From: Terriglobia bacterium
GTDB lineage: Bacteria > Acidobacteriota > Terriglobia > 20CM-2-55-15
Reading direction: 5' to 3'
NCBI GenBank assembly: GCA_036496425.1
Contig: DASXLG010000330.1
Coordinates: 1 to 63,751 of the forward strand
Length of the DNA: 63,751 nucleotides
The notes beneath the pieces are model-generated. The model saw nothing but the letters and a program-made list of their open reading frames with translations, made no database searches and had not been told where the DNA came from. How positions within the stretch are numbered: position 1 is the first letter of the stretch; every line of letters begins with the position of its first letter. This document shows positions 1 to 63,751 of the stretch, piece by piece. The position numbers and the translations under genes are program-made.

Positions 1-79
1 GCACAAATAACGGAGATCCAACGCCTGGAGAAATTCTCGTGAGCCGTGCCTGCGGAAACGAGCTAATCTGGTACAAACA

Positions 80-757
80 ATGAGATCGCAGGTCGAATTT
101 CGCACGGTCTCGATTCCAGCAGGCGGCGGGTCCATCAATGGCGATTTGAATCTCTGCCTGGACAGCCGATCTCTTGTCCTCTTTGCGCATGGAAGCGGGA
201 GCAGCCGTCACAGTCCACGAAACAAATATGTCGCGCAGGCTTTGAACCGCGGCGGATTTTCTACGCTCCTTCTGGATTTGCTCACCGGCAGCGAAGAATC
301 CCGCGATCAACGCAGCGCACAATTGAGGTTCAACATCGGCTTGCTGTCCGGCCGCCTGGTGGCGGCCACGGACTGGCTCCGCATGCATCTGGCTGAGGAA
401 ACTCAACACATCGGCTATTTCGGAGCGAGCACCGGAGCCGCTGCCGCCTTGGTTGCGGCCGCCGAGCGGCCCAAACTCATCGAAGCGATTGTTTCACGCG
501 GCGGACGGCCGGATCTGGCCGGATCATCGCTCTCCGCCGTGCGCGCTCCAACCTTACTCATTGTCGGAGAGCTCGACGATGCCGTCATCGAGCTGAACCG
601 GCGCGCCGCTATCGAACTTCGAGCGCTGCATAAACTGAAGATTATTCCGGGCGCAACTCATCTCTTTCAGGAACCCGGCGCGCTGGAAGAAGTAGCTGGC
701 CTCGCACGGCGCTGGTTTGGACAACATCTCCTGAATCGCGAGACCGGCGCGGCCTAG
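80..757 (+). CDS. Alpha/beta hydrolase, dienelactone-hydrolase-like
   Basis: A 225-residue single-domain alpha/beta hydrolase without a signal peptide, so probably cytoplasmic. The oxyanion strand 'LVLFAHGSGSS' (residues 32-42) is followed by the nucleophile elbow GASTGA with Ser117. An Asp in 'VGELDDAV' and a His in 'GATHLF' complete a plausible Ser-Asp-His triad. Proteins of this kind are often annotated as dienelactone hydrolase or as the hydrolase half of phosphoribosyltransferase fusions; the substrate cannot be told from sequence. The ATG at 80 is the first good start, but there is no clear Shine-Dalgarno sequence. The 79 bases before it hold no recognisable gene end. It faces the 90-residue gene at 775, with only 17 bases between them. 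Confidence 0.8.
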   Translation: MRSQVEFRTVSIPAGGGSINGDLNLCLDSRSLVLFAHGSGSSRHSPRNKYVAQALNRGGFSTLLLDLLTGSEESRDQRSAQLRFNIGLLSGRLVAATDWLRMHLAEETQHIGYFGASTGAAAALVAAAERPKLIEAIVSRGGRPDLAGSSLSAVRAPTLLIVGELDDAVIELNRRAAIELRALHKLKIIPGATHLFQEPGALEEVAGLARRWFGQHLLNRETGAA

Positions 758-774
758 CCCGGGCTGATGGCCGT

Positions 775-1047
775 TCAGGCCACGTCTGAGTTGCGGCCGC
801 GCTCGCAGAGCTGGCGGACAATCGGGGCGAGGCGGGCTGCGATGAGAAACTGGTGATTGGCGCGGGCGAGTTCCAGCAGTTCCGTCAGCGCCGGCAAAAG
901 CGTCCGCTCGTCCGCCGCTTCAGGTGACTTGATGTAGTCCAGAATAGTCACCACACATTCGACAAGGCGCGGATTTTCATCCGGCGGCATCGCCTCGATC
1001 GCCAGTTGAACCGTGCGTTCCAGGATCTCAAGTGAAAACCGATCCAT
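775..1047 (-). CDS. Hypothetical 90-residue protein, paralogue of 27409-27681
   Basis: I do not recognise this family. The protein is small, soluble, mainly helical in character, with no signal peptide or membrane segment. It aligns over its whole length with the protein at 27409-27681: shared blocks are the N-terminal 'EIL-RTV-LA--AMPPD-NPR' pattern and the C-terminal 'QFLIAARLAPI'. Conservation over the full length of two distant copies argues that it is a real gene. Both copies have an AGGTAAC-type ribosome site just before the ATG. The helical layout could suit a small partner or sensor protein, but that is a guess. Confidence 0.7.
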   Translation of the reverse strand: MDRFSLEILERTVQLAIEAMPPDENPRLVECVVTILDYIKSPEAADERTLLPALTELLELARANHQFLIAARLAPIVRQLCERGRNSDVA

Positions 1048-1315
1048 GAATTGTTACCTCTCCGAAGGCTAAAGCAGACGAAGCATGCATGTTGCCACAA
1101 TATCGACCCGAACAGTTGGATGAAATTTCCGGCTTCTGCCCGGAGCTGTCAACCGGCGGCAGCGCTCCGTTCCAAACTGATTTTCAGTAAAACTACGGCC
1201 CGCCGGATCGAACAATTCTGGAAGTGCCCGCCGATCGAGAGGAACCGCCGTTCCTTTTGTGGCAGCCGCCGTCTCACACAATATGAACTCAAATAAGACG
1301 ATTTTAGGAGGAAGT

Positions 1316-2029
1316 ATGCACGTTTCATCCAGACTTACCATCAGGCAAGTGCTGGCCGTCGCGGTGTTCCTTACGCTGGCCGGCGCCGGCTCTCCCAGGC
1401 TGCAGGCTCAGAGCTGTCCTGAGACGCTGCGGGAGAAACCCACGGCGCCTCAGGCAGAGAGCTGCTGCCCGGTGGATCCGAAAGATGTGAAAAAAGCCCA
1501 GAAAGAGGCCGATCACGAGGGGCATGAAGCGGCCATGGCCTGCAAAAAGCAGCAGCAGGCTGCCATGAAAGCTCAGCACAAGATAGATAAAGCCTATGCG
1601 AAGGGAAATCACAAAGTAGAGGCGGCGAACGCCAAGTTAGAGAAGGAGAAAGGAGAATCGGCGGAAGCGAACGCCAAGCTGGAATCGCTGCAGGGATCCA
1701 ACGAACAAGCCGCGGCAATCACACCTAAAGCCGACGACAATGAATCCATTATGAGATCGAAGCCGCAGCCCGAACCTGCACCGATGGCGCCGTCGATGCC
1801 GGCTCCGGCAACACCTCAACCCAGCATAAACAGCGAGACACCGAGTACTCCTGAAGCGGCACCGGTGCCTGCACCGGTACCCGCACCTGAGCCGAAGGCA
1901 AGCCAGCCGATGTCCCAGGAAACCAAGCCTACAGAATTGCCCAGGACCGCCAGCGGGCTCGAGTTGCTCGGACTGGTCGGCTTGGCGTCCTCGATCTCGG
2001 GATACGTGGCACGGCGCTTCCGCAGCTGA
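1316..2029 (+). CDS. Secreted Lys/Ala- and Pro-rich protein with LPxTG-like C-terminal tail
   Basis: Start chosen at the ATG at 1316, seven bases after AGGAGGA-type ribosome site TTAGGAGGAAG; an earlier GTG at 1259 lacks one. The 237-residue product has a signal peptide (charged start, hydrophobic core, cleavage near 'LQAQS'). A Cys-containing segment follows, then a charged Lys/Ala/Glu-rich helical stretch that should form a coiled coil, then a Pro/Ala-rich linker. The end is 'LPRTASG' plus a hydrophobic segment and an Arg-rich tail (RRFRS), the tripartite layout of LPxTG or PEP-CTERM sorting signals. This suggests a surface or envelope-anchored protein. No sortase or exosortase is encoded in the window. 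The function of the body is unknown. Confidence 0.75.
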   Translation: MHVSSRLTIRQVLAVAVFLTLAGAGSPRLQAQSCPETLREKPTAPQAESCCPVDPKDVKKAQKEADHEGHEAAMACKKQQQAAMKAQHKIDKAYAKGNHKVEAANAKLEKEKGESAEANAKLESLQGSNEQAAAITPKADDNESIMRSKPQPEPAPMAPSMPAPATPQPSINSETPSTPEAAPVPAPVPAPEPKASQPMSQETKPTELPRTASGLELLGLVGLASSISGYVARRFRS

Positions 2030-2119
2030 CCGTGATCCTCGGATAGAGCACCGTGAGGCCGGCCTGCAACCAGGCCCGCCTCACCAGGAGATCTGGTAGT
2101 TCAGATCGGAAAAACACAA

Positions 2120-2644
2120 ATGCAAGTACATCGGATTTGGATCATATTGGGGTTCGCACTCTTCCTGGCAGTGGCAGCTCGGGCGGACAAGGTAACATCC
2201 GACTACGATCATTCGGTCGATTTTTCAAAGTACAAGACATTCATGTGGATCAGGGAACCTCAGCCGCCGAATCCGCTGATGAAAGATCGGATCATGGGTT
2301 CTGTCAATGACGAGCTGACAGCCAGGGGAATGCGGCAGGTCGACGAAGGCGCCGACCTGGGGGTTGGGGCAAACCTTGCAACTGAGGAGAGACATACCTG
2401 GGAAACCTACTACACCGATTCCGGCTGGGGATGGGATTGGGGAGGAGCCGGGTGGTCGACGACAGAAATGAGAACCTATGATGTTGGAACGCTGTCTGTG
2501 GAGTTGTTCGATAGCGAAACCCACAAGCTGATCTGGCAGGGCGTTGGAGTCGACGAAGTCGCTTCGAAGCCGGCAAAACAAACCAGGGAGAATGACAAAC
2601 AAATAGAAAAGATGTTCAAACACTATCCTGGATTCGCACGTTAG
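2120..2644 (+). CDS. DUF4136-family exported protein
   Basis: A 174-residue protein with a short signal peptide (residues 1-22, ending near 'AARA'). The following segment, 'DYDHSVDFSKYKTFMWI', is the family hallmark (D-x-x-x-D-F..YKTF.W). Family members are periplasmic or lipoproteins of unknown function, often with the later pattern of a V/L-x-V-x-L-F-D strand, here 'LSVELFDSETHKLIWQG'. No lipobox Cys is present, so it is probably soluble in the periplasm. It stands alone between a coding gap of 90 bases and a strong hairpin terminator, converging on the response regulator at 2717. Confidence 0.8.
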   Translation: MQVHRIWIILGFALFLAVAARADKVTSDYDHSVDFSKYKTFMWIREPQPPNPLMKDRIMGSVNDELTARGMRQVDEGADLGVGANLATEERHTWETYYTDSGWGWDWGGAGWSTTEMRTYDVGTLSVELFDSETHKLIWQGVGVDEVASKPAKQTRENDKQIEKMFKHYPGFAR

Positions 2645-2666
2645 TTCACTTCCCTCCTTCATTTCC

Positions 2667-2707
2667 GGAAGAGTGCCGCTGGCAACGGCCCTCTTCCACT
2701 CTTTTAT
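2667..2707. terminator. Stem-loop terminator between convergent genes
   Basis: Arms 2667-2678 and 2686-2697 pair with 11 of 12 bases matched (GGAAGAG/CTCTTCC and GCCG/CGGC, one T-C mismatch) around a 7-base loop. On the + strand the stem is followed by a T-rich run at 2701-2707. It sits between the stops of the DUF4136 gene and the response regulator gene and could serve both. Confidence 0.75.
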
Positions 2708-2716
2708 TCATAACCT

Positions 2717-3100
2717 TCATGATTTCGCCAAAGGCGAGACGAAGTTTCTTATGGCTTTGAGCAGTTCCTTGCATTCGATGGGCTTCATGAGGCAAGAGGC
2801 GGCATGCAGTTCGCCGGCTTTCTGCTGGGCTCCGGCGTGACCGGAAATGATGATCACAGGAGTGCTTTCGAAGTGGTTTGCCCGTATTTCTTTGAGAAAC
2901 TGTTCCCCGTCCATCCTGGGCATCATCATGTCCACCAGAATCAACCCGGGCTGTGTACCTTCCCGAAGCTGGCGAAGAGCATCGAGGCCATCAGCCGCGA
3001 CCTCGACATGATAGCCCTCGCTTTCAATGATCATTTTCATGAGTTCGCGAATGTCGGAATCGTCTTCGACAATCATGACTGTCCCATTATTCGTTTTCAT
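2717..3100 (-). CDS. Single-domain response regulator (CheY-like receiver)
   Basis: A stand-alone receiver domain of 127 residues. All key positions are present: acidic pair Glu12/Asp13 in 'IVEDDSD', phospho-acceptor Asp57 in 'LILVDMMMPRMDG', Ser86 in 'IIISG' and Lys106 in 'CLMKPIE'. There is no output domain, so it acts by protein contact or as a phosphorelay intermediate. Its ATG overlaps the stop of the histidine kinase at 3097-5325 by four bases (ATGA), so the two are translationally coupled and are very probably cognate partners. Confidence 0.9.
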   Translation of the reverse strand: MKTNNGTVMIVEDDSDIRELMKMIIESEGYHVEVAADGLDALRQLREGTQPGLILVDMMMPRMDGEQFLKEIRANHFESTPVIIISGHAGAQQKAGELHAASCLMKPIECKELLKAIRNFVSPLAKS

Positions 3101-5325
3101 AGTGTCCTTGTATTCGGCAATTCGACACTGAACGTCGTGCCTTCCTTCGGCCTGCTCTCCACCTTAAGGGTTCCGCCGAGGCCCTCGACAATCGTGCGTG
3201 AAATGAACAGCCCCAGTCCGAGACCGCCGTAGTTGCGAGTCGACACACCCCGCTCAAATGGCTTGAACAAACGGCTCAGCATTTCCGGCTGAATGCCAAT
3301 ACCATGGTCCTGAACCCGAAGAACGGACCGGCCCTGCTGTTCACGCACGGTTATAGCGATCGGTTTCCCTTCGCCGAATTTGATGGCGTTTGACAGAAGA
3401 TTGGCTGCCACCTCTGCCAGGCCTTCTCTGTCCCACTGTCCCACCAGGCGGCCTTCCACAACGATCGAGAGCGCAGAATGGCTGCGGGCGAGCTCGGCGG
3501 AAAGGTTGCTTGCAGCCTCCCGCACAACATCACCGAGATCCACTTCTTGAAGGTTGAAACGGATTGGCCCGGTCTGGATTTTTCCGAGATCCAGAAGTTC
3601 GTTGACGAAACGTCCGAGGCGGCGGTCTTCGCGTTCAATGATTGCGAGCAGTTTTGATGTCTCCGAGGCCTGCGATTTACCGGCAAGGAGTGCCTGCACA
3701 GCGATATGGATCGATGTGATCGGCCCACGGATTTCGTGTGCTGCGATCGTCAGGAATTCATCTCTCGCCTTGAGTGCTTCCCGAGCCTTGCCGTAAAGCA
3801 TCGCGTTCTCGACTGAAAGAGCGGCCCTGTGCGCTACCGTCTCCGCGAATTCCAGGTCGGCTTGCCGGTAACTGGTCAGGGCGGGCCCGATAAAAGTCAT
3901 AGCGCCCGCAACAGCTTCTTTGACCACCAGTGGCACAGCCATGCACGGACGGGCGCCGGCGGAATAGATGGCGGGGTGCCCCGCCAGTACGGTGGTTTGA
4001 AATTCAGGACTGCACAGATCGGAACCCTCCCGGGACACGAAAAGAAGGCGTCTCGGTTGTCCATCTCCGATAAGGTCGATGGCGCAGCCGTCACCCAGAA
4101 AAGGAACGGAGAGGTGGGCGACGCTGTCCAGCGCGGGTTCAACATCGAGAGAACTCAACAGCCGTGTGGCATCCGCCAGAAACAAAGCCCGGCGGAGGAG
4201 TGTTTCGCGTTCAGTAACATCACGGAAGCTCCATACCCTCCCCGCGATTTGCTCACCGATTCGCTGCGGCCTGGAGTAACGTTCGAACACCCGGCCGTCT
4301 TTGAAGTGCTGGACATCGAAGCTCTCCTGTTCCGGATGGAGATAAAGCTCGCGGGTGCTGCGCATGAACTGGTCCGGATTCTCGAGCTGGTCGCAGACAT
4401 AGTTCAGAAGCTTTTCGTCATCGTGCTCCCGGGCCAGATCTTGCGGTATGCGCCACAGTGAAAGGAATCTCTGGTTAAACACGCTGATGAGGCTCTTGTC
4501 GTTGACGACGAGAAGACCGTCCGCCGTGGCTTCAATCGTCGCTTCGAGCAGCGAGCGCACCCGTTGCAGGTTCGCCATCGCGTCTTTGAGTTCCGTGATG
4601 TCCAGGCAGCAGCCGGCCATGCGGACAGCACGGCCGTCCTTGTCCCTGACGATGTCACCTCGTGTTTGAAGGACGCGCGTGCTGCCGTCTCCACGGACGA
4701 TGCGATGCTCATAGACAAATGGCGTCCCGTTCCTCAAAGCGTCGAAAATGACGCCTTTCGTATGTTCGAGATCGTCCGGATGAACGCGCTCGAGGAATGC
4801 TTCGTAGGTTCCGGCGAATTGGCCGGGCGGCACGCCATAGATGCGGTGAAGCTCGTCGGACCAGGTCACAGCATTGGACGCCATATCCCACTCGAAGCTG
4901 CCGATGTGCGCCATGCGCTGCGCCTGAGCAAGCAGCGCTTCGCTTCGAGCCAGGCGATCTTGAGTCGCACGCTGTTCCGTCACGTCAAAAGCAGCGGCGA
5001 TGCAGCCGGCTACCGATTCATTTTCATCCTTCAACTGTTCGACAAATACTTCGTACCATCGATCACGCAACTTGTAGTGAAACGATTGAGGTTTTCCGGC
5101 CATCGCGGCTCGGTGATATGCGAGCACTCTATTGGCGGGATCTTCCGTACCTACGACATCCGAAATCAACATGCCCACCCGTGCGCGTGGCTCCATGTTG
5201 TTTGTGAGCCGGCCCGTCACATACGTCAGGCGTAGATCGCGATCGGTAGTCCACATTGCACCCGGCAGCTGCCGGCACAACATGAGAATGAATCCGTCAC
5301 GCTCGGCGGCCCGCCGCTTCGCCAT
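3097..5325 (-). CDS. Multi-PAS/GAF sensor histidine kinase
   Basis: A 742-residue kinase with no obvious membrane segment. Domains in order: PAS (about 15-115), PAS with PAC (about 130-245, 'HIGSFEWDMASNAVTWS' start), PAS (about 255-375), GAF (about 385-510), HisKA with the H-box 'IAAHEIRGP' near residue 530, then HATPase_c with N-box 'NLLSNAIKFG', G1 'DHGIGI' and G2 'GLGLGLF'. The lack of transmembrane helices suggests a cytoplasmic sensor of small molecules, redox or ligands bound by PAS/GAF. It is followed with a four-base overlap by the receiver gene at 2717. The ligand is not predictable. Confidence 0.9.
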   Translation of the reverse strand: MAKRRAAERDGFILMLCRQLPGAMWTTDRDLRLTYVTGRLTNNMEPRARVGMLISDVVGTEDPANRVLAYHRAAMAGKPQSFHYKLRDRWYEVFVEQLKDENESVAGCIAAAFDVTEQRATQDRLARSEALLAQAQRMAHIGSFEWDMASNAVTWSDELHRIYGVPPGQFAGTYEAFLERVHPDDLEHTKGVIFDALRNGTPFVYEHRIVRGDGSTRVLQTRGDIVRDKDGRAVRMAGCCLDITELKDAMANLQRVRSLLEATIEATADGLLVVNDKSLISVFNQRFLSLWRIPQDLAREHDDEKLLNYVCDQLENPDQFMRSTRELYLHPEQESFDVQHFKDGRVFERYSRPQRIGEQIAGRVWSFRDVTERETLLRRALFLADATRLLSSLDVEPALDSVAHLSVPFLGDGCAIDLIGDGQPRRLLFVSREGSDLCSPEFQTTVLAGHPAIYSAGARPCMAVPLVVKEAVAGAMTFIGPALTSYRQADLEFAETVAHRAALSVENAMLYGKAREALKARDEFLTIAAHEIRGPITSIHIAVQALLAGKSQASETSKLLAIIEREDRRLGRFVNELLDLGKIQTGPIRFNLQEVDLGDVVREAASNLSAELARSHSALSIVVEGRLVGQWDREGLAEVAANLLSNAIKFGEGKPIAITVREQQGRSVLRVQDHGIGIQPEMLSRLFKPFERGVSTRNYGGLGLGLFISRTIVEGLGGTLKVESRPKEGTTFSVELPNTRTL

Positions 5326-5483
5326 CTACACCTCTCCCATCTACGGTTCTGCAATGTGTGAATGCAATCGGCTGTCCTCCATCTCAAGCTCAAGACATCG
5401 AGCAACGGCGGCAGGTAATAATTGCGGACTCCATAGGTACATTTGCGGGGACAACCGGTGGCGCGAACATACATCCTCACGGT

Positions 5484-6110
5484 CTACCAGATGCCGGGAA
5501 CGAGACGGTAACGTACCGCGGCGGTGTAGCTCGTCCATCTTGCATCCTGCGCGAGAACACGTTCTTCGGCGTGGATACGGTAAAGGAGAGATAACCACCC
5601 GCAGGTGGTCAACAGAACGGTTCCCAGATTCCATTCCTGCAGGTTGTATCCGATGTCGGCAGTGATATAAGAAAAATACATGGGATGACGAATGATGCGG
5701 TACGGGCCGCTCGAAGCCACGCCCCGCAAGGCAGGCCGTACTCCGAATAACCTCCCCAGACTGAAAAGGCTCGCCAGACTCAAAACTGCGGCCACAGTTA
5801 CGACGATGACACCCGCCGCCGGCCACAAAGCAAGGCCCGGCGCCCGGTCAAGCCAGATGATCTGAGCATAAGGATATGCATATGCCATAAGAACCGATGC
5901 GCAGGCTCCCGGTGAAACATCCATCGCCCTGGCTGGTCGCCGCATCAGAGCGATTGCCAGAACCCACAGGTGCTGCAAAAGATAGATCCAATCTGTGATC
6001 GTGAAGTCTGGTGTATAAGCACACAGAATGGCCAGCTCCGCCGACGTCACGCCGAACAACAGGAAGTCGGCGAACCGTCGGCCGGAGCCGCCACAGACGC
6101 GTGCGGTCAT
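5484..6110 (-). CDS. Membrane methyltransferase, ICMT/PEMT-like
   Basis: A 208-residue integral membrane protein with about five hydrophobic segments. The C-terminal half carries the signature of the isoprenylcysteine carboxyl methyltransferase / phospholipid methyltransferase superfamily: 'GPYRIIRHPMYFSY' followed by the 'EERVL' acidic pair and 'VRYRLVPGIW'. These residues bind S-adenosylmethionine in the family. The bacterial substrate is unknown. Its ATG directly abuts the stop of the DUF2950 gene (TAA then ATG), making it the third gene of a DUF3300-DUF2950-methyltransferase operon. Confidence 0.8.
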   Translation of the reverse strand: MTARVCGGSGRRFADFLLFGVTSAELAILCAYTPDFTITDWIYLLQHLWVLAIALMRRPARAMDVSPGACASVLMAYAYPYAQIIWLDRAPGLALWPAAGVIVVTVAAVLSLASLFSLGRLFGVRPALRGVASSGPYRIIRHPMYFSYITADIGYNLQEWNLGTVLLTTCGWLSLLYRIHAEERVLAQDARWTSYTAAVRYRLVPGIW

Positions 6111-7061
6111 TTACTCCGCAACCGGACTCCAGGTCTTATCAGGATTGAACCTATCAATCCTGCCCGCGATTTCGGGAGTATTCGGACCGAGATCCTTTTG
6201 ATAGACCACGCCATCGTTGCTTACGATAAAGGTCATGACTCCGGTGACTTTGTACTGTGAGGGAAAGGCAATCAACGCAAAACCACCGATCATCGCGCCA
6301 TTCACGACATAGTCCATTTGTCCGAGCGGCGCATCCGGGCCCTGGCCTTTCAACACTTTGAAGTAGTAACCGTGGTACGGCTCGGTTCCGCCGGACGTGT
6401 ACCCCCGCTCAATGGCGAGCGCTATCTTTTCACCAACCGGGCCGTCCCATGTTCCGTCCGGTTTTTGCCATGCCAGACCATCGTGCGTGCCAGGGGTGCT
6501 GATGATCCTTTGGGCATATTGATTGACGTGCGATCCGCCATGCTTCGAGGTTGCATAATCATCCTGGGCCTCGACAAATCCATGACAGATCTGAATGGCG
6601 TCCAGTTCATCCCGGCCGACTCGCCGGAGGAGGATTTCATTCAACCCCGCTTTCGAATCAAACGACCAGCCGCTGGCCGCTTTTACGATCGGTACCGGGA
6701 ACGGCCACTCATCATCTCCGACGGAAATGAATGCCCGGCGCTTCGTCTTCGGATCGACGGAAACATCCATCTTTTCGTGAGCTTTGTCTGCAAACTGTTT
6801 GGCGATTTCCCTGTCGTGCGCAGGTTCGCCGGAATGGATGATGGCCTCACCATCGGGGCCAAAGATCTGTTCCAGCGCCGGCACGTCAAAGTTATCCGCC
6901 GCGCTGATGAGCGCATCCGCTGCGGCTTGAGGTGTAGGAAACGTTCGAGGAGCATTGACGGGCGCAGCCGTAATCTGCAGGCAAATTCCCAGCAACACGA
7001 CACAGGAAAGCACAAAAGTGATTGCGCACAATGATTTCATAACTTTTATGGAATTCATCAT
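6111..7061 (-). CDS. DUF2950 family exported protein
   Basis: A 316-residue protein with an N-terminal signal peptide (hydrophobic core about residues 10-30). The rest matches the DUF2950 pattern: 'FPTPQAAADALISAA' after the signal, 'WPFPVPIVKA..GWSFDSKAG' in the middle, and the 'GYYFKVLKGQGP' block near the C-terminus. The family is periplasmic and uncharacterised. Two ATGs are in tandem; the first forms TAATG with the DUF3300 stop only two bases from AAGGAGG, so the second (7058) has the better spacing. DUF2950 genes typically sit next to DUF3300 genes, as here. Confidence 0.85.
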   Translation of the reverse strand: MMNSIKVMKSLCAITFVLSCVVLLGICLQITAAPVNAPRTFPTPQAAADALISAADNFDVPALEQIFGPDGEAIIHSGEPAHDREIAKQFADKAHEKMDVSVDPKTKRRAFISVGDDEWPFPVPIVKAASGWSFDSKAGLNEILLRRVGRDELDAIQICHGFVEAQDDYATSKHGGSHVNQYAQRIISTPGTHDGLAWQKPDGTWDGPVGEKIALAIERGYTSGGTEPYHGYYFKVLKGQGPDAPLGQMDYVVNGAMIGGFALIAFPSQYKVTGVMTFIVSNDGVVYQKDLGPNTPEIAGRIDRFNPDKTWSPVAE

Positions 7062-8347
7062 TACCTCCTTCCGCCGCCACGGGCGCGGCCGCCACCACCA
7101 CCGCCACCGCCACTTCGGCCGCCAAAGCTGGAAGCACCACGGCTGCGGTTTGCACGGGCAGCACCACTGTTGAAACCGCCCCCGCCGCCAAACCCTCCGC
7201 GATCGCCTCTGGAGGAACCGCTGCCGACGCTGCGGTTACCGATGCGATTGCCGCCACTGGAGCCGCCGCGATTGGCAAGACCGGCGCCACCTCCCGCTCC
7301 TCCGAAATTGCCGCCACCCGGACGATTGCCCGGAGCAGCGCCGCTGCGCACGCTTCCGAGATTGCCTTTCTGCCTGGCAAGCTGCTGCTGCGCGCCTTTT
7401 TGACGGCTAGCCAGAGAATCGCCACGGGCGTTCGAGCCAAACCGGTTCGCAGTAGCCCGGTTCCCATAGGGCGCACCGCCGCGATGCTGCGGGTTGTGCT
7501 GCCAGACATTGCTGCGGGCCCCCCGGTTGCCGCTGATGTTGGTGTTCCGGTTGAAAGTGTTGTTGCGGTTCACATCGATATCACCGTTTCCCCAACCTGC
7601 ATTCCAACCCCATCCGCCTCCCCACGCGGCCCCCATCGCGACGCCGACTCCAAAGGAAATCGCACCCGCTGCGACGACGCCCGGCGTGTATGCCGGATAA
7701 TAAAGCGACGGGTATGGATAAGCGGGCGTCCCCCAGATCGCGACAGGATTGTAATCGGGTACATACACAACATCCGGCTGCGACTGCTCCACAACAATCA
7801 CGCTCTTGCCGCCGGCTTGCTGAGTTTCCACCTTCTGTTCCGTGCTTGAGGTGAGCGCGCCACTGCTCTGCGCCTTGGCACGCATTCGCTGCACCGCGTC
7901 CATCACATCGCTCTCCTGTGCAAGAAAGGCATTGCCGAGATCGGTGGTCCATTGGATGTTATCGGCCAGCCGCTTCACCAGATCGGGAAGCGGGGCCATC
8001 GCCTGCACGCTTGGATCCCAGGGCTGTTTGGATACGGCATCGACTAACGGCTTGCCGGTGAGTCCTTTGTTTTTCCCAAGCCACTGTCCCAGCTGAATAA
8101 GTTCCAATGGATAAGTCGATGCTACCAGCGTCTGGCTAAGCAGCTGATCGGGATAAAGCGCAATCGGCGCCACGAGAGCATCCAGTTGATCGGCGGGAAT
8201 TTTTGCGGTTTCATCTGCAGCTTGTTGCTGAGCCTGGGCCGCCGACAGAGGCGCATTGCCTGATACAAGCAGCACCACAGTAGCAAAACCTATAAATGGC
8301 CGGGCCAGTCGGCAGATACCTCCTGGCCACAATATATTGGGTTTCAT
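7061..8347 (-). CDS. DUF3300 family exported protein with Gly-rich tail
   Basis: A 428-residue protein with a signal peptide. Residues about 45-250 form the DUF3300 domain ('LVAPIALYPDQLLSQTL', 'YPLELIQLGQWL', 'VVYVPDYNP'). The C-terminal half is low-complexity, rich in Gly, Asn, Arg and Ser, and should be disordered. The family is envelope-associated with no assigned function. A good ribosome site (AGGAGG) lies before the ATG. It is the first gene of the operon with DUF2950 and the membrane methyltransferase; the last codons of this gene hold the ribosome site of DUF2950. Confidence 0.88.
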   Translation of the reverse strand: MKPNILWPGGICRLARPFIGFATVVLLVSGNAPLSAAQAQQQAADETAKIPADQLDALVAPIALYPDQLLSQTLVASTYPLELIQLGQWLGKNKGLTGKPLVDAVSKQPWDPSVQAMAPLPDLVKRLADNIQWTTDLGNAFLAQESDVMDAVQRMRAKAQSSGALTSSTEQKVETQQAGGKSVIVVEQSQPDVVYVPDYNPVAIWGTPAYPYPSLYYPAYTPGVVAAGAISFGVGVAMGAAWGGGWGWNAGWGNGDIDVNRNNTFNRNTNISGNRGARSNVWQHNPQHRGGAPYGNRATANRFGSNARGDSLASRQKGAQQQLARQKGNLGSVRSGAAPGNRPGGGNFGGAGGGAGLANRGGSSGGNRIGNRSVGSGSSRGDRGGFGGGGGFNSGAARANRSRGASSFGGRSGGGGGGGGRARGGGRR

Positions 8348-8594
8348 TTCAAGCCTCCTGACTTTGGCTGTCCCTGAGTTCAGGATATCCAGGGTAGGAG
8401 GGCTCAGTTAATGGCAAAACTACTAGGATTGTGCGGCACGCATACGGACATGGTGAATGCGGTACTTCTCGCGACCGTCTTCTGACGTGCGAAAAACTCC
8501 GGAAAGCGATGCCGTGTTTTACGGGCGTTCTCTTAAAAAGCTCTGGCTACAACCCGGGTGATGCTTTGGGCATCTGCCTGCTCGCAGGGAGAAC

Positions 8595-9794
8595 GTGCAA
8601 GAAAGGCGTCCGCTAGGGTTCTTGCAGAACGTCGAATTCTCACTCGCCGGCGGCAGTGCGCTGATCCGGCAGTTGCGAAGGCTCGGACTATTACGGTGGA
8701 TTCCTCAGAACCTGACCGGCCAGATCATGCTGGCCGTGCTCATTGCCTGGGTACCGCTCCTGCTGTTCACTGCACATGAGGGAATGGCCCTTGGCGGGAA
8801 GGTCCAGATCCCGTTTCTTGCCGATCTGGTTCAGTATGCGAGATTCCTGGTAGCTTTGCCATGCGCGATTGCCATGGGGGAGTACATCAATCCTCGCCTT
8901 AGAAGTGTCCTGAACAGTTTTCTGAAATCCGGTATCGTTTCGCGCAAGGACTTCGTCTGCTTCGAAAGCGCAATCTCACGGGCTCGCACTCTCGCCGGTT
9001 CAATAATCAGCGAATGGGTAATTCTTGTGCTCGTCTATCTCTACACGTCACTGGGGTTATATAGACACACTTCCGAAGGCATTTCTTCCTGGAATCACCC
9101 TGGTCACGGCGCACTTGTCCCGCAAACAGCTGCGGGCTGGTGGTTCCTGTGGGTGAGCATGCCGTTGTTCCTGTTCGCGTGGTTTGTCTGGGTCTGGAGG
9201 CTCGGGATATGGGCGTACCTCCTTTTCCGGATCTCGAGACTTGAACTGAGCGTGGTCGCATTACATCCCGATCAAGTCGGGGGGCTGAATTTCGTCCACG
9301 TCGGAATGCGCCGGTTTTCCGTGCTGGTTTTCGCGATCTCTTCCATCCTGTGTGCTTCGATCGGCGAGCAGCTCGTATTCAACGGCGCTTCCCTGCGCTC
9401 TTATGAACTGGAACTGGCATCCTTGTTCCCTATTTGCCTGGGGATCATTCTCGGCCCGCTGGTGGTTTTCACGCCGATACTCGTCCGGTCCAAGCTGGAA
9501 CACTGGGCAATGTACGGACCGTTGGCCGGTAGATATGTTCGAGCGTTCCAGGAGAAGTGGATATCGCATCCGGATTCTTTGCATCGAACCCTTCTGGGAA
9601 GCCCGGATATCCAGTCACTCGCCGACATGAGGAACAGCTATGCGGGCATCGCGCAGACGCGGACATGGTTGCCGAACCGCACAACCATCGGGATATTTGC
9701 CGTCGCCTATGTTCTCCCCGCACTTCCGCTGTTAACCAGTGTCATCTCCTTGAGACAACTCCTGTCCGAGGTTTATACCCTCCTATTGAAATAG
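8595..9794 (+). CDS. Polytopic membrane protein, unknown function
   Basis: A 399-residue protein with about six hydrophobic segments (near residues 42-60, 78-95, 136-152, 183-212, 247-265, 278-297 and 372-390). I do not recognise a catalytic motif. The hydrophilic loop about 215-245 and the loop before the last helix contain several charged residues. GTG at 8595 follows AGGGAG at short spacing and is the best start seen; an internal start would remove the N-terminal amphipathic region. The neighbours are the DUF4239 membrane protein, converging from the other strand. A transport or sensing role is possible but not shown. Confidence 0.7.
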   Translation: MQERRPLGFLQNVEFSLAGGSALIRQLRRLGLLRWIPQNLTGQIMLAVLIAWVPLLLFTAHEGMALGGKVQIPFLADLVQYARFLVALPCAIAMGEYINPRLRSVLNSFLKSGIVSRKDFVCFESAISRARTLAGSIISEWVILVLVYLYTSLGLYRHTSEGISSWNHPGHGALVPQTAAGWWFLWVSMPLFLFAWFVWVWRLGIWAYLLFRISRLELSVVALHPDQVGGLNFVHVGMRRFSVLVFAISSILCASIGEQLVFNGASLRSYELELASLFPICLGIILGPLVVFTPILVRSKLEHWAMYGPLAGRYVRAFQEKWISHPDSLHRTLLGSPDIQSLADMRNSYAGIAQTRTWLPNRTTIGIFAVAYVLPALPLLTSVISLRQLLSEVYTLLLK

Positions 9795-9828
9795 TGGTTT
9801 GAATTCCAGGGGCAGTTCATCAAACGAT

Positions 9829-10617
9829 TTAAGGTTGGGAGTTTCCAAGCCGCGTCTGCAGGTCCGTCAAAGCTTGTCTGTTTTCCTGTAGTCGTCCGAA
9901 TCGGGGGATATCCGCGTCCGCAATCATGACAATGACGCCGGCAAAAGCCAATGCATACGCAATGGAGGCAAACGATCTCCGGCGGGCGCCGGTCAAGCCG
10001 GAGTGATAACCTGCCGCCACGACAGCGATAGCTGCGATTCCGTAAAGAACGACCCACACTCCGGCAGGAATCCGGGCCTGCATGTTTCTAAGGACTCGTT
10101 CCGCATTCACATCGATTACTTCGTTGATAGCCTGAAATACAATCGCCGGCGGGGGCTGACCGCTACTCTTCTTCTGGGCTGCGATCGCCTCCGACCACAT
10201 CTGGTCCTGCAACATTCGGACTTGCCGGATCATCTCCTCGATATCGGCCGATTGATGGCCGTCCAGGCGCAAGTCGATATAGCGCCGAAGCAAGGCGCGA
10301 ATGCTGGTGCGCTCGGGTTCCTGAAGCAGTTCGGCACGATGGTAGGCCGTCGCAATGGCGATAGCCTCATCATCCAGAGCGTCGTTGCGGGCATCAAAGT
10401 GAGAAGAAGCCACACTGAACGTGAACCCGAGAACAAATGCAAGCAAGCCGAGAACACTCCCGATGATCATGCGAGCGGACAGCTGCGGTTCCGGATCCGG
10501 TTGCCGGCTCCTCCATCTGCCCAATCGGAGCCCAGCTTCAAACGCGAGCAGGATGAACACTGCCGTGCTGATGAACAGGGCGAATAAAACCGTTACCGTG
10601 CTCAATTGCGATTGCAT
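9829..10617 (-). CDS. DUF4239 / bestrophin-like membrane protein
   Basis: A 262-residue protein with two hydrophobic segments near the N-terminus (about 8-28 and 48-70) and two near the C-terminus (about 185-205 and 215-235), enclosing a helical soluble region. The pattern 'LGLLAFVLGFTFSVASSHFDAR' region with 'EAIAIATAYHRAELL' is that of DUF4239 proteins, sometimes named bestrophin-like. A paralogue with the same layout is at 14198-14962. The family is uncharacterised; the bestrophin name hints at an ion channel, which I cannot confirm. The ATG at 10617 is preceded by GGGAGATGGAAG. Confidence 0.75.
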   Translation of the reverse strand: MQSQLSTVTVLFALFISTAVFILLAFEAGLRLGRWRSRQPDPEPQLSARMIIGSVLGLLAFVLGFTFSVASSHFDARNDALDDEAIAIATAYHRAELLQEPERTSIRALLRRYIDLRLDGHQSADIEEMIRQVRMLQDQMWSEAIAAQKKSSGQPPPAIVFQAINEVIDVNAERVLRNMQARIPAGVWVVLYGIAAIAVVAAGYHSGLTGARRRSFASIAYALAFAGVIVMIADADIPRFGRLQENRQALTDLQTRLGNSQP

Positions 10618-10774
10618 GTACTTCCATCTCCCGTAAGAGCAATTCAGAGCGCATCACGCGTTAGGCGGGCCACGGCCCTTAAGGCCGGCTGAAAGATTCC
10701 TGATATGGACACCGATAAATACCGGATATGTCCTGATGAACGAATAGGGACAATTGCATGCTGTTTGTTCAGGC

Positions 10775-11536
10775 ATGAAACCCGTGACACAAACGACTGA
10801 CGGCCGCATTACGGAAGCGCTAAACCTCCTCAAAGATGCGGACAGCGTCGAGCTCAAGCTCACAGTGCCGGACGGCGACTACCACTCCTCAATTGCAGCA
10901 CTGAACCTCGACGTCCTGGACGCGGAGCTTTGCCAGGTCATTTTTTTCGATACCCGGGACCTGAGGCTGAACCGTACAGGTTTGGTGATGCGTGCGCGAC
11001 GTATGCGTAAGGGGGGAGACAGTGTTGTCAAACTGCGGAACGTACGGTCCGTTGACCTGCCCGATTCTCTCCGCCATTCCGCTGCTTTCAAGATGGAGGT
11101 TGATGCGATGCCCGGTACCATCGTCTGCTCCGGTTCTTTGAAGGGAAAGACGGACAACTCCGATGTGAAGCAGGTACTTCTGTCAAAACGGCCCCTTAAA
11201 ACTCTGTTTTCGCGGGAGCAACGGGAGCTTTATAAGACACACGCGCCAAAACGTCTTGTGCTTGATTCATTGATTCCAATGGGACCGATCAACGTCGCGA
11301 AACTGAAATTCAGACCTCCAACCTTCAAAAGGCTCATGACTGCCGAGGTGTGGTTCTACCCGGACGCATCACGGGTTCTTGAACTATCAACAAAGTGTGC
11401 GCCAAATAAGGCGTTTCAAGTACTCGCCGAACTGCGGGCATTCTTGTTGCACCATGGCATAAACCTCACCGGCATTCAGGAAACGAAAACGCGCAGGGCC
11501 CTGCGCTACTTCTCTCATCTTGGCAACAGGAAGTGA
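10775..11536 (+). CDS. CYTH-like (triphosphate tunnel) domain protein
   Basis: A 253-residue protein starting at ATG 10775; an in-frame TTG at 10754 is less likely. The N-terminal 'VELKLTVPDGDY' and the following 'FFDTRDLRLNRTGLVMRAR' match the start of CYTH domains (adenylate cyclase CyaB / thiamine triphosphatase fold), in which acidic and basic residues line a tunnel that holds a triphosphate and metal. The strict ExExK is reduced to ELK here, so activity is uncertain. The second half is less conserved. Its TGA overlaps the GTG of the next gene (GTGA), so the metallo-beta-lactamase protein is coupled to it. Confidence 0.75.
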   Translation: MKPVTQTTDGRITEALNLLKDADSVELKLTVPDGDYHSSIAALNLDVLDAELCQVIFFDTRDLRLNRTGLVMRARRMRKGGDSVVKLRNVRSVDLPDSLRHSAAFKMEVDAMPGTIVCSGSLKGKTDNSDVKQVLLSKRPLKTLFSREQRELYKTHAPKRLVLDSLIPMGPINVAKLKFRPPTFKRLMTAEVWFYPDASRVLELSTKCAPNKAFQVLAELRAFLLHHGINLTGIQETKTRRALRYFSHLGNRK

Positions 11537-12645
11537 CCGCTCAAGTGCGCGTCCTTATTGCAGTATTGACATCACTCTCATTGCTTGCCGCATCGTTGTC
11601 TGGCGGGAAGGGATCGCTGCAGTTTTATGTCGTCGATGTGGAAGGGGGAAATGCGACGCTTATCATCACCCCTTCCGGAGAATCGCTGCTTCTCGACACA
11701 GGACACCTCAACGCGGCAGCCCGCGATGCGGGGCGCATCATCGAAGCCATGAACGATGCCGGCGTGAAACAAATCGACCACCTTATTACTACACATTGGC
11801 ACCTGGATCACTTCGGCGGTATGGCCGAACTGGCCCGCCAGGTTCCGATTCGCGAATTCATCGACCACGGGCCCAGCATTCAGCGCAATACAAAAGCGGA
11901 TGCATTTCTAAAAAACATTTATCCTGCCCTCTACGGCAAAGCCAAACGAACCATCGTCAAGCCTGGTGACACGATAGCAATCACAGACCTCGACGTTGTT
12001 GTTGTCACGTCGGCAGGTAAAACGATCCGTGCGCCACTGCCTGCAGGTGGTGGACCCAATACATATTGCACAGACTATTCACAGCCGGTAGCGGATACGT
12101 CTGAGAACTCACAATCGATTGGAATCCATGTCCGGTTCGGACGGTTTCGGGCAATCCATCTGGGCGATCTGTCCGCAGACAAAGAGTTCCAGCTCATGTG
12201 CCCGGAAAATCGCCTTGGCACAGTGGACTTATTCATTGTTTCTCACCATGGCCAGCCGAACTCGAATACGAAGGTTCTGGTCGATGCAATCGAATCGAGA
12301 GTAGCAATCATGAATAACGGTATTCGTAAAGGCGGCGAACCTGAGGTCATGAAGGTGATCTATTCCGCTCCTGGACTCGAGAATCTGTGGCAGCTTCACT
12401 TTTCACAACTCAGCGGCCAGGAATACACCGTCCCGGGAATATTCATCGCAGACCTGGCGGACAGGCCTCAGCCCACCGTACCGGTTGATCCGATGCCACC
12501 TCCAGCGGCCAGAACAGTTCAACCTCCAGCCCCGGCGCATAATGGCAAAGCGTATTGGATCAAAGTGTCGGCACGACAGGACGGCTCTTTCACCGTGACG
12601 AACACGCGAACCAATTTCTCGAAAACGTATCGGGCGCGAAGCTGA
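11533..12645 (+). CDS. Exported metallo-beta-lactamase-fold hydrolase, ComEC-like domain
   Basis: A 370-residue protein with a signal peptide (residues 1-25), then an MBL domain. The metal motif THWHLDH supplies His88, His90, Asp92 and His93; downstream 'IHLGDLS' and 'IVSHHGQPN' supply the further ligands. The arrangement is that of the ComEC C-terminal/'ComEC_Rec2 hydrolase' branch of MBL proteins, many of which act on phosphodiesters. A Pro-rich linker and a short C-terminal domain (about 320-370) follow. It starts with GTG overlapping the CYTH gene stop by four bases. An extracytoplasmic nuclease or phosphodiesterase is a reasonable guess. Confidence 0.82.
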   Translation: MTAQVRVLIAVLTSLSLLAASLSGGKGSLQFYVVDVEGGNATLIITPSGESLLLDTGHLNAAARDAGRIIEAMNDAGVKQIDHLITTHWHLDHFGGMAELARQVPIREFIDHGPSIQRNTKADAFLKNIYPALYGKAKRTIVKPGDTIAITDLDVVVVTSAGKTIRAPLPAGGGPNTYCTDYSQPVADTSENSQSIGIHVRFGRFRAIHLGDLSADKEFQLMCPENRLGTVDLFIVSHHGQPNSNTKVLVDAIESRVAIMNNGIRKGGEPEVMKVIYSAPGLENLWQLHFSQLSGQEYTVPGIFIADLADRPQPTVPVDPMPPPAARTVQPPAPAHNGKAYWIKVSARQDGSFTVTNTRTNFSKTYRARS

Positions 12646-12652
12646 ACCCCTT

Positions 12653-14176
12653 TTAGAAGAAAATCGACAGTGCCGTGGACAGGATCGGCCCCCGCTCTCC
12701 TCCGACGTAGTAGCCGAACGTGCTGCTGACGGGAGACCGATTCACTTCTATGACCTGGGCGTTAATCCGATAATTCCGGGAATGGGCAAGATAGACATTC
12801 ATCCCGGCAAGGTATTCATTACTGTTGCGAAAACCGGCAGACTTGTCGCCGTAGATTTGAGAAGTCGCACCGTAGAGTTCAAGCTTTTTGGTCACCGGAT
12901 AGAACGCGGCCTGGATATAGAACCCTTTGTCGTGGATCGATGAAACAGGCACAGATCCGTCCGCGTTAAAGTGATCGAGCCAGCGGTTGTAAACCTCGGT
13001 CTGAAGAAACATACCGTGATACTTCATTCCGGCATCAAGCGATAGGAGCTTATAGCCGACCTCCTGAAGCGTGACGCCTGGGGCCAGGGATCCGGTGTCG
13101 AACGCGTTCAAGCTGTCCGCCAGCCGGATGGTCGTATTGTCGGGGTCGCCCGAAACCTGGTCAGAGAACCGATTCTCACGGCTTCGCATGGCGGAAACGC
13201 CGAAACGTGTAGCCAGGCGATCATGGTTTTCCCAATCTCCGTACGCGCCTTGCGGGCCGAACTCCTTTGTTGTAGGCATCCACCATACAGAGCCACCGGC
13301 GGCAAAAGCACGAGTCAACTGGTTGGCGGTAATGCCGAGGGCGCTCAGATTGTCTCCGATCATACCGATATACCAGAGCCCGGAAACAGGTTCGCCGCTG
13401 GCCCAGATGCCATTGGTGAAAAAAGGCCGGAAGAACTCATCAGCCATCACGCGATCATGAGCCAGCCAGTAAGGGTGTGAACCTACAAGCGAACGAGTGC
13501 CAGGCAGCCCATTGAGACCGCCATAAAGGCTGAACTTTTTCGAGAACTGGTATCCGGTCACGGCAAAGATCGCTCTTTGATCGGTAGTATTCACCGTCCA
13601 CAGGATGATGGTGTAGATCAACTTGGGACGGCCGATCCATCCTTTAAAGAACAACATGATGCGGTGGGAGTAGATGTCGTCTCTGGTATCGATGTTGTGT
13701 GCCACGCCGAGGTGGTCTATGAATGTCTGATGAGCAGGCAATTGATTAAGGTACCGTGTGAGAGCGTACGCACTGATGCTCAGCTCTCCGATTGCCGTTC
13801 TTCCGACAACAAACCCTTTTCCCGGCTCAATGGAGCCCCAGGTCTCGATCCGCTCGTCGCCGTTCGGCTGTGGGGCGCTTGCAGTTGCAGGTGCGGGTGC
13901 GGGAACTGCCTGACCCAGCACGAACTCGCCGGAGCAACCGTCGGATACCCAGACACTCTGGCCGTCGTAACCCCACGTCTTTCCTAAAAGGCATTCGCCC
14001 GGCCCCCCGGAGCGTTGAAGCGCGACACCTGCAGATGTGTCGGCCGGACAACTCTGCCGCTCACCCTCTTTCGAGGAACACGTCACGGTTTTTGGCTGAG
14101 CGATGAGAGCGGCCACAGGCGTCAGGAACAGGCCGACAAGCGAAACTCCTATCCAGTGAACTCGTTTATAAACCAC
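12653..14176 (-). CDS. DUF3011 domain fused to outer-membrane beta-barrel
   Basis: A 507-residue protein with a signal peptide (about 1-27). Residues about 30-88 form one DUF3011 unit, with four Cys and the pattern 'TWGYDGQSVWVSDGCSGEF'. A Pro/Ala linker follows, then a long segment rich in alternating hydrophobic/polar strands and aromatic residues ending 'ILSTALSIFF', as in porin-like barrels. The final Phe is the usual outer-membrane insertion signal. Start is GTG 14176, ten bases after AGGAG. It is the last gene of the five-gene operon led by the amidohydrolase. DUF3011 is uncharacterised; a lectin-like role is sometimes suggested. Confidence 0.75.
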   Translation of the reverse strand: MVYKRVHWIGVSLVGLFLTPVAALIAQPKTVTCSSKEGERQSCPADTSAGVALQRSGGPGECLLGKTWGYDGQSVWVSDGCSGEFVLGQAVPAPAPATASAPQPNGDERIETWGSIEPGKGFVVGRTAIGELSISAYALTRYLNQLPAHQTFIDHLGVAHNIDTRDDIYSHRIMLFFKGWIGRPKLIYTIILWTVNTTDQRAIFAVTGYQFSKKFSLYGGLNGLPGTRSLVGSHPYWLAHDRVMADEFFRPFFTNGIWASGEPVSGLWYIGMIGDNLSALGITANQLTRAFAAGGSVWWMPTTKEFGPQGAYGDWENHDRLATRFGVSAMRSRENRFSDQVSGDPDNTTIRLADSLNAFDTGSLAPGVTLQEVGYKLLSLDAGMKYHGMFLQTEVYNRWLDHFNADGSVPVSSIHDKGFYIQAAFYPVTKKLELYGATSQIYGDKSAGFRNSNEYLAGMNVYLAHSRNYRINAQVIEVNRSPVSSTFGYYVGGERGPILSTALSIFF

Positions 14177-14197
14177 GGTGACTCGCTCCTGTGCCGC

Positions 14198-14962
14198 TCA
14201 TTTCATCTGGTTCAAGGTATCCATGAGCACCCGGTCCATCGGATCCACCCGGACAAGTCCAACCCGCGGATACTCGTAGTCGCAAATCATGTACAGGGCG
14301 CTCGCTAACACAATCGCGAAGCTGATGGTGGACACCCAGTTTCGCGATGCAGAAAGGGACATTTCGTATCCCGCTATCATTGAGGCCACCAGGACGGTAA
14401 GCCCAAGCATCACGAACACTGCCAGTGGCGGGTGGGTCATGAGCGCTGCGGTGCTGGTGGTCGTGATATCGATCACCTCATTCAGATTCGCCAACACCAG
14501 TGATTTATCCGCCGGACTGGCGCCTTCAACGGCTTCCACGGTCTTTTTCCATATGCTTTCCTGCAGCGCTGTCGACCGATCGAGCGCGGCCTGCACCGCT
14601 TTCACATCCGGAATTGCTGCATTTACAGACAGACGGGAACGAACGTAGTTGCGAAAACCTTCGCGAAGTTCCGGCTGCTTTTCCGGCGGCAGCAGGTCGA
14701 GACGAAGATACGCTGTCCCGATCGCATTGGCCTCCTGCACGACAAGACTCCGCCGAAAATCAAAACGCGTTGCGGCCCCTGAAAAAGTGAAAGCGATAAG
14801 GAGTCCCATCAGTCCGAAAATGGAGGCGTCGATCGTCGGATGGAGGCTTTGAAATCTCTGCGGATTCCGGGAGCGCAGACGGATACCCATGCGGTAACCG
14901 CAATCGATCGTGAGCAACACTGCGCCGACCAATCCGCCAATGACCAATAGAAGGATGGCCAT
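14198..14962 (-). CDS. DUF4239 / bestrophin-like membrane protein (second copy)
   Basis: A 254-residue protein with the same four-segment layout as the protein at 9829-10617: N-terminal helices (about 1-20 and 47-65), a helical soluble core with 'EANAIGTAYLRLDLLP', and two C-terminal helices (about 183-203 and 213-230). The conserved 'NEVID' in the core is shared by both copies. It lies 39 bases after the glutaminase gene and 21 bases before the DUF3011-barrel gene, so it is part of that operon. Function unknown. Confidence 0.77.
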   Translation of the reverse strand: MAILLLVIGGLVGAVLLTIDCGYRMGIRLRSRNPQRFQSLHPTIDASIFGLMGLLIAFTFSGAATRFDFRRSLVVQEANAIGTAYLRLDLLPPEKQPELREGFRNYVRSRLSVNAAIPDVKAVQAALDRSTALQESIWKKTVEAVEGASPADKSLVLANLNEVIDITTTSTAALMTHPPLAVFVMLGLTVLVASMIAGYEMSLSASRNWVSTISFAIVLASALYMICDYEYPRVGLVRVDPMDRVLMDTLNQMK

Positions 14963-15001
14963 AGATGTAGATATCCGTCCTGCCGGTTCGCGTCTTGCGC
15001 T

Positions 15002-16024
15002 TCAATTTGTCTTTGGCGCTGCCATCTCCGGCGCGTAGGGATTTCCGTGAAGGGCGTTGGAGATATCCGCAATCGCCTTTTGAGCGCGGACACTATTACC
15101 AGCCGCATCCAATGGCGGGGAGATTACGGCGATGCCGAACTTTCCGGGCGAAACCGCAATGATTCCGCCTCCGACCCCACTTTTAGCCGGTAGTCCCGTC
15201 ATATAGAGCCATTTCCCTGAATCGTCATACAAACCGGCGGTTGCCATCACAGCCAGTACTTCCGGAACGTATTCCGGATCAAGAACCTGCTTGCTTGTGA
15301 CAGGGTTTCTGCCGGCGTTGGCGAGCGTGGCAGCCATCTCCGCCAGATCCTTCGCATTGACGTTGACGGAGCATTGGCGTGTGTAAAGATCAGTCGCCTG
15401 TTGCGGATTATCCTTGATACGCCCGTAAGCAAACATCAAGGCCGCAATTGCCTGATTGCGTTGATTGGTGTCCGATTCGGACTTGTACACTTCCTCATTG
15501 ACCATCAAAGGACGGCCGGCGAAGTCGCTGTAGGTCCTCATGATCTTCATCCAGATCTCGTCCGCACCGGCCCCTGTAACCATGCTCGTTGTCGCTATCG
15601 CGCCTGGATTGACGAACGGATTCATTTCCTTGCCCTTATGTTCTTCGATCGCAGTTATCGAGTTGAACACCTGACCAGTGGAATCAACGCCGACATTGTC
15701 CTCGACGGCAGCCGGCCCCTGCTCCTGGATCACGTTGGCAAGCGTGAACACTTTCGAGATCGACTGAATGGAAACTTCGGATTTGATGTCACCGGCCGTA
15801 TATACCTTTCCGTCAACGGACATAACGACTATGCCGAAGAGATCGGGATCCACTTTGGCAAGGGCCGGAATATAGTCCGCGTTCTTGCCTTCTTGCAGCC
15901 CCTTGTACTTTGCGTAAGCGCCATCAACCGCGGATTGAATCTCGGTAGCAGGTAACGTCGAAGCCAGAAGCAGCGCCGATACGAAAACAGTCACAAAAGC
16001 GCAGAGAAACCACCTCTTTCTCAT
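15002..16024 (-). CDS. glsA: Glutaminase A, exported form
   Basis: Glutaminase hydrolyses L-glutamine to L-glutamate and ammonia. The 340-residue protein matches the serine-dependent glutaminase family over its full length: nucleophile motif S88-I-S-K91 in 'SIQSISKVF', 'NPFVNPGAIATTSMV', 'SESDTNQRNQAIA', 'YTRQCSVNV' and 'PAKSGVGGGI'. Unlike most bacterial forms it starts with a clear signal peptide (about 1-25), so it should act in the periplasm. Its ATG overlaps the stop of the porin gene by four bases. Together with the porin and amidohydrolase this suggests uptake and hydrolysis of an amide-nitrogen source, which is inference. Confidence 0.92.
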   Translation of the reverse strand: MRKRWFLCAFVTVFVSALLLASTLPATEIQSAVDGAYAKYKGLQEGKNADYIPALAKVDPDLFGIVVMSVDGKVYTAGDIKSEVSIQSISKVFTLANVIQEQGPAAVEDNVGVDSTGQVFNSITAIEEHKGKEMNPFVNPGAIATTSMVTGAGADEIWMKIMRTYSDFAGRPLMVNEEVYKSESDTNQRNQAIAALMFAYGRIKDNPQQATDLYTRQCSVNVNAKDLAEMAATLANAGRNPVTSKQVLDPEYVPEVLAVMATAGLYDDSGKWLYMTGLPAKSGVGGGIIAVSPGKFGIAVISPPLDAAGNSVRAQKAIADISNALHGNPYAPEMAAPKTN

Positions 16025-17247
16025 TTCACTCCTCCGATTTGTACGGCCCAGCTGTATTTGAAAGCAAACTGAATTCGATAGTCATTCGAATGAAACCCGT
16101 CGCCAAAGTTCGTCCGGCGCGCCCATTGCGCTTCTCCGCCGTACATAATGTGTTCTGCGGGCGAATACAGCAGGTTCGCTACGGCATATTGGCCGCGATG
16201 GAATTCACTCGGTACTTGAAGGGATGTGTTGCTCACCACGAGTTGCGAGTAACCCGCTGACGTCGACCACTTGTTTGTCCAGTTGTGATCCACGAAGGCA
16301 ACAAGGCTCTGCATTGGAAGAGCCCGGGCCCTGATGGGCCGGATGGGGTCGCCGGGATTGGGTCTTGCGGCGACGTCAACGGGAGCGTCATTCATGTAGT
16401 TTTCGATGCCGTCGCCGTAGACGTATTGAAGACGCAGCACGTCTTTGGCGAATTTCACATTCGAGCTGAGCTCGACTCCCCACCCCTGGACGCTGTCATC
16501 GAGATTGAACACGTCATTCGTGAGCAGGTCGTCCAGCTTGATCTCCCGGACAATTCCTGACGCCTTGATATAGCCTCTTTTCCCTCCATAACGAAATTCC
16601 CCTGAAAGATCCGGATACGGATATCGAGCCAGAACGTTCTGAATTTCGATGCGGTTGGCCAGAATTCCTGGATCCTGAGTGGACCCCGGCCTTTCCAGCG
16701 CTATGGTCAGACGGGTGTCGCCACGGATGGGCATCCATCGCACTTGGACATTCCGGAAAAACACCATGCCGTTCGGTCCCCAGTAGTCGAGGATGTTCGG
16801 GAAAACATCGATGTCCATGAATGGGCTCTCCACCTGGCCCGCGCCAAACGCGCCGATTTCTCCATAGAAGTGGCGTGGACGGATGGTCGTCTGGCCGGCA
16901 TCCGAACCGACGCCGAAGAAATCGAAATCGAACTGGGTCTTCAGTTCGCCTACCGGGGTGGACTCTGTTCCTTTGACCCCAAAACGAGTCTGCCGGACGC
17001 CGGCATAGGTTTTGTTGTTCCTCCCGAACTCATTCCGAAATGCGGGCAGCTTGGCGGGGCGGAGCACGTCAAACCAGTCGGGATCATTGTTCTTGAAATC
17101 AAAACCGAGATCGGTCATCACGAATCCATAGATATCCAACCGCGGCGGCGGAGCCTGCGCAGGGGGGGGCGTTTGTGCGAGAGCGGTCAGGGAGACCAAC
17201 AGGAAACACACGGCGTATACCAGGCACAAAACGGATTTAAGTCGCAT
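16021..17247 (-). CDS. DcaP-like outer-membrane porin
   Basis: The start is taken at ATG 17247, right after AAGGAGGAGT; the reading frame is open upstream but that part would precede the signal peptide. The 408-residue protein has a signal peptide ending near 'ALAQ', a Pro-rich spacer, then a DcaP-type trimeric barrel: 'LDIYGFVMTDLGFDF', 'TRFGVKGTE', 'KTQFDFDFFG' and 'LRHFYGE'-like strands. DcaP porins carry dicarboxylates or other small anions. Only eight bases separate it from the amidohydrolase gene, and its stop overlaps the glutaminase start, so the three are one operon. Confidence 0.87.
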   Translation of the reverse strand: MRLKSVLCLVYAVCFLLVSLTALAQTPPPAQAPPPRLDIYGFVMTDLGFDFKNNDPDWFDVLRPAKLPAFRNEFGRNNKTYAGVRQTRFGVKGTESTPVGELKTQFDFDFFGVGSDAGQTTIRPRHFYGEIGAFGAGQVESPFMDIDVFPNILDYWGPNGMVFFRNVQVRWMPIRGDTRLTIALERPGSTQDPGILANRIEIQNVLARYPYPDLSGEFRYGGKRGYIKASGIVREIKLDDLLTNDVFNLDDSVQGWGVELSSNVKFAKDVLRLQYVYGDGIENYMNDAPVDVAARPNPGDPIRPIRARALPMQSLVAFVDHNWTNKWSTSAGYSQLVVSNTSLQVPSEFHRGQYAVANLLYSPAEHIMYGGEAQWARRTNFGDGFHSNDYRIQFAFKYSWAVQIGGVK

Positions 17248-17255
17248 ACTCCTCC

Positions 17256-18392
17256 TTATCGAATGGCCGAAACCGGCGATCCTTGTGTCTGGCTTGCCTC
17301 CCACGCGCGCACTCTCGTGGCGGCGGCATTAAAGACTCGCGTGTAGTTGTCCTTGCGAACCTTCAGGCTTGCCTCTTTGGTTAAAAGGGACCAGAGGGGA
17401 TCGTAAAGACGATAGGTCTTGAGGTATTCCGCCTGGTCCTTCGGAGCGACGGAATCTGTGCCGAATAGAAAACGGCCGGGATAACGGTTGATAAGATCGG
17501 AACTGACCTTTAATGATGCGGGGGAAGCGACGAAGTATTTCGCAACTTCGTCCCACGAGATATCGAACATCACGTGCCGCATGCCGGGATCATTGATGAT
17601 GTCTTCCAGCATTTGAGCGTGTCCCTTGATGGGACGTATGACGCGCCCCATACCTGTATGTGCCCAGATGATCGTGGTTCCGGGATGCCGGCGGAGCAAA
17701 TCCTTCATTGGCTCCAGATAGGCGGGTTGTTTTTCAGGGTCCGCAAACGGTCTATCGATGTCGTTATGAATGATGACCACGAGTCCGGCCTCCTCGGCAA
17801 AAGCCAACAGCCGATCGAGCGCCGGATCAAACAGGCTGGCAACATCACCGGCCACTTTGCTTGAAACGAACTCCTTGTGGATCGAGAACTCGCCGATACC
17901 GCAGAAGACACCGGGAAACGTCCGCAGGACTCTGCGGACGTGATCTGCGGCATACATATCCGTTGGATTGAATCCGGTAATCAGTGGATCGAACCGCGCC
18001 CGCTCCTCCGGCGAGAGAGACAAATACGCCATCGCGATGGCCGCGTCAGTGAAGGAGTAGTAGTAGAGAGGTGCATCCGTATCAAGGTAATAAGTGGGCG
18101 CATTCTCCGCGCTGATTCGATAGGACCACTGCTGTTGAAGTGGTATGCCGAATAGAACCGAGCGGCCCGTGGTATTTCCCATGATCTTGAGGAAGTCACG
18201 AATCGGCGTGCCTTCCTGGATATAGTTCGTGAGATGAAAGTGCGCGTCATTGAATTCACTCTCTTCGGTCCGGGCTTCCTGTGACCGGAAAGCCGGCGCC
18301 AGAGCAGCAATGACCGCCAGAGAAATCACAAAGATCCCGTTTGACATCCGGATTCGCATGCGGAGAACGTTTGCAATACATCGGCCGGACAT
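17256..18392 (-). CDS. Exported amidohydrolase-2 family protein
   Basis: A 378-residue metal-dependent hydrolase of the TIM-barrel amidohydrolase superfamily. Metal and catalytic motifs are visible: 'DAHFHL' (N-terminal HxH), 'VIIHND', 'TIIWAHTG' and 'FLFGTDS' (C-terminal Asp). An N-terminal hydrophobic segment (about 19-33 from the first Met) is a signal peptide; the ATG at residue 16 (MSNGIF...) would place it at the very start and may be the true start. The substrate is unknown; relatives include decarboxylases and lactonases. It is the first gene of the operon with the DcaP porin and glutaminase. Confidence 0.82.
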   Translation of the reverse strand: MSGRCIANVLRMRIRMSNGIFVISLAVIAALAPAFRSQEARTEESEFNDAHFHLTNYIQEGTPIRDFLKIMGNTTGRSVLFGIPLQQQWSYRISAENAPTYYLDTDAPLYYYSFTDAAIAMAYLSLSPEERARFDPLITGFNPTDMYAADHVRRVLRTFPGVFCGIGEFSIHKEFVSSKVAGDVASLFDPALDRLLAFAEEAGLVVIIHNDIDRPFADPEKQPAYLEPMKDLLRRHPGTTIIWAHTGMGRVIRPIKGHAQMLEDIINDPGMRHVMFDISWDEVAKYFVASPASLKVSSDLINRYPGRFLFGTDSVAPKDQAEYLKTYRLYDPLWSLLTKEASLKVRKDNYTRVFNAAATRVRAWEASQTQGSPVSAIR

Positions 18393-18790
18393 GCTGAGTT
18401 AGCGATCACCAGTATATTTTCAGGAAACCGCCACGCACCTCCTGGACTCTTCATTCGTAGATTTGCTGACCGGAGAGCCATCGGCCTCCCGCGGAGCAGA
18501 TGCCTGTCTCAATGGTGTCTAGTGCTTTTGTCCCACATGCAGCCTGGATTGTGGCAACAACGGTCCGTCACGCGTGGTAGATCTGCTCCATGTGTGGAAG
18601 GACCAACATTGGAATAATCCCGGCCGAAAACCTATCAAGATCCGTTACGAAACAATGGTGAACCGGGAAAAGCCCGCGAACGCGGCTCTCAGCGGCCACT
18701 GCGACGAGCGCCTGCGGCCAGGACCTCTGAATGCTTAGCCCCCTCACGATGCTTTGCAGTCGCGCTTGTGATCAACATAAGGAGCTAAAC
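18393..18790. other. Divergent intergenic region, no gene seen
   Basis: About 400 bases between the divergent amidohydrolase and the exported protein at 18791. It must hold both promoters, but I cannot point to a convincing -35/-10 pair. No conserved coding frame, repeat or hairpin with a T-run stands out. AAGGAG at 18779-18784 is the ribosome site of the next gene. Confidence 0.5.
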
Positions 18791-19378
18791 ATGAAATGCC
18801 ACGCGGTCTGGACCGGATTATTGGTTTGTCTGGCTTCGTCGACAGGCTTTGCGCGCGCCACGGCAACAGAGTGCCCGGCTTACATCCCGGCCGGGGTCGT
18901 CATCCGAATGTTTCCTGACGAAAAACTGATTGCCGGCAGTTCTTCCGGGCCGACGCTCTTCACGGTCAACTCGGACCTTCGCTTTTTCCCCAATCGGCCG
19001 CCGTTGTTGGCGCGGGGTTCCAAGGTAACCGGAACCATTGTTGAATCCAGAGAGGCAGGCCACTTTCACGGAAAAGCGCGTTTAAAAATCACGCTCAATT
19101 CAATCCTGACCGCCGACCTCTGTGAATATCCAATTGATGCGAAGATCATTGACGTCTCCAACCGCAAGGTTGAGAACGAAGTTGTCTTCGGCGGCGGGCA
19201 TACTCGCCGGGACGTCATTGCGCTCCTGTTTCCGGCGACAACTGCATATCAGTTGTTGCGAATTCCTGGGCGGGGGCCGAAGCTCATCCTCGACCATGAG
19301 ACGCCTTTGAATATCAAACTCATGGAGCCGGTGTCTCTTGCAGATACCGGCACTGTGCGCGCGGCGTCGATGCGTTAG
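18791..19378 (+). CDS. Exported beta-rich protein, unknown
   Basis: Start at ATG 18791, after AAGGAGCTAAAC. The 195-residue product has a signal peptide (about 1-25). The body is strand-rich, with 'IPAGVVIRMF' near the N-terminus and 'LARGSKVTGTIVES' followed by 'GKARLKITLNSI'. This 'PAG..I..RL / KGS.V.G.VV / GRA.L.L.L.SI' pattern recurs in many Acidobacteriota exported proteins and resembles pieces of the VirB10/TrbI beta-barrel. A similar pattern is in the larger protein at 25776-27083. No catalytic residues are evident. Confidence 0.7.
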   Translation: MKCHAVWTGLLVCLASSTGFARATATECPAYIPAGVVIRMFPDEKLIAGSSSGPTLFTVNSDLRFFPNRPPLLARGSKVTGTIVESREAGHFHGKARLKITLNSILTADLCEYPIDAKIIDVSNRKVENEVVFGGGHTRRDVIALLFPATTAYQLLRIPGRGPKLILDHETPLNIKLMEPVSLADTGTVRAASMR

Positions 19379-19384
19379 GGTTGG

Positions 19385-19777
19385 CTAATCACACTTGAGT
19401 TGCAAATGGGAGAGCATCGATGCCAAAGTCAGCCGGATCGTTTCCGGGTCATAGGGCTTCTGGAGCGTGAGGTACTCGCACACCCAGGGGCCCGCCTTTA
19501 TGGCAAGGGACGGATCGGCGCAAGTAAGGACAAATAACCGGTCAGGAGAGCTACCGAGCAGACGCCGGAACACTTTGGTTGATTCCTCATAAGGCGGAGC
19601 CAGGTCGAGCATCACAAGGCGAGGATTGCGGGAGGCGATCCACTGCTCCAGGTGCGGCTCTCCGCCGGATGGTTCGATGCCGCAGCACGTCAGACGTTCC
19701 TGCTGCAGGACCAGCGAAACCCATTCGATCACATCGGCATTCCAGAGAATTAATGCTACGTCCATCGTCCTTTCCAT
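19385..19777 (-). CDS. Degenerate receiver-domain protein
   Basis: A 130-residue protein with the beta-alpha skeleton of a response-regulator receiver: 'VALILWNADVIEWV' at strand 1, 'LVMLDLAPP' at strand 3 with Asp in the phospho-acceptor place, 'LFVLTCAD' at strand 4 and 'LQKPYD' with the conserved Lys-Pro at strand 5. The acidic pair that binds Mg after strand 1 is missing (WNAD instead of DD), so normal phosphorylation is doubtful. The fifth codon is also an ATG (19765) and has GGAAAGGA before it, so the protein may be four residues shorter. It follows the response regulator at 19859 on the same strand. Confidence 0.7.
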   Translation of the reverse strand: MERTMDVALILWNADVIEWVSLVLQQERLTCCGIEPSGGEPHLEQWIASRNPRLVMLDLAPPYEESTKVFRRLLGSSPDRLFVLTCADPSLAIKAGPWVCEYLTLQKPYDPETIRLTLASMLSHLQLKCD

Positions 19778-19858
19778 GGCGCTCGATGGTGCACCTTAGA
19801 TGAGCACCACGTCGATCAGGAAAAACTCTTATATTCGGCTGCAAAAATACTCTGACCT

Positions 19859-20494
19859 CTACACAAGTTTGATGCGAACGGCATAGCGGATCAGTTCGGC
19901 AGTGGTTTGGATGCCGAGCAACCTCATAATTTCATATTTATGGGACTCTGAGGTACGAGTTGAGATTCCCAGCTGAACCGCTACTTCTTTCATCGTCTTG
20001 CCTTCTGCGAGCAATTGCAGGACTTCACGCTGTCGGGAGGTCAGCGTCGTTTCCCGGGTGGCCGGCAGCGGGCTCATCGTAACTAAAGTCGAGATCAGGT
20101 CTCCCGCCAGGAGCGGCGTAATGTATCGGGCTCCCCGGGAAACAGACTGAATCGCTCTGATCAATTCTTCTGCCGGACAAATCTTCAGGACATAACCTAA
20201 CGCACCGGCCCGGAATGCTTCTTCCACCAGGGGAAGATCTGCATGCATGGTAAGAAAGATGAGCTTCGAGGTGGAGGCCTCTTTGTGAAGCGTGCGCGCC
20301 GCATCAATGCCGTTCAATTCGGGCATCGTGATGTCGGCAACAATGACATCGGGGCGTAACTGCTGTACTTTGGTAATCAGCTCCCGCCCGTTACGCGCAA
20401 CCCCGGCAATGTCGAAATGATCTTTAAGAATATCGACCAGCGCGTCAGTGAGGATGGTATGGTCGTCGGCCAGGATGATGCGTGGCCTGTTCAT
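19859..20494 (-). CDS. NarL/FixJ-family response regulator
   Basis: Start taken at ATG 20494 (MNRPRIILADDH), after AGAGGGC; a longer frame upstream adds only non-conserved residues. The 211-residue protein has a receiver domain with Asp10/Asp11 and phospho-acceptor Asp54 ('VADITMPELNG'), and a C-terminal LuxR-type HTH (about 148-205) with 'LTSRQREVLQLLAEGKTMKE'. It is a DNA-binding regulator, probably partnered by the HisKA_3 kinase at 20595, whose stop lies 100 bases upstream. It is a close paralogue of the regulator at 21985. Confidence 0.92.
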   Translation of the reverse strand: MNRPRIILADDHTILTDALVDILKDHFDIAGVARNGRELITKVQQLRPDVIVADITMPELNGIDAARTLHKEASTSKLIFLTMHADLPLVEEAFRAGALGYVLKICPAEELIRAIQSVSRGARYITPLLAGDLISTLVTMSPLPATRETTLTSRQREVLQLLAEGKTMKEVAVQLGISTRTSESHKYEIMRLLGIQTTAELIRYAVRIKLV

Positions 20495-20594
20495 TTTGTG
20501 CCCTCTATCTTGTATCTTCCAGCTCGACCGGCAATACAGAGACAACCACTCTCAGCAGATGGCATTCAGGCGCGATCCGAAACGCAGCGAGACT

Positions 20595-21668
20595 TTAATT
20601 TGACAATCTTTTTTCTGGGATTGGCAGCGCGACAGAAACAGTGGTGCCTTCCCCCGGCACACTCTGTATTTTCAATCGACCTTTCAGGCAAAGAACTCTT
20701 TCCTTAATACTCAGCAGGCCAAGCCCTTCGTTCGTTACGTTCTCCGTGATCCGGAACCCACGCCCCTTATCCGAGACTGTGAGGCGGATCTCTTTGCCTC
20801 TCCGCTCGAGGAGAACTCGAACTCGCGTGGCGCCGGCATGTTTTGCGATGTTGTGCAGGCATTCCTGTGCAACACGAAAGAGACATGTGGCAATGTCAGC
20901 CGGAAGATTCGGCCACTCTGCAATCGTCGCTGTCAGCCGCACGCCAAGCGTTTTCTGATATTCCTGACACAGCGCCTTCAAAGCCGGGCAGAGTCCGGCA
21001 TGCTTCAAAAGGGGAGGGTGCAACGCGTGTGAAATATCGCGGAGCGACTTCGAAAGATCGGTGATATTGTCGATGACATCGTTCAGCTCGTCGTTGTCAG
21101 GAACGGACAGCTTCGATTGTGATCTCGCGATCCGCTGGACGGAAAAAGAAAGCAAGGCAATCCGGTTACCAAGATTGTCATGGATCTCGCGCGCTATTCT
21201 TTCCCGCTCTTCCTCCTGAGCGTTCATCAACTGTCTGGCGAATCCGCGCAACTGCTTCAGCGTCCTCGGATCCGGTTGGGCGGTCACTTCTCTGTGAGCA
21301 ATAACAAAGCGCGCGTCGTTGAAATGAATGGGCGTGACGCTCATTCGGAACCGGCGATGCCGGGGAAACATGCCGCCCACGTATTCCATCGTGAAAGACC
21401 GCAACTCCCCTTTTATAACCGCGCGTATACCGCTTAATGCGTCCCGCGCGTCAGCGCACGACGATCCCGCTCGGAGGCATACGTCCAGGTAGTTCGTACC
21501 TGGACCGGTGCCGGGTACAGCGCCGTGCTGCTCAGCCAGGCTGAGCCATTGATCATTGACCCCGACAATCATTCCTTCGGCGTCGATCAATGCAATTCGA
21601 TCCTCAGTTCCAGAAGTGTAAACGGGTAGAGCCGCAACGTTCGATGAGGGAAGGACCGACAGTGTCAT
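20595..21668 (-). CDS. NarX-type (HisKA_3) sensor histidine kinase
   Basis: A 357-residue soluble kinase. An N-terminal PAS-like domain (about 18-130) is followed by HisKA_3 with H-box 'RERIAREIHDNLGN' (His163) and HATPase_c with N-box 'ECLHNIAKHA', G1 'DKGRGF' and G2 'GLGLLSIKER'. No membrane segment is seen, so the PAS domain probably senses a cytosolic cue. Kinases of this class pair with NarL-type regulators, and one lies on each side (21985 and 19859) in the same orientation. Confidence 0.9.
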   Translation of the reverse strand: MTLSVLPSSNVAALPVYTSGTEDRIALIDAEGMIVGVNDQWLSLAEQHGAVPGTGPGTNYLDVCLRAGSSCADARDALSGIRAVIKGELRSFTMEYVGGMFPRHRRFRMSVTPIHFNDARFVIAHREVTAQPDPRTLKQLRGFARQLMNAQEEERERIAREIHDNLGNRIALLSFSVQRIARSQSKLSVPDNDELNDVIDNITDLSKSLRDISHALHPPLLKHAGLCPALKALCQEYQKTLGVRLTATIAEWPNLPADIATCLFRVAQECLHNIAKHAGATRVRVLLERRGKEIRLTVSDKGRGFRITENVTNEGLGLLSIKERVLCLKGRLKIQSVPGEGTTVSVALPIPEKRLSN

Positions 21669-21984
21669 GATTACATTTCTCCTCTCTATCCTCTCAGCTT
21701 AGGCAACAACCAAGGACATCATGGATTCGTAACCTGAGACTAAGTCCTTCCGTCTCGGCACAAAGCAAATTCGTTGTAGGGCGGCTAGTATAAGTGAAAA
21801 TGTTCACGACAACAAATACGTAGAAGTCCTACATGGACAATTCTTTTTTACGCGAGCACCGCAGCCAATTGAATCGATCATCCCGATTGTCCAGCATCCG
21901 GCGCGCCGTCTTTGCGCAGCCGGCCAAAAACCACTAATGCACGGCACGGAGATAAGTACACTTACCGCCAAAAGCCACAGGCCT
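21669..21984. other. Intergenic region between regulator and kinase
   Basis: 316 bases between the stop of the 21985 regulator and the start of the kinase. It is richer in A+T than the flanking genes, especially around 21770-21850, as expected of a promoter region for the kinase, but I cannot assign a box with confidence. A 62-codon TTG-started frame on the minus strand (21804-21992) overlaps the regulator stop and has no ribosome site; I do not consider it a gene. Confidence 0.45.
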
Positions 21985-22623
21985 CTACACAACCAATTTC
22001 AAACGCACCGCCTTCCGCAACAACTCCGCGCTGTTTTTAATACGCAGGAGGCGCATCATGTTGTACTTGTACCACTCGATGGTTCGCGTAGACAGATTCA
22101 TGAGCGATGCAATTTCTTTGGCCGTCTTGCCTTCCGCAAAGAGCTGGAGTATCTCCTCCTGCCTGGACGTGAGCAGGCCATAATCCGAATCCATCTTTGC
22201 AGCGTTTGCTACATTTTCATGAAATTCCGCACTCAAACCGCGCGACAAATAGCGCCGGTTTTCCATGGCGGCTTCGATTGCCACGACCAGTTCTTCGAAG
22301 GCGCATTCTTTGACAACGAACGCGGAACCTCCGCACTTGAAACACTCCCGCGCAAGGTCGGGGTCCACATGCATAGTCAGGAACACAATTTTGGCTTTGT
22401 GCGGATCACGTCTGAGCCTTCGCGCACAATCCAATCCGCTTAGAAGGGGCATGGTGATGTCGGTCACAACGACATCCGGCAAACACACCCTGAAAGATTC
22501 CAATAGCGCCCGCCCGCTGGCTGCCACGCCGACCACTTCGTAATTCCGGCTCAGGAGCTTTGCCAGAGCCTCCGCAAAAAGTGCATGATCATCCGCAAGC
22601 AAGACTCGTCGTGTGCTCATCAT
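21985..22623 (-). CDS. NarL/FixJ-family response regulator (second copy)
   Basis: A 212-residue receiver-HTH protein: Asp11/Asp12 in 'LLADDHALF', phospho-acceptor Asp55 in 'VVTDITMPLLSG', Lys in 'FVVKECAFEE', and a C-terminal LuxR-type HTH with 'LTSRQEEILQLFAEGKTAKE'. The HTH recognition region 'SLMNLSTRTIEWYKYNMM' is close to that of the 19859 regulator, so the two may bind similar sites. It is the first gene in the minus-strand row regulator-kinase-regulator-degenerate receiver, and is divergent from the DUF1254 gene. Confidence 0.92.
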   Translation of the reverse strand: MMSTRRVLLADDHALFAEALAKLLSRNYEVVGVAASGRALLESFRVCLPDVVVTDITMPLLSGLDCARRLRRDPHKAKIVFLTMHVDPDLARECFKCGGSAFVVKECAFEELVVAIEAAMENRRYLSRGLSAEFHENVANAAKMDSDYGLLTSRQEEILQLFAEGKTAKEIASLMNLSTRTIEWYKYNMMRLLRIKNSAELLRKAVRLKLVV

Positions 22624-22752
22624 CCCATATTGATCACATCGCTCTGTCAGCCGCCATGTGATCTCTCCGAGGGAGGTCCCGAAAATTTACCGACCGGCTC
22701 GCGCAGTTGTTCGGATATTGCCGTTACTTTCGGTTCCTTTACAGTGGCAGTT

Positions 22753-24093
22753 ATGAGAAACCGTTCGGAGAAACGGCGCTGGAACGAAGAAGACATTCAG
22801 GGGTTGGCGGAAGAGGTATATGTATACGGCTATCCGGCACTCCTGTTGGATACCATGCGCCGGATGCATACAGCGTTTCCGTTTCCGACAGCCGAAGGCG
22901 CCCCGATCAATCACTTTTGGCATTCCAGATTCCTGCCGCACCTTCACCTGAAGAGACCTTTGCGGCCGCATGCGGACAGCCTCAGTTCGACGGCGTGGGT
23001 TGACGTCTCCAGGGAACCGGTCATTGTCAGCATTCCAGCGACTGATCGCTACTACTTGTTGTCTATTTTCAGCGCATGGGGCGACATTTTCGAGGCCATC
23101 AGTACGCGAACCGGCGGCATGGGCGGCCTGCGCGCCGCACTGGTCGGTCCACGCTGGAAAGGCAGGCTGCCGGACGGCGTAAGTTCACTGGTCACTTCAT
23201 CGAATATTGTTTGGATCAACGGCCGGGTTCAAATGACTGGGGCTGAGGATCTTCAACTCGCCCATCATGTTCAGGATCAATTCGCACTGACGCCCTTGTC
23301 TGGCTGGGGCAAATCCGAGCCACCCCATACCAGCCCTTTCCCTCCAGACATCGACAAAGGGGCTACAGCGCTGGATTACGTCGGAAAGTTGAGTGCTCCC
23401 GGCTTCTATACCCGGCTATCGAGATTGATGCGGAAAATTCCTCCGCCCGTGTCCGATGCTCTGGTTCTGCGGCGCTTTGCGCAAATCGGGTTCTTTCCAT
23501 CCGATGACTTTGCTTTCGAGCGGTTGCCCGCCCTCACTGCGCAGGCGATGCAATCCGCAACAACAGGCGCCAGATTGACGATCGCCCGCGCAGCCGAATC
23601 TCCGGCTTTGCATGTAAACAACTGGTCCATGCGGATACACCCGCGCCGGTCCGACCGGAATTATCTGAGCCGCGCTGCAGCCGCAATGAGCGGGTTCTCT
23701 TATTCGCTGGCGGAAGAGGTCACTGCGTTTCATGCGGCAAAAGACCGCGCCGGTGAGATGCTGCGGGGAACGAACGAATATGTCATCCAGTTTGATCAGG
23801 AACACCTGCCGCCGGTAAACGGGTTCTGGTCCGTGACGCTCTACGATTCGAAACACCTGCTGTCCGCCAATTCCATTCATCGTCATGTCCTTGGCGATCG
23901 CGACAGGCTCCGATTGAATCCGGACAACTCGATCTCGATCTACATCCAGCATAACTGGCCCGGCACGATGAAAGATTGCAACTGGCTTCCAGCCCCGCGA
24001 GAAACGTTCGAATTGGTTCTTCAATTGTATTGGCCGAAAACTGAAGTCCTGGGCGGCATGTGGCGGCCACCCGCTTTGACGCGTATACATTGA
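22753..24093 (+). CDS. DUF1254/DUF1214 domain protein
   Basis: Start placed at ATG 22753 because homologous sequence begins just after it ('LAEEVYVYGYPALL'); the open frame extends upstream into the divergent regulator gene without conserved sequence. The 446-residue protein has an N-terminal DUF1254 domain (about 15-150) and a C-terminal DUF1214 domain ('NGFWSVTLYDSKHLL', 'SISIYIQHNWPG', 'NWLPAP', 'LQLYWPK'). The function of this pair is unknown. No signal peptide is seen from this start. The histidine kinase gene begins seven bases after its stop, so they are co-transcribed. Confidence 0.85.
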   Translation: MRNRSEKRRWNEEDIQGLAEEVYVYGYPALLLDTMRRMHTAFPFPTAEGAPINHFWHSRFLPHLHLKRPLRPHADSLSSTAWVDVSREPVIVSIPATDRYYLLSIFSAWGDIFEAISTRTGGMGGLRAALVGPRWKGRLPDGVSSLVTSSNIVWINGRVQMTGAEDLQLAHHVQDQFALTPLSGWGKSEPPHTSPFPPDIDKGATALDYVGKLSAPGFYTRLSRLMRKIPPPVSDALVLRRFAQIGFFPSDDFAFERLPALTAQAMQSATTGARLTIARAAESPALHVNNWSMRIHPRRSDRNYLSRAAAAMSGFSYSLAEEVTAFHAAKDRAGEMLRGTNEYVIQFDQEHLPPVNGFWSVTLYDSKHLLSANSIHRHVLGDRDRLRLNPDNSISIYIQHNWPGTMKDCNWLPAPRETFELVLQLYWPKTEVLGGMWRPPALTRIH

Positions 24094-24100
24094 GGTAATT

Positions 24101-25303
24101 ATGGAGATCATGCGAAAGAACCGGGATGTCATCGAGGCGCAACTTGCAATCGAGCTAAGCCATGCCCAGACGCTCAAGTCCGTCGCTCAAATTGTGAGGA
24201 AATACTGCAGCCGTACCTTCGGAAGCCGTGCTGGAATGTTCTGCGCAGAAAGGGATGGCCGGCTCCGGATCATCTTTCAATGGCGATCGGGCACTATCTC
24301 AGACAATCCGGCCGAACGCGCCAGTCAGGGTTTGATCGCTCAGGTCTCGCGCACGGGAATTCCCTTTTTCCGGTCTGGAAGGCGCACAGGCATCGGATTT
24401 CTTCCGATCAAGAATGCCTCGGAACACACCGGCGGCGTTCTGGTCGTCTTTCTGGACCCTGGGCGCCAGCGGCCAACCGATGCCAAGGAGCGAATGTCTC
24501 GATTTGCAAACATTGCAGGAGCTTCCATTTTGAGGGCAGCCGCATTCGATGAGGCCATAGCAGCCCGGGCCACTGCGGAACGAATCACTGAGCGGCAGGC
24601 GGATCTCCTGACCGTAATCTCACACGAACTGCGGAACCCGATGACTCCTATATTGAACTGGGCGGTCGCACTGAGCAGCGGCGCATTGTCGTCCGAAAAG
24701 CAGAGCGTCGCAATCGAAGCGATCATTCGCAATGTTCGGGCGCTGAATTACCTGATTGACGATCTCTTTGACACCGCACGGATATCCAGCGGGAAGCTCC
24801 GTCTGGAGATGGCCGAGATGAGAATACAGGAGGTGGCGCGGGAAGCACTCGGCGCCACAGAACAGGCTGCGCAAAACAAACAACTGCGAGTCACCACGGA
24901 CATCGCCGAGGGGATTCCGGCGTTCCTGGCGGATTCCCGGCGCATCCGGCAGGTTCTGATCAATCTCCTGAACAACGCCATCAAGTTCACACCCGAGGGC
25001 GGAGTCATCACTCTGAAAATCCGCAGCCGTGCCGACAGCGTCGAATGCATCATCACGGATACCGGCAGAGGTATACAGTCCAGCTTCCTGCCCTTTGCAT
25101 TCGAACGCTTCCGCCAGGAAAAGAGGTCGTCCGGCAGTGCCGGCCTCGGCCTGGGGCTATCCATAGTGCGCGAAATCGTTGAACTTCACCGGGGAAGCAT
25201 AAAGGCGCACAGTCCCGGCGCCAATCAAGGCGCGACGTTCCGTTTCCGCTTACCGCTCACAACGCCGCCCCGCCATGCCGGAGCGGCGGTTGCCGGTGAC
25301 TGA
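24101..25303 (+). CDS. GAF-domain sensor histidine kinase
   Basis: A 400-residue soluble kinase. Residues about 20-150 form a GAF-like sensor domain. HisKA follows with H-box 'TVISHELRNPMTP' (His175), then HATPase_c with N-box 'NLLNNAIKFTP', G1 'DTGRGI' and G2 'AGLGLGLSIV'. Ribosome site TGAGGTAATT lies before the ATG. It is the second gene of a pair with the DUF1254/DUF1214 protein. No regulator follows it directly, so its partner is elsewhere in the genome or among the nearby orphans. Confidence 0.9.
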   Translation: MEIMRKNRDVIEAQLAIELSHAQTLKSVAQIVRKYCSRTFGSRAGMFCAERDGRLRIIFQWRSGTISDNPAERASQGLIAQVSRTGIPFFRSGRRTGIGFLPIKNASEHTGGVLVVFLDPGRQRPTDAKERMSRFANIAGASILRAAAFDEAIAARATAERITERQADLLTVISHELRNPMTPILNWAVALSSGALSSEKQSVAIEAIIRNVRALNYLIDDLFDTARISSGKLRLEMAEMRIQEVAREALGATEQAAQNKQLRVTTDIAEGIPAFLADSRRIRQVLINLLNNAIKFTPEGGVITLKIRSRADSVECIITDTGRGIQSSFLPFAFERFRQEKRSSGSAGLGLGLSIVREIVELHRGSIKAHSPGANQGATFRFRLPLTTPPRHAGAAVAGD

Positions 25304-25483
25304 GGCTCCGACAGACCGGCTGATCGAGGTTTATGAGTAACAGATTACCTGTTCTGTAACGTTTCGAAACCTGCCGGGTTGTCCGGCGATCGCTGTATCG
25401 GCAGATTACAGCGGTTGCTTTAATGGAAATGCAGCTGCTATGAACTCTATCCGGCGCCGGAGAGCCATTGAGGACAAGGCTGT

Positions 25484-25750
25484 ATGCGACTGAGCAGAGA
25501 ATACTATCTGTTATTAAATCGGGGGAAGACCGCCGGCGAAGGCGAAGCTGAGCCCAATTGCCATTTCTCCGCCGACTTGCTCTGGGCCGCAATCAAGCAA
25601 GGACTGCCGCTGGATGCAGATCAGACAGAGCACGCCGGATGTTGCCGCGACTGCCGGGACTTCGTCGAACAATTTTCGGCTGAAGCGCGCCAAGCCGGTT
25701 TCTCATTTCCAGAGCTGCTGCCCCAGTTAAAACGACCGGCGTTCGCCTGA
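25484..25750 (+). CDS. Small putative zinc-finger protein
   Basis: An 88-residue protein with GAGGACAAGG before its ATG. The central segment 'EHAGCCRDCRDFV' contains H-x3-C-x2-C, the core of the zinc-binding anti-sigma (ZAS) fold, preceded by a helix 'LLWAAIKQGLPL'. There is no membrane segment and no adjacent sigma factor. An anti-sigma-like or simple zinc-binding role is possible. I do not recognise a named family. Confidence 0.55.
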   Translation: MRLSREYYLLLNRGKTAGEGEAEPNCHFSADLLWAAIKQGLPLDADQTEHAGCCRDCRDFVEQFSAEARQAGFSFPELLPQLKRPAFA

Positions 25751-25775
25751 ATCGCCGCCGGCCCTCAACCGCACT

Positions 25776-27083
25776 TCACTCTGAAGCAGAACCCAGCCTG
25801 TCCAGACGCAGTTCTATCGAGGTATCGGCGGGAAGCGTAATATTTTTGCCGTGGCCGAGAATATTGAAATAGAGGGCATATCCTACGCTGTAGGCCCCGA
25901 GCCCGAGACCGACAGGGGGCACCATCAAACCCGCAATGCCGCCCGGAAGTCCGAACAAACTGCCTCCGCCCAAAGCGCGGCTGAAAAAACCCGAACCGTA
26001 CGCTTCCGCCAGCGCGGGAGCGAAACTGGACGGCGTGCTGCCTAACATGGGCGCTGCCCCGGCAAGTGCAAATGCGGGCGCGAGGAATCGTTCCTTCGTT
26101 CTGGCGACTTGCGCCTGCCCCTCGTCATTGATCCGCAGTTGGTTCAGATCCACCGGCGGCTCCACGCCAACCAATCTTCCTTGAATGTCTCTGGTCTGCG
26201 ATGCCGACGACATGATGTTCAATGGCGGTTCAATCTTTGTGAACGTCAACGCCAGTTCACCGCCATGGGCGAGAAAACCCGCCCGGTGCGCGCTGACCAC
26301 TTCGCCTTCGAGCCTGCTGCCCGCCGGAAAGATCAGGCGATGTTCAGGGGAATACATGGGGTAAGACAGATAAGCCTGCACGGGCGTCCCCGCCCTGGCT
26401 GTCTTTGAATCGAGAGCGGTTGTCAGTCGCGCATATATCATGCTGCCGGCCGCAGGCTCTGAACCAATTCCATTCAACGTTCTCGTTGTGACCACGACGC
26501 TGCCGAAGTCGAGCGGCTGCTTCAAAGAAGCCTTATACGTCGTACCGGTTGCCACGAACTGCGGGTGATAGGGCGAAAGCCCCCACAGCATGGTATGGAG
26601 CAATTCCTTGACGGGCTGCCGCGTGCCGGTGGTATAGGTGCGCGCCTGGCCGTTCTTGAATCGAACGAGGAGATTGCCGCGCGAGACGACGCTGGTATCG
26701 ATCGGAAGCGTTTTTCCATCCGCGAATACCAGGGTATCAAACCTGATTTCCGGGTCGTGCAGAGGCGTGAAGTCGCCTCCAAGCATCGAAGACATCCGCT
26801 TCATTTTGCCTGCCGGCCGCAGTCCCGTCACCTTTCCGAGAATCTCTGTCCCGGCGGGAATCACTTCGCGATCGAATGCATAAACAGGATCGGCAATCTT
26901 CCCATGTACAGGCTCGCCGAGCTTCGACTGGACTCTTTCGGTGATGACGACTTTCAACGGAAAACCCTGGTCGAGTGTCAGCGGTACGATGGCTATCCGG
27001 TGGATGCCGTCGGACTGGGCAAAGAGCGCTCCGGTCAAAAGGATGAACAGGGCCGGAAGGGCGAGGCATTTACGCAAAAACAT
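25776..27083 (-). CDS. Exported protein with VirB10/TrbI-like segments
   Basis: Start placed at ATG 27083, nine bases after AGGTG; a GTG at 27095 is possible. The 435-residue protein has a signal peptide ending near 'ALFAQSDG'. Two repeated motifs stand out: 'VIPAGTEILGKVTGL' (about 73-88) and 'IFPAGSRLEGEVVSA' (about 250-265), the latter followed by 'GGELALTFTKI'. This is the pattern also seen in the 18791 protein and is reminiscent of VirB10/TrbI strands. Two Gly/Ala/Pro-rich hydrophobic stretches are near the C-terminus (about 335-420) and could be membrane-associated. Function unknown. Confidence 0.7.
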   Translation of the reverse strand: MFLRKCLALPALFILLTGALFAQSDGIHRIAIVPLTLDQGFPLKVVITERVQSKLGEPVHGKIADPVYAFDREVIPAGTEILGKVTGLRPAGKMKRMSSMLGGDFTPLHDPEIRFDTLVFADGKTLPIDTSVVSRGNLLVRFKNGQARTYTTGTRQPVKELLHTMLWGLSPYHPQFVATGTTYKASLKQPLDFGSVVVTTRTLNGIGSEPAAGSMIYARLTTALDSKTARAGTPVQAYLSYPMYSPEHRLIFPAGSRLEGEVVSAHRAGFLAHGGELALTFTKIEPPLNIMSSASQTRDIQGRLVGVEPPVDLNQLRINDEGQAQVARTKERFLAPAFALAGAAPMLGSTPSSFAPALAEAYGSGFFSRALGGGSLFGLPGGIAGLMVPPVGLGLGAYSVGYALYFNILGHGKNITLPADTSIELRLDRLGSASE

Positions 27084-27408
27084 ACACAAATTCACCTATT
27101 GCTGCTTCTTATTGCTGACCACCGGAACCGGCCAGGCGCGAGCGGTCTTCAAATCAGAAGGAAAGTGGGATTCAAGTGGAGTGATTATATCCGATTCGGG
27201 CCGGACCTGCAGGGAAAAGGGCACCTGAGGTATTCACCCTATAGACAGCTCCTCCTCGCCAAACCGTAGACAGATTCCATGATGTTGATGGACTGGTCCG
27301 CGGAGGGTTTGGGAAATATGCTGAATTCATTGCGGCTTACACACGTAAGGCGTTTGGCAGAATCGGTGCTTTTCGTCGTCTGGAAACGGGATAGAAAGGT
27401 AACCAACT
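27084..27408. other. Divergent intergenic region, no gene seen
   Basis: About 325 bases between the divergent exported protein and the 90-residue paralogue. I see no conserved reading frame, repeat or riboswitch-like structure. The ribosome site of the next gene, GAAAGGTAACC, is at its right end. Promoters for both genes should be here but are not recognisable to me. Confidence 0.45.
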
Positions 27409-27681
27409 ATGGATCTGTTTTCCGTTGAGATCCTGGACCGCACCGTCGAGCTTGCTGTGGACGCTATGCCGCCCGATCAGAATCCGCGTGTTGCCGCCTG
27501 TGTGATTGCAATCCGCGAATATATCGAATCACCAAACCCCTTATATGAGAGGGCGCTTCAGAGAGCCGTTCTCGAGCTGCTTGAAATAGCGCGCTTGAAT
27601 TGCCAGTTCCTTATCGCGGCACGCCTGGCGCCGATAGCGCGGCGGTTGAGTGAACCGGGAGGACAGTCCGGTGTCGCCTGA
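27409..27681 (+). CDS. Hypothetical 90-residue protein, paralogue of 775-1047
   Basis: Same length as the protein at 775-1047 and alignable from first to last residue without gaps; the blocks 'EILDRTVELAVDAMPPDQNPR' region and 'CQFLIAARLAPIARRL' are the most alike. No signal peptide, membrane segment or known motif. AAAGGTAACCAACT precedes the ATG. It lies 123 bases upstream of a hybrid histidine kinase on the same strand, whereas the other copy faces a hydrolase, so the neighbourhood is not conserved within the window. Confidence 0.72.
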   Translation: MDLFSVEILDRTVELAVDAMPPDQNPRVAACVIAIREYIESPNPLYERALQRAVLELLEIARLNCQFLIAARLAPIARRLSEPGGQSGVA

Positions 27682-27804
27682 CGACGCCAAATATTATTCA
27701 CGCCGATGTATTTCCTGGTGGCCGGAATGTCACTTATGTATCGTCACAATACGTTAAGCGTTTGACGACTTACTGGCGTTCCCGGCAACCGGGAGTTTCT
27801 CGTC

Positions 27805-29811
27805 ATGGAAGAGCACCGCATGAAACACATTCAGGAACTGGACAGATTTTTTTCGCTCTCACCGGACCTTCTATGCATTCTGGACTTTGAAGGACGCTTT
27901 ATCAGTTTCAACCCGGCTTGGGAGTACGGCCTCGGGTACAGCGCTGAAGAGCTGAGCTCTTTACCTTGTCTTGATCGTGTTCATCCGGATGATCGAGCCC
28001 AAACAGTCGAAGCTGTATCGCGCCTGGCGCGCGAAACGGCGAGCGTGACGATCCTTAATCGGTATGAGTGCAAAGACGGGTCGTACAAGTGGCTGCGATG
28101 GAACTGCACCTCGGATCTGTCACGCCGGGAAATCTATGGCATTGCCAGGGACATCACACCGGTAAGAAAACTGCAAAACGAACTGCACGAACTCAACGCC
28201 ACCCTGGAGCAGCGAGTCCGGGTTCGAACGGAACAGTGGCAGCGCGCGAACGAAGCTCTTCGCACCGAAGTGGCAGCGAGAATGCAAACCGAAGAAGCGC
28301 TTCGACAGGCGTACCAGACATTGACTTCCATACTCGAGGCCTCTCCGCACGCCATCATTGCTGTCGATTCATCGCGTAACGTCAAAGTCTGGAACGCAGC
28401 TGCAACCAGAATTTTCGGATGGAGCGAAGAGGAGGTAATCGGGCGCAAAGTGCCGTTTGTCACCGAAGAAACCCGCGAACAATCCAACCAGTTCAACCAG
28501 CGGGCACTGCATGGCGAAACGTTCATCAATTTTGAGTTGCGCCGGCATAAAAGAGACGGAACGCCAACCGACCTTCTGGTGTCTGCGGCCCCCACTCGCG
28601 ACACCCACGGTGAGATCGATGGTTTTCTAACAGTGGCGACGGACATCACGGAACACAAAGCTCTCGAGCAGCAGTTTCTTCGGACGCAACGGCTGGAGAG
28701 TCTCGGAACACTGGCAAGCGGCATCGCGCACGATCTCAACAATGTGCTGTCTCCGATCGTCATGTCGCTGGAGCTATTCCGGCTTAGAACGACGGACGGG
28801 ACGATGCTGCGAACGCTGGACACTCTGGACCAGTGCGCGCAGCGCGGCGCCGATCTCGTCCGGCAGGTTCTCACCTTTGCGCGCGGCGTGCAGGGAGAAC
28901 GGATGCCGGTTCAGACCAAGCATCTGTTGCAGGACGTCGAAAAAGTCGTTCTGCAAACGATGCCGAAATCGATAACAGTCTCCTCCGATTTTCCAACCGA
29001 TCTGTGGATGGTCTCCGCAGATGTGACGCAGCTGCACCAGGTGTTGATGAACCTGATTGTGAACGCCCGGGATGCGATGACGGACGGCGGCAGCTTGTCC
29101 ATCAGCGCGCGCAATGTAACGCTCGACGAAACGTATGTTGCCATGAATCCTCAAGCCTCGGCAGGCGCCTTCGTCGTGATCGAGGTCCAGGATTCAGGGC
29201 ACGGCATCCCGCCGGAAATAAAGGAACGCGTTTTCCAGCCGTTCTTCACCACGAAAGAAGTTGGGAAAGGCAGCGGTCTGGGACTGTCGACTGTGGCGGC
29301 AATTGTGAAAAATCATGGAGGCTTCCTCACCCTCTATAGCGAAGTCGGGCGAGGCACCTCGTTCAAGGTTTACTTTCCGGCGCCGAAGAGCCCGGCCGGG
29401 CAAATAAACAAGCCCGCTCGACAAACGATGCCGGCCGGTAATGGCGAGACGGTTCTGATAGTGGACGACGAAGCCGCCGTCCGGGACATCGCCAAACTGA
29501 CGCTCGAAGCACACGGTTACCGGGTGCTTGTGGCACAGGACGGTGCGGATGGCGTTGCGGAGTATGCGAAGCATGCCGGCGAAATCCGGCTGGTTATCTC
29601 CGATATGGATATGCCCGTGATGAACGGCGCAGCTATGATTCGCTCGCTCGAGCGGATCAACCCGAACGTCCGCATCCTTTCCGCGAGCGGGCTGACGGCG
29701 GCTGTCCGTGCCTCCCAACAGCAAACCTCCCATTGGCGCGCCACCCTTCCAAAACCATACACGGCGGAACAACTGCTGCGTGCTGTTCACGACCTGCTGC
29801 AAGCCGCATAG
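27805..29811 (+). CDS. Hybrid histidine kinase PAS-PAS-HisKA-HATPase-receiver
   Basis: A 668-residue soluble hybrid kinase. Domains: PAS/PAC (about 10-122), a coiled-coil linker (about 122-170), second PAS/PAC (about 170-285), HisKA with 'LASGIAHDLNNVLSP' (His309), HATPase_c with N-box 'NLIVNARDAM', G1 'DSGHGI' and G2 'GSGLGLST', and a C-terminal receiver (about 548-665) with 'IVDDEAAV', phospho-acceptor Asp in 'VISDMDMPVMNG' and Lys in 'LPKPYTAE'. The H-box type (AHDLNN) is that of NtrB-like kinases. A phosphorelay to an external HPt protein is expected; none is seen nearby. An ATG five codons in (27820) is an alternative start. Confidence 0.92.
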   Translation: MEEHRMKHIQELDRFFSLSPDLLCILDFEGRFISFNPAWEYGLGYSAEELSSLPCLDRVHPDDRAQTVEAVSRLARETASVTILNRYECKDGSYKWLRWNCTSDLSRREIYGIARDITPVRKLQNELHELNATLEQRVRVRTEQWQRANEALRTEVAARMQTEEALRQAYQTLTSILEASPHAIIAVDSSRNVKVWNAAATRIFGWSEEEVIGRKVPFVTEETREQSNQFNQRALHGETFINFELRRHKRDGTPTDLLVSAAPTRDTHGEIDGFLTVATDITEHKALEQQFLRTQRLESLGTLASGIAHDLNNVLSPIVMSLELFRLRTTDGTMLRTLDTLDQCAQRGADLVRQVLTFARGVQGERMPVQTKHLLQDVEKVVLQTMPKSITVSSDFPTDLWMVSADVTQLHQVLMNLIVNARDAMTDGGSLSISARNVTLDETYVAMNPQASAGAFVVIEVQDSGHGIPPEIKERVFQPFFTTKEVGKGSGLGLSTVAAIVKNHGGFLTLYSEVGRGTSFKVYFPAPKSPAGQINKPARQTMPAGNGETVLIVDDEAAVRDIAKLTLEAHGYRVLVAQDGADGVAEYAKHAGEIRLVISDMDMPVMNGAAMIRSLERINPNVRILSASGLTAAVRASQQQTSHWRATLPKPYTAEQLLRAVHDLLQAA

Positions 29812-29899
29812 GAGTGGAAGGCTGCGCCCATTAGGATTCAACGGGCAAATAATTACGTTTCCGTAAATCCGAGTTCAGGCTTTTGACGTTTTACTGGGA

Positions 29900-30097
29900 G
29901 TGACCAAGTTCAATATCGGAGACCAGGTCAAGATTCTGCCGGAAGTGCAAACGCTGTTCGTGGGCGCGGAGGGCGTCATCCATGAGGTAGCAGCAAACGA
30001 CCGCGGCATCAGCACACTCGATCGTTACGTCGTCATGTTTAAATGGGGCGAGAAACAGATCTTTTACGATGTGCAGTTGGCGCGGATTCAACGTTGA
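29900..30097 (+). CDS. Small KOW/SH3-like protein
   Basis: A 65-residue protein from GTG 29900. 'FNIGDQVKILPEVQTLFVGAEG' region looks like a KOW or SH3-like barrel (G-D-x-V-x-I, then G-x-x-G), followed by 'DRYVVMFKWGEKQIFYDVQLARI'. Such small barrels bind RNA, DNA or protein. The ribosome site (GGGAG) overlaps the start, so initiation may differ from the usual layout. It is three bases from the convergent hydrolase gene. Confidence 0.6.
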   Translation: MTKFNIGDQVKILPEVQTLFVGAEGVIHEVAANDRGISTLDRYVVMFKWGEKQIFYDVQLARIQR

Positions 30098-30100
30098 GGA

Positions 30101-30727
30101 TTAACGGGCTCGCATCCAGTCGTCGATCGTCTGGGCTGCGGTCTCCGGCGATTCCGTGTCCTTCCGGCTCCGCTTGAGCGAATGATCTCCGCCTTCGACC
30201 CAAACCAAAGTTGCATGGGCGCCGATCCTGCCCACTACCTTCTCGAGCAGGTTTCGTTCGGCAAAAATATCCTTTGTGCCGCTGATAAAGAGCATCGGAA
30301 TCTTCAACGCATAAAGGTGTTCATCACGGAGCTGATCTGTCTTGCCGGGCGGATGAAGCGGATAACCGAGGAATATAAGTCCCTCAACGCCGGGCGTGTC
30401 ACCCGCGATATACGAGGCTACCCGGCCTCCCATCGATTTCCCGCCAATGACAATGCGTCCGGGTTTGTAATCGGTGATGACCCGTTCGATGACGGCACGA
30501 TAGCGTGCCTGGAGTTTCGGCTGCGGGTCCGGAAACCGCCTTTTCGCCGCCATGTAATCGAAGTCGAAGCGGACGGAGAGGAAACCACGGCGGGCGAGTT
30601 CCGTGTGAAACCAGGTCATGAAGGGGGAGTGCATTCCCTGCCCCGCCCCATGGCCAAGGATGACCGCGGTCAGATCAACCGCGGATGAGGGTTTCAGCGC
30701 GTCGAAGGAATCATCTTTTGAGATCAA
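30101..30727 (-). CDS. KANL3/Tex30-family alpha/beta hydrolase
   Basis: A 208-residue alpha/beta hydrolase. 'ILGHGAGQGMHSPFM' is the oxyanion region, the nucleophile elbow is IGGKSMGG with Ser98, and Asp in 'ISGTKDIF' and His in 'EGGDHSL' complete the triad. This matches the KANL3/Tex30 hydrolase-like family, whose bacterial members lack a defined substrate. Start is TTG 30727; no in-frame ATG exists at a suitable place. It follows the Clp-like ATPase gene by nine bases and is probably co-transcribed with it. Confidence 0.82.
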   Translation of the reverse strand: MISKDDSFDALKPSSAVDLTAVILGHGAGQGMHSPFMTWFHTELARRGFLSVRFDFDYMAAKRRFPDPQPKLQARYRAVIERVITDYKPGRIVIGGKSMGGRVASYIAGDTPGVEGLIFLGYPLHPPGKTDQLRDEHLYALKIPMLFISGTKDIFAERNLLEKVVGRIGAHATLVWVEGGDHSLKRSRKDTESPETAAQTIDDWMRAR

Positions 30728-30736
30728 ACATTCATT

Positions 30737-31918
30737 TTAGCGCTTCAGAGCTTCACAGCTTGCAACTTCCGGTTCGACCAGCTGCAGTCTTGCGCCGGCT
30801 CCCGATACCCGCCGCATCGGAAATTCCGCCACGTTGGCGGAATCCGACACGGTAAAGCTGGACAGACCGCGTTCTTTCGAGAAGACAAGCTTGTCTCCGG
30901 CCGAGCCGAGATCGATTTTGATCACGTCCCCCATACCGATTTGTCCCGTCGCAATGAGATTCGAAATCGGATAGACAAGATGGCGCTCAATCGCGCGCTT
31001 CAAATGGCGGGCACCGTACTTCAGATCGGTGCCTTCGCGGAGCAGGAATTCTTTCGCTTCAAGCGTGCATCTGAAAATGAATTGCTTGTCCGATTGCGAC
31101 GCCATGATTCTGTTCTGGACATCATTCAACTCGATGTCCAGGATCTGCTTCAAATGCTGCTGGTTCAGCGTCCGGAAAACGACGACCTTGTCGATTCGGT
31201 TCATGAATTCCGGCGAGAACTTGCGTTTCGCAGAGTCCAGCGCGGTGTGATACATCTTTCGGTCGATTTCGGCCAGGTTGGCTTCGTCTTGACGGACGCC
31301 GGAAGTGAAGCCGATTCCGCCGCTCAGCATTTCGCTCATTTCCACTGCGCCGAGGTTCGACGTCATAAAGATCACGCAGCGAGAGAGATCCACCTTCCGA
31401 TTGTCGCCGAGCGTGAGCGTGGCCTTGTCAAGGATCCCCAGCAGCAGCTGCCACAAGGCATCGTTGGCCTTTTCGATTTCGTCGAATAACAGAAAGCTGA
31501 AACGGGCGCGATCGTTCTGATACTGGTCGATCGCTTCCTGGGTCAGCAACGGCGGAGTTTCGCGGTGTCCGAGATAGCCCGGAGGAGATCCGATCAGCTT
31601 GGCGATCTCGTGGCTGTGCTGGAATTCTGCGCAATCGATTTTGATGAAAGCCCGGGGACTACCGAAAAGGATGTCCGCAGAGGCTTCGACAACTCTGGTT
31701 TTTCCAGAGCCGGTGGGGCCCAGGAACAACAGATTGCCGATCGGACGGCCGGGCATATTCATGCCGGCCATGTAAATCTGGTACATGTTCACGATTCGGC
31801 GCACCGCGCGATCCTGCCCGACGATCTTCCCAAGAAGCCGCCGCTCGAAGTCGAGCACTTCGGAGCTGCGCATTTCTGGATCGAGGAGTACCTCTTCTGA
31901 AACGAACGGTTTGACCAT
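30737..31918 (-). CDS. Clp-type AAA+ ATPase, single (D2-like) module
   Basis: A 393-residue AAA+ protein that matches the second ATPase module of ClpA/ClpB/ClpC: Walker A 'GPTGSGKT' (67-74), pore loop region 'GSPPGYLGH', Walker B 'FLLFDEIEKA', sensor 1 'MTSNLG', arginine finger region 'FMNRID' and a C-terminal ClpB D2-small-like domain ('YGARHLKRAIERHL'). There is no N-domain, D1 or middle domain, and no zinc finger as in ClpX. No ClpP-binding IGF loop is evident. It could be an unfoldase of its own. It is not inside the T6SS cluster and does not look like ClpV. Confidence 0.85.
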   Translation of the reverse strand: MVKPFVSEEVLLDPEMRSSEVLDFERRLLGKIVGQDRAVRRIVNMYQIYMAGMNMPGRPIGNLLFLGPTGSGKTRVVEASADILFGSPRAFIKIDCAEFQHSHEIAKLIGSPPGYLGHRETPPLLTQEAIDQYQNDRARFSFLLFDEIEKANDALWQLLLGILDKATLTLGDNRKVDLSRCVIFMTSNLGAVEMSEMLSGGIGFTSGVRQDEANLAEIDRKMYHTALDSAKRKFSPEFMNRIDKVVVFRTLNQQHLKQILDIELNDVQNRIMASQSDKQFIFRCTLEAKEFLLREGTDLKYGARHLKRAIERHLVYPISNLIATGQIGMGDVIKIDLGSAGDKLVFSKERGLSSFTVSDSANVAEFPMRRVSGAGARLQLVEPEVASCEALKR

Positions 31919-32106
31919 CGCTTTATACCTCGTGCCGGCCTTTTCCCAGCATTGTCAGGACAGCCCTTGATCAGGTTTCCACAGTTGAATCTTGCAAGTC
32001 TTCTACCAATCGGAAAACCTCTGTCCTCTGTCTTTGACGGGTCTTCCCTCCATTTGGTGGAATCACCGTTCTTCTATGACGTTATCGGCAGCACAAATCG
32101 ATGGCT

Positions 32107-33240
32107 TTAGCGGTGGGAATGGGCTTCCTCGATGGTCCGGCGGTAAAGGTCCTCATACTTTAGAACAATCTTGCTTGCACAAAACTCCTGGGCTGCATGG
32201 TCCCTCGCAGCCTGGCCAAGCGCACGGCGGAGCTCAGGGTTTTTGAGGATGGAAAGGCAACCATCTGCCATGGAATCAATATCTCCCACCTCATACAGGT
32301 ACCCGTCGATACCGTCGCGCACCACTTCGGGAATGCCGCCGACGTTTGTGGCGACCACGGGAACTTCGCAGGCCATCGCCTCCAGGGCGACGAGACCGAA
32401 CGATTCCAGCTCGCTCGGAAGCAGCAGCACATCCGAAATTGCGAGCAATTCGCTCATGCTGTTCTGCTTGCCGACGAATTTGACGTCGTCCTGAATCCCG
32501 TGTGTATGCGCGAGCCATTCGGCCTTGGGACGGTCGGGTCCATCTCCTACCATCAGAAGACGCGCATTTATCCGGCGCCGGACGCGCGCGAAAATGCCGA
32601 TGACGTCTTCGACGCGTTTGACCGGACGGAAATTCGAGATATGGATGAGAATCCCCTGGTCGTCGGAAGCGAACCGTTTCCGGAGACTTCGATCAGCCGC
32701 GCGGCCATAGATATCGCAATCGACGAAGTTAGGCACCACCTCGACCGGCCGTTCGATCTGGAACTCCTGGATCGTGCGCTGGCGCAGGTACTCGGAGACC
32801 GCCGTGACCGCGTCGCTCTGTTCGATTCCGAACCGGGTGATCGGCAGATACGAGCGGTCATTGCCCACCAGTGTAATGTCCGTACCGTGCAATGTTGTGA
32901 CGAACGGCACCACGCGGTCGGTCAACATCTTCTTTGCAAGATAGGCACTGATCGAATGTGGGATGGCATAGTGAACATGGAGAACGTCGAGGTCAAAGCG
33001 GGTCATCACCTCTGCCATCTTGGTCGCAAGAACCAGGTCGTATGGGGGATATTCGAAAAGGGGATATGACAGGACTTCCACTTCATGAAAATAAATGCGG
33101 TCCGTCATCGTCAGGCGAATTGGAAGCGCGTAGCTGATGAAGTGCACGTCGTGGCCGCGCGATGCCAGTTCCTTGCCCAATTCCGCAGCTACGACGCCGC
33201 TACCACCATACGTCGGATAGCAGGTGATCCCGATCTTCAT
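32107..33240 (-). CDS. bshA: N-acetyl-alpha-D-glucosaminyl L-malate synthase
   Basis: First enzyme of bacillithiol synthesis: joins UDP-N-acetylglucosamine to L-malate. The 377-residue GT4 glycosyltransferase starts '[18 protein letters not shown]', the typical BshA start with its donor-site Gly-rich loop, and continues with '[15 protein letters not shown]', '[11 protein letters not shown]' and '[17 protein letters not shown]' (acidic ExxxxxxxE of retaining GT4 enzymes). Length and motifs are full. The ATG overlaps the bshC stop by four bases, so expression is coupled to bshC. Confidence 0.93.
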
Positions 33241-34751
33241 ATTTCGATGACCTGATGTTCTCTCGAGTCCAGGTTGAGTGCCTCCTCGAGCCGGCGCGTA
33301 AAACCGAACCCGTAACGTACCAGGAACGATGTGACATTAAGGACTCTTTCCTGAAACTTCTTATCCGGAAAAATCGAGTTCCCGATAGCCTCCAGATGCC
33401 TCTCCAGTGTGTCGTTCCGGCGCGCTTCGGCGTTTACAAACTTCGTTCGCAGCGCCTCGACCTGGTGCCGGATTTTCTGCCTGGAGGTATCCAGCGCCCC
33501 TGCGAGGGTTGAATCTACCGCGGTCAAAGTGGGACCGAGCGTCTCTAATTCGGCCTCGATCTTCTCACGGACCCTATCGAATACTTCCACTCCGTGGACG
33601 CTCGCTACTGCTTTCCGGCGCAGAAAGTCACGGCCTCGAAAGACCTCCAGGAAGTCGATGCCGTACTTCGCCAGCGTGCGGGAAACGCGGCTTTCCAGTA
33701 CAGTGGCACTGATCCGCGGATAGACCGGTGGAACCTGGCGTCCAAGCGCATCGTAGACGGCGGCCGCTTGAGCGAAGTACGCGACCTCCGCCGGGCCTCC
33801 GACATAGGCAGCCGTCGGAAACATCGAATCCTGCATCACAGGACGAACCAGAACATTGGCACTCAGTTGAAGCTCCTGGCTGAGTTCCTCGGGCCGGAGC
33901 GCCTGCCGCGACTTCCCGCGGTAGGCAAACAGCCCGGTAAAGTTTTTATCAACCTTCACCTGCTCGTGGTACCCGGCTTCAGACAATTCGCGGCCGCGGG
34001 CCTGAACTGCCGCCAGGAGTCTGGAATGGTCTCGAACAGCATCGACGAGCGTCGGCTGCGCCAGCAGCCGCAGCTCAGGATTCAACGGATTCGCGAGGAT
34101 CAGACCGGAGCCTTCGAAAAGTTTCTCGAGCATCGCGGAAAATGCATCGACCGGGGAAACACCGGGACGGTAGGAACACTCCAGCAGCTCTCGAAGCTGC
34201 GGCTGGAACTCGGACTCCGGCAGGCTCGAGAGGCATGTCGAGATCGCGCCGGAGACGTCGCCGCCCAGCTTGAGCCAGCCTACCGGCGAGGATTCCGTAT
34301 TCGAGAGATCGACGCGAAGATGGGTCAGACCGGAATCACGATCGAGGACGTATGCCGACTCGATTTCCTGAAAGTCGTGATCCTCCGACGCTATCCAGAA
34401 CACAGGAACCGCCGGCACTCCTGCGGCATCGAGCGCTTTCGCGAGTTTGATGGCGGTGACCGCTTTGAGGATGGTGTAGTTCGGCCCGGCAAACAGCGCC
34501 GCCTGCTGTCCGGTGATGACGGCGGCGGCGCCGGCTGCAAGTTTCTCGATCGAGCGCTTGTCGCCGCCAAGACCTGCGCATAAGCGGTCACGATGGCCGC
34601 GTTCGAGCGGCTTGCGTTCACGCGCAAACGCCGCAATCGATTCGATCGAATATGAGCGTGGATAGAATTTCCGCAGCCGCGCCGGATCGCCGACATAGTC
34701 AAGGAAGAGCGCCGACATTTGCGGCAGACTCCCAAACGGAATACGTGTCAT
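33237..34751 (-). CDS. bshC: Putative cysteine ligase BshC
   Basis: Adds cysteine to glucosaminyl-malate in the last step of bacillithiol synthesis. The 504-residue protein has the family blocks 'AAVITGQQAALFAGPNYTI' and 'VPVFWIASEDHDFQEI' in the N-terminal core and a long coiled-coil region (about 395-455) as in the known family. It overlaps bshA downstream and the aldolase gene upstream, four bases each. The deacetylase gene bshB is not in the window. Confidence 0.93.
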   Translation of the reverse strand: MTRIPFGSLPQMSALFLDYVGDPARLRKFYPRSYSIESIAAFARERKPLERGHRDRLCAGLGGDKRSIEKLAAGAAAVITGQQAALFAGPNYTILKAVTAIKLAKALDAAGVPAVPVFWIASEDHDFQEIESAYVLDRDSGLTHLRVDLSNTESSPVGWLKLGGDVSGAISTCLSSLPESEFQPQLRELLECSYRPGVSPVDAFSAMLEKLFEGSGLILANPLNPELRLLAQPTLVDAVRDHSRLLAAVQARGRELSEAGYHEQVKVDKNFTGLFAYRGKSRQALRPEELSQELQLSANVLVRPVMQDSMFPTAAYVGGPAEVAYFAQAAAVYDALGRQVPPVYPRISATVLESRVSRTLAKYGIDFLEVFRGRDFLRRKAVASVHGVEVFDRVREKIEAELETLGPTLTAVDSTLAGALDTSRQKIRHQVEALRTKFVNAEARRNDTLERHLEAIGNSIFPDKKFQERVLNVTSFLVRYGFGFTRRLEEALNLDSREHQVIEI

Positions 34752-35653
34752 GAGATTTCGGTGATTTCGCTGTTCATGCGCCGCAGGATCTGCGCGAGTT
34801 CCTCACGCGGTTCAGGCTTGAGCGGAAGCAGCGGGCGGCGAGGCATGCCACCCTCGAGGCCTTGAAGCTCCATTGCGGCTTTGAGACCCGCTATTCCATT
34901 GGTCCCGGTAACCGCAACCGCGGACGGCGCAATGATGCGCTGAATGTTCCCGGCCTTCGCGTAATCGCCGGCGGCAAAAGCGCGATAGAGCGCGAGGGAG
35001 GGTTTCGGCGCTGCACAGGCCAGAGCAATGATGCCTCCACGCGCGCCCGCAGCCATCGCCGGAAAGAGCGTGGGAGCTGCGCCGGCGATAACGGGCAGCT
35101 TTGAGGCATCGGTGTTCCAGACAATCTCCGAAATCAATTTCACATCGCCGGAACTGTCTTTCACACCACGAATGTTGGGGTGCTTTGAGAGTTCGATAAC
35201 CAGCCTGGACTGAAGCGGAATGCCCGTAAAAACCGGCACGTTGTAAATAATGACCGGAACAGGCGACGCATCGGCGACGGCCGTGTAATGCGCGAAGTAC
35301 ACATCGGAAGTCATCTGCGGCTTGAAATAGAACGGGTTTTTTATCAGCACCGCGTCCACGCCGCGGTCCGCAGCCTCTTTCGTCAGCGCGATCGTGGCTT
35401 GCGTGGATTCGACTCCGGTACCTGCCAGCAAGGTCATTGACGAAGGCACGCGTTTTCGTGCCGCTTCAATCAGCCGGAGTTTCTCGGCGTGCTCAAGATA
35501 AACCGACTCACCATTCGACCCCAGTACAAGATACCCCTCGATGCCCGCTTCGATGTATTTATCGATGTTCCGCTCGAATGCGTCGTAGCGCACGGCGCCC
35601 TTCTCGTCGAACGGCGTCACCATCGGCGGAATGATGCCTTTGAAATTCAGCAA
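34748..35653 (-). CDS. DapA-superfamily aldolase, probably 4-hydroxy-2-oxoglutarate type
   Basis: A 301-residue class I aldolase, start taken at TTG 35653 after AGAAGGGGA; the frame is open further upstream through a hairpin that is probably not coding. The Schiff-base Lys165 is in 'GVKDSSGD' and Tyr137 in 'IYNVP'. The substrate loop reads GSNGE rather than the GTTGE typical of dihydrodipicolinate synthase, and the pattern 'ESTQAT', 'HPNI.GVKDS.GDV' is that of 4-hydroxy-2-oxoglutarate aldolase (HOGA). I therefore prefer HOGA, or another 2-keto acid aldolase, over DapA. Stop overlaps the bshC start by four bases. Confidence 0.8.
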   Translation of the reverse strand: MLNFKGIIPPMVTPFDEKGAVRYDAFERNIDKYIEAGIEGYLVLGSNGESVYLEHAEKLRLIEAARKRVPSSMTLLAGTGVESTQATIALTKEAADRGVDAVLIKNPFYFKPQMTSDVYFAHYTAVADASPVPVIIYNVPVFTGIPLQSRLVIELSKHPNIRGVKDSSGDVKLISEIVWNTDASKLPVIAGAAPTLFPAMAAGARGGIIALACAAPKPSLALYRAFAAGDYAKAGNIQRIIAPSAVAVTGTNGIAGLKAAMELQGLEGGMPRRPLLPLKPEPREELAQILRRMNSEITEIS

Positions 35654-35689
35654 TTCGCGTATTCCCCTTCTACTTCCAGCATGGTGTGC

Positions 35690-35732
35690 GAGCGACCCCC
35701 TGCCGCCCCGAAGGCGCGGCAGGGGGTCGCTC
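35690..35732. repeat. Perfect 17-bp palindrome (REP-like or hairpin)
   Basis: Arms 35690-35706 and 35716-35732 are perfect reverse complements (GAGCGACCCCCTGCCGC) around a 9-base loop. It sits in the 111-base spacer between thiE and the aldolase gene. No T-run follows on either strand, so a classical terminator is less likely than a repetitive extragenic palindrome or mRNA-processing hairpin. Confidence 0.75.
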
Positions 35733-35764
35733 ACGAGGACTTGTGATTGTAACGCGGCATCGCA

Positions 35765-36373
35765 TCAGGTCAAACAACGAAGGCCGTCTCGAACGCGCGA
35801 ACTGATTTCCCCATGCCCCAACAGATCCTTGATAATAGCCACCGAGTGCGCGCCGGCGCCAACAACCTCGGGCACACGAGCCAGTGTGATTCCGCCCACG
35901 GCGACGACCGGCTTGCGTATGGCGCCGCATATTTGAGCGAGCGCTTCCACTCCCAATACCGGGTCCGGATTCTCCTTAGTCGAAGTTGCAAACAGCGGCC
36001 CGGCGGCGATGTAATCCACCGGCAAGCCATCCGCATCGATTGCCTGTTCTAGATTGTGCGTGGAAATGCCGATGATCCTGTCCGGACCGAGAATCCGGCG
36101 CGCTGCAGCCGGCGGCAGATCGGACTGGCCGAGGTGCACACCGGCGGCACCGGATAGCAGGGCCACATCGACTCTATCGTTAACAATGACGGCCGCATCC
36201 GGGGGAGCCAGCGCAACGATTTGCTCAACCTGATCGAGCAACTCTCTTGCGCCCGCTTTTTTATTCCGGATCTGGACCAGCCGCGCACCACCGGTGAAGA
36301 GAGCTTCAGCGATCCGCACGCAATCCCCGAATGATGAATCCGCGATTGCGTACAGCCGCGGCAGGGGCGTCAT
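35765..36373 (-). CDS. thiE: Thiamine-phosphate synthase
   Basis: Joins the pyrimidine and thiazole halves of thiamine phosphate. The 202-residue TIM-barrel protein has 'LVQIRNKKA' (pyrophosphate binding), '[19 protein letters not shown]' with 'LGQSDLP', 'GISTHNLEQ', '[13 protein letters not shown]' and 'PVVAVGGIT'. Length is typical. Its ATG overlaps the accC stop by four bases. No TPP riboswitch is visible upstream, which fits a position inside the accC operon. Confidence 0.93.
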
Positions 36374-37737
36374 GCTATTTCGACAGCACGAGCCCGGCGT
36401 TCCTCCTGCAGATCTTCCAGAAGCTTGGTGTAGATGTTGCCGCTGCGGAATTCGTTGGTGCGGAGTATGCGGCGATGCAGCGGAATCGTGGATTTCACGC
36501 CCTCCAGGACAAACATATCAAGAGCCCGGTCCATGCGGCGGATCGCTTCATCTCGCGTGGAGCCGTGCACGATCAGTTTAGCGATGAGCGAATCGTAATA
36601 AGGCGGGATGACATATTCGGCATAAGCCGCGGTGTCAATCCGCACACCGGGTCCGCCCGGTGCGTGCCAGGTGGTAATTTTGCCGGGCGAGGGTTTGTGG
36701 GTAACAGGGTCTTCGGCGTTGATACGGCATTCGATGGCATGGCCGCGAAATTGAATGTCGCATTGCCGATGCGGCAACCGGTCTCCTGACGCAATCAGGA
36801 TCTGGTCACGGACAATATCGATGCCTGTTACCAGCTCGGTCACGGGATGTTCCACCTGGACGCGCGTATTCATTTCCATGAAATAGAAATTTTTGCGCTC
36901 GTCCACGAGGAACTCGAGCGTTCCGACATTCGAATAACCGGCTTGCTGGATCGCCTCCACGACGCGCTTTCCAACCTGTTCCCGCAACTCCGGCGTCATG
37001 ATTACCGACGGAGACTCCTCGATCAGTTTCTGATGCCGGCGCTGGATCGAACATTCGCGCTCACCGAGGTGGATGGCATTGCCATACTCGTCGGCCATGA
37101 CCTGAAATTCAACGTGCCGGGCGTGCTCGATAAATTTTTCGAGGTAGCAGTGAGGCACCCCGAAAGCGTTTGCGGCCTCGGCCTGGGCAGTCCTCAAGGC
37201 CGTCAGCAATTCGGTGCGATTCTGCACGACGCGCATTCCGCGGCCGCCGCCACCGGCGACGGCTTTGATGATCACCGGATAGCCGATGGCTTCAGCAGTC
37301 GATATGGCTTCTTTGTCGGTGTGCACCGCGTCGGAACTGCCCGGCAGAACGGGAAGCCCTAAGCGGTTCATTTCGCTTCGCGCGCGAGCCTTGTCGCCCA
37401 TCAGACGAATCGCTTCGGACGACGGGCCGATGAACTTGATGCGGCTCGCTTCACAGACCTCCGCAAAATAGGCGCTTTCCGACAGAAACCCGTACCCGGG
37501 ATGAATCGCATCCGCATTCAACAACTCGGCCGCACTGATGACGCTGGGAATGTTCAGGTAGCTGTCGATACTCCTGGGGGGGCCGATGCAAAGGGCTTCG
37601 TCGGCAAAACGGACGTGGAGCGCGTGCCGGTCGGCTTCAGAATACACGGCGACGGTTTTGATGCCGAGTTCCTTGCAGCACAGGATAATTCTCAGGGCGA
37701 TTTCGCCGCGATTGGCGATGAGTATCTTTCTAAACAT
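36370..37737 (-). CDS. accC: Acetyl-CoA carboxylase, biotin carboxylase subunit
   Basis: ATP-dependent carboxylation of biotin on AccB, the first half-reaction of malonyl-CoA synthesis. The 455-residue protein has the start '[16 protein letters not shown]', ATP-grasp loop '[10 protein letters not shown]', '[17 protein letters not shown]' and the catalytic '[14 protein letters not shown]'. Full length for the family. It follows accB by 21 bases and is coupled to thiE downstream. Confidence 0.96.
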
Positions 37738-37758
37738 ATCTAATAACCCACGCCCAAC

Positions 37759-38226
37759 CTACCGCTGCCGGATGGCGAAGAGCTTTTCTCCGTATTCCAC
37801 CGGCTGGCCGTTGTCCACGAGCACGCTCACAACTTCGCCTGCCACGTCGGCTTCGATCTCATTCATGAGCTTCATGGCCTCGATAATGCAGAGGACGGCT
37901 CCCTTCTCAACAGAAGCTCCAACGGTGACGAACGGTTCCGAACTCGGCCCTGCGGCCTGGTAAAAGGTTCCCACGATCGGAGATTTCTGGTAGTAGAGAT
38001 CCTCTTCCTTTTCCTGGACCGGCGGAAGTTGCGGAGTCGCCGGCTGACCCGCCACCGGGATAGCCGCAGCCGATGCAATCAGCGGCATGGCCGCCGAAAC
38101 CGGGGCGGCATGGTTGGAAACCCGTTTAATCCGCAGCCGCACGCCCGATTTCTCGATTTCCAGTTCGTCGATCGTTTCCTTGGATGTGACGATATCGATG
38201 ATTTCTTTCAGTTCCTTCAGATTCAT
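37759..38226 (-). CDS. accB: Biotin carboxyl carrier protein
   Basis: A 155-residue carrier with an N-terminal region starting 'MNLKELKEIIDIV', a Pro/Ala-rich linker (about 35-75) and a C-terminal biotinyl domain with the biotinylation site EAMKLMNEI (Lys in A-M-K-L). Typical AccB layout and length. It follows the Roadblock gene by 31 bases and precedes accC. Confidence 0.95.
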   Translation of the reverse strand: MNLKELKEIIDIVTSKETIDELEIEKSGVRLRIKRVSNHAAPVSAAMPLIASAAAIPVAGQPATPQLPPVQEKEEDLYYQKSPIVGTFYQAAGPSSEPFVTVGASVEKGAVLCIIEAMKLMNEIEADVAGEVVSVLVDNGQPVEYGEKLFAIRQR

Positions 38227-38257
38227 AAGGGCAAACGAGCAGTATAGCAGATCAGAA

Positions 38258-38623
38258 TCACCTTTGAATTTCCCAGGCGGCCTGCTTCAGCTCGTAACGG
38301 GCGCGGCCGATCTGGTCCTGTGCGCGGGCCAGCAGGATCAGGTAGTGCCCGGGAGAGACCGTCCGGGCGATCATAACGGACTTTTCGGATACGACGATGT
38401 TTTCGACCAGATTGCCGGAGCCGGAATCTTCCGAAGCGCTGCGGGCAATATGCAGAAGGGTGGAGTATTCCCCGGCGATAGTCTCCAGATTCAGCGACTT
38501 GTCATCCAGGACGTGATCAATCACGCCTTGAGGCCCCACCAGGATCACCGCCTGGATGTCCGTGACGCTCTTACGAAGTGTCGCCGCAACTTCGGGAAAC
38601 TTCGTTTGAATCAAATTTTGCAC
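38258..38623 (-). CDS. Roadblock/LC7 domain protein
   Basis: A 121-residue single-domain protein with the Roadblock/LC7 pattern: 'VTDIQAVILVGPQGVIDHVL' region, a central helix 'AGEYSTLLHIARSA', then 'NIVVSEKSVMIARTVSPG' and 'YLILLA'. MglB, the GAP for the polarity GTPase MglA, belongs to this fold and controls type IV pilus polarity in some bacteria. Its place 11 bases after pilQ supports a link to the pilus. No MglA is in the window. A pilus-related regulator is my inference. Confidence 0.78.
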   Translation of the reverse strand: MQNLIQTKFPEVAATLRKSVTDIQAVILVGPQGVIDHVLDDKSLNLETIAGEYSTLLHIARSASEDSGSGNLVENIVVSEKSVMIARTVSPGHYLILLARAQDQIGRARYELKQAAWEIQR

Positions 38624-38634
38624 CGCCCGTGCCG

Positions 38635-40671
38635 TCAGCGCTGTTGTGGCTGTTCGGCAGGATTCGCATCGGCCGGCGCAAGCACGCTGATCGTATCGAT
38701 CGGCTTGATCCGGGGTGTGATGAAAAACAGCAGTTCGTTCGTGCTCTTGATGGTCTGGGTTTCTTTGAACAGGCTGCCGATCAGAGGCAGGCTGCCGAGG
38801 CCCGGAACCTGGTTCACATTCAGCGTGTCGTTATCAACGAGAATTCCGCCAATCACCGCCGTGGCGCCATCAGGAACCAGCATCATCGTGGTAGCGGATT
38901 GCGTGGCAACGGTCGGAATACCACCGACGGCGCTGGCAAAATCCGGCTGGCTGTTGCTGATATTCACCTGGAGCAGAATTGTGCCGGCGGCACTGATCTG
39001 GGGCGTGACAGTAAGCTGCAAAGCAAACGTTATGAACTGCGTTGTAATCGTATTGTTGACGTTTGTCTGCACCGGAATCTGCGTACCCTGTTGAATCGTC
39101 GCAGCCTGGTTATTTTGCGTCGTCACATGCGGCCGTGAAATCAATTTCGCGGTGCCATGCGCTTCCGCCGCGCCGATGATTTCATCCAGCAGAATGTCCC
39201 CGCCGGGCTTCAGGAGGAAAGTCAGGCCCGAGGTCGCGGCTGCAGGAAAATTCGAAACCAGGGGAAGGTTCGAGCCGCCGGTCGGCAGCGTCGTTCCGGC
39301 ACGGGCGACGGGGCTGGGCTGGCCGGTCAGACCGGTCAGCACGTTGCCGCCAGTGGCGCCGAGCAACAACCCGAGCTGGCTTCCGACGTCCTTCGAAAAG
39401 GACTTATTGGCCGACAGCAGGCGCGCTTCGATGTCCACCTGTTGCTGCGGCATATCGGTAAACTTGATCATGGAATCGAGGGTCGCGAACTGTGAAGGAA
39501 CATCCCGGACGATCAGAGCATTCCGTCTGGGGTCCACCAGAATGGAGCCGCGCGTCGTGGTCATCGGCTTGAGCGTGGTCGCGACTTCCAGGGCCTTGGT
39601 GTAATTGAGCACAAAGGTCCGGGTCTCGAGTGGAGCGGCCGCTTCCTGGGCATCGCGAAGAGCCTTTTGTGCCCCCTGCTCCGCCTGCAGGGTTGCATTC
39701 GTGGCAATACGCAAAACATTGCCTTGAAGCTGCCCGCCGAGGTTGTTGTTCTTCAGGACCACGTCCAGCGCCTGATCCCACGGAACTTCCTTCAAGGTCA
39801 TCGTTATCGTTCCGCTGACATTCGGATCCAGGATCACATTGAGACCGCTGAGTTCCGAGATCAGCCTGAAGAAATCTCTTATCGGATAGTTGTCGAGCTC
39901 GAACGTCGCAATCTCTCCGGTATATTGCGGCACCGCAGTCGGCGTTGTCTGAACCACCGGCGGAGTTGCCGGTGCGACGGTGACCTGAGTCTGCTGCTGT
40001 GGCGGATCCGCTGCGGCAACCAATGGCGCGGCTGAAACTGCGGGCTTAGCCGGTGCAGGCAGCGCTCCCGCAAGGGCTGCCTGCGGTATTGGAAGCGGTT
40101 CGGGATTCAACAGCGCAGATTCCAGCGGCGCGGCCGGAACCCGCGACGGGATGAACGGCGTAACCGGTTCGGCAAGCATGGTCAGCACCGCCGGCGTCAG
40201 TGCCGGGGCGGCCGGAGCTGCCGGCGCGGCGGGGCCCGCGGTCTGGTTCTGCGGAGCGCGGGCCGTGGCGCCGAAGACGACGCGGGTAATGCCGCCGCCA
40301 TCCTCGATCACGCGATACGGAGCATCCTTCTTCAAGTCAAACACGATCCGGGTTGCCTTGCGTCTCCTGTCGCTGAAGAACGACGTGCGAACACGCTCGA
40401 CACCAGCCGCATCGATCTGCTTTTCCTTGAAGCTGATGGTATTCTGGATTCCGTGAAAATCGATCACCAGGCGGTGCGGATTGTTCAATTCAAAATAAGT
40501 GAATTTCGAATCGTCGCTGGCGATGATCCTGGCCTCGAGAGAGTCTCCGTTGTTGCTGAAGGAGACATCCTTCACGATACCGGCGTCCTTCGAGGTCGCT
40601 CCATTAACCGCAAGGGTGCAGACCACTAACAGCACCCCGATCGAAAGGAGCTTCCGGGAATCAACTCTCAT
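38635..40671 (-). CDS. pilQ: Type IV pilus secretin
   Basis: Outer-membrane pore through which the pilus passes. The 678-residue protein has a signal peptide, an AMIN domain (about 33-130), a long Pro/Ala-rich linker (about 140-245), secretin N0/STN ('FELDNYPIRDFFRLISELS'), N1 domain ('LNYTKALEVATTLKP') and the secretin C-terminal barrel ('AHGTAKLISRPHVTTQNNQ', 'GATAVIGGIL', 'VPGLGSLPLIGSLF'). A single AMIN domain is fewer than in some PilQ. The ATG overlaps the pilP stop by four bases. Confidence 0.95.
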   Translation of the reverse strand: MRVDSRKLLSIGVLLVVCTLAVNGATSKDAGIVKDVSFSNNGDSLEARIIASDDSKFTYFELNNPHRLVIDFHGIQNTISFKEKQIDAAGVERVRTSFFSDRRRKATRIVFDLKKDAPYRVIEDGGGITRVVFGATARAPQNQTAGPAAPAAPAAPALTPAVLTMLAEPVTPFIPSRVPAAPLESALLNPEPLPIPQAALAGALPAPAKPAVSAAPLVAAADPPQQQTQVTVAPATPPVVQTTPTAVPQYTGEIATFELDNYPIRDFFRLISELSGLNVILDPNVSGTITMTLKEVPWDQALDVVLKNNNLGGQLQGNVLRIATNATLQAEQGAQKALRDAQEAAAPLETRTFVLNYTKALEVATTLKPMTTTRGSILVDPRRNALIVRDVPSQFATLDSMIKFTDMPQQQVDIEARLLSANKSFSKDVGSQLGLLLGATGGNVLTGLTGQPSPVARAGTTLPTGGSNLPLVSNFPAAATSGLTFLLKPGGDILLDEIIGAAEAHGTAKLISRPHVTTQNNQAATIQQGTQIPVQTNVNNTITTQFITFALQLTVTPQISAAGTILLQVNISNSQPDFASAVGGIPTVATQSATTMMLVPDGATAVIGGILVDNDTLNVNQVPGLGSLPLIGSLFKETQTIKSTNELLFFITPRIKPIDTISVLAPADANPAEQPQQR

Positions 40672-41189
40672 TTGTTCTCTCCCCGCAATTTGCGCACGAT
40701 CTCACGGGACGCTTTCTGGTCGCCTCCCGGAGCTGTTACGGCAAACGTTACACTGTCCGATTTGATGTTCTTGACGACCGCGTCGTATAGAGCATCACCA
40801 ACCCGAATAAAATATCGCCGGCCGCCTGGAGCCTGGATCGTCACGACGTTCATCGCCGGCTCGCGCGAAACCACAATCCCGATAACTTCCGCTTCTGCGA
40901 CCAGCACGCCCTTCAACCCCGGCGGCCGCGCCGCAACCGCAGGCGGCGGTGGTGCAACCTTCGCAACCGGCTTCGGTACCGGATTCACGAAAGGATCTCG
41001 ACGCCCTCGCGCGTTGTAGTGATAGTCCTTTGGAACGGCGAGCGCGGGCGCCTGCTCTTCCGGCGGCGCAGTTTCCGGTTTCTGTCCGCGAGCCTGCGGG
41101 AAAACCGCCGGACTCAGTGCCAGGCCGAAAACGAACGTTAAGATGGCTATCCCGCGCGTTATTGCGCTTGCATTCGCTCCGCTTGTCAT
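40668..41189 (-). CDS. pilP: Type IV pilus assembly protein PilP
   Basis: Inner-membrane protein that links PilNO to PilQ. The 173-residue product has an N-terminal hydrophobic segment (about 12-30), a Pro-rich spacer, the PilP motif 'YNARGRRDPFVNP' that marks the linker, and a C-terminal beta domain ('LKGVLVAEAEVIGIV', 'YFIRVGDALYD'). No lipobox Cys is seen, unlike some PilP. Four-base overlaps with pilO and pilQ. Confidence 0.9.
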   Translation of the reverse strand: MTSGANASAITRGIAILTFVFGLALSPAVFPQARGQKPETAPPEEQAPALAVPKDYHYNARGRRDPFVNPVPKPVAKVAPPPPAVAARPPGLKGVLVAEAEVIGIVVSREPAMNVVTIQAPGGRRYFIRVGDALYDAVVKNIKSDSVTFAVTAPGGDQKASREIVRKLRGENK

Positions 41190-41803
41190 TTCACCGCCTT
41201 GGGCGGGGGCGCTGCCGATGCGATCGGTTCATCCTTATAAACGAAAGTCGTCGCAGTGTATGTGGCGCTGACGCTCGAAACAAAGGCTGCATCGCCCGTG
41301 GAGGCCCTGCTCTGAAGCCTCAATCCGCTGATATTGACGATCCGCGGCAGCTGCCGGATACGATCCAGGAACTGCCCGACATTGTGATACGTCCCCGTGA
41401 CTTCGAGATCGATCGGATATTCCGTATAGATCTCGTGATCGATGGTGGGCCTGGGCGCCACCCGGCTTACCGTTAATCCCGAACCGGTCGCCAGTTGCTG
41501 GACCGACCGGAAGATCTGATCGGTTTCCTTTTCAAGGGGGAGGATCATTTTCAGCATGTCCAGCTTGACCTGCAGATCCATCGCATCCTTCTTGATCTTG
41601 GCAAGCTCCTTCTGCTGCTGGACACTTTTCGCAATGGTCGCTTGCAGGTCCGCGACCTGCTTCGTCCTCTGGTCTATATCATCCTGAATCGGGGAGAGGA
41701 ACTGATACCAGACCCCGCCAAGCAGCGCACCGCAGATTCCCGCGACGATCACCACCTGGTAGTACCACTTCATCTTCGCCAGGTTTTTCAACTCGAGTGC
41801 CAT
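41186..41803 (-). CDS. pilO: Type IV pilus assembly protein PilO
   Basis: Inner-membrane alignment protein; partner of PilN. A 205-residue bitopic protein: transmembrane helix about 15-32, then a coiled coil (about 38-85) with 'MLKMILPLEKETDQIFRSV', then a ferredoxin-like periplasmic domain with 'YPIDLEVTGTYHNVGQFL'. Overlaps pilN by one base and pilP by four. Confidence 0.92.
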   Translation of the reverse strand: MALELKNLAKMKWYYQVVIVAGICGALLGGVWYQFLSPIQDDIDQRTKQVADLQATIAKSVQQQKELAKIKKDAMDLQVKLDMLKMILPLEKETDQIFRSVQQLATGSGLTVSRVAPRPTIDHEIYTEYPIDLEVTGTYHNVGQFLDRIRQLPRIVNISGLRLQSRASTGDAAFVSSVSATYTATTFVYKDEPIASAAPPPKAVK

Positions 41804-42405
41804 CAGTTCCCCCCTGCCGTCGGCTGTGCCGGTGTTCCCGGAGGACGTGGCGGAGAAAATTCACAGCGGATCGTAAATGTCCAGTTTCCCGCGGAATCGA
41901 CGGATGTCGCTCCCTGATCGACGTTCTTGAAATATCCGGTGGCGTTCAGGTTCGAGTAGAAGTCGGCAATCGCGTTCAGCGACGTGCCTGTGCCGCTCAG
42001 ATTCAGAACCGCTTCCTTCTGATCGAGGCTGGACAACCAGACAAATTGAGTTCGCTCGACCGCCTCGGCAAGCTGATCCAGCGCAACCACAGGACTGACC
42101 TGGTTCTTCTGAAGGTTCTCGACGATTTTTACCCGGTTTTCCAGCGTCTTCTTCCGGCCTTCGTAAACCTGATCCGCCTTGATCACGGCATCCAGCGCTG
42201 CTTTCTGCGCTTCCGCCTGCATTTTCTTCATATCGAGAGCGGCCAACTTGGAGGTCAGACCGGTGTACCACCAGAAGCCGCCGCCGGCCGTTCCAAGGAC
42301 AATAAGGATCAGGAGAACGGGCGTGAAGCTCGCGGGTAACGCGATCTTGAATCCGGCTTTTGCCGTCTTCTTTCTTCCCGCTCCGACGAGATTGACCTTA
42401 ATCAT
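41803..42405 (-). CDS. pilN: Type IV pilus assembly protein PilN
   Basis: Inner-membrane protein that binds PilM by its cytoplasmic N-terminus. The 200-residue product starts 'MIKVNLVG', the PilM-binding motif (INLLP-like), followed by a transmembrane helix (about 30-52), a coiled coil and a periplasmic domain ('FVWLSSLDQKEAVLNLSGTG'). The ATG directly abuts the pilM stop (TAA then ATG). Confidence 0.9.
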   Translation of the reverse strand: MIKVNLVGAGRKKTAKAGFKIALPASFTPVLLILIVLGTAGGGFWWYTGLTSKLAALDMKKMQAEAQKAALDAVIKADQVYEGRKKTLENRVKIVENLQKNQVSPVVALDQLAEAVERTQFVWLSSLDQKEAVLNLSGTGTSLNAIADFYSNLNATGYFKNVDQGATSVDSAGNWTFTIRCEFSPPRPPGTPAQPTAGGN

Positions 42406-43461
42406 TTAATCAAACCCCCTTAAGGCCAACCCAACGGCCACGGCAAGCGCCGGTCCGAGGGATGTTACTTTTTCGGAATCTACTTTCGGTCCGAGCGTGA
42501 TGGATTTGAACGGATTCAACACCTCGGTCGGATAACTGAATGTGGCCTGGATTCGCTCCGCCAGCCCAAGCATATGGGCTGTTCCACCGCTGATCAGCAC
42601 CTGGCTGATGGTCTCAGACGGATAGGTTTCGCGGAAGAAATCGAAAGTCTTCTGAACCTCCATGATCAGCATGTCGGTAATCGATTCCAACAGCGGCTGT
42701 ACCATCTCGTGTTCGGAACCGCCGGTTTTTCCAAGTTTCAGATCTTCAGCCTCCTGAAAATTCAGCTGCAATTCCTTTTGAAGAATATCCGTGTACTGAT
42801 TGCCGCCGACGGAGACGTCCCGGATGAACAACGGCATGCCTTCCTTCGTAATGTTGATATTCATCAGCGATGCGCCGATATTCAGCAGGGCCACCGTCGC
42901 ATTGTCCGCGGACGTATAGTTCGCCTCAAATACGTTTTGCAAAGCAAACGCATCGATATCGACGATTTCAGGGTTCCGGCCGGCGAGACTGATAACGTTC
43001 GTGTGGTTCTGGATCTTGTCCTTCTTTGCCGCAACCAGCACCACTTCCATTCCCGGCTCCTCCGACGTCGTCGTTCCGGCACCCACGACCTGATAGTCCA
43101 GATTCACTTCGGTGATTTCGAACGGAATGTACTGCTCGGCATCGAGCTGGATGGATGCCTCAACCTCTTCCGCATTGGCCGCAGGAACAATCACGCGCTT
43201 GACGATAACAGAGTGTCCCGACACGCCAGTGGCGACACCCTTGAGCTTGAACTTGCCGGAAAGAAACGTTTTTTTGATGCTTTCGGCGACGGCCGGGGCA
43301 TCCATGATCGCACCGTCCACGACGGCGTCAGGACCCAGCGGCTCGTAGGCGAAACCGGTAAGCTGGTATCCCTTTTTCGACTTCACCAACTCGACCGCCT
43401 TGACGCCACTCGACCCGATGTCCAGTCCGACAAGCGGTTTATTTTTGCTTAAAAAACCCAT
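42406..43461 (-). CDS. pilM: Type IV pilus assembly protein PilM
   Basis: Cytoplasmic actin-like ATPase of the pilus inner-membrane complex. The 351-residue protein has the phosphate-1 motif 'LVGLDIGSSGVKAVEL', later 'ALLNIGASLMNINI' (phosphate-2) and 'QVLISGGTAHMLGL' (adenosine site). Full length for the family. It follows the small HTH gene by 21 bases and heads pilMNOPQ in the standard order. Confidence 0.95.
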   Translation of the reverse strand: MGFLSKNKPLVGLDIGSSGVKAVELVKSKKGYQLTGFAYEPLGPDAVVDGAIMDAPAVAESIKKTFLSGKFKLKGVATGVSGHSVIVKRVIVPAANAEEVEASIQLDAEQYIPFEITEVNLDYQVVGAGTTTSEEPGMEVVLVAAKKDKIQNHTNVISLAGRNPEIVDIDAFALQNVFEANYTSADNATVALLNIGASLMNINITKEGMPLFIRDVSVGGNQYTDILQKELQLNFQEAEDLKLGKTGGSEHEMVQPLLESITDMLIMEVQKTFDFFRETYPSETISQVLISGGTAHMLGLAERIQATFSYPTEVLNPFKSITLGPKVDSEKVTSLGPALAVAVGLALRGFD

Positions 43462-43482
43462 ACCTTATACGATGTCCTCGCC

Positions 43483-43740
43483 CTAACCTTTCACCGTGGA
43501 CTTGACCAGACGCCGCGGCCTCGAATCGGTGGCAACCTCGGTACGCTCTATTTTTCTCTCCATCCAACGGTCCAGGAGATCCTTCTTGAACCGCCAGCGG
43601 TTGCCGAGCTTGAAAGCGGGAATGCTCTTTTCGCTCAGATACTTGTAGAGCGTGTCCGGCGAAATCCCGAGGTACTGGGATGCCTCACGCAACGTCATCA
43701 CTTCCTTTGATCTTTCCATTTTCTGCCCTGTCTCTTCCAT
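43483..43740 (-). CDS. Excisionase/MerR-like HTH protein
   Basis: An 85-residue protein with a winged-helix HTH_17 (excisionase-like/BldC-like) domain: 'MTLREASQYLGISPDTLYKY' then 'KSIPAFKLGNRWRFKKDLLD'. Basic C-terminal tail. ATG 43740 has a weak ribosome site; ATG 43719 (MERSKEV) has CAGGG before it. It lies 21 bases upstream of pilM on the same strand and could regulate the pilus operon. There is no integrase or phage gene nearby, so a phage excisionase role is unlikely. Confidence 0.82.
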   Translation of the reverse strand: MEETGQKMERSKEVMTLREASQYLGISPDTLYKYLSEKSIPAFKLGNRWRFKKDLLDRWMERKIERTEVATDSRPRRLVKSTVKG

Positions 43741-44038
43741 AAGTACCGGTGTTATTTCCGGACTTTACCGGGTCTTCTCCCTGTTTTCTGGACCCAACGC
43801 TACAGCGATGACTTGGGAAAAACAAGAGAAAAGTTCTTGAGATGGACCTGTTGTGTCCACAAGAGGTTGTATGAAGGTAAGAACTATTCCCTAGACACAA
43901 TTGGCCCGCAGGAATTGATTTCAGGCTTGCGTATTGCTACAGCAGGCAGACCGGCCGCCTGATTTCAGTGACAGCCGATTTGATAGCTGGCCGAAAGACG
44001 CGGGCCTGATTTCCTGCCAGGCAGGTTATCCTTGGCTC
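43741..44038. other. Divergent intergenic region upstream of the pilus operon
   Basis: About 300 bases between the HTH gene (minus) and the esterase (plus). It contains a short 5-bp inverted pair TGGAC/GTCCA around 43844-43860 and A/T-rich stretches near 43808-43830 and 43870-43905. These may be parts of the promoter of the HTH-pilMNOPQ unit, but no clear -35/-10 pair is seen. Confidence 0.4.
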
Positions 44039-44938
44039 GTGCATCGCTTCGTCATCGCGATTATCGTTTCCGCCATCTGGCTGGCCTCCACCTCTCCGTA
44101 CTCCGGCGCCCGCCAGCAGGATACCAAAGTCACAGTCGACGTCAGGGGCCAGAACCGCACGGCCTGGCTTCATGTTCCTTCAAATTTCGACCATTCGCAG
44201 GAGTATCCGCTGGTGGTCGGCTATCATGGCGGCGCCGGCAACGCTCGCGGTTATATCGAACAGTCGCAACTCTTTGTCAAAGGCGAACGGGCGGGCTTCA
44301 TCGTGGTTTGTCCGGAAGGAACGCCTGTTCCCGGTGTGGGCGACCGGCAGGTGTGGAATTCAGGGGCGGAATACGCGGCGAGCAGCAGGAACGCCGATGA
44401 CGTCCAATTCACAGTCGAACTCATCGACCGGATCTCCTCTATATATCCGGTCGATTCCACAAGGATTTACGCGACCGGATTCTCGAACGGCGCACAGATG
44501 ACATATCGGCTGGCTGCGGAGCTGTCGGACCGGATCGCGGCAATTGCTGCGATGAGCGGCGGCAGGGCCGCCGGCGCACGGCGGCCGGCGCGCCCCGTTC
44601 CGATTCTTCATATCCATGGAATGGCGGATACCGTTTATCCGCTGGAGGGCGGCCTGGGAAGCGACAGCCTCGGCCGCGTGCCTCAGGTTGCGATTTCAAA
44701 CGTCATCGCGGAATGGTCGAGATTCGATGGCGCCCGCCTCGTGCCTCAAATCACGCAACACGACGGATGGGAAATGCGGCTGCACGCCGGACCTGCCCCT
44801 GTGGAGCTGATTCTTGTGAAGGGCATGGGACACCAGATCTCGGGCGGACTGGACGACCACCTTCCCGGCCAACCACTGAAATCCTCACCGGACGCGATCG
44901 ATCTGGCCCTGAAGTTTTTCGCAGAGCATTCGCTGTAG
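44039..44938 (+). CDS. PHB-depolymerase/feruloyl-esterase-like exported hydrolase
   Basis: Start placed at GTG 44039 so that a signal peptide (VHRFVIAIIVSAIWL...) is N-terminal; an upstream TTG frame gives 35 unlikely residues. The 299-residue product is an alpha/beta hydrolase of the LpqC / poly-3-hydroxybutyrate depolymerase family: 'LVVGYHGGAGNA', nucleophile elbow 'ATGFSNGAQMTY', Asp in 'HIHGMADTVYP' and His in 'KGMGHQI'. Such enzymes cleave polyesters or feruloyl esters outside the cytoplasm. It converges on alkB with seven bases between. Confidence 0.8.
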   Translation: MHRFVIAIIVSAIWLASTSPYSGARQQDTKVTVDVRGQNRTAWLHVPSNFDHSQEYPLVVGYHGGAGNARGYIEQSQLFVKGERAGFIVVCPEGTPVPGVGDRQVWNSGAEYAASSRNADDVQFTVELIDRISSIYPVDSTRIYATGFSNGAQMTYRLAAELSDRIAAIAAMSGGRAAGARRPARPVPILHIHGMADTVYPLEGGLGSDSLGRVPQVAISNVIAEWSRFDGARLVPQITQHDGWEMRLHAGPAPVELILVKGMGHQISGGLDDHLPGQPLKSSPDAIDLALKFFAEHSL

Positions 44939-44945
44939 TCGCGGG

Positions 44946-45563
44946 CTAAAACACCTTCCGGAACGTAAGGTTGATGCGGGTGCCGCCGGTCAACGGATGA
45001 TTCCCGTCCTTGAGCGGAGCGACGCCGTGATAAACAAATCGCGCAGGACCACCCCACACCACAGTGTCTCCGTTTTCAAGCGGCAAGCGCCGCGCCGGAT
45101 CGGAACGGCGTTTGCCGCCCCACAGAAAGACAGCCGGCAAACCCAGCGAGACGGAAACGATCGGCGCCCAGCGGTCATTTTCGTCGCGATCCCGGTGCAG
45201 GCTGAGTTTGGCTCCGGCCGTATATCGATTGATCAGACAGGCATCGGGATCGTAGTCCGCAAACCCGGCTTCGGCAGCAGCTCGCGCAGCGATCGCAAGG
45301 AAGAGGGCAGGCATGGCAGGCCACGGAAGACCGGACTCCGGATCATACCGGTCGTAACTGTAACCGGTCCGATCGGATACCCAGCCGACCCTGCCGCAGT
45401 TCGTCATCGCCACAGACATCGTGTAGCCCCCCGGAGTCGTCAGGTGGCGGAATGGCGCCGGTTCCGCGACCTGTCCCACGGCTTCGAGCAACCCGGACAC
45501 CTCGCTGGAAACAAATCCACGCAACAGCACAGCGCCTTCTTCGAGGCTCTCACGCTCCGGCAT
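44946..45563 (-). CDS. alkB: Alkylated DNA repair dioxygenase AlkB
   Basis: Oxidative demethylase of alkylated DNA bases (1-methyladenine, 3-methylcytosine), Fe(II)/2-oxoglutarate dependent. Start at ATG 45563 gives 205 residues, close to E. coli AlkB. Conserved blocks: 'TPGGYTMSVAMTNCG', 'PDACLINRY', iron ligands His123-x-Asp125 ('LHRDRDE') and His179, and 2-oxoglutarate Arg196 in 'RINLTFR'. No Ada box or ada gene is seen next to it. Confidence 0.93.
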   Translation of the reverse strand: MPERESLEEGAVLLRGFVSSEVSGLLEAVGQVAEPAPFRHLTTPGGYTMSVAMTNCGRVGWVSDRTGYSYDRYDPESGLPWPAMPALFLAIAARAAAEAGFADYDPDACLINRYTAGAKLSLHRDRDENDRWAPIVSVSLGLPAVFLWGGKRRSDPARRLPLENGDTVVWGGPARFVYHGVAPLKDGNHPLTGGTRINLTFRKVF

Positions 45564-45699
45564 GCGCCCGATGCTAATCGTTCTGCGCCGATCCAGGCAA
45601 GGGGCTGAGGGTTTCGATATCTGAATTTGGAATTTGGCGCGATCTGGATCGACGGAGTAGGATACCCAAGGCTCAGGAACCAATTAAAAGGAGACGCGT

Positions 45700-46194
45700 A
45701 TGCGCATTCGAATGATTTCGGGAATCACTCTGGTTGCATTGCTTACGTTTTCAGTCTGGGCGCAGCAAGGCGCCCGTGGTCAGGCGCAGGAGCAGGCCGG
45801 TCCCCAGGCCGCGAGTATTATCACCGCGTCGGAAGTGGCTGCGATGATCACCAAGTCGCCGGCTGATCGAAACGCGCTCGGCCAGCGGCTGCTGCGGCTT
45901 GGAACATACTCCGTCAACATGGAACACCGCGTTGCCGGCCAGGGCGCCTCTGTCCACGAAAAGGAAGCGGAATTGTTCTACGTCATCGAAGGTTCCGGAA
46001 CGCTGGTGACCGGAGGCAAGCTGGTCGAGGAAAAGCGGACGAATCCGACCAATCTCAGCGGGACCTCGATCGAAGGCGGAGTTACCAGAACGATCAGCAA
46101 AGGCGACTGGGTCATGGTTCCCGAAGGCGTGCCGCACCAGATTCCGGCAGTCCAGGGCGCACTCACCGTCATGTCGATGCACCTGCCGCGGTAA
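45700..46194 (+). CDS. Exported cupin-domain protein
   Basis: A 164-residue protein with a signal peptide (cleavage near 'VWAQ') and one cupin domain: 'ASVHEKEAELFYVIEGSG' (His and Glu metal ligands) and 'GDWVMVPEGVPHQI' (His ligand). Ribosome site AAAAGGAGA precedes the ATG. The domain may bind a metal and a small ligand, but no enzyme class can be assigned. It is divergent from alkB and followed by a large hairpin. Confidence 0.85.
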   Translation: MRIRMISGITLVALLTFSVWAQQGARGQAQEQAGPQAASIITASEVAAMITKSPADRNALGQRLLRLGTYSVNMEHRVAGQGASVHEKEAELFYVIEGSGTLVTGGKLVEEKRTNPTNLSGTSIEGGVTRTISKGDWVMVPEGVPHQIPAVQGALTVMSMHLPR

Positions 46195-46206
46195 AGGATC
46201 TCATTG

Positions 46207-46277
46207 CACCATTGCAACATTGGAAGTTTCTGCAGTTCTAAATTTGAAATGCAGCAACTTCTAATGATGCAATGGTA
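46207..46277. repeat. Imperfect 28-bp inverted repeat with 8-bp tandem units
   Basis: Arms 46207-46234 and 46250-46277 pair at about 24 of 28 positions around a 15-base loop. The left side is made of CATTG-starting 8-mers (CATTGCAC, CATTGCAA, CATTGGAA from 46203). It lies between the convergent cupin gene and the HAF-repeat gene and may serve as a bidirectional terminator, or be a small mobile or replication-slippage repeat. Confidence 0.7.
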
Positions 46278-46312
46278 CGACTCTTCAGTTGAATCCGCCC
46301 TGGGCCGGGGAC

Positions 46313-47782
46313 TCAGGGCTTGACGGCCGCTTTCTGGTATTTCGTGTTGTAGGCGTTGATGCCGCCGACCAGAACTGCGGCAGTGCTCGCGATGTCCGTA
46401 TTGACCTTTTCGCGATAGCCGCCAAAGTCGTCGCCCGGGCTTCTCGCCAGAGCGTCAAAAGCGAACCTCAGGCTGTTGAGTGAAGCATACAACTCGAAAT
46501 TGCGCAGCGGCGCAGGGGGAGGCGTCGCCGTGAAGTTGGGTCGCGCGGCCGGCGCCGCCGGCTGGTTCGCATTGGGATGACTGTCGCTGTAGGCGATCGC
46601 GGCAGTGACATCATCGATAGCCATATCCAGCGAAGCTATCGCCTTTTGCACGTAGTCGCTTTGATTCGCGGCTTTCAGAAGGTCGTCCGCGGCCTTCGAG
46701 ATGGCGTCGCGCACAATCTTCAGCGAGCTTCCGGTCTGCGCCGCTCCAAGCTCGGCGCGTCCTGCAAATCCCGGAGCGCCTGGGGGGCCCGGAGGCCCCG
46801 CCGGTCCTTGCGGACCTTCCACTCCCGGAAGTCCTTGTGGCCCGATCGGCCCCGGCACGCCATGAGTATCCGAAAGCTGTGGTACCGCTGCCGGATCTGC
46901 CGGGCCCGCCCTCAGCGCCGCCGGAGTGGCAAGATAGCCGTGGGTTTTTCCATCATTGCCCGTGAACGAACCCACGATCTGACCGAGATCATTGATGCCG
47001 CGTCCATCCAGCGACGATGGAAGGCCGGGGAGATCAATGAGGTCATAATCGTTCCCGCTGCGGAAGAAGGCTCGAAACGGCGCCTGGGGACTGTCGATCT
47101 GGCCTACGACGTCGCCCAGATCATTCACTCCCCAGGCTTCCGTGTAGTTCGTGTTGGGAAACTGAATCGCCGAATACGAGTCGGCGCTGATCAGAAATCC
47201 TTTCGCGGCCGGGCCGGATCCCGCAACACCTACAATTTGTCCCGCATCGTTAATTCCATTGGCGGCGCCGCCGCGTTCGGGAAGCTCGACGGCCCGGTAA
47301 CTTCCGCCGCTCAGGAGAAATCCATGCCTGGCGCCATCGGCAGCTTGATAATCGCCCACGATCTGGCCTCGATTATTGATGCCGCGGGCCACGGTGTCGT
47401 TGCTCCCCGGAAAATCGATGGACGAGAATCGGCCGCCGCTCCGCAGAAATCCATGGCGGCCATTGAACTCATTAGAACCGTAGCCGCCGACGATTTGCCC
47501 GGCGTTATTCACACCGTAAGCCGCAGTCCAGGCAGCGCCCGGAAAGGTGATGGTCGAAAAGCCGCCATCCTTAAAGACAAAGCCGTGCGTGCCGGCGCCG
47601 TCGAGAAAATAACCCACCACGTCTCCATGGATGTCGACGCCACAAGCGACAGTGAGGCTGCCCTTGGGCGCATCAATCGTCGAGACGTTGTATGGACCGG
47701 CGGCGTGAGCCGTCAAATGAAGACTGAGAAGGACCGTGGCTCCGGCAAACACGAGTGCGCTGACGCTGACCGTTCGCGGCAT
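46313..47782 (-). CDS. HAF-repeat protein with collagen-like segment
   Basis: A 489-residue exported protein. After a signal peptide (about 1-27) come about six HAF-type repeats, each with 'G-[IV]-N-[DN]-x-G-[QD]-[IV]-V-G' (residues about 48-275), which probably form a beta-propeller or repeat fold. Residues 308-343 are a run of Gly-X-Y triplets ('GPIGPQGLPG...') typical of bacterial collagen-like proteins. The C-terminal third is helical, with Ala-rich segments. The combination suggests a cell-surface protein that trimerises through the collagen part. Function unknown. Confidence 0.82.
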   Translation of the reverse strand: MPRTVSVSALVFAGATVLLSLHLTAHAAGPYNVSTIDAPKGSLTVACGVDIHGDVVGYFLDGAGTHGFVFKDGGFSTITFPGAAWTAAYGVNNAGQIVGGYGSNEFNGRHGFLRSGGRFSSIDFPGSNDTVARGINNRGQIVGDYQAADGARHGFLLSGGSYRAVELPERGGAANGINDAGQIVGVAGSGPAAKGFLISADSYSAIQFPNTNYTEAWGVNDLGDVVGQIDSPQAPFRAFFRSGNDYDLIDLPGLPSSLDGRGINDLGQIVGSFTGNDGKTHGYLATPAALRAGPADPAAVPQLSDTHGVPGPIGPQGLPGVEGPQGPAGPPGPPGAPGFAGRAELGAAQTGSSLKIVRDAISKAADDLLKAANQSDYVQKAIASLDMAIDDVTAAIAYSDSHPNANQPAAPAARPNFTATPPPAPLRNFELYASLNSLRFAFDALARSPGDDFGGYREKVNTDIASTAAVLVGGINAYNTKYQKAAVKP

Positions 47783-47930
47783 GATCTACTCACCCGATTT
47801 CGAGTAATGACCACCACAGTTTACGCGTGCCCAAAAAATATTTACAAGGTCATTCGGCCGGGTAGACGAATGGTTGAATTGATTCCTAAGGCCGATCAGG
47901 CTGTATGTTTGCTTTCAAGGAGGTCGCATC

Positions 47931-48431
47931 ATGGCTGTAACGGGAGAAGATCAGGGTTCCGGCCGGCGTCCGTCGCGGCTTGCTGCAGCGTTGCAGAATG
48001 CGGTTACCGCGATCCACACGTTGGTTTATCGAACTTCCAATGGAGTAATCGGTGGAAGACTCGCCAACAGCCCTGTGCTGCTGCTCACCACGAAAGGACG
48101 AAGGAGCGGTCAGCAACGAACCGTCCCGTTATTGTATTTGCTCGATGGGGATAATGTGGTATTGGTGGCGTCCAATGGGGGTGCGGTGAAGCATCCCACC
48201 TGGTGGCTCAATCTTCAAGCCGAGCCGGTGGCAGAGACACAGATCAAAGGCGTTAGACAGCGGGTAAGGGCAGAGCAAGCCTCGGCGGAGGAGAAACGTC
48301 GCCTCTGGCCACGTCTGACGACGATGTATCCGGGTTACCAGAGATACCAGGACGTCACCAATCGGGATATACCGGTAGTTATTCTACGTTCGATCGAAAA
48401 CCGCAGCATTTCCGAGGTAATCGAATCATGA
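47931..48431 (+). CDS. F420-type (deazaflavin-dependent) nitroreductase family protein
   Basis: A 166-residue split-beta-barrel protein of the DDN/DUF385 family: 'SPVLLLTTKGRRSGQQRTVPLLY' region (coenzyme phosphate site), 'NVVLVASNGGAVKHPTWWLNL' region and 'VRAEQASAEEKRRLWP'. Members reduce substrates with coenzyme F420H2, though some bind other flavins or heme. No F420 synthesis gene is in the window. Strong ribosome site AAGGAGG. It is the last intact + strand gene before the remnants and tandem repeat. Confidence 0.85.
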   Translation: MAVTGEDQGSGRRPSRLAAALQNAVTAIHTLVYRTSNGVIGGRLANSPVLLLTTKGRRSGQQRTVPLLYLLDGDNVVLVASNGGAVKHPTWWLNLQAEPVAETQIKGVRQRVRAEQASAEEKRRLWPRLTTMYPGYQRYQDVTNRDIPVVILRSIENRSISEVIES

Positions 48432-48449
48432 CGCGAAAGCTTGTAATCG

Positions 48450-48725
48450 ATGTCCTCTAAATCGTATACGCGAGTTTCGTTCTTACTGGCTTTCGTCCTG
48501 ACTGTTTTCTCTCCAATTGAGATCCGAGTTCAATCTGTCTCAGCTGGTGCGGCGCATCCTGAATTCGAGACAATCTCTGTCAAACCGGGAGACCCGACTC
48601 TTCCAGGAGGTGTTCCGGTGGAACAGGGCGGAAGATTTAGCGCGCGGAAATGCGGCGTGGCCTGGCTCCCGGAGACCGGGTTATCGTCACCGCTATGTCC
48701 GCCTAAGCAGGTTATGCCAGAGTGA
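48450..48725 (+). pseudogene. Remnant of DUF3738/TIGR03435-type exported protein
   Basis: The frame gives a signal-peptide-like start and then 'PEFETISVKPGDP', close to the 'FEVASIKPSDP' start of DUF3738/TIGR03435 proteins common in soil Acidobacteriota, followed by 'GGRFSARK'. After about 60 residues the similarity ends and a stop follows, whereas family members have over 200 residues. I read it as a 5-prime remnant; a short functional peptide cannot be excluded. Confidence 0.5.
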
Positions 48726-48747
48726 GACTGAGGTAATCCCGGCAGCC

Positions 48748-48834
48748 ATGCTGGACACCGTTGTTCAGGATCTGCGTTATGCCATCCGCGTGTTATCCAG
48801 GAATCGCGGCGTCACTGCGGTGGCTGTCCAGTGC
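48748..48834 (+). pseudogene. N-terminal remnant of an ADOP-type FtsX/MacB permease
   Basis: The first ~28 codons from ATG 48748 read 'VVQDLRYAIRVLSRNRGVTA', matching the N-terminus of acidobacterial duplicated orphan permeases ('DLRYALRMLRKSPGFTAVAV'). The similarity stops right after 'TAVAV', where the transmembrane helix should begin, and the sequence passes into unrelated DNA and then the 41-bp repeats. A full protein has about 800 residues, so this is a fragment. Confidence 0.55.
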
Positions 48835-48894
48835 GAGATTATTGAGAAGATTTATCGCGCAAGTGTCGGGGGCGAAGATCGTGACGCGTTTACA

Positions 48895-49243
48895 TTTTTT
48901 CTTTTCTGCCTTACCTCCCGCAGTAAGCCAGAGACTTTTTTCTTTTCTGCCTTACCGCCCACGGTAAGCCAGAGAGTTTTTTCTTCTCTGCCTTACCGCC
49001 CGCGGTAAGCCAAAGAGTTTTTTCTTTTCTGCCTTACCGCCCGCAGTAAGCCAGAGACTTTTTTCTTCTCTGCCTTACCTCCCGCGGTAAGCCAGAGACT
49101 TTTTTCTTTTCTGCCTTACCTCCCACGGTAAGCCAGAGACTTTTTTCTTCTCTGCTTTACCTCCCGCGGTAAGCCAGAGACTTTTTTCTTCTCTGCCTTA
49201 CCTCGCACGGTAAGCCAGAGACTTTTTTCTTCTCTGCTTTACC
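48895..49243 (+). repeat. 41-bp tandem repeat, 8.5 copies, each terminator-like
   Basis: Eight full units of exactly 41 bp start at 48895, 48936, 48977, 49018, 49059, 49100, 49141 and 49182, with a 21-bp partial ninth. Each has T6, then C-rich bases and a 13-bp-armed inverted repeat (TCTCTGCCTTACC with GGTAAGCCAGAGA, one mismatch) around a 6-base loop. Read in tandem, each stem is followed two bases later by the next T6, as in an intrinsic terminator on the + strand. Units differ at a few positions (CTTTTCTG or CTTCTCTG; CAG, CGG or ACGG in the loop side). There is no unique spacer, so it is not CRISPR. Confidence 0.93.
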
Positions 49244-49378
49244 GGTCCCTCCGCCGATCCCGTCCGGCCAAAATGAATCATTCGCTTTATTGGTCAATGA
49301 GATACGGATACCTGATTCGCTTCCATTACATTCCGCCCAGGCTGCGTCGCAACCCGAAATGAACGCCGCGGCCCGGAT

Positions 49379-50029
49379 TCAGAATTTCTTCGTTACACCG
49401 AAGGTCGCGAACGTCGGATCGATGGTCAGATTGCCGTTCGAGTCGGCATCCCCGTTCTGCCAGCGGAACGCAGCGTTCACCGCAAACTTCGGTGTCAGAT
49501 ACACGTCGGTCCCCACGACAAATCCTTCGATGCTGAAGGTGTTCGATGGTTTATATGCAAAGGTATTTCCGTCCACCGAATACGATAACGTATTTGAGAA
49601 CATCAGATACCCGATCTGCGGGCCCGCCCAGACATCCGCCCTCCGCATCTGGACAAAGTGAACGTTCAGGGAAGCGAAAAGAGGTACGACATTCAGCTTC
49701 TGAGACAGAGCGGTATTCGGCGCGCTGGAGCTGATGAACTGAATATTCATTCGCGTGTACGCAAGAGCCCCGTCGATGCCAAACCAATGGCTTAGCCGGT
49801 ATTCGGCATCACCGCCCACGCTTGGAGACGAGCCCTGAACGTGGAGTCCAACCGTCCCGAAGGAGGTCGTATCAAACGGTTCATTATCATGCAGGACGTA
49901 GCGGCCGGCCGGCCCTGTCCATAACCTTCCAGTAAAACCGCGGTCTTCCGACTGGGCGGAGGTCGTCACTGCCATGACCACGATCCCGAGTAAACCTGCA
50001 AGAACTGTTAACCAAGCACGCTGTGGCAT
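49379..50029 (-). CDS. Outer-membrane beta-barrel protein
   Basis: A 216-residue protein with a signal peptide (about 1-25), then alternating strands of an eight-stranded OmpA/OmpW/OmpX-like barrel: 'VGGDAEYRLSHWFGIDGAL', 'ASLNVHFVQ', 'VGTDVYLTPKFAVNAAFRW' and a final 'FGVTKKF' with C-terminal Phe. AAGGA lies before the ATG. It is the first gene past the T6SS cluster on the same strand, 128 bases after tssA, and its transcript would run towards the tandem repeats. Confidence 0.82.
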   Translation of the reverse strand: MPQRAWLTVLAGLLGIVVMAVTTSAQSEDRGFTGRLWTGPAGRYVLHDNEPFDTTSFGTVGLHVQGSSPSVGGDAEYRLSHWFGIDGALAYTRMNIQFISSSAPNTALSQKLNVVPLFASLNVHFVQMRRADVWAGPQIGYLMFSNTLSYSVDGNTFAYKPSNTFSIEGFVVGTDVYLTPKFAVNAAFRWQNGDADSNGNLTIDPTFATFGVTKKF

Positions 50030-50157
50030 GGAGCATCCTTATGCAAAATTTGCAATATTTCTGGATCTCAGATGCCAGACTGCTTTCCACAACAAAAGCC
50101 GGGGATTAGCCCCTCACGTTCTGTGCTTTTTGTGGTCTCTTTTGTGGCTATTCCCGA

Positions 50158-51264
50158 TCATTTCCCTTCTTCAGTCTTTTTGCCCTTGGGATTGAAATCG
50201 TCGAGGCCCAGCAGACGTGCAACTTCCGTCAATTCGCCGGGGTTGCGCAAGACCTGCTGGAGCAGTTCCCCCAGCGACAGGCTGCCCCAGGCGACAGCGC
50301 GTTTGACCAGGTAAGGCGTCGGGCTGTGCGGTTCGGTTCTCATGAGATACTCCGCCGCTTCGGCCAGCATGTGATAGGCCTGGGCGCGGCTGCGGATGGG
50401 GCCGCTGATCGCGTAGTCCCGCGGATCGTTCGCTGTGTCCCGGTCCGATTTCTCTCGGATCGAATCATCTTCTCTTTCGACAAAGGGTTCGAATTTCACA
50501 TCCACTCCTCGAACATCCAACAACTCACTCACAAAATGCAGGATCGTGCGCAGCATCTCCTTCATCTGATGGAGGGCGCCTTCCTGCCTCTTATCGAAAT
50601 GAACCAATACGCGTTCGAAGCGTTCCGCTTCCTCGAGCGCATTGGTCAGTTGCTCCCGTAAATCGATATAGAAGTCGTTCGGCGTCAGATTGACGCTGGC
50701 GTCGAACTGGGTTTGCAGCAACCGCCCGGAATCCTGACCTTTGCGGACCGGTGTCTTGTCACGTGCTGCAACTTTTACCTGATGTATACCGAGTTCGCGA
50801 TCCGCCCAGGTGTATGAGCGCTCGTCTTCGGTCCTGGTGATTGCGATCAATTTCAATTTAAGAGTGAGCTTCTCATCGATCCAGGAGACCGGGGCATAAC
50901 GAAGTTCCGGATCGTCGGGATCGAGCGGCGGATACAGCGTGTCCCAGAAATTCTCCGAAAGGGCAGTCAGGACGCGGAACCCGTCCGCGACCCCGGCAAA
51001 TCCATCCAGATGGATACAGGCTTCCAGCAGCCAGGCGCCGATCTGCAGGTCCTTGGACCGCTTCTGGAGCGCCTCCAGGCAAATGGACTTCACTTCTTTC
51101 CAGTCCGCCTTTTTCAACTTCGTTTGCCAGATCCCCTGAGGCGCATTGGCATCATCTTCGCGGCGCGCCCCTTTAATCGAGTCGTAGATCTGCGAATAGC
51201 GCAGCGACTCGCCGGCCGGGCTGTCCGAAGAAACAGGTTGGATTAATGTTTGTACTTCAATCAT
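50158..51264 (-). CDS. tssA: Type VI secretion protein TssA
   Basis: Cap/baseplate-associated protein that guides sheath assembly. The 368-residue product has the ImpA_N domain (about 5-125): 'VSSDSPAGESLRYSQIYDSI', 'ADWKEVKSICLEAL' and 'FWDTLYPPLDPDDPELRY'. The C-terminal part ('AYHMLAEAAEYLMRTEPHS', 'SPTPYLVKRAVAWG') is the VasL/TssA C-terminal helical region. Its ATG overlaps the tssM stop (TGATG). It is the last gene of the T6SS set here. Confidence 0.9.
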   Translation of the reverse strand: MIEVQTLIQPVSSDSPAGESLRYSQIYDSIKGARREDDANAPQGIWQTKLKKADWKEVKSICLEALQKRSKDLQIGAWLLEACIHLDGFAGVADGFRVLTALSENFWDTLYPPLDPDDPELRYAPVSWIDEKLTLKLKLIAITRTEDERSYTWADRELGIHQVKVAARDKTPVRKGQDSGRLLQTQFDASVNLTPNDFYIDLREQLTNALEEAERFERVLVHFDKRQEGALHQMKEMLRTILHFVSELLDVRGVDVKFEPFVEREDDSIREKSDRDTANDPRDYAISGPIRSRAQAYHMLAEAAEYLMRTEPHSPTPYLVKRAVAWGSLSLGELLQQVLRNPGELTEVARLLGLDDFNPKGKKTEEGK

Positions 51265-54200
51265 CAGGATCGATCCAATGACGGCGCCCGTTCCGGAAAC
51301 GCCGGTAGAGTTATCGGTTCTTTCTTGTCCGCCGTCAAGAGCGTCAGGCGGACAAACACTTTCGTCATCATGGGATCGTCACCGGTCATCATGGTCGGGA
51401 CGATGAATTTCAACGTCTGCGGAGCCGGATCGATCAGCTGATCGAAGTCGGCAGGCACGCTGGCATGAGTGCGGAAGAATCGCAGCATCGACCAGCGTGT
51501 CGTATCCTCGAACGTCACTTTGCGGTCCTCATAGACAACGCCTTCGGCGTTTTCCGGAGCAGGAATGATGTTCGCGTCTTTGGCCCAGCGCAGCACCAGA
51601 CGCGTTTTGTCGCCCAGCACCCAGCGGCCGCGGCGCATGGTATCGCGGGCGGTGATCGTCTGGTCCCCGACTTCGAGCTGCCACTCGATGATCTGATTAC
51701 CGCCGGACTCCCTGCGCCGGTTCACGCGGAACTCCACTTCGAAATCGAACACGGGCGCAAGCGCCTTGGCATCGTCCAGAAACGGAGCAAAGAGGGCGCG
51801 GACGGAAACCATATCATCGATAAATTGCAGAACGCGCGGCCCGGAGCCGGTCCGGCCCTGAGGCCGCTCGAGGTACTTGATGATGTTCTTGTTGTACGCA
51901 TCGAACAGCTTGAAGAAGTCGCGGATCGATTGCGGATCGGCCTCGCCGCCGCGGCCGGGACCCGGGACGAACGGGAACTTTCCGGCCAGCTTCTGGTTGA
52001 ACGTGCTTTCAAGCTCGCGGAACTGCTGAACCACCGTGGCGGTCGCGATCGAATCGAACCTTTCATACACCAGCCGCCGCAGTTCGTTGCGTTTGTTCAG
52101 GAAGAAGTCCGTGGATTGTGCCGCCAGGTCCTGCGGCGAGATCTTGTCGCTGTAATTCTGCGTGGTGAGAGACGGCAGGACTGTACTTACAAACGTTTCA
52201 AGCGCTGTAACGTTGTTCGCCGGATTCTTATTGTCGTACTTCTCCAGTTCCGTCGCAATATTCTGCCACTTGGCCAGAAGCTGCGCGTCGGCCGCGCTGC
52301 GCCTTCCGGCGCGCTGGCTGGTGATGATCGAGAGCGCGGGATCCGCGTTTTCCTTGAGCCGTTTCAGGTTCTCGCGCTGGGCGTCGAGATACTGCGGCAG
52401 TTCCTTGTCGTCTTTCACGCCAAACACGACCGTGACCAGCGGCTCCGCTCCTTCCCAGCGGGCCAGACCGGCTTCATTGAACACATAAGGCGCTTTCTGC
52501 TCGAAGAGCTGCTCGACCGTGCGGAGGTGCTGGAACGCGCCGGCCAGCGTCGCCTCTGCGAGGTCGTTGTAGGCGCGGCTCATCCCAAGACGATCGAAGG
52601 CCGCAAGCAGATCGGTCAACGGCTTCGCCGTGTCTTTGAGCTGCTTGGTTTCATTCTGAACGTCCTGCTCGAGGTTGTTCGACGCCGGGACTGCAGGCTC
52701 GACCTTCTGCGCGTTCGAGATGAGCGAAACCATGTTGGCTTCCAGGCGATTCAACGCCATCACGCGCAGGCGGTTCTGCAATTCCGGGTTGAAGGTCGTC
52801 AGCCCGCCGGCGATGAACGCATTGTAAGGTTCCACGAGCTGCTGGGCCTGCTGCAAGCCGGGCAGATCCCAGGCGAAGCGCGATCCCTGCGGCGCCGCCG
52901 TCCGGATCCTGCGTCCGCTGGCCTGGGCCATGAACCGCTGATTGAGGAAATCTTCCAGTCCTTTGCGCAACGCCAGCAGCGCGGCGGACGGCTTCATCAT
53001 GTTGTCGGCGGTCTGGAGAATCGGGCCGGTCAGCGAACTCTGGTAATTCTCGAGCGTGCTGCGCATCGAATCCACATTCTCGGCCGCCATGTCCTCGAGC
53101 TTCATGCGCGCAGCGGGGCCGAACAGGGTCGACATCTGGATGGCATCGAGTAGCGCCGCATACTCGGATCCAGGAGCGAAACCCGGCTTTCCAAGCCACG
53201 CCAGTTCGGGCTTTGAGAACGTCTGATTCAACTGATCGATGGTGCCCATGAGGGCCCGATAGGGCGCCGGATCGCTGTCGGCAGTGGTCGGCTCCTTCGC
53301 CAGCGTATCGAGTTCGGCCTGCAGCTCATCGAGCTGCATGACCGGCAATTCGCGGTCGGCGACGGCATCGAAAAACTTCTGTCCCAGCACCTGCTGTTTG
53401 TCGGCGACCGCTTGTTTTACCTTGTCGACATTGATGACGTCCTGCTGGCTGGCCTTGAGCGCACGCAGATAGAAATCGGCGTTCTCGTAGAAGGCAGGAG
53501 GAAGTTCCGTGCCGTAAATGAATTTCACCAGCTTGCCGAGCGTTGGGAGATCGCCCGATTCCGGCATCGCTTCGAAGTTGTACATCGTAATGTACGGTTC
53601 GAGCTCTTTGACGCGATCGACATAGCGGCGAAAGGTCTGGAATTCAGGCAACGAGGCCACGCCGGCCGGGTGATAGGCCGTATCGGCGGGGGGAGCGGGA
53701 GGCGCCATTTCCTGGGCTTCCTGAAGATGTTCGGTCAGATTGAGGTAAATGGATCCGAGAACGATCTTACTGAACGTCAGATTCATGGACTGGTCCAGGC
53801 GCTCATCCAGGCTGGTGAACCATGAACCCGGCAGCCAGAAGCTTCGCAACGTCGCGGCATTGATCTCCTCCATTCCCATCAGAATCTTGGTGGGATCGAC
53901 GCCTTCGAGCCGCTGCAGAATTTCCGCCGCCGTCAGCTTGCCGTTGTTGGATTTTTCGACATCGCGAACCTGAGTCAGATCCTTTTCAACCTGCGCCATG
54001 ACAGGCTCGAACGCCGCAGTCTCCTGTTGAAGCCGGTTTTTCGAGAGGAAGAGCGCGAGACTGCCGAACAGCAGAAACAGAATGCACGCCACCTGCCCGG
54101 CCAGCGCCCAGCGATTTCTGGCGAGAACCGACCGGAAGACCGGGTGCGCCAGCGGATGTTCCGGAAAGATTTTTTTCTCGAAAACATGCTTCACGAAGAC

Positions 54201-55427
54201 CGGCTGAGGTTCGGCGGCGGCTCCGGCCGACGGCGTGTATTCGCCTCCCAGGGCGGTATTCACCGGAGCATCGAGCTGCGCGTCACCGCAGAAATATAGC
54301 CCGCGGAACAGAAAGCTTTCGTGGTGCGCGCTCTCCTTGAAAAGATGATTCAGGTAGCCGCGGACCGGCTCGATCAGAGTCTGGAACTCAGCGGGGAAAA
54401 GAAAAACGCCGTCTGAATCCTCGACCGTGTCGCTTTCCGCGAAAATTTCGATCTGAGTTTTATAGATCGTGTTGTTCAGATTCTTGAAGGCTTCATCCAC
54501 CCAGTCCGGCACGTACGCGGCGTGCACCGAGTACGGATTCGACCACCCGAACATGTCGTCCCTGAGGTTCTTCGGAAGCTCGCTGACGTAGCTGCGGAAT
54601 CCCGAAATGTGATCGCACTTCGTGATGAACACATAGACCGGGAAGGTCATGCCCAGCATCTTCTGGACGGACCACATTTTTTCGTAGATCAGATCCGCTT
54701 TGCGGCGGAGATCTTCGTTGCTGAGCTTGTTCGGTCCGATCAGGTCGTCGACCGGAATGGCGGCGATAAATCCGTCGATCGGACGTTCCGGACGATTCCG
54801 GCGGAGGAGCGACAAAAAAGTTCTCCAGCCGATATCATCGGACGCGCGGCCGTCATGCGACGAAACCATGCTGCCGTCGACGTCGAGCACGACGCCGTTG
54901 GTGAACAGCCACCAGGTCACCGGCTTTCGAAGCTCGAAAGGATCGCCTCCGACCCGTCCAAAGGGCTGCGGCAAACCGACGTGGTCCAGCAATGTCGTCT
55001 TTCCCGAGCCCGCTTCGCCGGCCATCACGAACCAGGGCACACGATAGCGGAAATCGCGGCCCGGAATCCGGTCCTTCAGCAGTTTAATGGCTTCCTTGAA
55101 CGAATGCGGAAGAGCGCCGGAATGCAATCCGAAACGATGCTTGATCCGGGTCCACAAGCCGGGCTTGTGGGGAACTGCCGCGCCGGCAGAGGGCTCGGCG
55201 CTGTGGATCGCGGCGCCAGCCTTGCGGGCCGAGCCTTCAGCGCCTGCCCTGTATTTCTCGTACTGCTTGTCCAGCGCACCGCGCTGTTTCAGCGCGGTGC
55301 TCAGCGTCTGCGACGCGCTGCCTTTGCGCGAACTCCTGATGATCAGAATCACACTCGCGGCGATTGCCGCGATCAGGACTCCGACTGCGCCAAGGATGTA
55401 CGGCAGAAATTTCGTCAGTTGCGCCAT
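51264..55427 (-). CDS. tssM: Type VI secretion inner-membrane protein TssM (IcmF)
   Basis: Core of the T6SS trans-envelope complex with TssL and TssJ. The 1387-residue protein has an N-terminal transmembrane region (about 7-30; a single clear helix), a cytoplasmic GTPase-like domain with Walker A 'GEAGSGKT' (137-144), a transmembrane helix at about 438-460 ('QVACILFLLFGSLALFL') and a large periplasmic part with ImcF-related and C-terminal TssJ-binding beta domains ('RRGRWVLGDKTRLVLRWAKD'). Full length. Four-base gap from tssL and one-base overlap with tssA. Confidence 0.95.
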   Translation of the reverse strand: MAQLTKFLPYILGAVGVLIAAIAASVILIIRSSRKGSASQTLSTALKQRGALDKQYEKYRAGAEGSARKAGAAIHSAEPSAGAAVPHKPGLWTRIKHRFGLHSGALPHSFKEAIKLLKDRIPGRDFRYRVPWFVMAGEAGSGKTTLLDHVGLPQPFGRVGGDPFELRKPVTWWLFTNGVVLDVDGSMVSSHDGRASDDIGWRTFLSLLRRNRPERPIDGFIAAIPVDDLIGPNKLSNEDLRRKADLIYEKMWSVQKMLGMTFPVYVFITKCDHISGFRSYVSELPKNLRDDMFGWSNPYSVHAAYVPDWVDEAFKNLNNTIYKTQIEIFAESDTVEDSDGVFLFPAEFQTLIEPVRGYLNHLFKESAHHESFLFRGLYFCGDAQLDAPVNTALGGEYTPSAGAAAEPQPVFVKHVFEKKIFPEHPLAHPVFRSVLARNRWALAGQVACILFLLFGSLALFLSKNRLQQETAAFEPVMAQVEKDLTQVRDVEKSNNGKLTAAEILQRLEGVDPTKILMGMEEINAATLRSFWLPGSWFTSLDERLDQSMNLTFSKIVLGSIYLNLTEHLQEAQEMAPPAPPADTAYHPAGVASLPEFQTFRRYVDRVKELEPYITMYNFEAMPESGDLPTLGKLVKFIYGTELPPAFYENADFYLRALKASQQDVINVDKVKQAVADKQQVLGQKFFDAVADRELPVMQLDELQAELDTLAKEPTTADSDPAPYRALMGTIDQLNQTFSKPELAWLGKPGFAPGSEYAALLDAIQMSTLFGPAARMKLEDMAAENVDSMRSTLENYQSSLTGPILQTADNMMKPSAALLALRKGLEDFLNQRFMAQASGRRIRTAAPQGSRFAWDLPGLQQAQQLVEPYNAFIAGGLTTFNPELQNRLRVMALNRLEANMVSLISNAQKVEPAVPASNNLEQDVQNETKQLKDTAKPLTDLLAAFDRLGMSRAYNDLAEATLAGAFQHLRTVEQLFEQKAPYVFNEAGLARWEGAEPLVTVVFGVKDDKELPQYLDAQRENLKRLKENADPALSIITSQRAGRRSAADAQLLAKWQNIATELEKYDNKNPANNVTALETFVSTVLPSLTTQNYSDKISPQDLAAQSTDFFLNKRNELRRLVYERFDSIATATVVQQFRELESTFNQKLAGKFPFVPGPGRGGEADPQSIRDFFKLFDAYNKNIIKYLERPQGRTGSGPRVLQFIDDMVSVRALFAPFLDDAKALAPVFDFEVEFRVNRRRESGGNQIIEWQLEVGDQTITARDTMRRGRWVLGDKTRLVLRWAKDANIIPAPENAEGVVYEDRKVTFEDTTRWSMLRFFRTHASVPADFDQLIDPAPQTLKFIVPTMMTGDDPMMTKVFVRLTLLTADKKEPITLPAFPERAPSLDRS

Positions 55428-55431
55428 GTGC

Positions 55432-56196
55432 CTACCGCGACAGCGCTTCGATGCGAGTTGTAATTCTGTCCAGTTCCGCTGTCGAGTTCACCCAGATCGA
55501 TCGCGAGATGAAGAAATAGACGACAACCATCACAGCCAGCAGAATGAACCAGAGCTTCACCTGCGGCACCTTGCGTCCGGCGCCTTCTTCGACCGTGTGA
55601 AGATACGCTTCCGGAAACAGCTTTTTCGTGTCCTTATGAAGCTCGGGCTGGCCGTGGAATATGAAGGTGAATAATTGCCGGCGATAGTAATCGATCCTGC
55701 CGCGGTCGTTGTTCGCCCAATATTTGCCGCGGAAGCCGAGCATGATGGCAAGCAGATAGATCGTCGCCAGGTCCTTGTACATCGGATCGGGCGTCTGCAG
55801 AAGACGGTCGAGCCGGTTGAAGAATTCTTCGCCTGCCACGCGGGTGCGGAACAGGCGGTATTCGATCAGATGCGTGTTCCAGGCCTCCTTGCCGATCCAT
55901 TCGAGCTGGTGCAGGAGGATCTCGTCGGCGAGCGCCGCCATCACGTATTGCGCCTGGGTGTAGATCCCGGTGTAATCGGCCCCACGGCGTCCGGCGACCA
56001 GCGCCTCCTGTTCCATGACGGCGATCACGCGATCCGCGACCGCGATCGCCGCGCGCTCACCCGGCGTCTGCTCCGGCGCGCCGCCGGCATCGAGCGGCGT
56101 ACCCGACTTGATCAGCCGCTTGAGCTTGATCATCTCGCCGTAGAAGTCGCGGAACTGGAGCAGAAGGAGAGACGTACTCTCTTCGACAGCGCTCAT
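55432..56196 (-). CDS. tssL: Type VI secretion inner-membrane protein TssL (DotU)
   Basis: A 254-residue TssL of the short type. The cytoplasmic domain has 'DEILLHQLEWIGKEAWN' and 'TRVAGEEFFNRLDRLL', the C-terminal part a single transmembrane helix (about 212-235, 'LWFILLAVMVVVYFFI'), so it is tail-anchored. There is no OmpA/peptidoglycan-binding extension. Its ATG overlaps the tssK stop by four bases. Works with TssM and TssK. Confidence 0.93.
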   Translation of the reverse strand: MSAVEESTSLLLLQFRDFYGEMIKLKRLIKSGTPLDAGGAPEQTPGERAAIAVADRVIAVMEQEALVAGRRGADYTGIYTQAQYVMAALADEILLHQLEWIGKEAWNTHLIEYRLFRTRVAGEEFFNRLDRLLQTPDPMYKDLATIYLLAIMLGFRGKYWANNDRGRIDYYRRQLFTFIFHGQPELHKDTKKLFPEAYLHTVEEGAGRKVPQVKLWFILLAVMVVVYFFISRSIWVNSTAELDRITTRIEALSR

Positions 56197-57524
56197 GGTT
56201 TGACGTACAGGATGATATCGGCGGGACGCTTCGCCTCTCCAGCCTCAGGATTGAATACTTGAAGCGGCTCGCCCAGCTCGATGTACAGCGGATCAAACTT
56301 CACCGAGTAGAGCGCGACTCCGGCCGTCGCCACCAGACCGAGTTCCTGATCCTTGTCGACGCGCTGGCGCTGCGGTCCGAGAATGCGGCGCGTCATCATT
56401 CCTTCGATGCGCGGCTGGGATCCGATGATGCTCTTCTCGAACCACTCGGCCACCGAATCTTCCGTCTGCCCGACATTCGCGCGCACGCCGATGGTTAATT
56501 TCTCACGCATCCAGACGGCGAGCAGAGGCAGGTTCCAGCGGCCCTTCTGGTACGTGAACGAGATCGCGTTGTATGCCTCGTGAATGAAATCGAGCATCTT
56601 GAACAGGAAGTCGCGAATCTGGATGAAGGTCGCCCGCAGATCGTCGTGATTGTACGGGGCAAGCATTGGCGGAACCATGCCGGGACCCAGCGAGGAAAGC
56701 TCTCCGGACACCAGGCATAAAGCCAGATACAGCGTCAACGGATGCGCCGCTCCCGTATAAAGCGCGGCCTCCAGATGAGGCAAGCCCAGGACAAGCGACT
56801 TGATGGTCTCCTTCATTTCCACGAACGCAGCGCCTTCGGTAGCGAGCGCCGGCGAGCGGGTCTGCTCCGAGAGAAAGACCGCCTTCTGCCGCAGACGCCT
56901 CGCTACAGAGGAACACATATCACCCAGAGGAGAATGGAGCGGAACCTGAACCGTGGGCGTGATGAAGTCCGTCAGCGTGTAGGTCTCGTCCTTCAACGAA
57001 ACCTGGGCCACAGGAAATCCGGAATACTTCTTCGGAATCGAGTCTCCCGCAACAATACTCAGCTTCGGCCGCAGCCGCGGAATCCGCAGTTCGCTTTCGC
57101 CGGTATTCTCGTCGACGGTGGGAATGCCTTCGATCGAGCCGTAGCGGGGAAGATCGCCTTTGATGGGAGGTTCGCCCAGTTTCCGCGAAGCTACAACAAG
57201 ATTGAGCGTCACCGGATGCTGCTTCATGTCGTCCGCCATTGGCGTGAGATCGAGTTCCAATGCGTCCGATTCCTGGCTGTCGCGTGAAACGACCAGGCCA
57301 TCCGGCATAATCCCTTCGAGTTCCGTGATGCGGTAGGTGCCGCTGACAAGGAGGACCGTATCGTGCCTGAGATGCGTCAGTCCCCAGTGAAACGGAGCCA
57401 CCATTCTCAGGTGATACGACAGCAGCTCTTCCTGGCGCAGACTCAGTTGCTGGAAATGCTGCGGCGCCAGCAGCATTCCTTCATGCCACTGGATCGCCTC
57501 GGGAAGTTCATGCGCGCCGGCCAT
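56193..57524 (-). CDS. tssK: Type VI secretion baseplate adaptor TssK
   Basis: A 443-residue TssK, which joins the baseplate to the TssLM membrane complex. Family start 'IQWHEGMLLAPQHFQQLSLRQE' region, then 'YHLRMVAPFHWGLTHLRHD', and in the C-terminal domain 'LPLLAVWMREKLTIGVRAN' and 'QPRIEGMMTRRILGPQRQR'. Full length. It starts six bases after tssJ and overlaps tssL. Confidence 0.94.
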   Translation of the reverse strand: MAGAHELPEAIQWHEGMLLAPQHFQQLSLRQEELLSYHLRMVAPFHWGLTHLRHDTVLLVSGTYRITELEGIMPDGLVVSRDSQESDALELDLTPMADDMKQHPVTLNLVVASRKLGEPPIKGDLPRYGSIEGIPTVDENTGESELRIPRLRPKLSIVAGDSIPKKYSGFPVAQVSLKDETYTLTDFITPTVQVPLHSPLGDMCSSVARRLRQKAVFLSEQTRSPALATEGAAFVEMKETIKSLVLGLPHLEAALYTGAAHPLTLYLALCLVSGELSSLGPGMVPPMLAPYNHDDLRATFIQIRDFLFKMLDFIHEAYNAISFTYQKGRWNLPLLAVWMREKLTIGVRANVGQTEDSVAEWFEKSIIGSQPRIEGMMTRRILGPQRQRVDKDQELGLVATAGVALYSVKFDPLYIELGEPLQVFNPEAGEAKRPADIILYVKP

Positions 57525-57530
57525 CTCGAC

Positions 57531-58004
57531 TTACTCCTGCTTCGCGGTGAAGGCCCGCTCGCCTAAATCGATCGTGACATTCTTATAGGGATCCAGCTTC
57601 GCGCGATTGTCGCCAGGCACGATGTAATTCGCAAAAACCAGGGCCGCTCTGGCGCTCGGCTTCAGCGGAAGTTTCTGGTCCTTGACCCTCTGGCCTGGAA
57701 TCCATTCCCAGTACCAGGAATCAAACCCCTTCGGATTGTCCTGGCGAAACTGATCCCGATTCATGAACCAGTCTTTTGCGGCCGTCTTTGTCAGCATCTC
57801 CAGCAGCTTCTCGTCATATACGAGCAAAAATTCCACCGCGACCGGATTGTTCATATTGGCGTTCGGCGCGACGTGCGCGCGGAATTCGATGTCGCCGCCA
57901 AACAATTTCCGGGTCCGCTCGACATTTTTCCGGACTGCGCACGAGCCTGTTCCCAGCAACAGAACTGTCGCAAGGAAGACAAATCGCCCCGCTCGTTTCC
58001 TCAT
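57531..58004 (-). CDS. tssJ: Type VI secretion lipoprotein TssJ
   Basis: Outer-membrane lipoprotein that anchors TssM. Start at ATG 58004 (MRKRAGRFVF); a TTG three codons earlier is less likely. The 157-residue product has a lipoprotein signal with lipobox 'LGTGSC' (Cys22), then a beta-sandwich with 'NPVAVEFLLVYDEKLLEML' and 'ALVFANYIVPGDNRAK', typical of TssJ. A promoter candidate lies about 40 bases upstream. First T6SS gene of the row. Confidence 0.9.
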   Translation of the reverse strand: MRKRAGRFVFLATVLLLGTGSCAVRKNVERTRKLFGGDIEFRAHVAPNANMNNPVAVEFLLVYDEKLLEMLTKTAAKDWFMNRDQFRQDNPKGFDSWYWEWIPGQRVKDQKLPLKPSARAALVFANYIVPGDNRAKLDPYKNVTIDLGERAFTAKQE

Positions 58005-58045
58005 GTCGTGCAAGTCTTTTGCAATCCGGGCCTTAACGCGTTGGC

Positions 58046-58074
58046 AGTATATACCGTCCTCGGAAAGCCCGCAA
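58046..58074 (-). promoter_or_regulatory. Candidate sigma70-type promoter for tssJ
   Basis: Read on the minus strand, TATACT (complement of 58046-58051) lies 17 bases from TTGCGG (58069-58074). The -10 matches TATAAT at 5 of 6; the -35 is weak (3 of 6). The predicted start would be about 35 bases before the tssJ ATG, in the 130-base gap after the kinase gene. This suggests the T6SS genes can be transcribed apart from the triad. Confidence 0.35.
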
Positions 58075-58134
58075 CATCTAGTAGCTACAGATCAAACGGG
58101 TTCAACGGATTGAAGCGCGTTGGCGTGGATTTCT

Positions 58135-60219
58135 TTAGCGCCGGAGGCGCGACATTCCTACGATGCGTTGAAGATAATTTGTGAATCGGACCTCCCGATA
58201 CTTCAACATTTCCGAGCGGGCCTGATGAATCTCCTTCGCTTGCTTCGCAACCCAGGAATTTCCCCGGTCAACAACCTGACGCAGCCGGTCTTTCCGCTGC
58301 TCCAGCCGCCGGTGGACGGCATCGCGTTGCAATTCCAATCGCTGGTGACGCCGGTCGCGAGTCTGGCGGATGCCCAGGATTTTATTCCGGGCGCGCCAGC
58401 GAACGAACGATTCGGAACGGTGAATCGCACGGCGTTCCATGTCGTATTTTTTGCGGATACGCAATCGGTCCTCGGATGAAATGGTCTTTGGTGGCCCCGC
58501 CTGAGACAGTTCCTCGGCATGTTTCCGCCATTGCTCGAATTTCTTCCGTTCCCTTCCCCGCAACCCTTCCGCACCGATATTCGCAAGAAATGCGCTTTCC
58601 AACAGAAAGTCATCGTGCTGGGCCTGCAGCCGCAACAATAGCCGGGCCGCCTCACTGGCTTCCGCAACTTCGAGCGTCTTCCGGCGGACATTCAGCTCAT
58701 CGATCCACGATGCCAGCGTGCGTTTGACTTCGGCAATGCGGTCCTGCTGCCGGCGAACCCGGGCGCCATCCTTTGCCGTCAACCGCGCCATTTCCTGCGC
58801 TTCCTTCAGATCGACCGCGGACATCCGCTTCGCCACGCGGCCGACGCCGAACCGGAGAGCATTATGACGGTAACGCTTCAACTCCAGCAGGAACCACACC
58901 GCCAGTTTCGCGCGGACTTCATCCATCGCGATGTAGGAAAAGCCAAGACACGTTGCCGTACACAGAAGCCCCGCCAACACGACCACGCCGGTTTCCAATC
59001 CGGGCAGAACTCCGCGGGCCGCAAGCGCGATCAGCGCCACCATGAAAGCCGCGTAAGAAACCGTCAGCGCCCGTTCCGGCGCCACCGGCGGGTGCAGAGG
59101 AATGGCATCCGGCAAAGTCACCGGTCCCTCTATAGCGCTGCCCCCCGCGTGAATGACAGAAGGCGTTTCAGCGGGCCGGTCTTCGCTAGCGGCGGCCGGT
59201 TCGATGGCAGGCGCCCGAACGGCCGCCGGCTTTGGCTGTACGAAAAGATCGAGCTGATTCTCGCGCGACCAGCCCGGCAGCGGAACGTGACGCGGCGTGC
59301 GCTTCCTGGCGGGCGCGCCGATGACATCGGCCGGCGATGCGATCGACGAGAGCCGCATCCCCAGATAAGACGTGAACAGCGGCAGATATTTCTGAACCCG
59401 ATCATCCGCCACGTGCTGCAGATTCCGCATCAGGCGTGAAAACCGCGGCTGATCGAAGTCTTCCTTCTGAAAGAGTAGATGCTCCTCGCCGCCGCCGTAC
59501 CGCCGCCACAGACTCGGATCGATACTGAGCGCCGTCAGCGTGAGATAGACCGCCCAACCCGAAAAGTTGTCGACGTGTGGACCGAAGTCCTTCTCGGTTC
59601 GCGCGGGATGCTGATAGTTGCGATGGCCCACTTCATGACTGACCGAACCTGCGAAAGCCGGCACGAACATGCCGTCGTAGTCGATCAATCGGAAATCTCC
59701 GTCCGCAATCAGCACATTTCCGTGTTGAAGGTCGCCGTGGGCGATGCCGTGCTTCTTCAACGCGGAAAGCATTTTGAGCCAGCGCTCCGCCAGATTCGCC
59801 AGCGCCGTCGGCTTCTGGAGATTGGCTTCGATGACTTCCTGAAACGTGGAGCCTTCGATCCACTCCATTTTTAATACGGGATACCATCGGCCCCGCACCC
59901 GAATTCCCTTCTCCAGAAACCGGAAATCGACCGTATAGGGAAGTTTCGCGGTTTCAAGCTGGCGGCCGATTTCCTCATAGCGCTGTTTGTGATCGGAGAA
60001 ATCGCGAAGGAAGCAGCGAACGGCCCAGCGCTTCGATCCGGTGCGGATGCTGTAGACGCTTGCAAAACCGCCGGTGATGGGCCGTGGAAGCCCGAGCGCC
60101 GTGACATCGGAAATCCCGTCGCGCAGGTCGGGATCGTCAAAGTTCAAGCGCGGGCTTTGAACCGCTTCGTTGTAATCCTGGGGCGTCGGCCATGCTGCGG
60201 CCTGAGGCAGTACCTTCAT
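58135..60219 (-). CDS. TerY-P-triad-type protein kinase with membrane segment and coiled coil
   Basis: A 694-residue Ser/Thr-kinase-like protein. Kinase domain about 40-310: Gly loop 'ITGGFASVYSI', catalytic loop 'HGDLQHGN' (His161, Asp163, Asn168) and 'LIDYDG' (Asp180 or Asp182) in the DFG place. The position of the VAIK lysine appears to hold Arg68 ('WAVRCF'). A Pro-rich linker, two adjacent hydrophobic helices (about 385-430) and a long basic coiled coil (about 465-690) follow. Its start overlaps the PP2C stop by four bases. With the PP2C and vWA genes it forms the kinase of a TerY-P-like triad and is next to tssJ. Confidence 0.85.
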   Translation of the reverse strand: MKVLPQAAAWPTPQDYNEAVQSPRLNFDDPDLRDGISDVTALGLPRPITGGFASVYSIRTGSKRWAVRCFLRDFSDHKQRYEEIGRQLETAKLPYTVDFRFLEKGIRVRGRWYPVLKMEWIEGSTFQEVIEANLQKPTALANLAERWLKMLSALKKHGIAHGDLQHGNVLIADGDFRLIDYDGMFVPAFAGSVSHEVGHRNYQHPARTEKDFGPHVDNFSGWAVYLTLTALSIDPSLWRRYGGGEEHLLFQKEDFDQPRFSRLMRNLQHVADDRVQKYLPLFTSYLGMRLSSIASPADVIGAPARKRTPRHVPLPGWSRENQLDLFVQPKPAAVRAPAIEPAAASEDRPAETPSVIHAGGSAIEGPVTLPDAIPLHPPVAPERALTVSYAAFMVALIALAARGVLPGLETGVVVLAGLLCTATCLGFSYIAMDEVRAKLAVWFLLELKRYRHNALRFGVGRVAKRMSAVDLKEAQEMARLTAKDGARVRRQQDRIAEVKRTLASWIDELNVRRKTLEVAEASEAARLLLRLQAQHDDFLLESAFLANIGAEGLRGRERKKFEQWRKHAEELSQAGPPKTISSEDRLRIRKKYDMERRAIHRSESFVRWRARNKILGIRQTRDRRHQRLELQRDAVHRRLEQRKDRLRQVVDRGNSWVAKQAKEIHQARSEMLKYREVRFTNYLQRIVGMSRLRR

Positions 60220-60953
60220 TGGACTGAGATCCTCAGCAGCGTGACGTCGTCGTTTCTCATGCCCGCATCGCGCAGGGACTCGATCGATTCCTCGAACTCG
60301 CCTGCACAGCTGTAGGCGCGGTCGATGACCGCGCTTGCGCGCTCACAGAGCGCGCCTACAGTGGAACACTGCAGAAACCAGCACGCGATCGCATCCGTCA
60401 TCAGGTAGAAGACATCGTTCGGCTGCCAGGTACCCTGCGCCCGGCAAATGTGCGCAAGCTCGTCGTTCCAGTTTCGCTTGTTGCTTGAAAGCAGCGGCGG
60501 GCGGTTATTGAAGTCTCCGGCCTCCGTCATCGGAAAGGCGGTGAGGAGACGGCCGTCTCTTACCTGAAACAGGCAGCTGTCGCCGATCGCCGTCGACTGC
60601 CACGTACCTTCCAACACCGTCAACCCGAGCACTGTGGCGAACGCTCCATGGCTCAGCTTCTCTTCGGCGTACCATGGCAGCGCCGCTTTCCCGATCGACG
60701 AATTCCACTGCTGCTCGAGCTGCGGCAGATGCTTCCGGATCTTTTTTTCGCTGAGATAATCGCGGCAGTAGGCGCGCGTCAGAAGCTGCGCCCACGAACG
60801 CGCAAACGAGGTTTCCGTTGCGCCATCCGCTACGGCAAAGCGGAACAACTTCGAGTCGAGGTCCAGCGGCGCGGGAGGCCAGAACGCATCTTCGTACTCT
60901 TCAGCGGTATTCCCGCGTTTCGGAGTCCAGAAAATGCGGAGCGAAATCCGCAT
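60216..60953 (-). CDS. PP2C-family protein phosphatase
   Basis: Start taken at ATG 60953, one base after the vWA stop (TGAAATG). The 245-residue protein has the metal-dependent PP2C motifs 'FAVADGATE' (Asp43), 'GAFATVLGL', 'AIGDSCLFQVRDG' (Asp125), 'YLMTDAIACW' (Asp187) and 'RNDDVTLLRI' (Asp235/Asp236). It is expected to reverse the kinase at 58135. Residues 198-215, between the last two motifs, are encoded by a palindromic element inserted in frame (60310-60361). Confidence 0.87.
   Translation of the reverse strand: MRISLRIFWTPKRGNTAEEYEDAFWPPAPLDLDSKLFRFAVADGATETSFARSWAQLLTRAYCRDYLSEKKIRKHLPQLEQQWNSSIGKAALPWYAEEKLSHGAFATVLGLTVLEGTWQSTAIGDSCLFQVRDGRLLTAFPMTEAGDFNNRPPLLSSNKRNWNDELAHICRAQGTWQPNDVFYLMTDAIACWFLQCSTVGALCERASAVIDRAYSCAGEFEESIESLRDAGMRNDDVTLLRISVQ
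60310..60361. repeat. Palindromic element within the PP2C gene
   Basis: A 52-base element with perfect 11-bp outer arms (CTGTAGGCGCG / CGCGCCTACAG) that enclose two further perfect hairpins: CGCGGTC-GAT-GACCGCG (60317-60333) and GCGCGCTC-ACA-GAGCGCGC (60337-60355). The inner hairpins share bases with the outer arms, so alternative folds compete. It keeps the PP2C frame open and adds about 18 residues. Confidence 0.85.
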
Positions 60954-60954
60954 T

Positions 60955-61791
60955 TCATCGAAGACTGGTCGGCCGCGTTCCGATATCGAGAAACCGGATG
61001 ACCGAGACCATGTCTCCGTTGAAAACAAATCCGCGAGGAGAGCTTCCGACCGGAATGCCTTCCTCCATGGCGATGTTCTTCATGTAATCCGGAAGCGGGC
61101 TCGACATGCGGAAGAGATTCCGCGCGTAATCATCCGGCAGCATGGACTCATCGCCCGGAAACTCAATCGGCGATGCCGGAGTCGATGAAACGTGGATATT
61201 AAAAAGGAGGAGCTGGCCGTCTTCGGTTTTCAGATCTTTGAGCGCCATGGCGGCGCCGGCCGGGTCGCCGTCGGTTGCGGCTCCATCGGTAATGTTGATG
61301 ACAATCGGAGGGAAACTTGTCGGCTGCTCGTTCACCCAGCGTCCCAGGATCGATTGGGCCCGGCCCATCGCCTGACACATCGGCGTGCCGCCGCTGGCGA
61401 TGGAATCGAACCAGACGGGGAATTTGATCGTCTGGTCGACCAGGCCGCCCGCCCCGTCATCGATTTTCTTGGCGCGTTCTTCGACACGCGCCGGCTGGTT
61501 GGCGATTTCTCCGATTGGAACAAGTTCTTTGCCGGCAAGCGGGCCGCTGAAAGCCGGACCGACGGCCGCGCCATAACCGATCACGCCGACGTCGTAGTAA
61601 TCGCGCACGCCTTCCGATTTAGCGCACTTCAGCACGAGGTTCTGGAGCAACCTGTTAATAATGGTGGAAAGCGCTTCGGCCTTGCTCTTGCCCGCCTCTC
61701 CTCCCCAACCTTCCTGCATCGATCCGGACTGGTCGATGAGAAAAATAAAACACGACGGTTTTACTCTGCTGATCTCTGCAACGTAGGACAT
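60955..61791 (-). CDS. vWA domain protein, TerY-like
   Basis: Start at ATG 61791, after GGAGGG; a longer frame upstream is not conserved. The 278-residue protein is a single von Willebrand A domain with the metal-site motif 'LIDQSGSM' (Asp20, Ser22, Ser24), a Thr in 'SGGTPMCQAM' and the Asp of 'NITDGAATDGD'. This is the TerY-like member of the vWA-PP2C-kinase triad. It has no signal peptide, so it acts in the cytoplasm, perhaps as a phosphorylation-dependent scaffold. First gene of the cluster. Confidence 0.88.
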   Translation of the reverse strand: MSYVAEISRVKPSCFIFLIDQSGSMQEGWGGEAGKSKAEALSTIINRLLQNLVLKCAKSEGVRDYYDVGVIGYGAAVGPAFSGPLAGKELVPIGEIANQPARVEERAKKIDDGAGGLVDQTIKFPVWFDSIASGGTPMCQAMGRAQSILGRWVNEQPTSFPPIVINITDGAATDGDPAGAAMALKDLKTEDGQLLLFNIHVSSTPASPIEFPGDESMLPDDYARNLFRMSSPLPDYMKNIAMEEGIPVGSSPRGFVFNGDMVSVIRFLDIGTRPTSLR

Positions 61792-61911
61792 GCGTAGCCC
61801 TCCATTTTCATTCTTAACACCGGGAGGGGGACAGGGGAGGTCCATTTACTTGGTTCTATTGGAAATTCGAGGTTTCGACAGTGGAAATTGGAAATCTGGA
61901 AGACACCCCGG

Positions 61912-62760
61912 CTATAGAACGTCGTTTTGCCTGAGAAACTCGCGGATCGTGGCGAAGATCCTCCGGCGTTCCTGCGGCGTGAAATTGCCGTGTTTGCCGC
62001 CGGCAATAGTCAACAACTGATTGGGCACGCCTGCTTTCGCCAGAGCGTCATGAAGCCGGACGGCATGGTCATAAGGAACCGTCGTATCGGCGTCACCGTG
62101 AATCGTAAGAATCGGCGGAAGTCCGGGCCGGACATGTGTCAAAGGTGAAACCCGATGCGCCATCGCTTCGCGGTCCGGCAGGCCGCCGAGCCATTGCATC
62201 GCGGCAGGCGCGCGGTGCGGCCCTTCGATCACATCCTGAACGTCCGTAATGCCGTACCAATTGATGATGGCAGCGGCCGTGGGAAGCTGCATTCCCGTAA
62301 TGAGAGCGAGGTGTGCGCCTGCGGATTCCCCGGTAAGCACGATGCGCGCTGTATCAATGCCGTATGTCTTTGCATGGCTACAGACAAACCGCAGTGCGCA
62401 TAAGCAATCCTCGACAGCCGCAGGCGCAAGGGCGGCCTGCGCGAGACGATACTCGACATTGACAACGTTCAATCCCATCTCGAACCACGGAACAAGCGAC
62501 AGCAAGGAGGCCTCTTTGGAACCGGCCGCCCAAAACCCGCCGTGCATGAAAACGACCGTGGGTTGCGGGCCCGCGGCATCGCTCCGCTTGTAAACATCGA
62601 GCTTCACTTCGTCGTTGCCGGCAGTGAAATACGTCAGGTTCGGGAAGACCAGATATTCGTTCGCGGCATACGCGGCCCACACCGGGGGCGGCAGCAACCG
62701 GCCAAAGGCAGGCACAGCAGCCGCCAAAGACAGCCAGAGGCGGCCGATGAGGCGGCGCAT
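61912..62760 (-). CDS. Alpha/beta hydrolase, carboxylesterase (BD-FAE-like)
   Basis: A 282-residue esterase with an N-terminal hydrophobic signal or anchor (about 8-30). 'VVFMHGGFWAAGSK' is the HGG oxyanion motif, 'LTGESAGAHLAL' the nucleophile elbow, 'IHGDADTTVPY' gives Asp and 'GGKHGNF' gives His. It looks like the hormone-sensitive-lipase/BD-FAE group. Its ATG directly abuts the stop of the permease gene, so the two are co-transcribed. Confidence 0.85.
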   Translation of the reverse strand: MRRLIGRLWLSLAAAVPAFGRLLPPPVWAAYAANEYLVFPNLTYFTAGNDEVKLDVYKRSDAAGPQPTVVFMHGGFWAAGSKEASLLSLVPWFEMGLNVVNVEYRLAQAALAPAAVEDCLCALRFVCSHAKTYGIDTARIVLTGESAGAHLALITGMQLPTAAAIINWYGITDVQDVIEGPHRAPAAMQWLGGLPDREAMAHRVSPLTHVRPGLPPILTIHGDADTTVPYDHAVRLHDALAKAGVPNQLLTIAGGKHGNFTPQERRRIFATIREFLRQNDVL

Positions 62761-63751
62761 TTAATCGTGGCGTAACGCTTGAATCGGGTCGAGCTTCGCC
62801 GCACGGGACGCCGGGTAGCTGCCGGCAACGAGGCTAACGATCACAGAGAATGCGATCGCGCTCGCGATCAGCCACGGAGGCAGAGAGAAAAGCGTGGCGG
62901 GAGTTCCGCCCTGGCTTTCGATGTAGAGGTTCGCCCCGAAGTTGATGCCGCGCCCGACGATCCAACCGATCGCGACACCGGCGAGTCCTCCCAGAATCCC
63001 AATCACGGAAGCCTCGAGCAGAAAAACGCGCCGGATGTGTTCATCGCTGGCGCCGATCGCCTTCATGATGCCGATTTCGCGCGTTCGCTCGAGAATGGAC
63101 ATGACCATTGTATTGACGATGCCTAACGAAGAGACGACCAGAGCAATCGAGCCGATCAGACTCAAAACGATGTCAAAAAGGATAAATGCGCTCTTGGCGC
63201 CGCGGAGAGCGTCATTGACGGAAAGCGCGGCATAGCCCATGTGCCGGAGACGGTCTTCGACGTCCTCCGTCGATTTCGCCTGTTTCACCTTCACGGTCAC
63301 TGTTCCGTAAGTCTTCGCCGGCGACGGATTGCGCAGAATCGATTGCACATCGGTAACGATCGCGGCATCGATTGTCTCAGCGAGACCTATGGGAATCATG
63401 ACCGCAACATTCGGTCCGAAACCGCCGATTGGAACACCTCCAGGTTCGCGCTCTACGATTCCGACAATACGGCACTGCAACTCCGCGCGCTGCACATTAA
63501 AGGCGGCAGCTGCATCGGCCGGCGAGTCGTTGGTCCGCGAGGCGGCGTACGAGAGCGTCGCCGTTTTGCCGATCAGGCTGCCTGGAGTCTGCTCCGCGAT
63601 TTGCTTCGCGATATTGAGACTCAGCATGCAATCGCGATCGGAATTACTGGTGAAAAACCCGCCGTAAGAGAATGTCTGGAAGGTGCCTTCGCTTTTTGAA
63701 GACATCGGGACGCCGGCCAGCGCCACTACCCGCGAAAAGTCGCCGATCGTC
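62761..63751 (-). CDS. FtsX/MacB-like ABC transporter permease (5-prime truncated)
   Basis: The frame is open past the right edge of the window, so at least 330 residues are visible of a longer protein. The visible part has a MacB-type periplasmic domain and a C-terminal FtsX domain with three transmembrane helices ('LIGSIALVVSSLGIVNTMV', 'LLEASVIGILGGLAG' and 'AIAFSVIVSLVAG'), 'ERTREIGIMKAIGAS' and the end 'YPASRAAKLDPIQALRHD' typical of MacB. ABC exporters of this type move lipoproteins, peptides or macrolides. Confidence 0.88.
   Translation of the reverse strand, partial: TIGDFSRVVALAGVPMSSKSEGTFQTFSYGGFFTSNSDRDCMLSLNIAKQIAEQTPGSLIGKTATLSYAASRTNDSPADAAAAFNVQRAELQCRIVGIVEREPGGVPIGGFGPNVAVMIPIGLAETIDAAIVTDVQSILRNPSPAKTYGTVTVKVKQAKSTEDVEDRLRHMGYAALSVNDALRGAKSAFILFDIVLSLIGSIALVVSSLGIVNTMVMSILERTREIGIMKAIGASDEHIRRVFLLEASVIGILGGLAGVAIGWIVGRGINFGANLYIESQGGTPATLFSLPPWLIASAIAFSVIVSLVAGSYPASRAAKLDPIQALRHD

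Follow-up and report, generated by a model that had tools for sequence, protein, structure and literature searches.

TerY-P is a known mobile cassette tied to defense and stress, in which a TerY-type vWA protein, a PP2C phosphatase, and a kinase are encoded side by side, and it has been viewed as a metal-sensing phosphorylation switch (PMC11090510). The TerY-P triads of CoCoNuT systems possess zinc-ribbon kinases and the stand-alone antiphage TerY-P systems possess OB kinases (PMC11090510); antiphage activity of the OB type is credited to Gao et al. 2020, as cited in PMC11090510, and is also reported in PMC7699616. TerY-P is active against T7-like phages (PMC7699616), and the majority of Pseudomonas aeruginosa cells that carry it outlive infection (PMC10889362). 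In the accounts of TerY-P consulted, the founding 2012 paper not among them, the kinase tails described are of the OB and zinc-ribbon types only. A triad of the same kind is encoded by yegL-pphC-yegI of Escherichia coli, where YegI is a membrane Ser/Thr kinase that is dephosphorylated by PphC (PMC13232886). The type VI secretion system (T6SS) offers a further comparison, since the PpkA/PppA/Fha set of the Pseudomonas H1-T6SS includes a membrane Ser/Thr kinase and a PP2C phosphatase near T6SS genes, and PpkA carries a vWA domain of its own (PMC3224232).

The vWA-PP2C-kinase triad of the window

The window (the whole stretch of DNA analyzed, 63,751 nucleotides) is the entire contig C330 of a Terriglobia bacterium assembly of 6.2 Mb in 407 contigs, which is 95% complete. 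The triad and the tss genes of the window all lie on the minus strand (Table 1). The ATG of the PP2C gene is one base past the vWA stop codon (TGA-A-ATG), and the kinase and PP2C genes share four bases (ATGA) at the PP2C stop. The coordinates and identities of these genes, their overlaps, the gap after the kinase gene, and the order tssJ-tssK-tssL-tssM-tssA agree with the preliminary description of the locus.

Table 1 Features of the triad, the adjoining tss genes, and the gene that follows them
Feature	Coordinates	Strand	Evidence
TerY-type vWA protein, 278 aa, MIDAS DQSGSM	60955..61791	-	PADLOC TerY
PP2C-like phosphatase, ATG 60953	60216..60953	-	PF13672 and PADLOC PP2C
Atypical protein kinase, 694 aa	58135..60219	-	PF00069, STK_OB, hydropathy, AlphaFold, PDB kinase folds
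Gap between triad and tssJ, 130 bases counted from the tssJ ATG	58005..58134	-	
tssJ, lipoprotein; start ATG 58004 or TTG 58013	57531..58004	-	AlphaFold and Foldseek
tssK	56193..57524	-	TIGR03353 2.6e-62 (NCBIfam)
tssL (DotU)	55432..56196	-	PF09850 1e-26
tssM (IcmF), divergent	51264..55427	-	TIGR03348 1.4e-66
tssA	50158..51264	-	TIGR03363 6.4e-86
Outer-membrane beta-barrel protein after tssA	49379..50029	-	PF13505 1e-08

Each of the triad proteins has a match among the PADLOC models for TerY-P (that of the kinase being confined to its kinase domain), which bears out the earlier label "TerY-P-like." The vWA protein matches the TerY model at full length (2.9e-107, model positions 1 to 277 of 277), and its MIDAS motif is followed by TP and ITDG motifs. 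It is 84% identical to the copy in a genome of the same family (G009), and its nearest named relative is a Candidatus Sulfopaludibacter MAG of the same GTDB family (84% identity). The phosphatase matches the TerY-P PP2C model of PADLOC (2.9e-28) and PF13672 (3.9e-07), with its acidic residues in place (ADGA, TDA, and NDDVT). The locus thus combines a TerY with a MIDAS motif, an adjacent PP2C phosphatase, and an adjacent kinase of the TerY-P family. Its protein set and gene order are those of OB-kinase TerY-P, and the window proteins share 50% (TerY), 38% (kinase domain), and 28% (PP2C) identity with TerY-P proteins of E. coli. CoCoNuT TerY-P likewise comprises vWA, PP2C, and kinase proteins, but the window kinase has no CxxC anywhere in its sequence and therefore no zinc ribbon, and no McrBC-like CoCoNuT genes were present among the neighboring genes examined. 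The triad had been put forward as the best candidate for an undescribed system; TerY-P has, however, been both described and phage-tested (PMC11090510, PMC7699616, PMC10889362).

The genes surrounding the triad form no clear defense island, and no ter gene was found among the proteins scanned next to it, which cover part of the window. An empty-site comparison showed that the context of the upstream hydrolase in relatives is not common with the window. The base composition of the triad is close to that of the tss genes (GC, 0.55 to 0.60), giving no sign of a recent foreign origin. A short palindrome-like repeat of about 75 bases, at about 46195 to 46277 of the window, has matches on both strands and many copies in the genome.

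Architecture of the kinase

The window kinase matches PF00069 (1.8e-08) and, much more strongly, the PADLOC STK_OB model (3.4e-82), the latter over the kinase domain only (residues 9 to 271; model up to position 267 of 562). The kinase domain spans residues 1 to about 300, and its model matches kinase folds in the PDB. Several motifs are altered: AVRCF replaces the usual lysine strand, accompanied by HGDLQHGN and DYDG. These alterations are largely common to the other triad kinases and to the OB-type E. coli kinase, and therefore give no sign of decay. Invariant residues are common to the 10 triad kinases compared, in keeping with the placement of the window kinase in the TerY-P family.

Beyond the kinase domain, a disordered linker (residues 305 to 388) leads to two predicted membrane helices at about residues 383 to 422, which appear both in the AlphaFold model and in the hydropathy table (whose residue numbers include a 15-aa 5′ extension). 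The AlphaFold model ends in a coiled-coil helical hairpin (residues 433 to 548 and 582 to 673). The C terminus is thus predicted to consist of membrane helices and a coiled coil, in contrast to the OB fold of OB-kinase TerY-P, which was not found in this tail.

YegI offers an architectural counterpart. The E. coli YegL-PphC-YegI set resembles the window triad in having a vWA protein, a PP2C phosphatase, and an inner-membrane kinase with a membrane and coiled-coil tail, and the C-terminal module of YegI matches the kinase tails of four other TerY loci (L043, L045, L051, and L065). In these four and in L116, an HhH core lies between the coils. The window kinase and its relative in G006, a genome of the same family, keep the coils and a terminal Y..V.F..YL motif, and the HhH core is absent from both. 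BLAST comparison of the window kinase, PP2C, and TerY with YegI, PphC, and YegL gave no significant direct match; the link between window and YegI runs through the four intermediate tails. As judged from sequence comparison and the predicted structure, the window kinase appears to have a YegI-like membrane-coil-HhH architecture from which the HhH core has been lost.

Other TerY-type triads carry kinases with much larger C-terminal extensions (L048:3397-5940, L058, L059, and L062), and the tail of the L048 kinase resembles WD40 repeats. In an Anaerolineae triad (L043:1104-5391), three genes that match no Pfam family lie between TerY and PP2C.

Type VI secretion genes of the source genome

The preliminary description had correctly recognized a T6SS membrane complex operon downstream of the triad, but the window carries only the tssJKLMA half of a T6SS. 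Genes for tssB, tssC, hcp, tssE, tssF, tssG, clpV, and vgrG are found on another contig of the same genome (C35). TssK and TssA score above the curated NCBIfam cutoffs and TssM below its own (225 bits versus 388); the window TssM is 31% identical over 1,351 aa to that of G012. TssJ matches no Pfam family and is about 30% identical to the product of the gene preceding tssK in two other genomes. Its AlphaFold model (pLDDT of 79.6, and above 80 from residue 41 onward) finds solved TssJ structures as the first Foldseek matches (6ixh, 3zhn, 4a1r, and 3rx9; best E value, 2e-6).

The tssB, tssC, and tssF products of C35 share 53 to 68% identity with those of G012. The T6SS gene order is unbroken in G012 (tssJKLMABC-hcp-EF) and in G242 (tssJKLMABC-hcp-EFG-vgrG), and from the clade shared with these two genomes, the tss genes of the window and those of C35 most likely belong to a single T6SS. 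Past tssA and the beta-barrel gene, a 41-base unit is repeated in tandem in 8.5 copies (window 48895 to 49243). The array recurs, at about 90% identity, on several other contigs, and one such copy opens C35, immediately ahead of the second half of the T6SS (L069:1-440). Given these copies elsewhere, the array is a plausible recombination or assembly breakpoint.

C35 also encodes a PAAR-like DUF4280 protein and a LysM/peptidoglycan-binding protein. Its VgrG (L069:11936-17497) has 1,853 residues, about 1,200 of which precede the baseplate-hub domain, and its gene is preceded by one for a coiled-coil protein. A third contig of 3.2 kb (C269, locus L031) holds a second, canonical TssK and a second VgrG-like gene; no further genes of such a second T6SS were seen, and the genome has only one TssC. 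In G242, a ubiquitin-like E1-E2-JAB cassette (L122:13264-15727) is situated about 1 kb before tssJ of the same-clade T6SS.

The window had been described as devoid of an FHA gene, and this holds: nine FHA matches were found genome-wide, none of them on C330, C35, or C269. Unlike in PpkA/PppA/Fha control, no FHA protein is thus encoded with the T6SS on these contigs.

Linkage to type VI secretion and the role of the triad

A search of GTDB species contigs identified 27 TerY loci in many phyla, and the gene order TerY-PP2C-kinase is common to many phyla. TssK was undetectable in 21 of these 27 TerY-bearing genomes. Together with six loci from a survey of the phylum, 33 loci besides the window were available, and in 23 of these TerY is flanked by 5 kb or more of sequence on both sides. 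T6SS core genes were found within 10 kb at a single one of the 33, in Rahnella, and at none of the remaining 32. An orphan hcp accompanied by a Tlde1 gene lies 9 kb from the triad of Pantoea; this was not scored as linkage to a T6SS. TerY occurs in 2 of 198 enterobacterial and 2 of 369 gammaproteobacterial genomes, all four already among the 27 loci. No phage sequence matched TerY, and the plasmids with TerY are two, both cyanobacterial.

Within the phylum, 396 sampled genomes include 7 with TerY and 60 with TssK (a lower bound, as the window protein was the query); both are present in 2, against about 1 expected. In the second genome with both (G439), TerY and TssK lie on separate contigs. 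A literature search for TerY-P and type VI secretion jointly found no paper.

Close relatives show the same separation. In G009 and G006, the triad or its remains follow a hybrid histidine kinase; in G006, ilvD follows the triad kinase, and TerY and PP2C appear truncated. The G006 kinase is 44% identical to the window kinase and aligns with it nearly end to end, and TssK was not found in this 98%-complete genome, indicating that this kinase tail exists without a T6SS. Conversely, G012 and G242, whose T6SS are most like that of the window, have no triad, nor any FHA, kinase, or phosphatase gene among the scanned neighbors of the cluster. Triads away from a T6SS, which the preliminary description had named as evidence that would make the linkage accidental, thus do occur, as do related T6SS without a triad. 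With T6SS linkage absent at all but one of the other TerY loci, we read the adjacency of triad and tssJ as incidental, and consider it quite probable that the triad is a TerY-P phosphorylation switch with a membrane-anchored kinase that happens to be placed upstream of tssJ.

The one locus that counts against incidental placement is that of Rahnella (L066:2585-13279), where an OB-type TerY-P lies 670 bases after tssM-tssJ-tssF-tssG. Its kinase type is unlike that of the window, and it is situated on the opposite side of the T6SS cluster. The Rahnella cassette shares about 94% DNA identity with a cassette of E. coli (>80% coverage, four E. coli genomes), which is adjoined by type I restriction genes and an integrase in all three cases examined and by a tRNA-Leu site in two of them; no T6SS was found in the stretches around these three. 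Edges of T6SS clusters could be favored landing sites for defense-type cassettes, making the juxtaposition nonrandom without being functional. Three edges do bear unrelated cassettes, namely the window TerY-P, the OB-type TerY-P of Rahnella, and the E1-E2-JAB cassette of G242. Yet these are three incidental finds rather than the yield of a systematic survey, the same edge in G012 (tssJ side) is occupied by purC and cvpA, and neither an integrase nor an att site was apparent beside the window triad. We regard such landing-site preference as unlikely.

The preliminary description proposed instead that the triad does the job of PpkA and PppA, controlling the FHA-less T6SS of the window by threonine phosphorylation, with the vWA protein in the place of Fha. 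The triad does adjoin tssJ on a common strand across a short gap in which no terminator-like site was found, so that read-through from the triad into tssJ is possible; a weak promoter-like TTGCGG-N17-TATACT in the gap was read by eye and falls under the scan threshold. A membrane kinase with a PP2C phosphatase also follows the PpkA/PppA pattern, the T6SS contigs lack FHA, and Rahnella provides a second TerY-P beside a T6SS, albeit with another kinase type. However, the window differs from PpkA/PppA/Fha in its separate vWA protein, its missing Fha, and its TerY-P-family kinase, and a replacement of Fha by the vWA protein finds no support. PpkA has a vWA domain itself, a point absent from the preliminary description. 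The kinase and phosphatase genes show no conserved linkage to T6SS, as seen in the survey, in the two same-clade T6SS, and in the TssK-less G006 with its same-tail triad. A triad was found in none of five genus-mates, two of them with a canonical TssK, and the kinase tail is accounted for by a T6SS-independent family. T6SS control by the triad is, in our view, quite unlikely. That a TerY-P with an HhH-less coiled-coil membrane kinase was recruited in this lineage to gate its FHA-less T6SS, a phage or stress cassette that would also arm secretion, we hold to be very unlikely.

For a TerY-P switch placed incidentally beside tssJ, the described systems suggest how it might operate. At the inner membrane, the kinase would associate with the metal-binding vWA protein, and a stress or infection signal, received through either the coiled coil or the vWA protein, would turn the kinase on. 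The kinase may then phosphorylate itself and further targets until reset by the PP2C phosphatase. By analogy with its relatives, the window triad probably serves in stress or phage defense.

The neighborhood alone would have suggested a new system of T6SS control, and the survey corrects this reading. Membrane-anchored coiled-coil kinases with YegI-like tails are common among the TerY-P triads of several phyla, and the poorly understood YegL-PphC-YegI set of E. coli is thereby tied to the antiphage TerY-P family.
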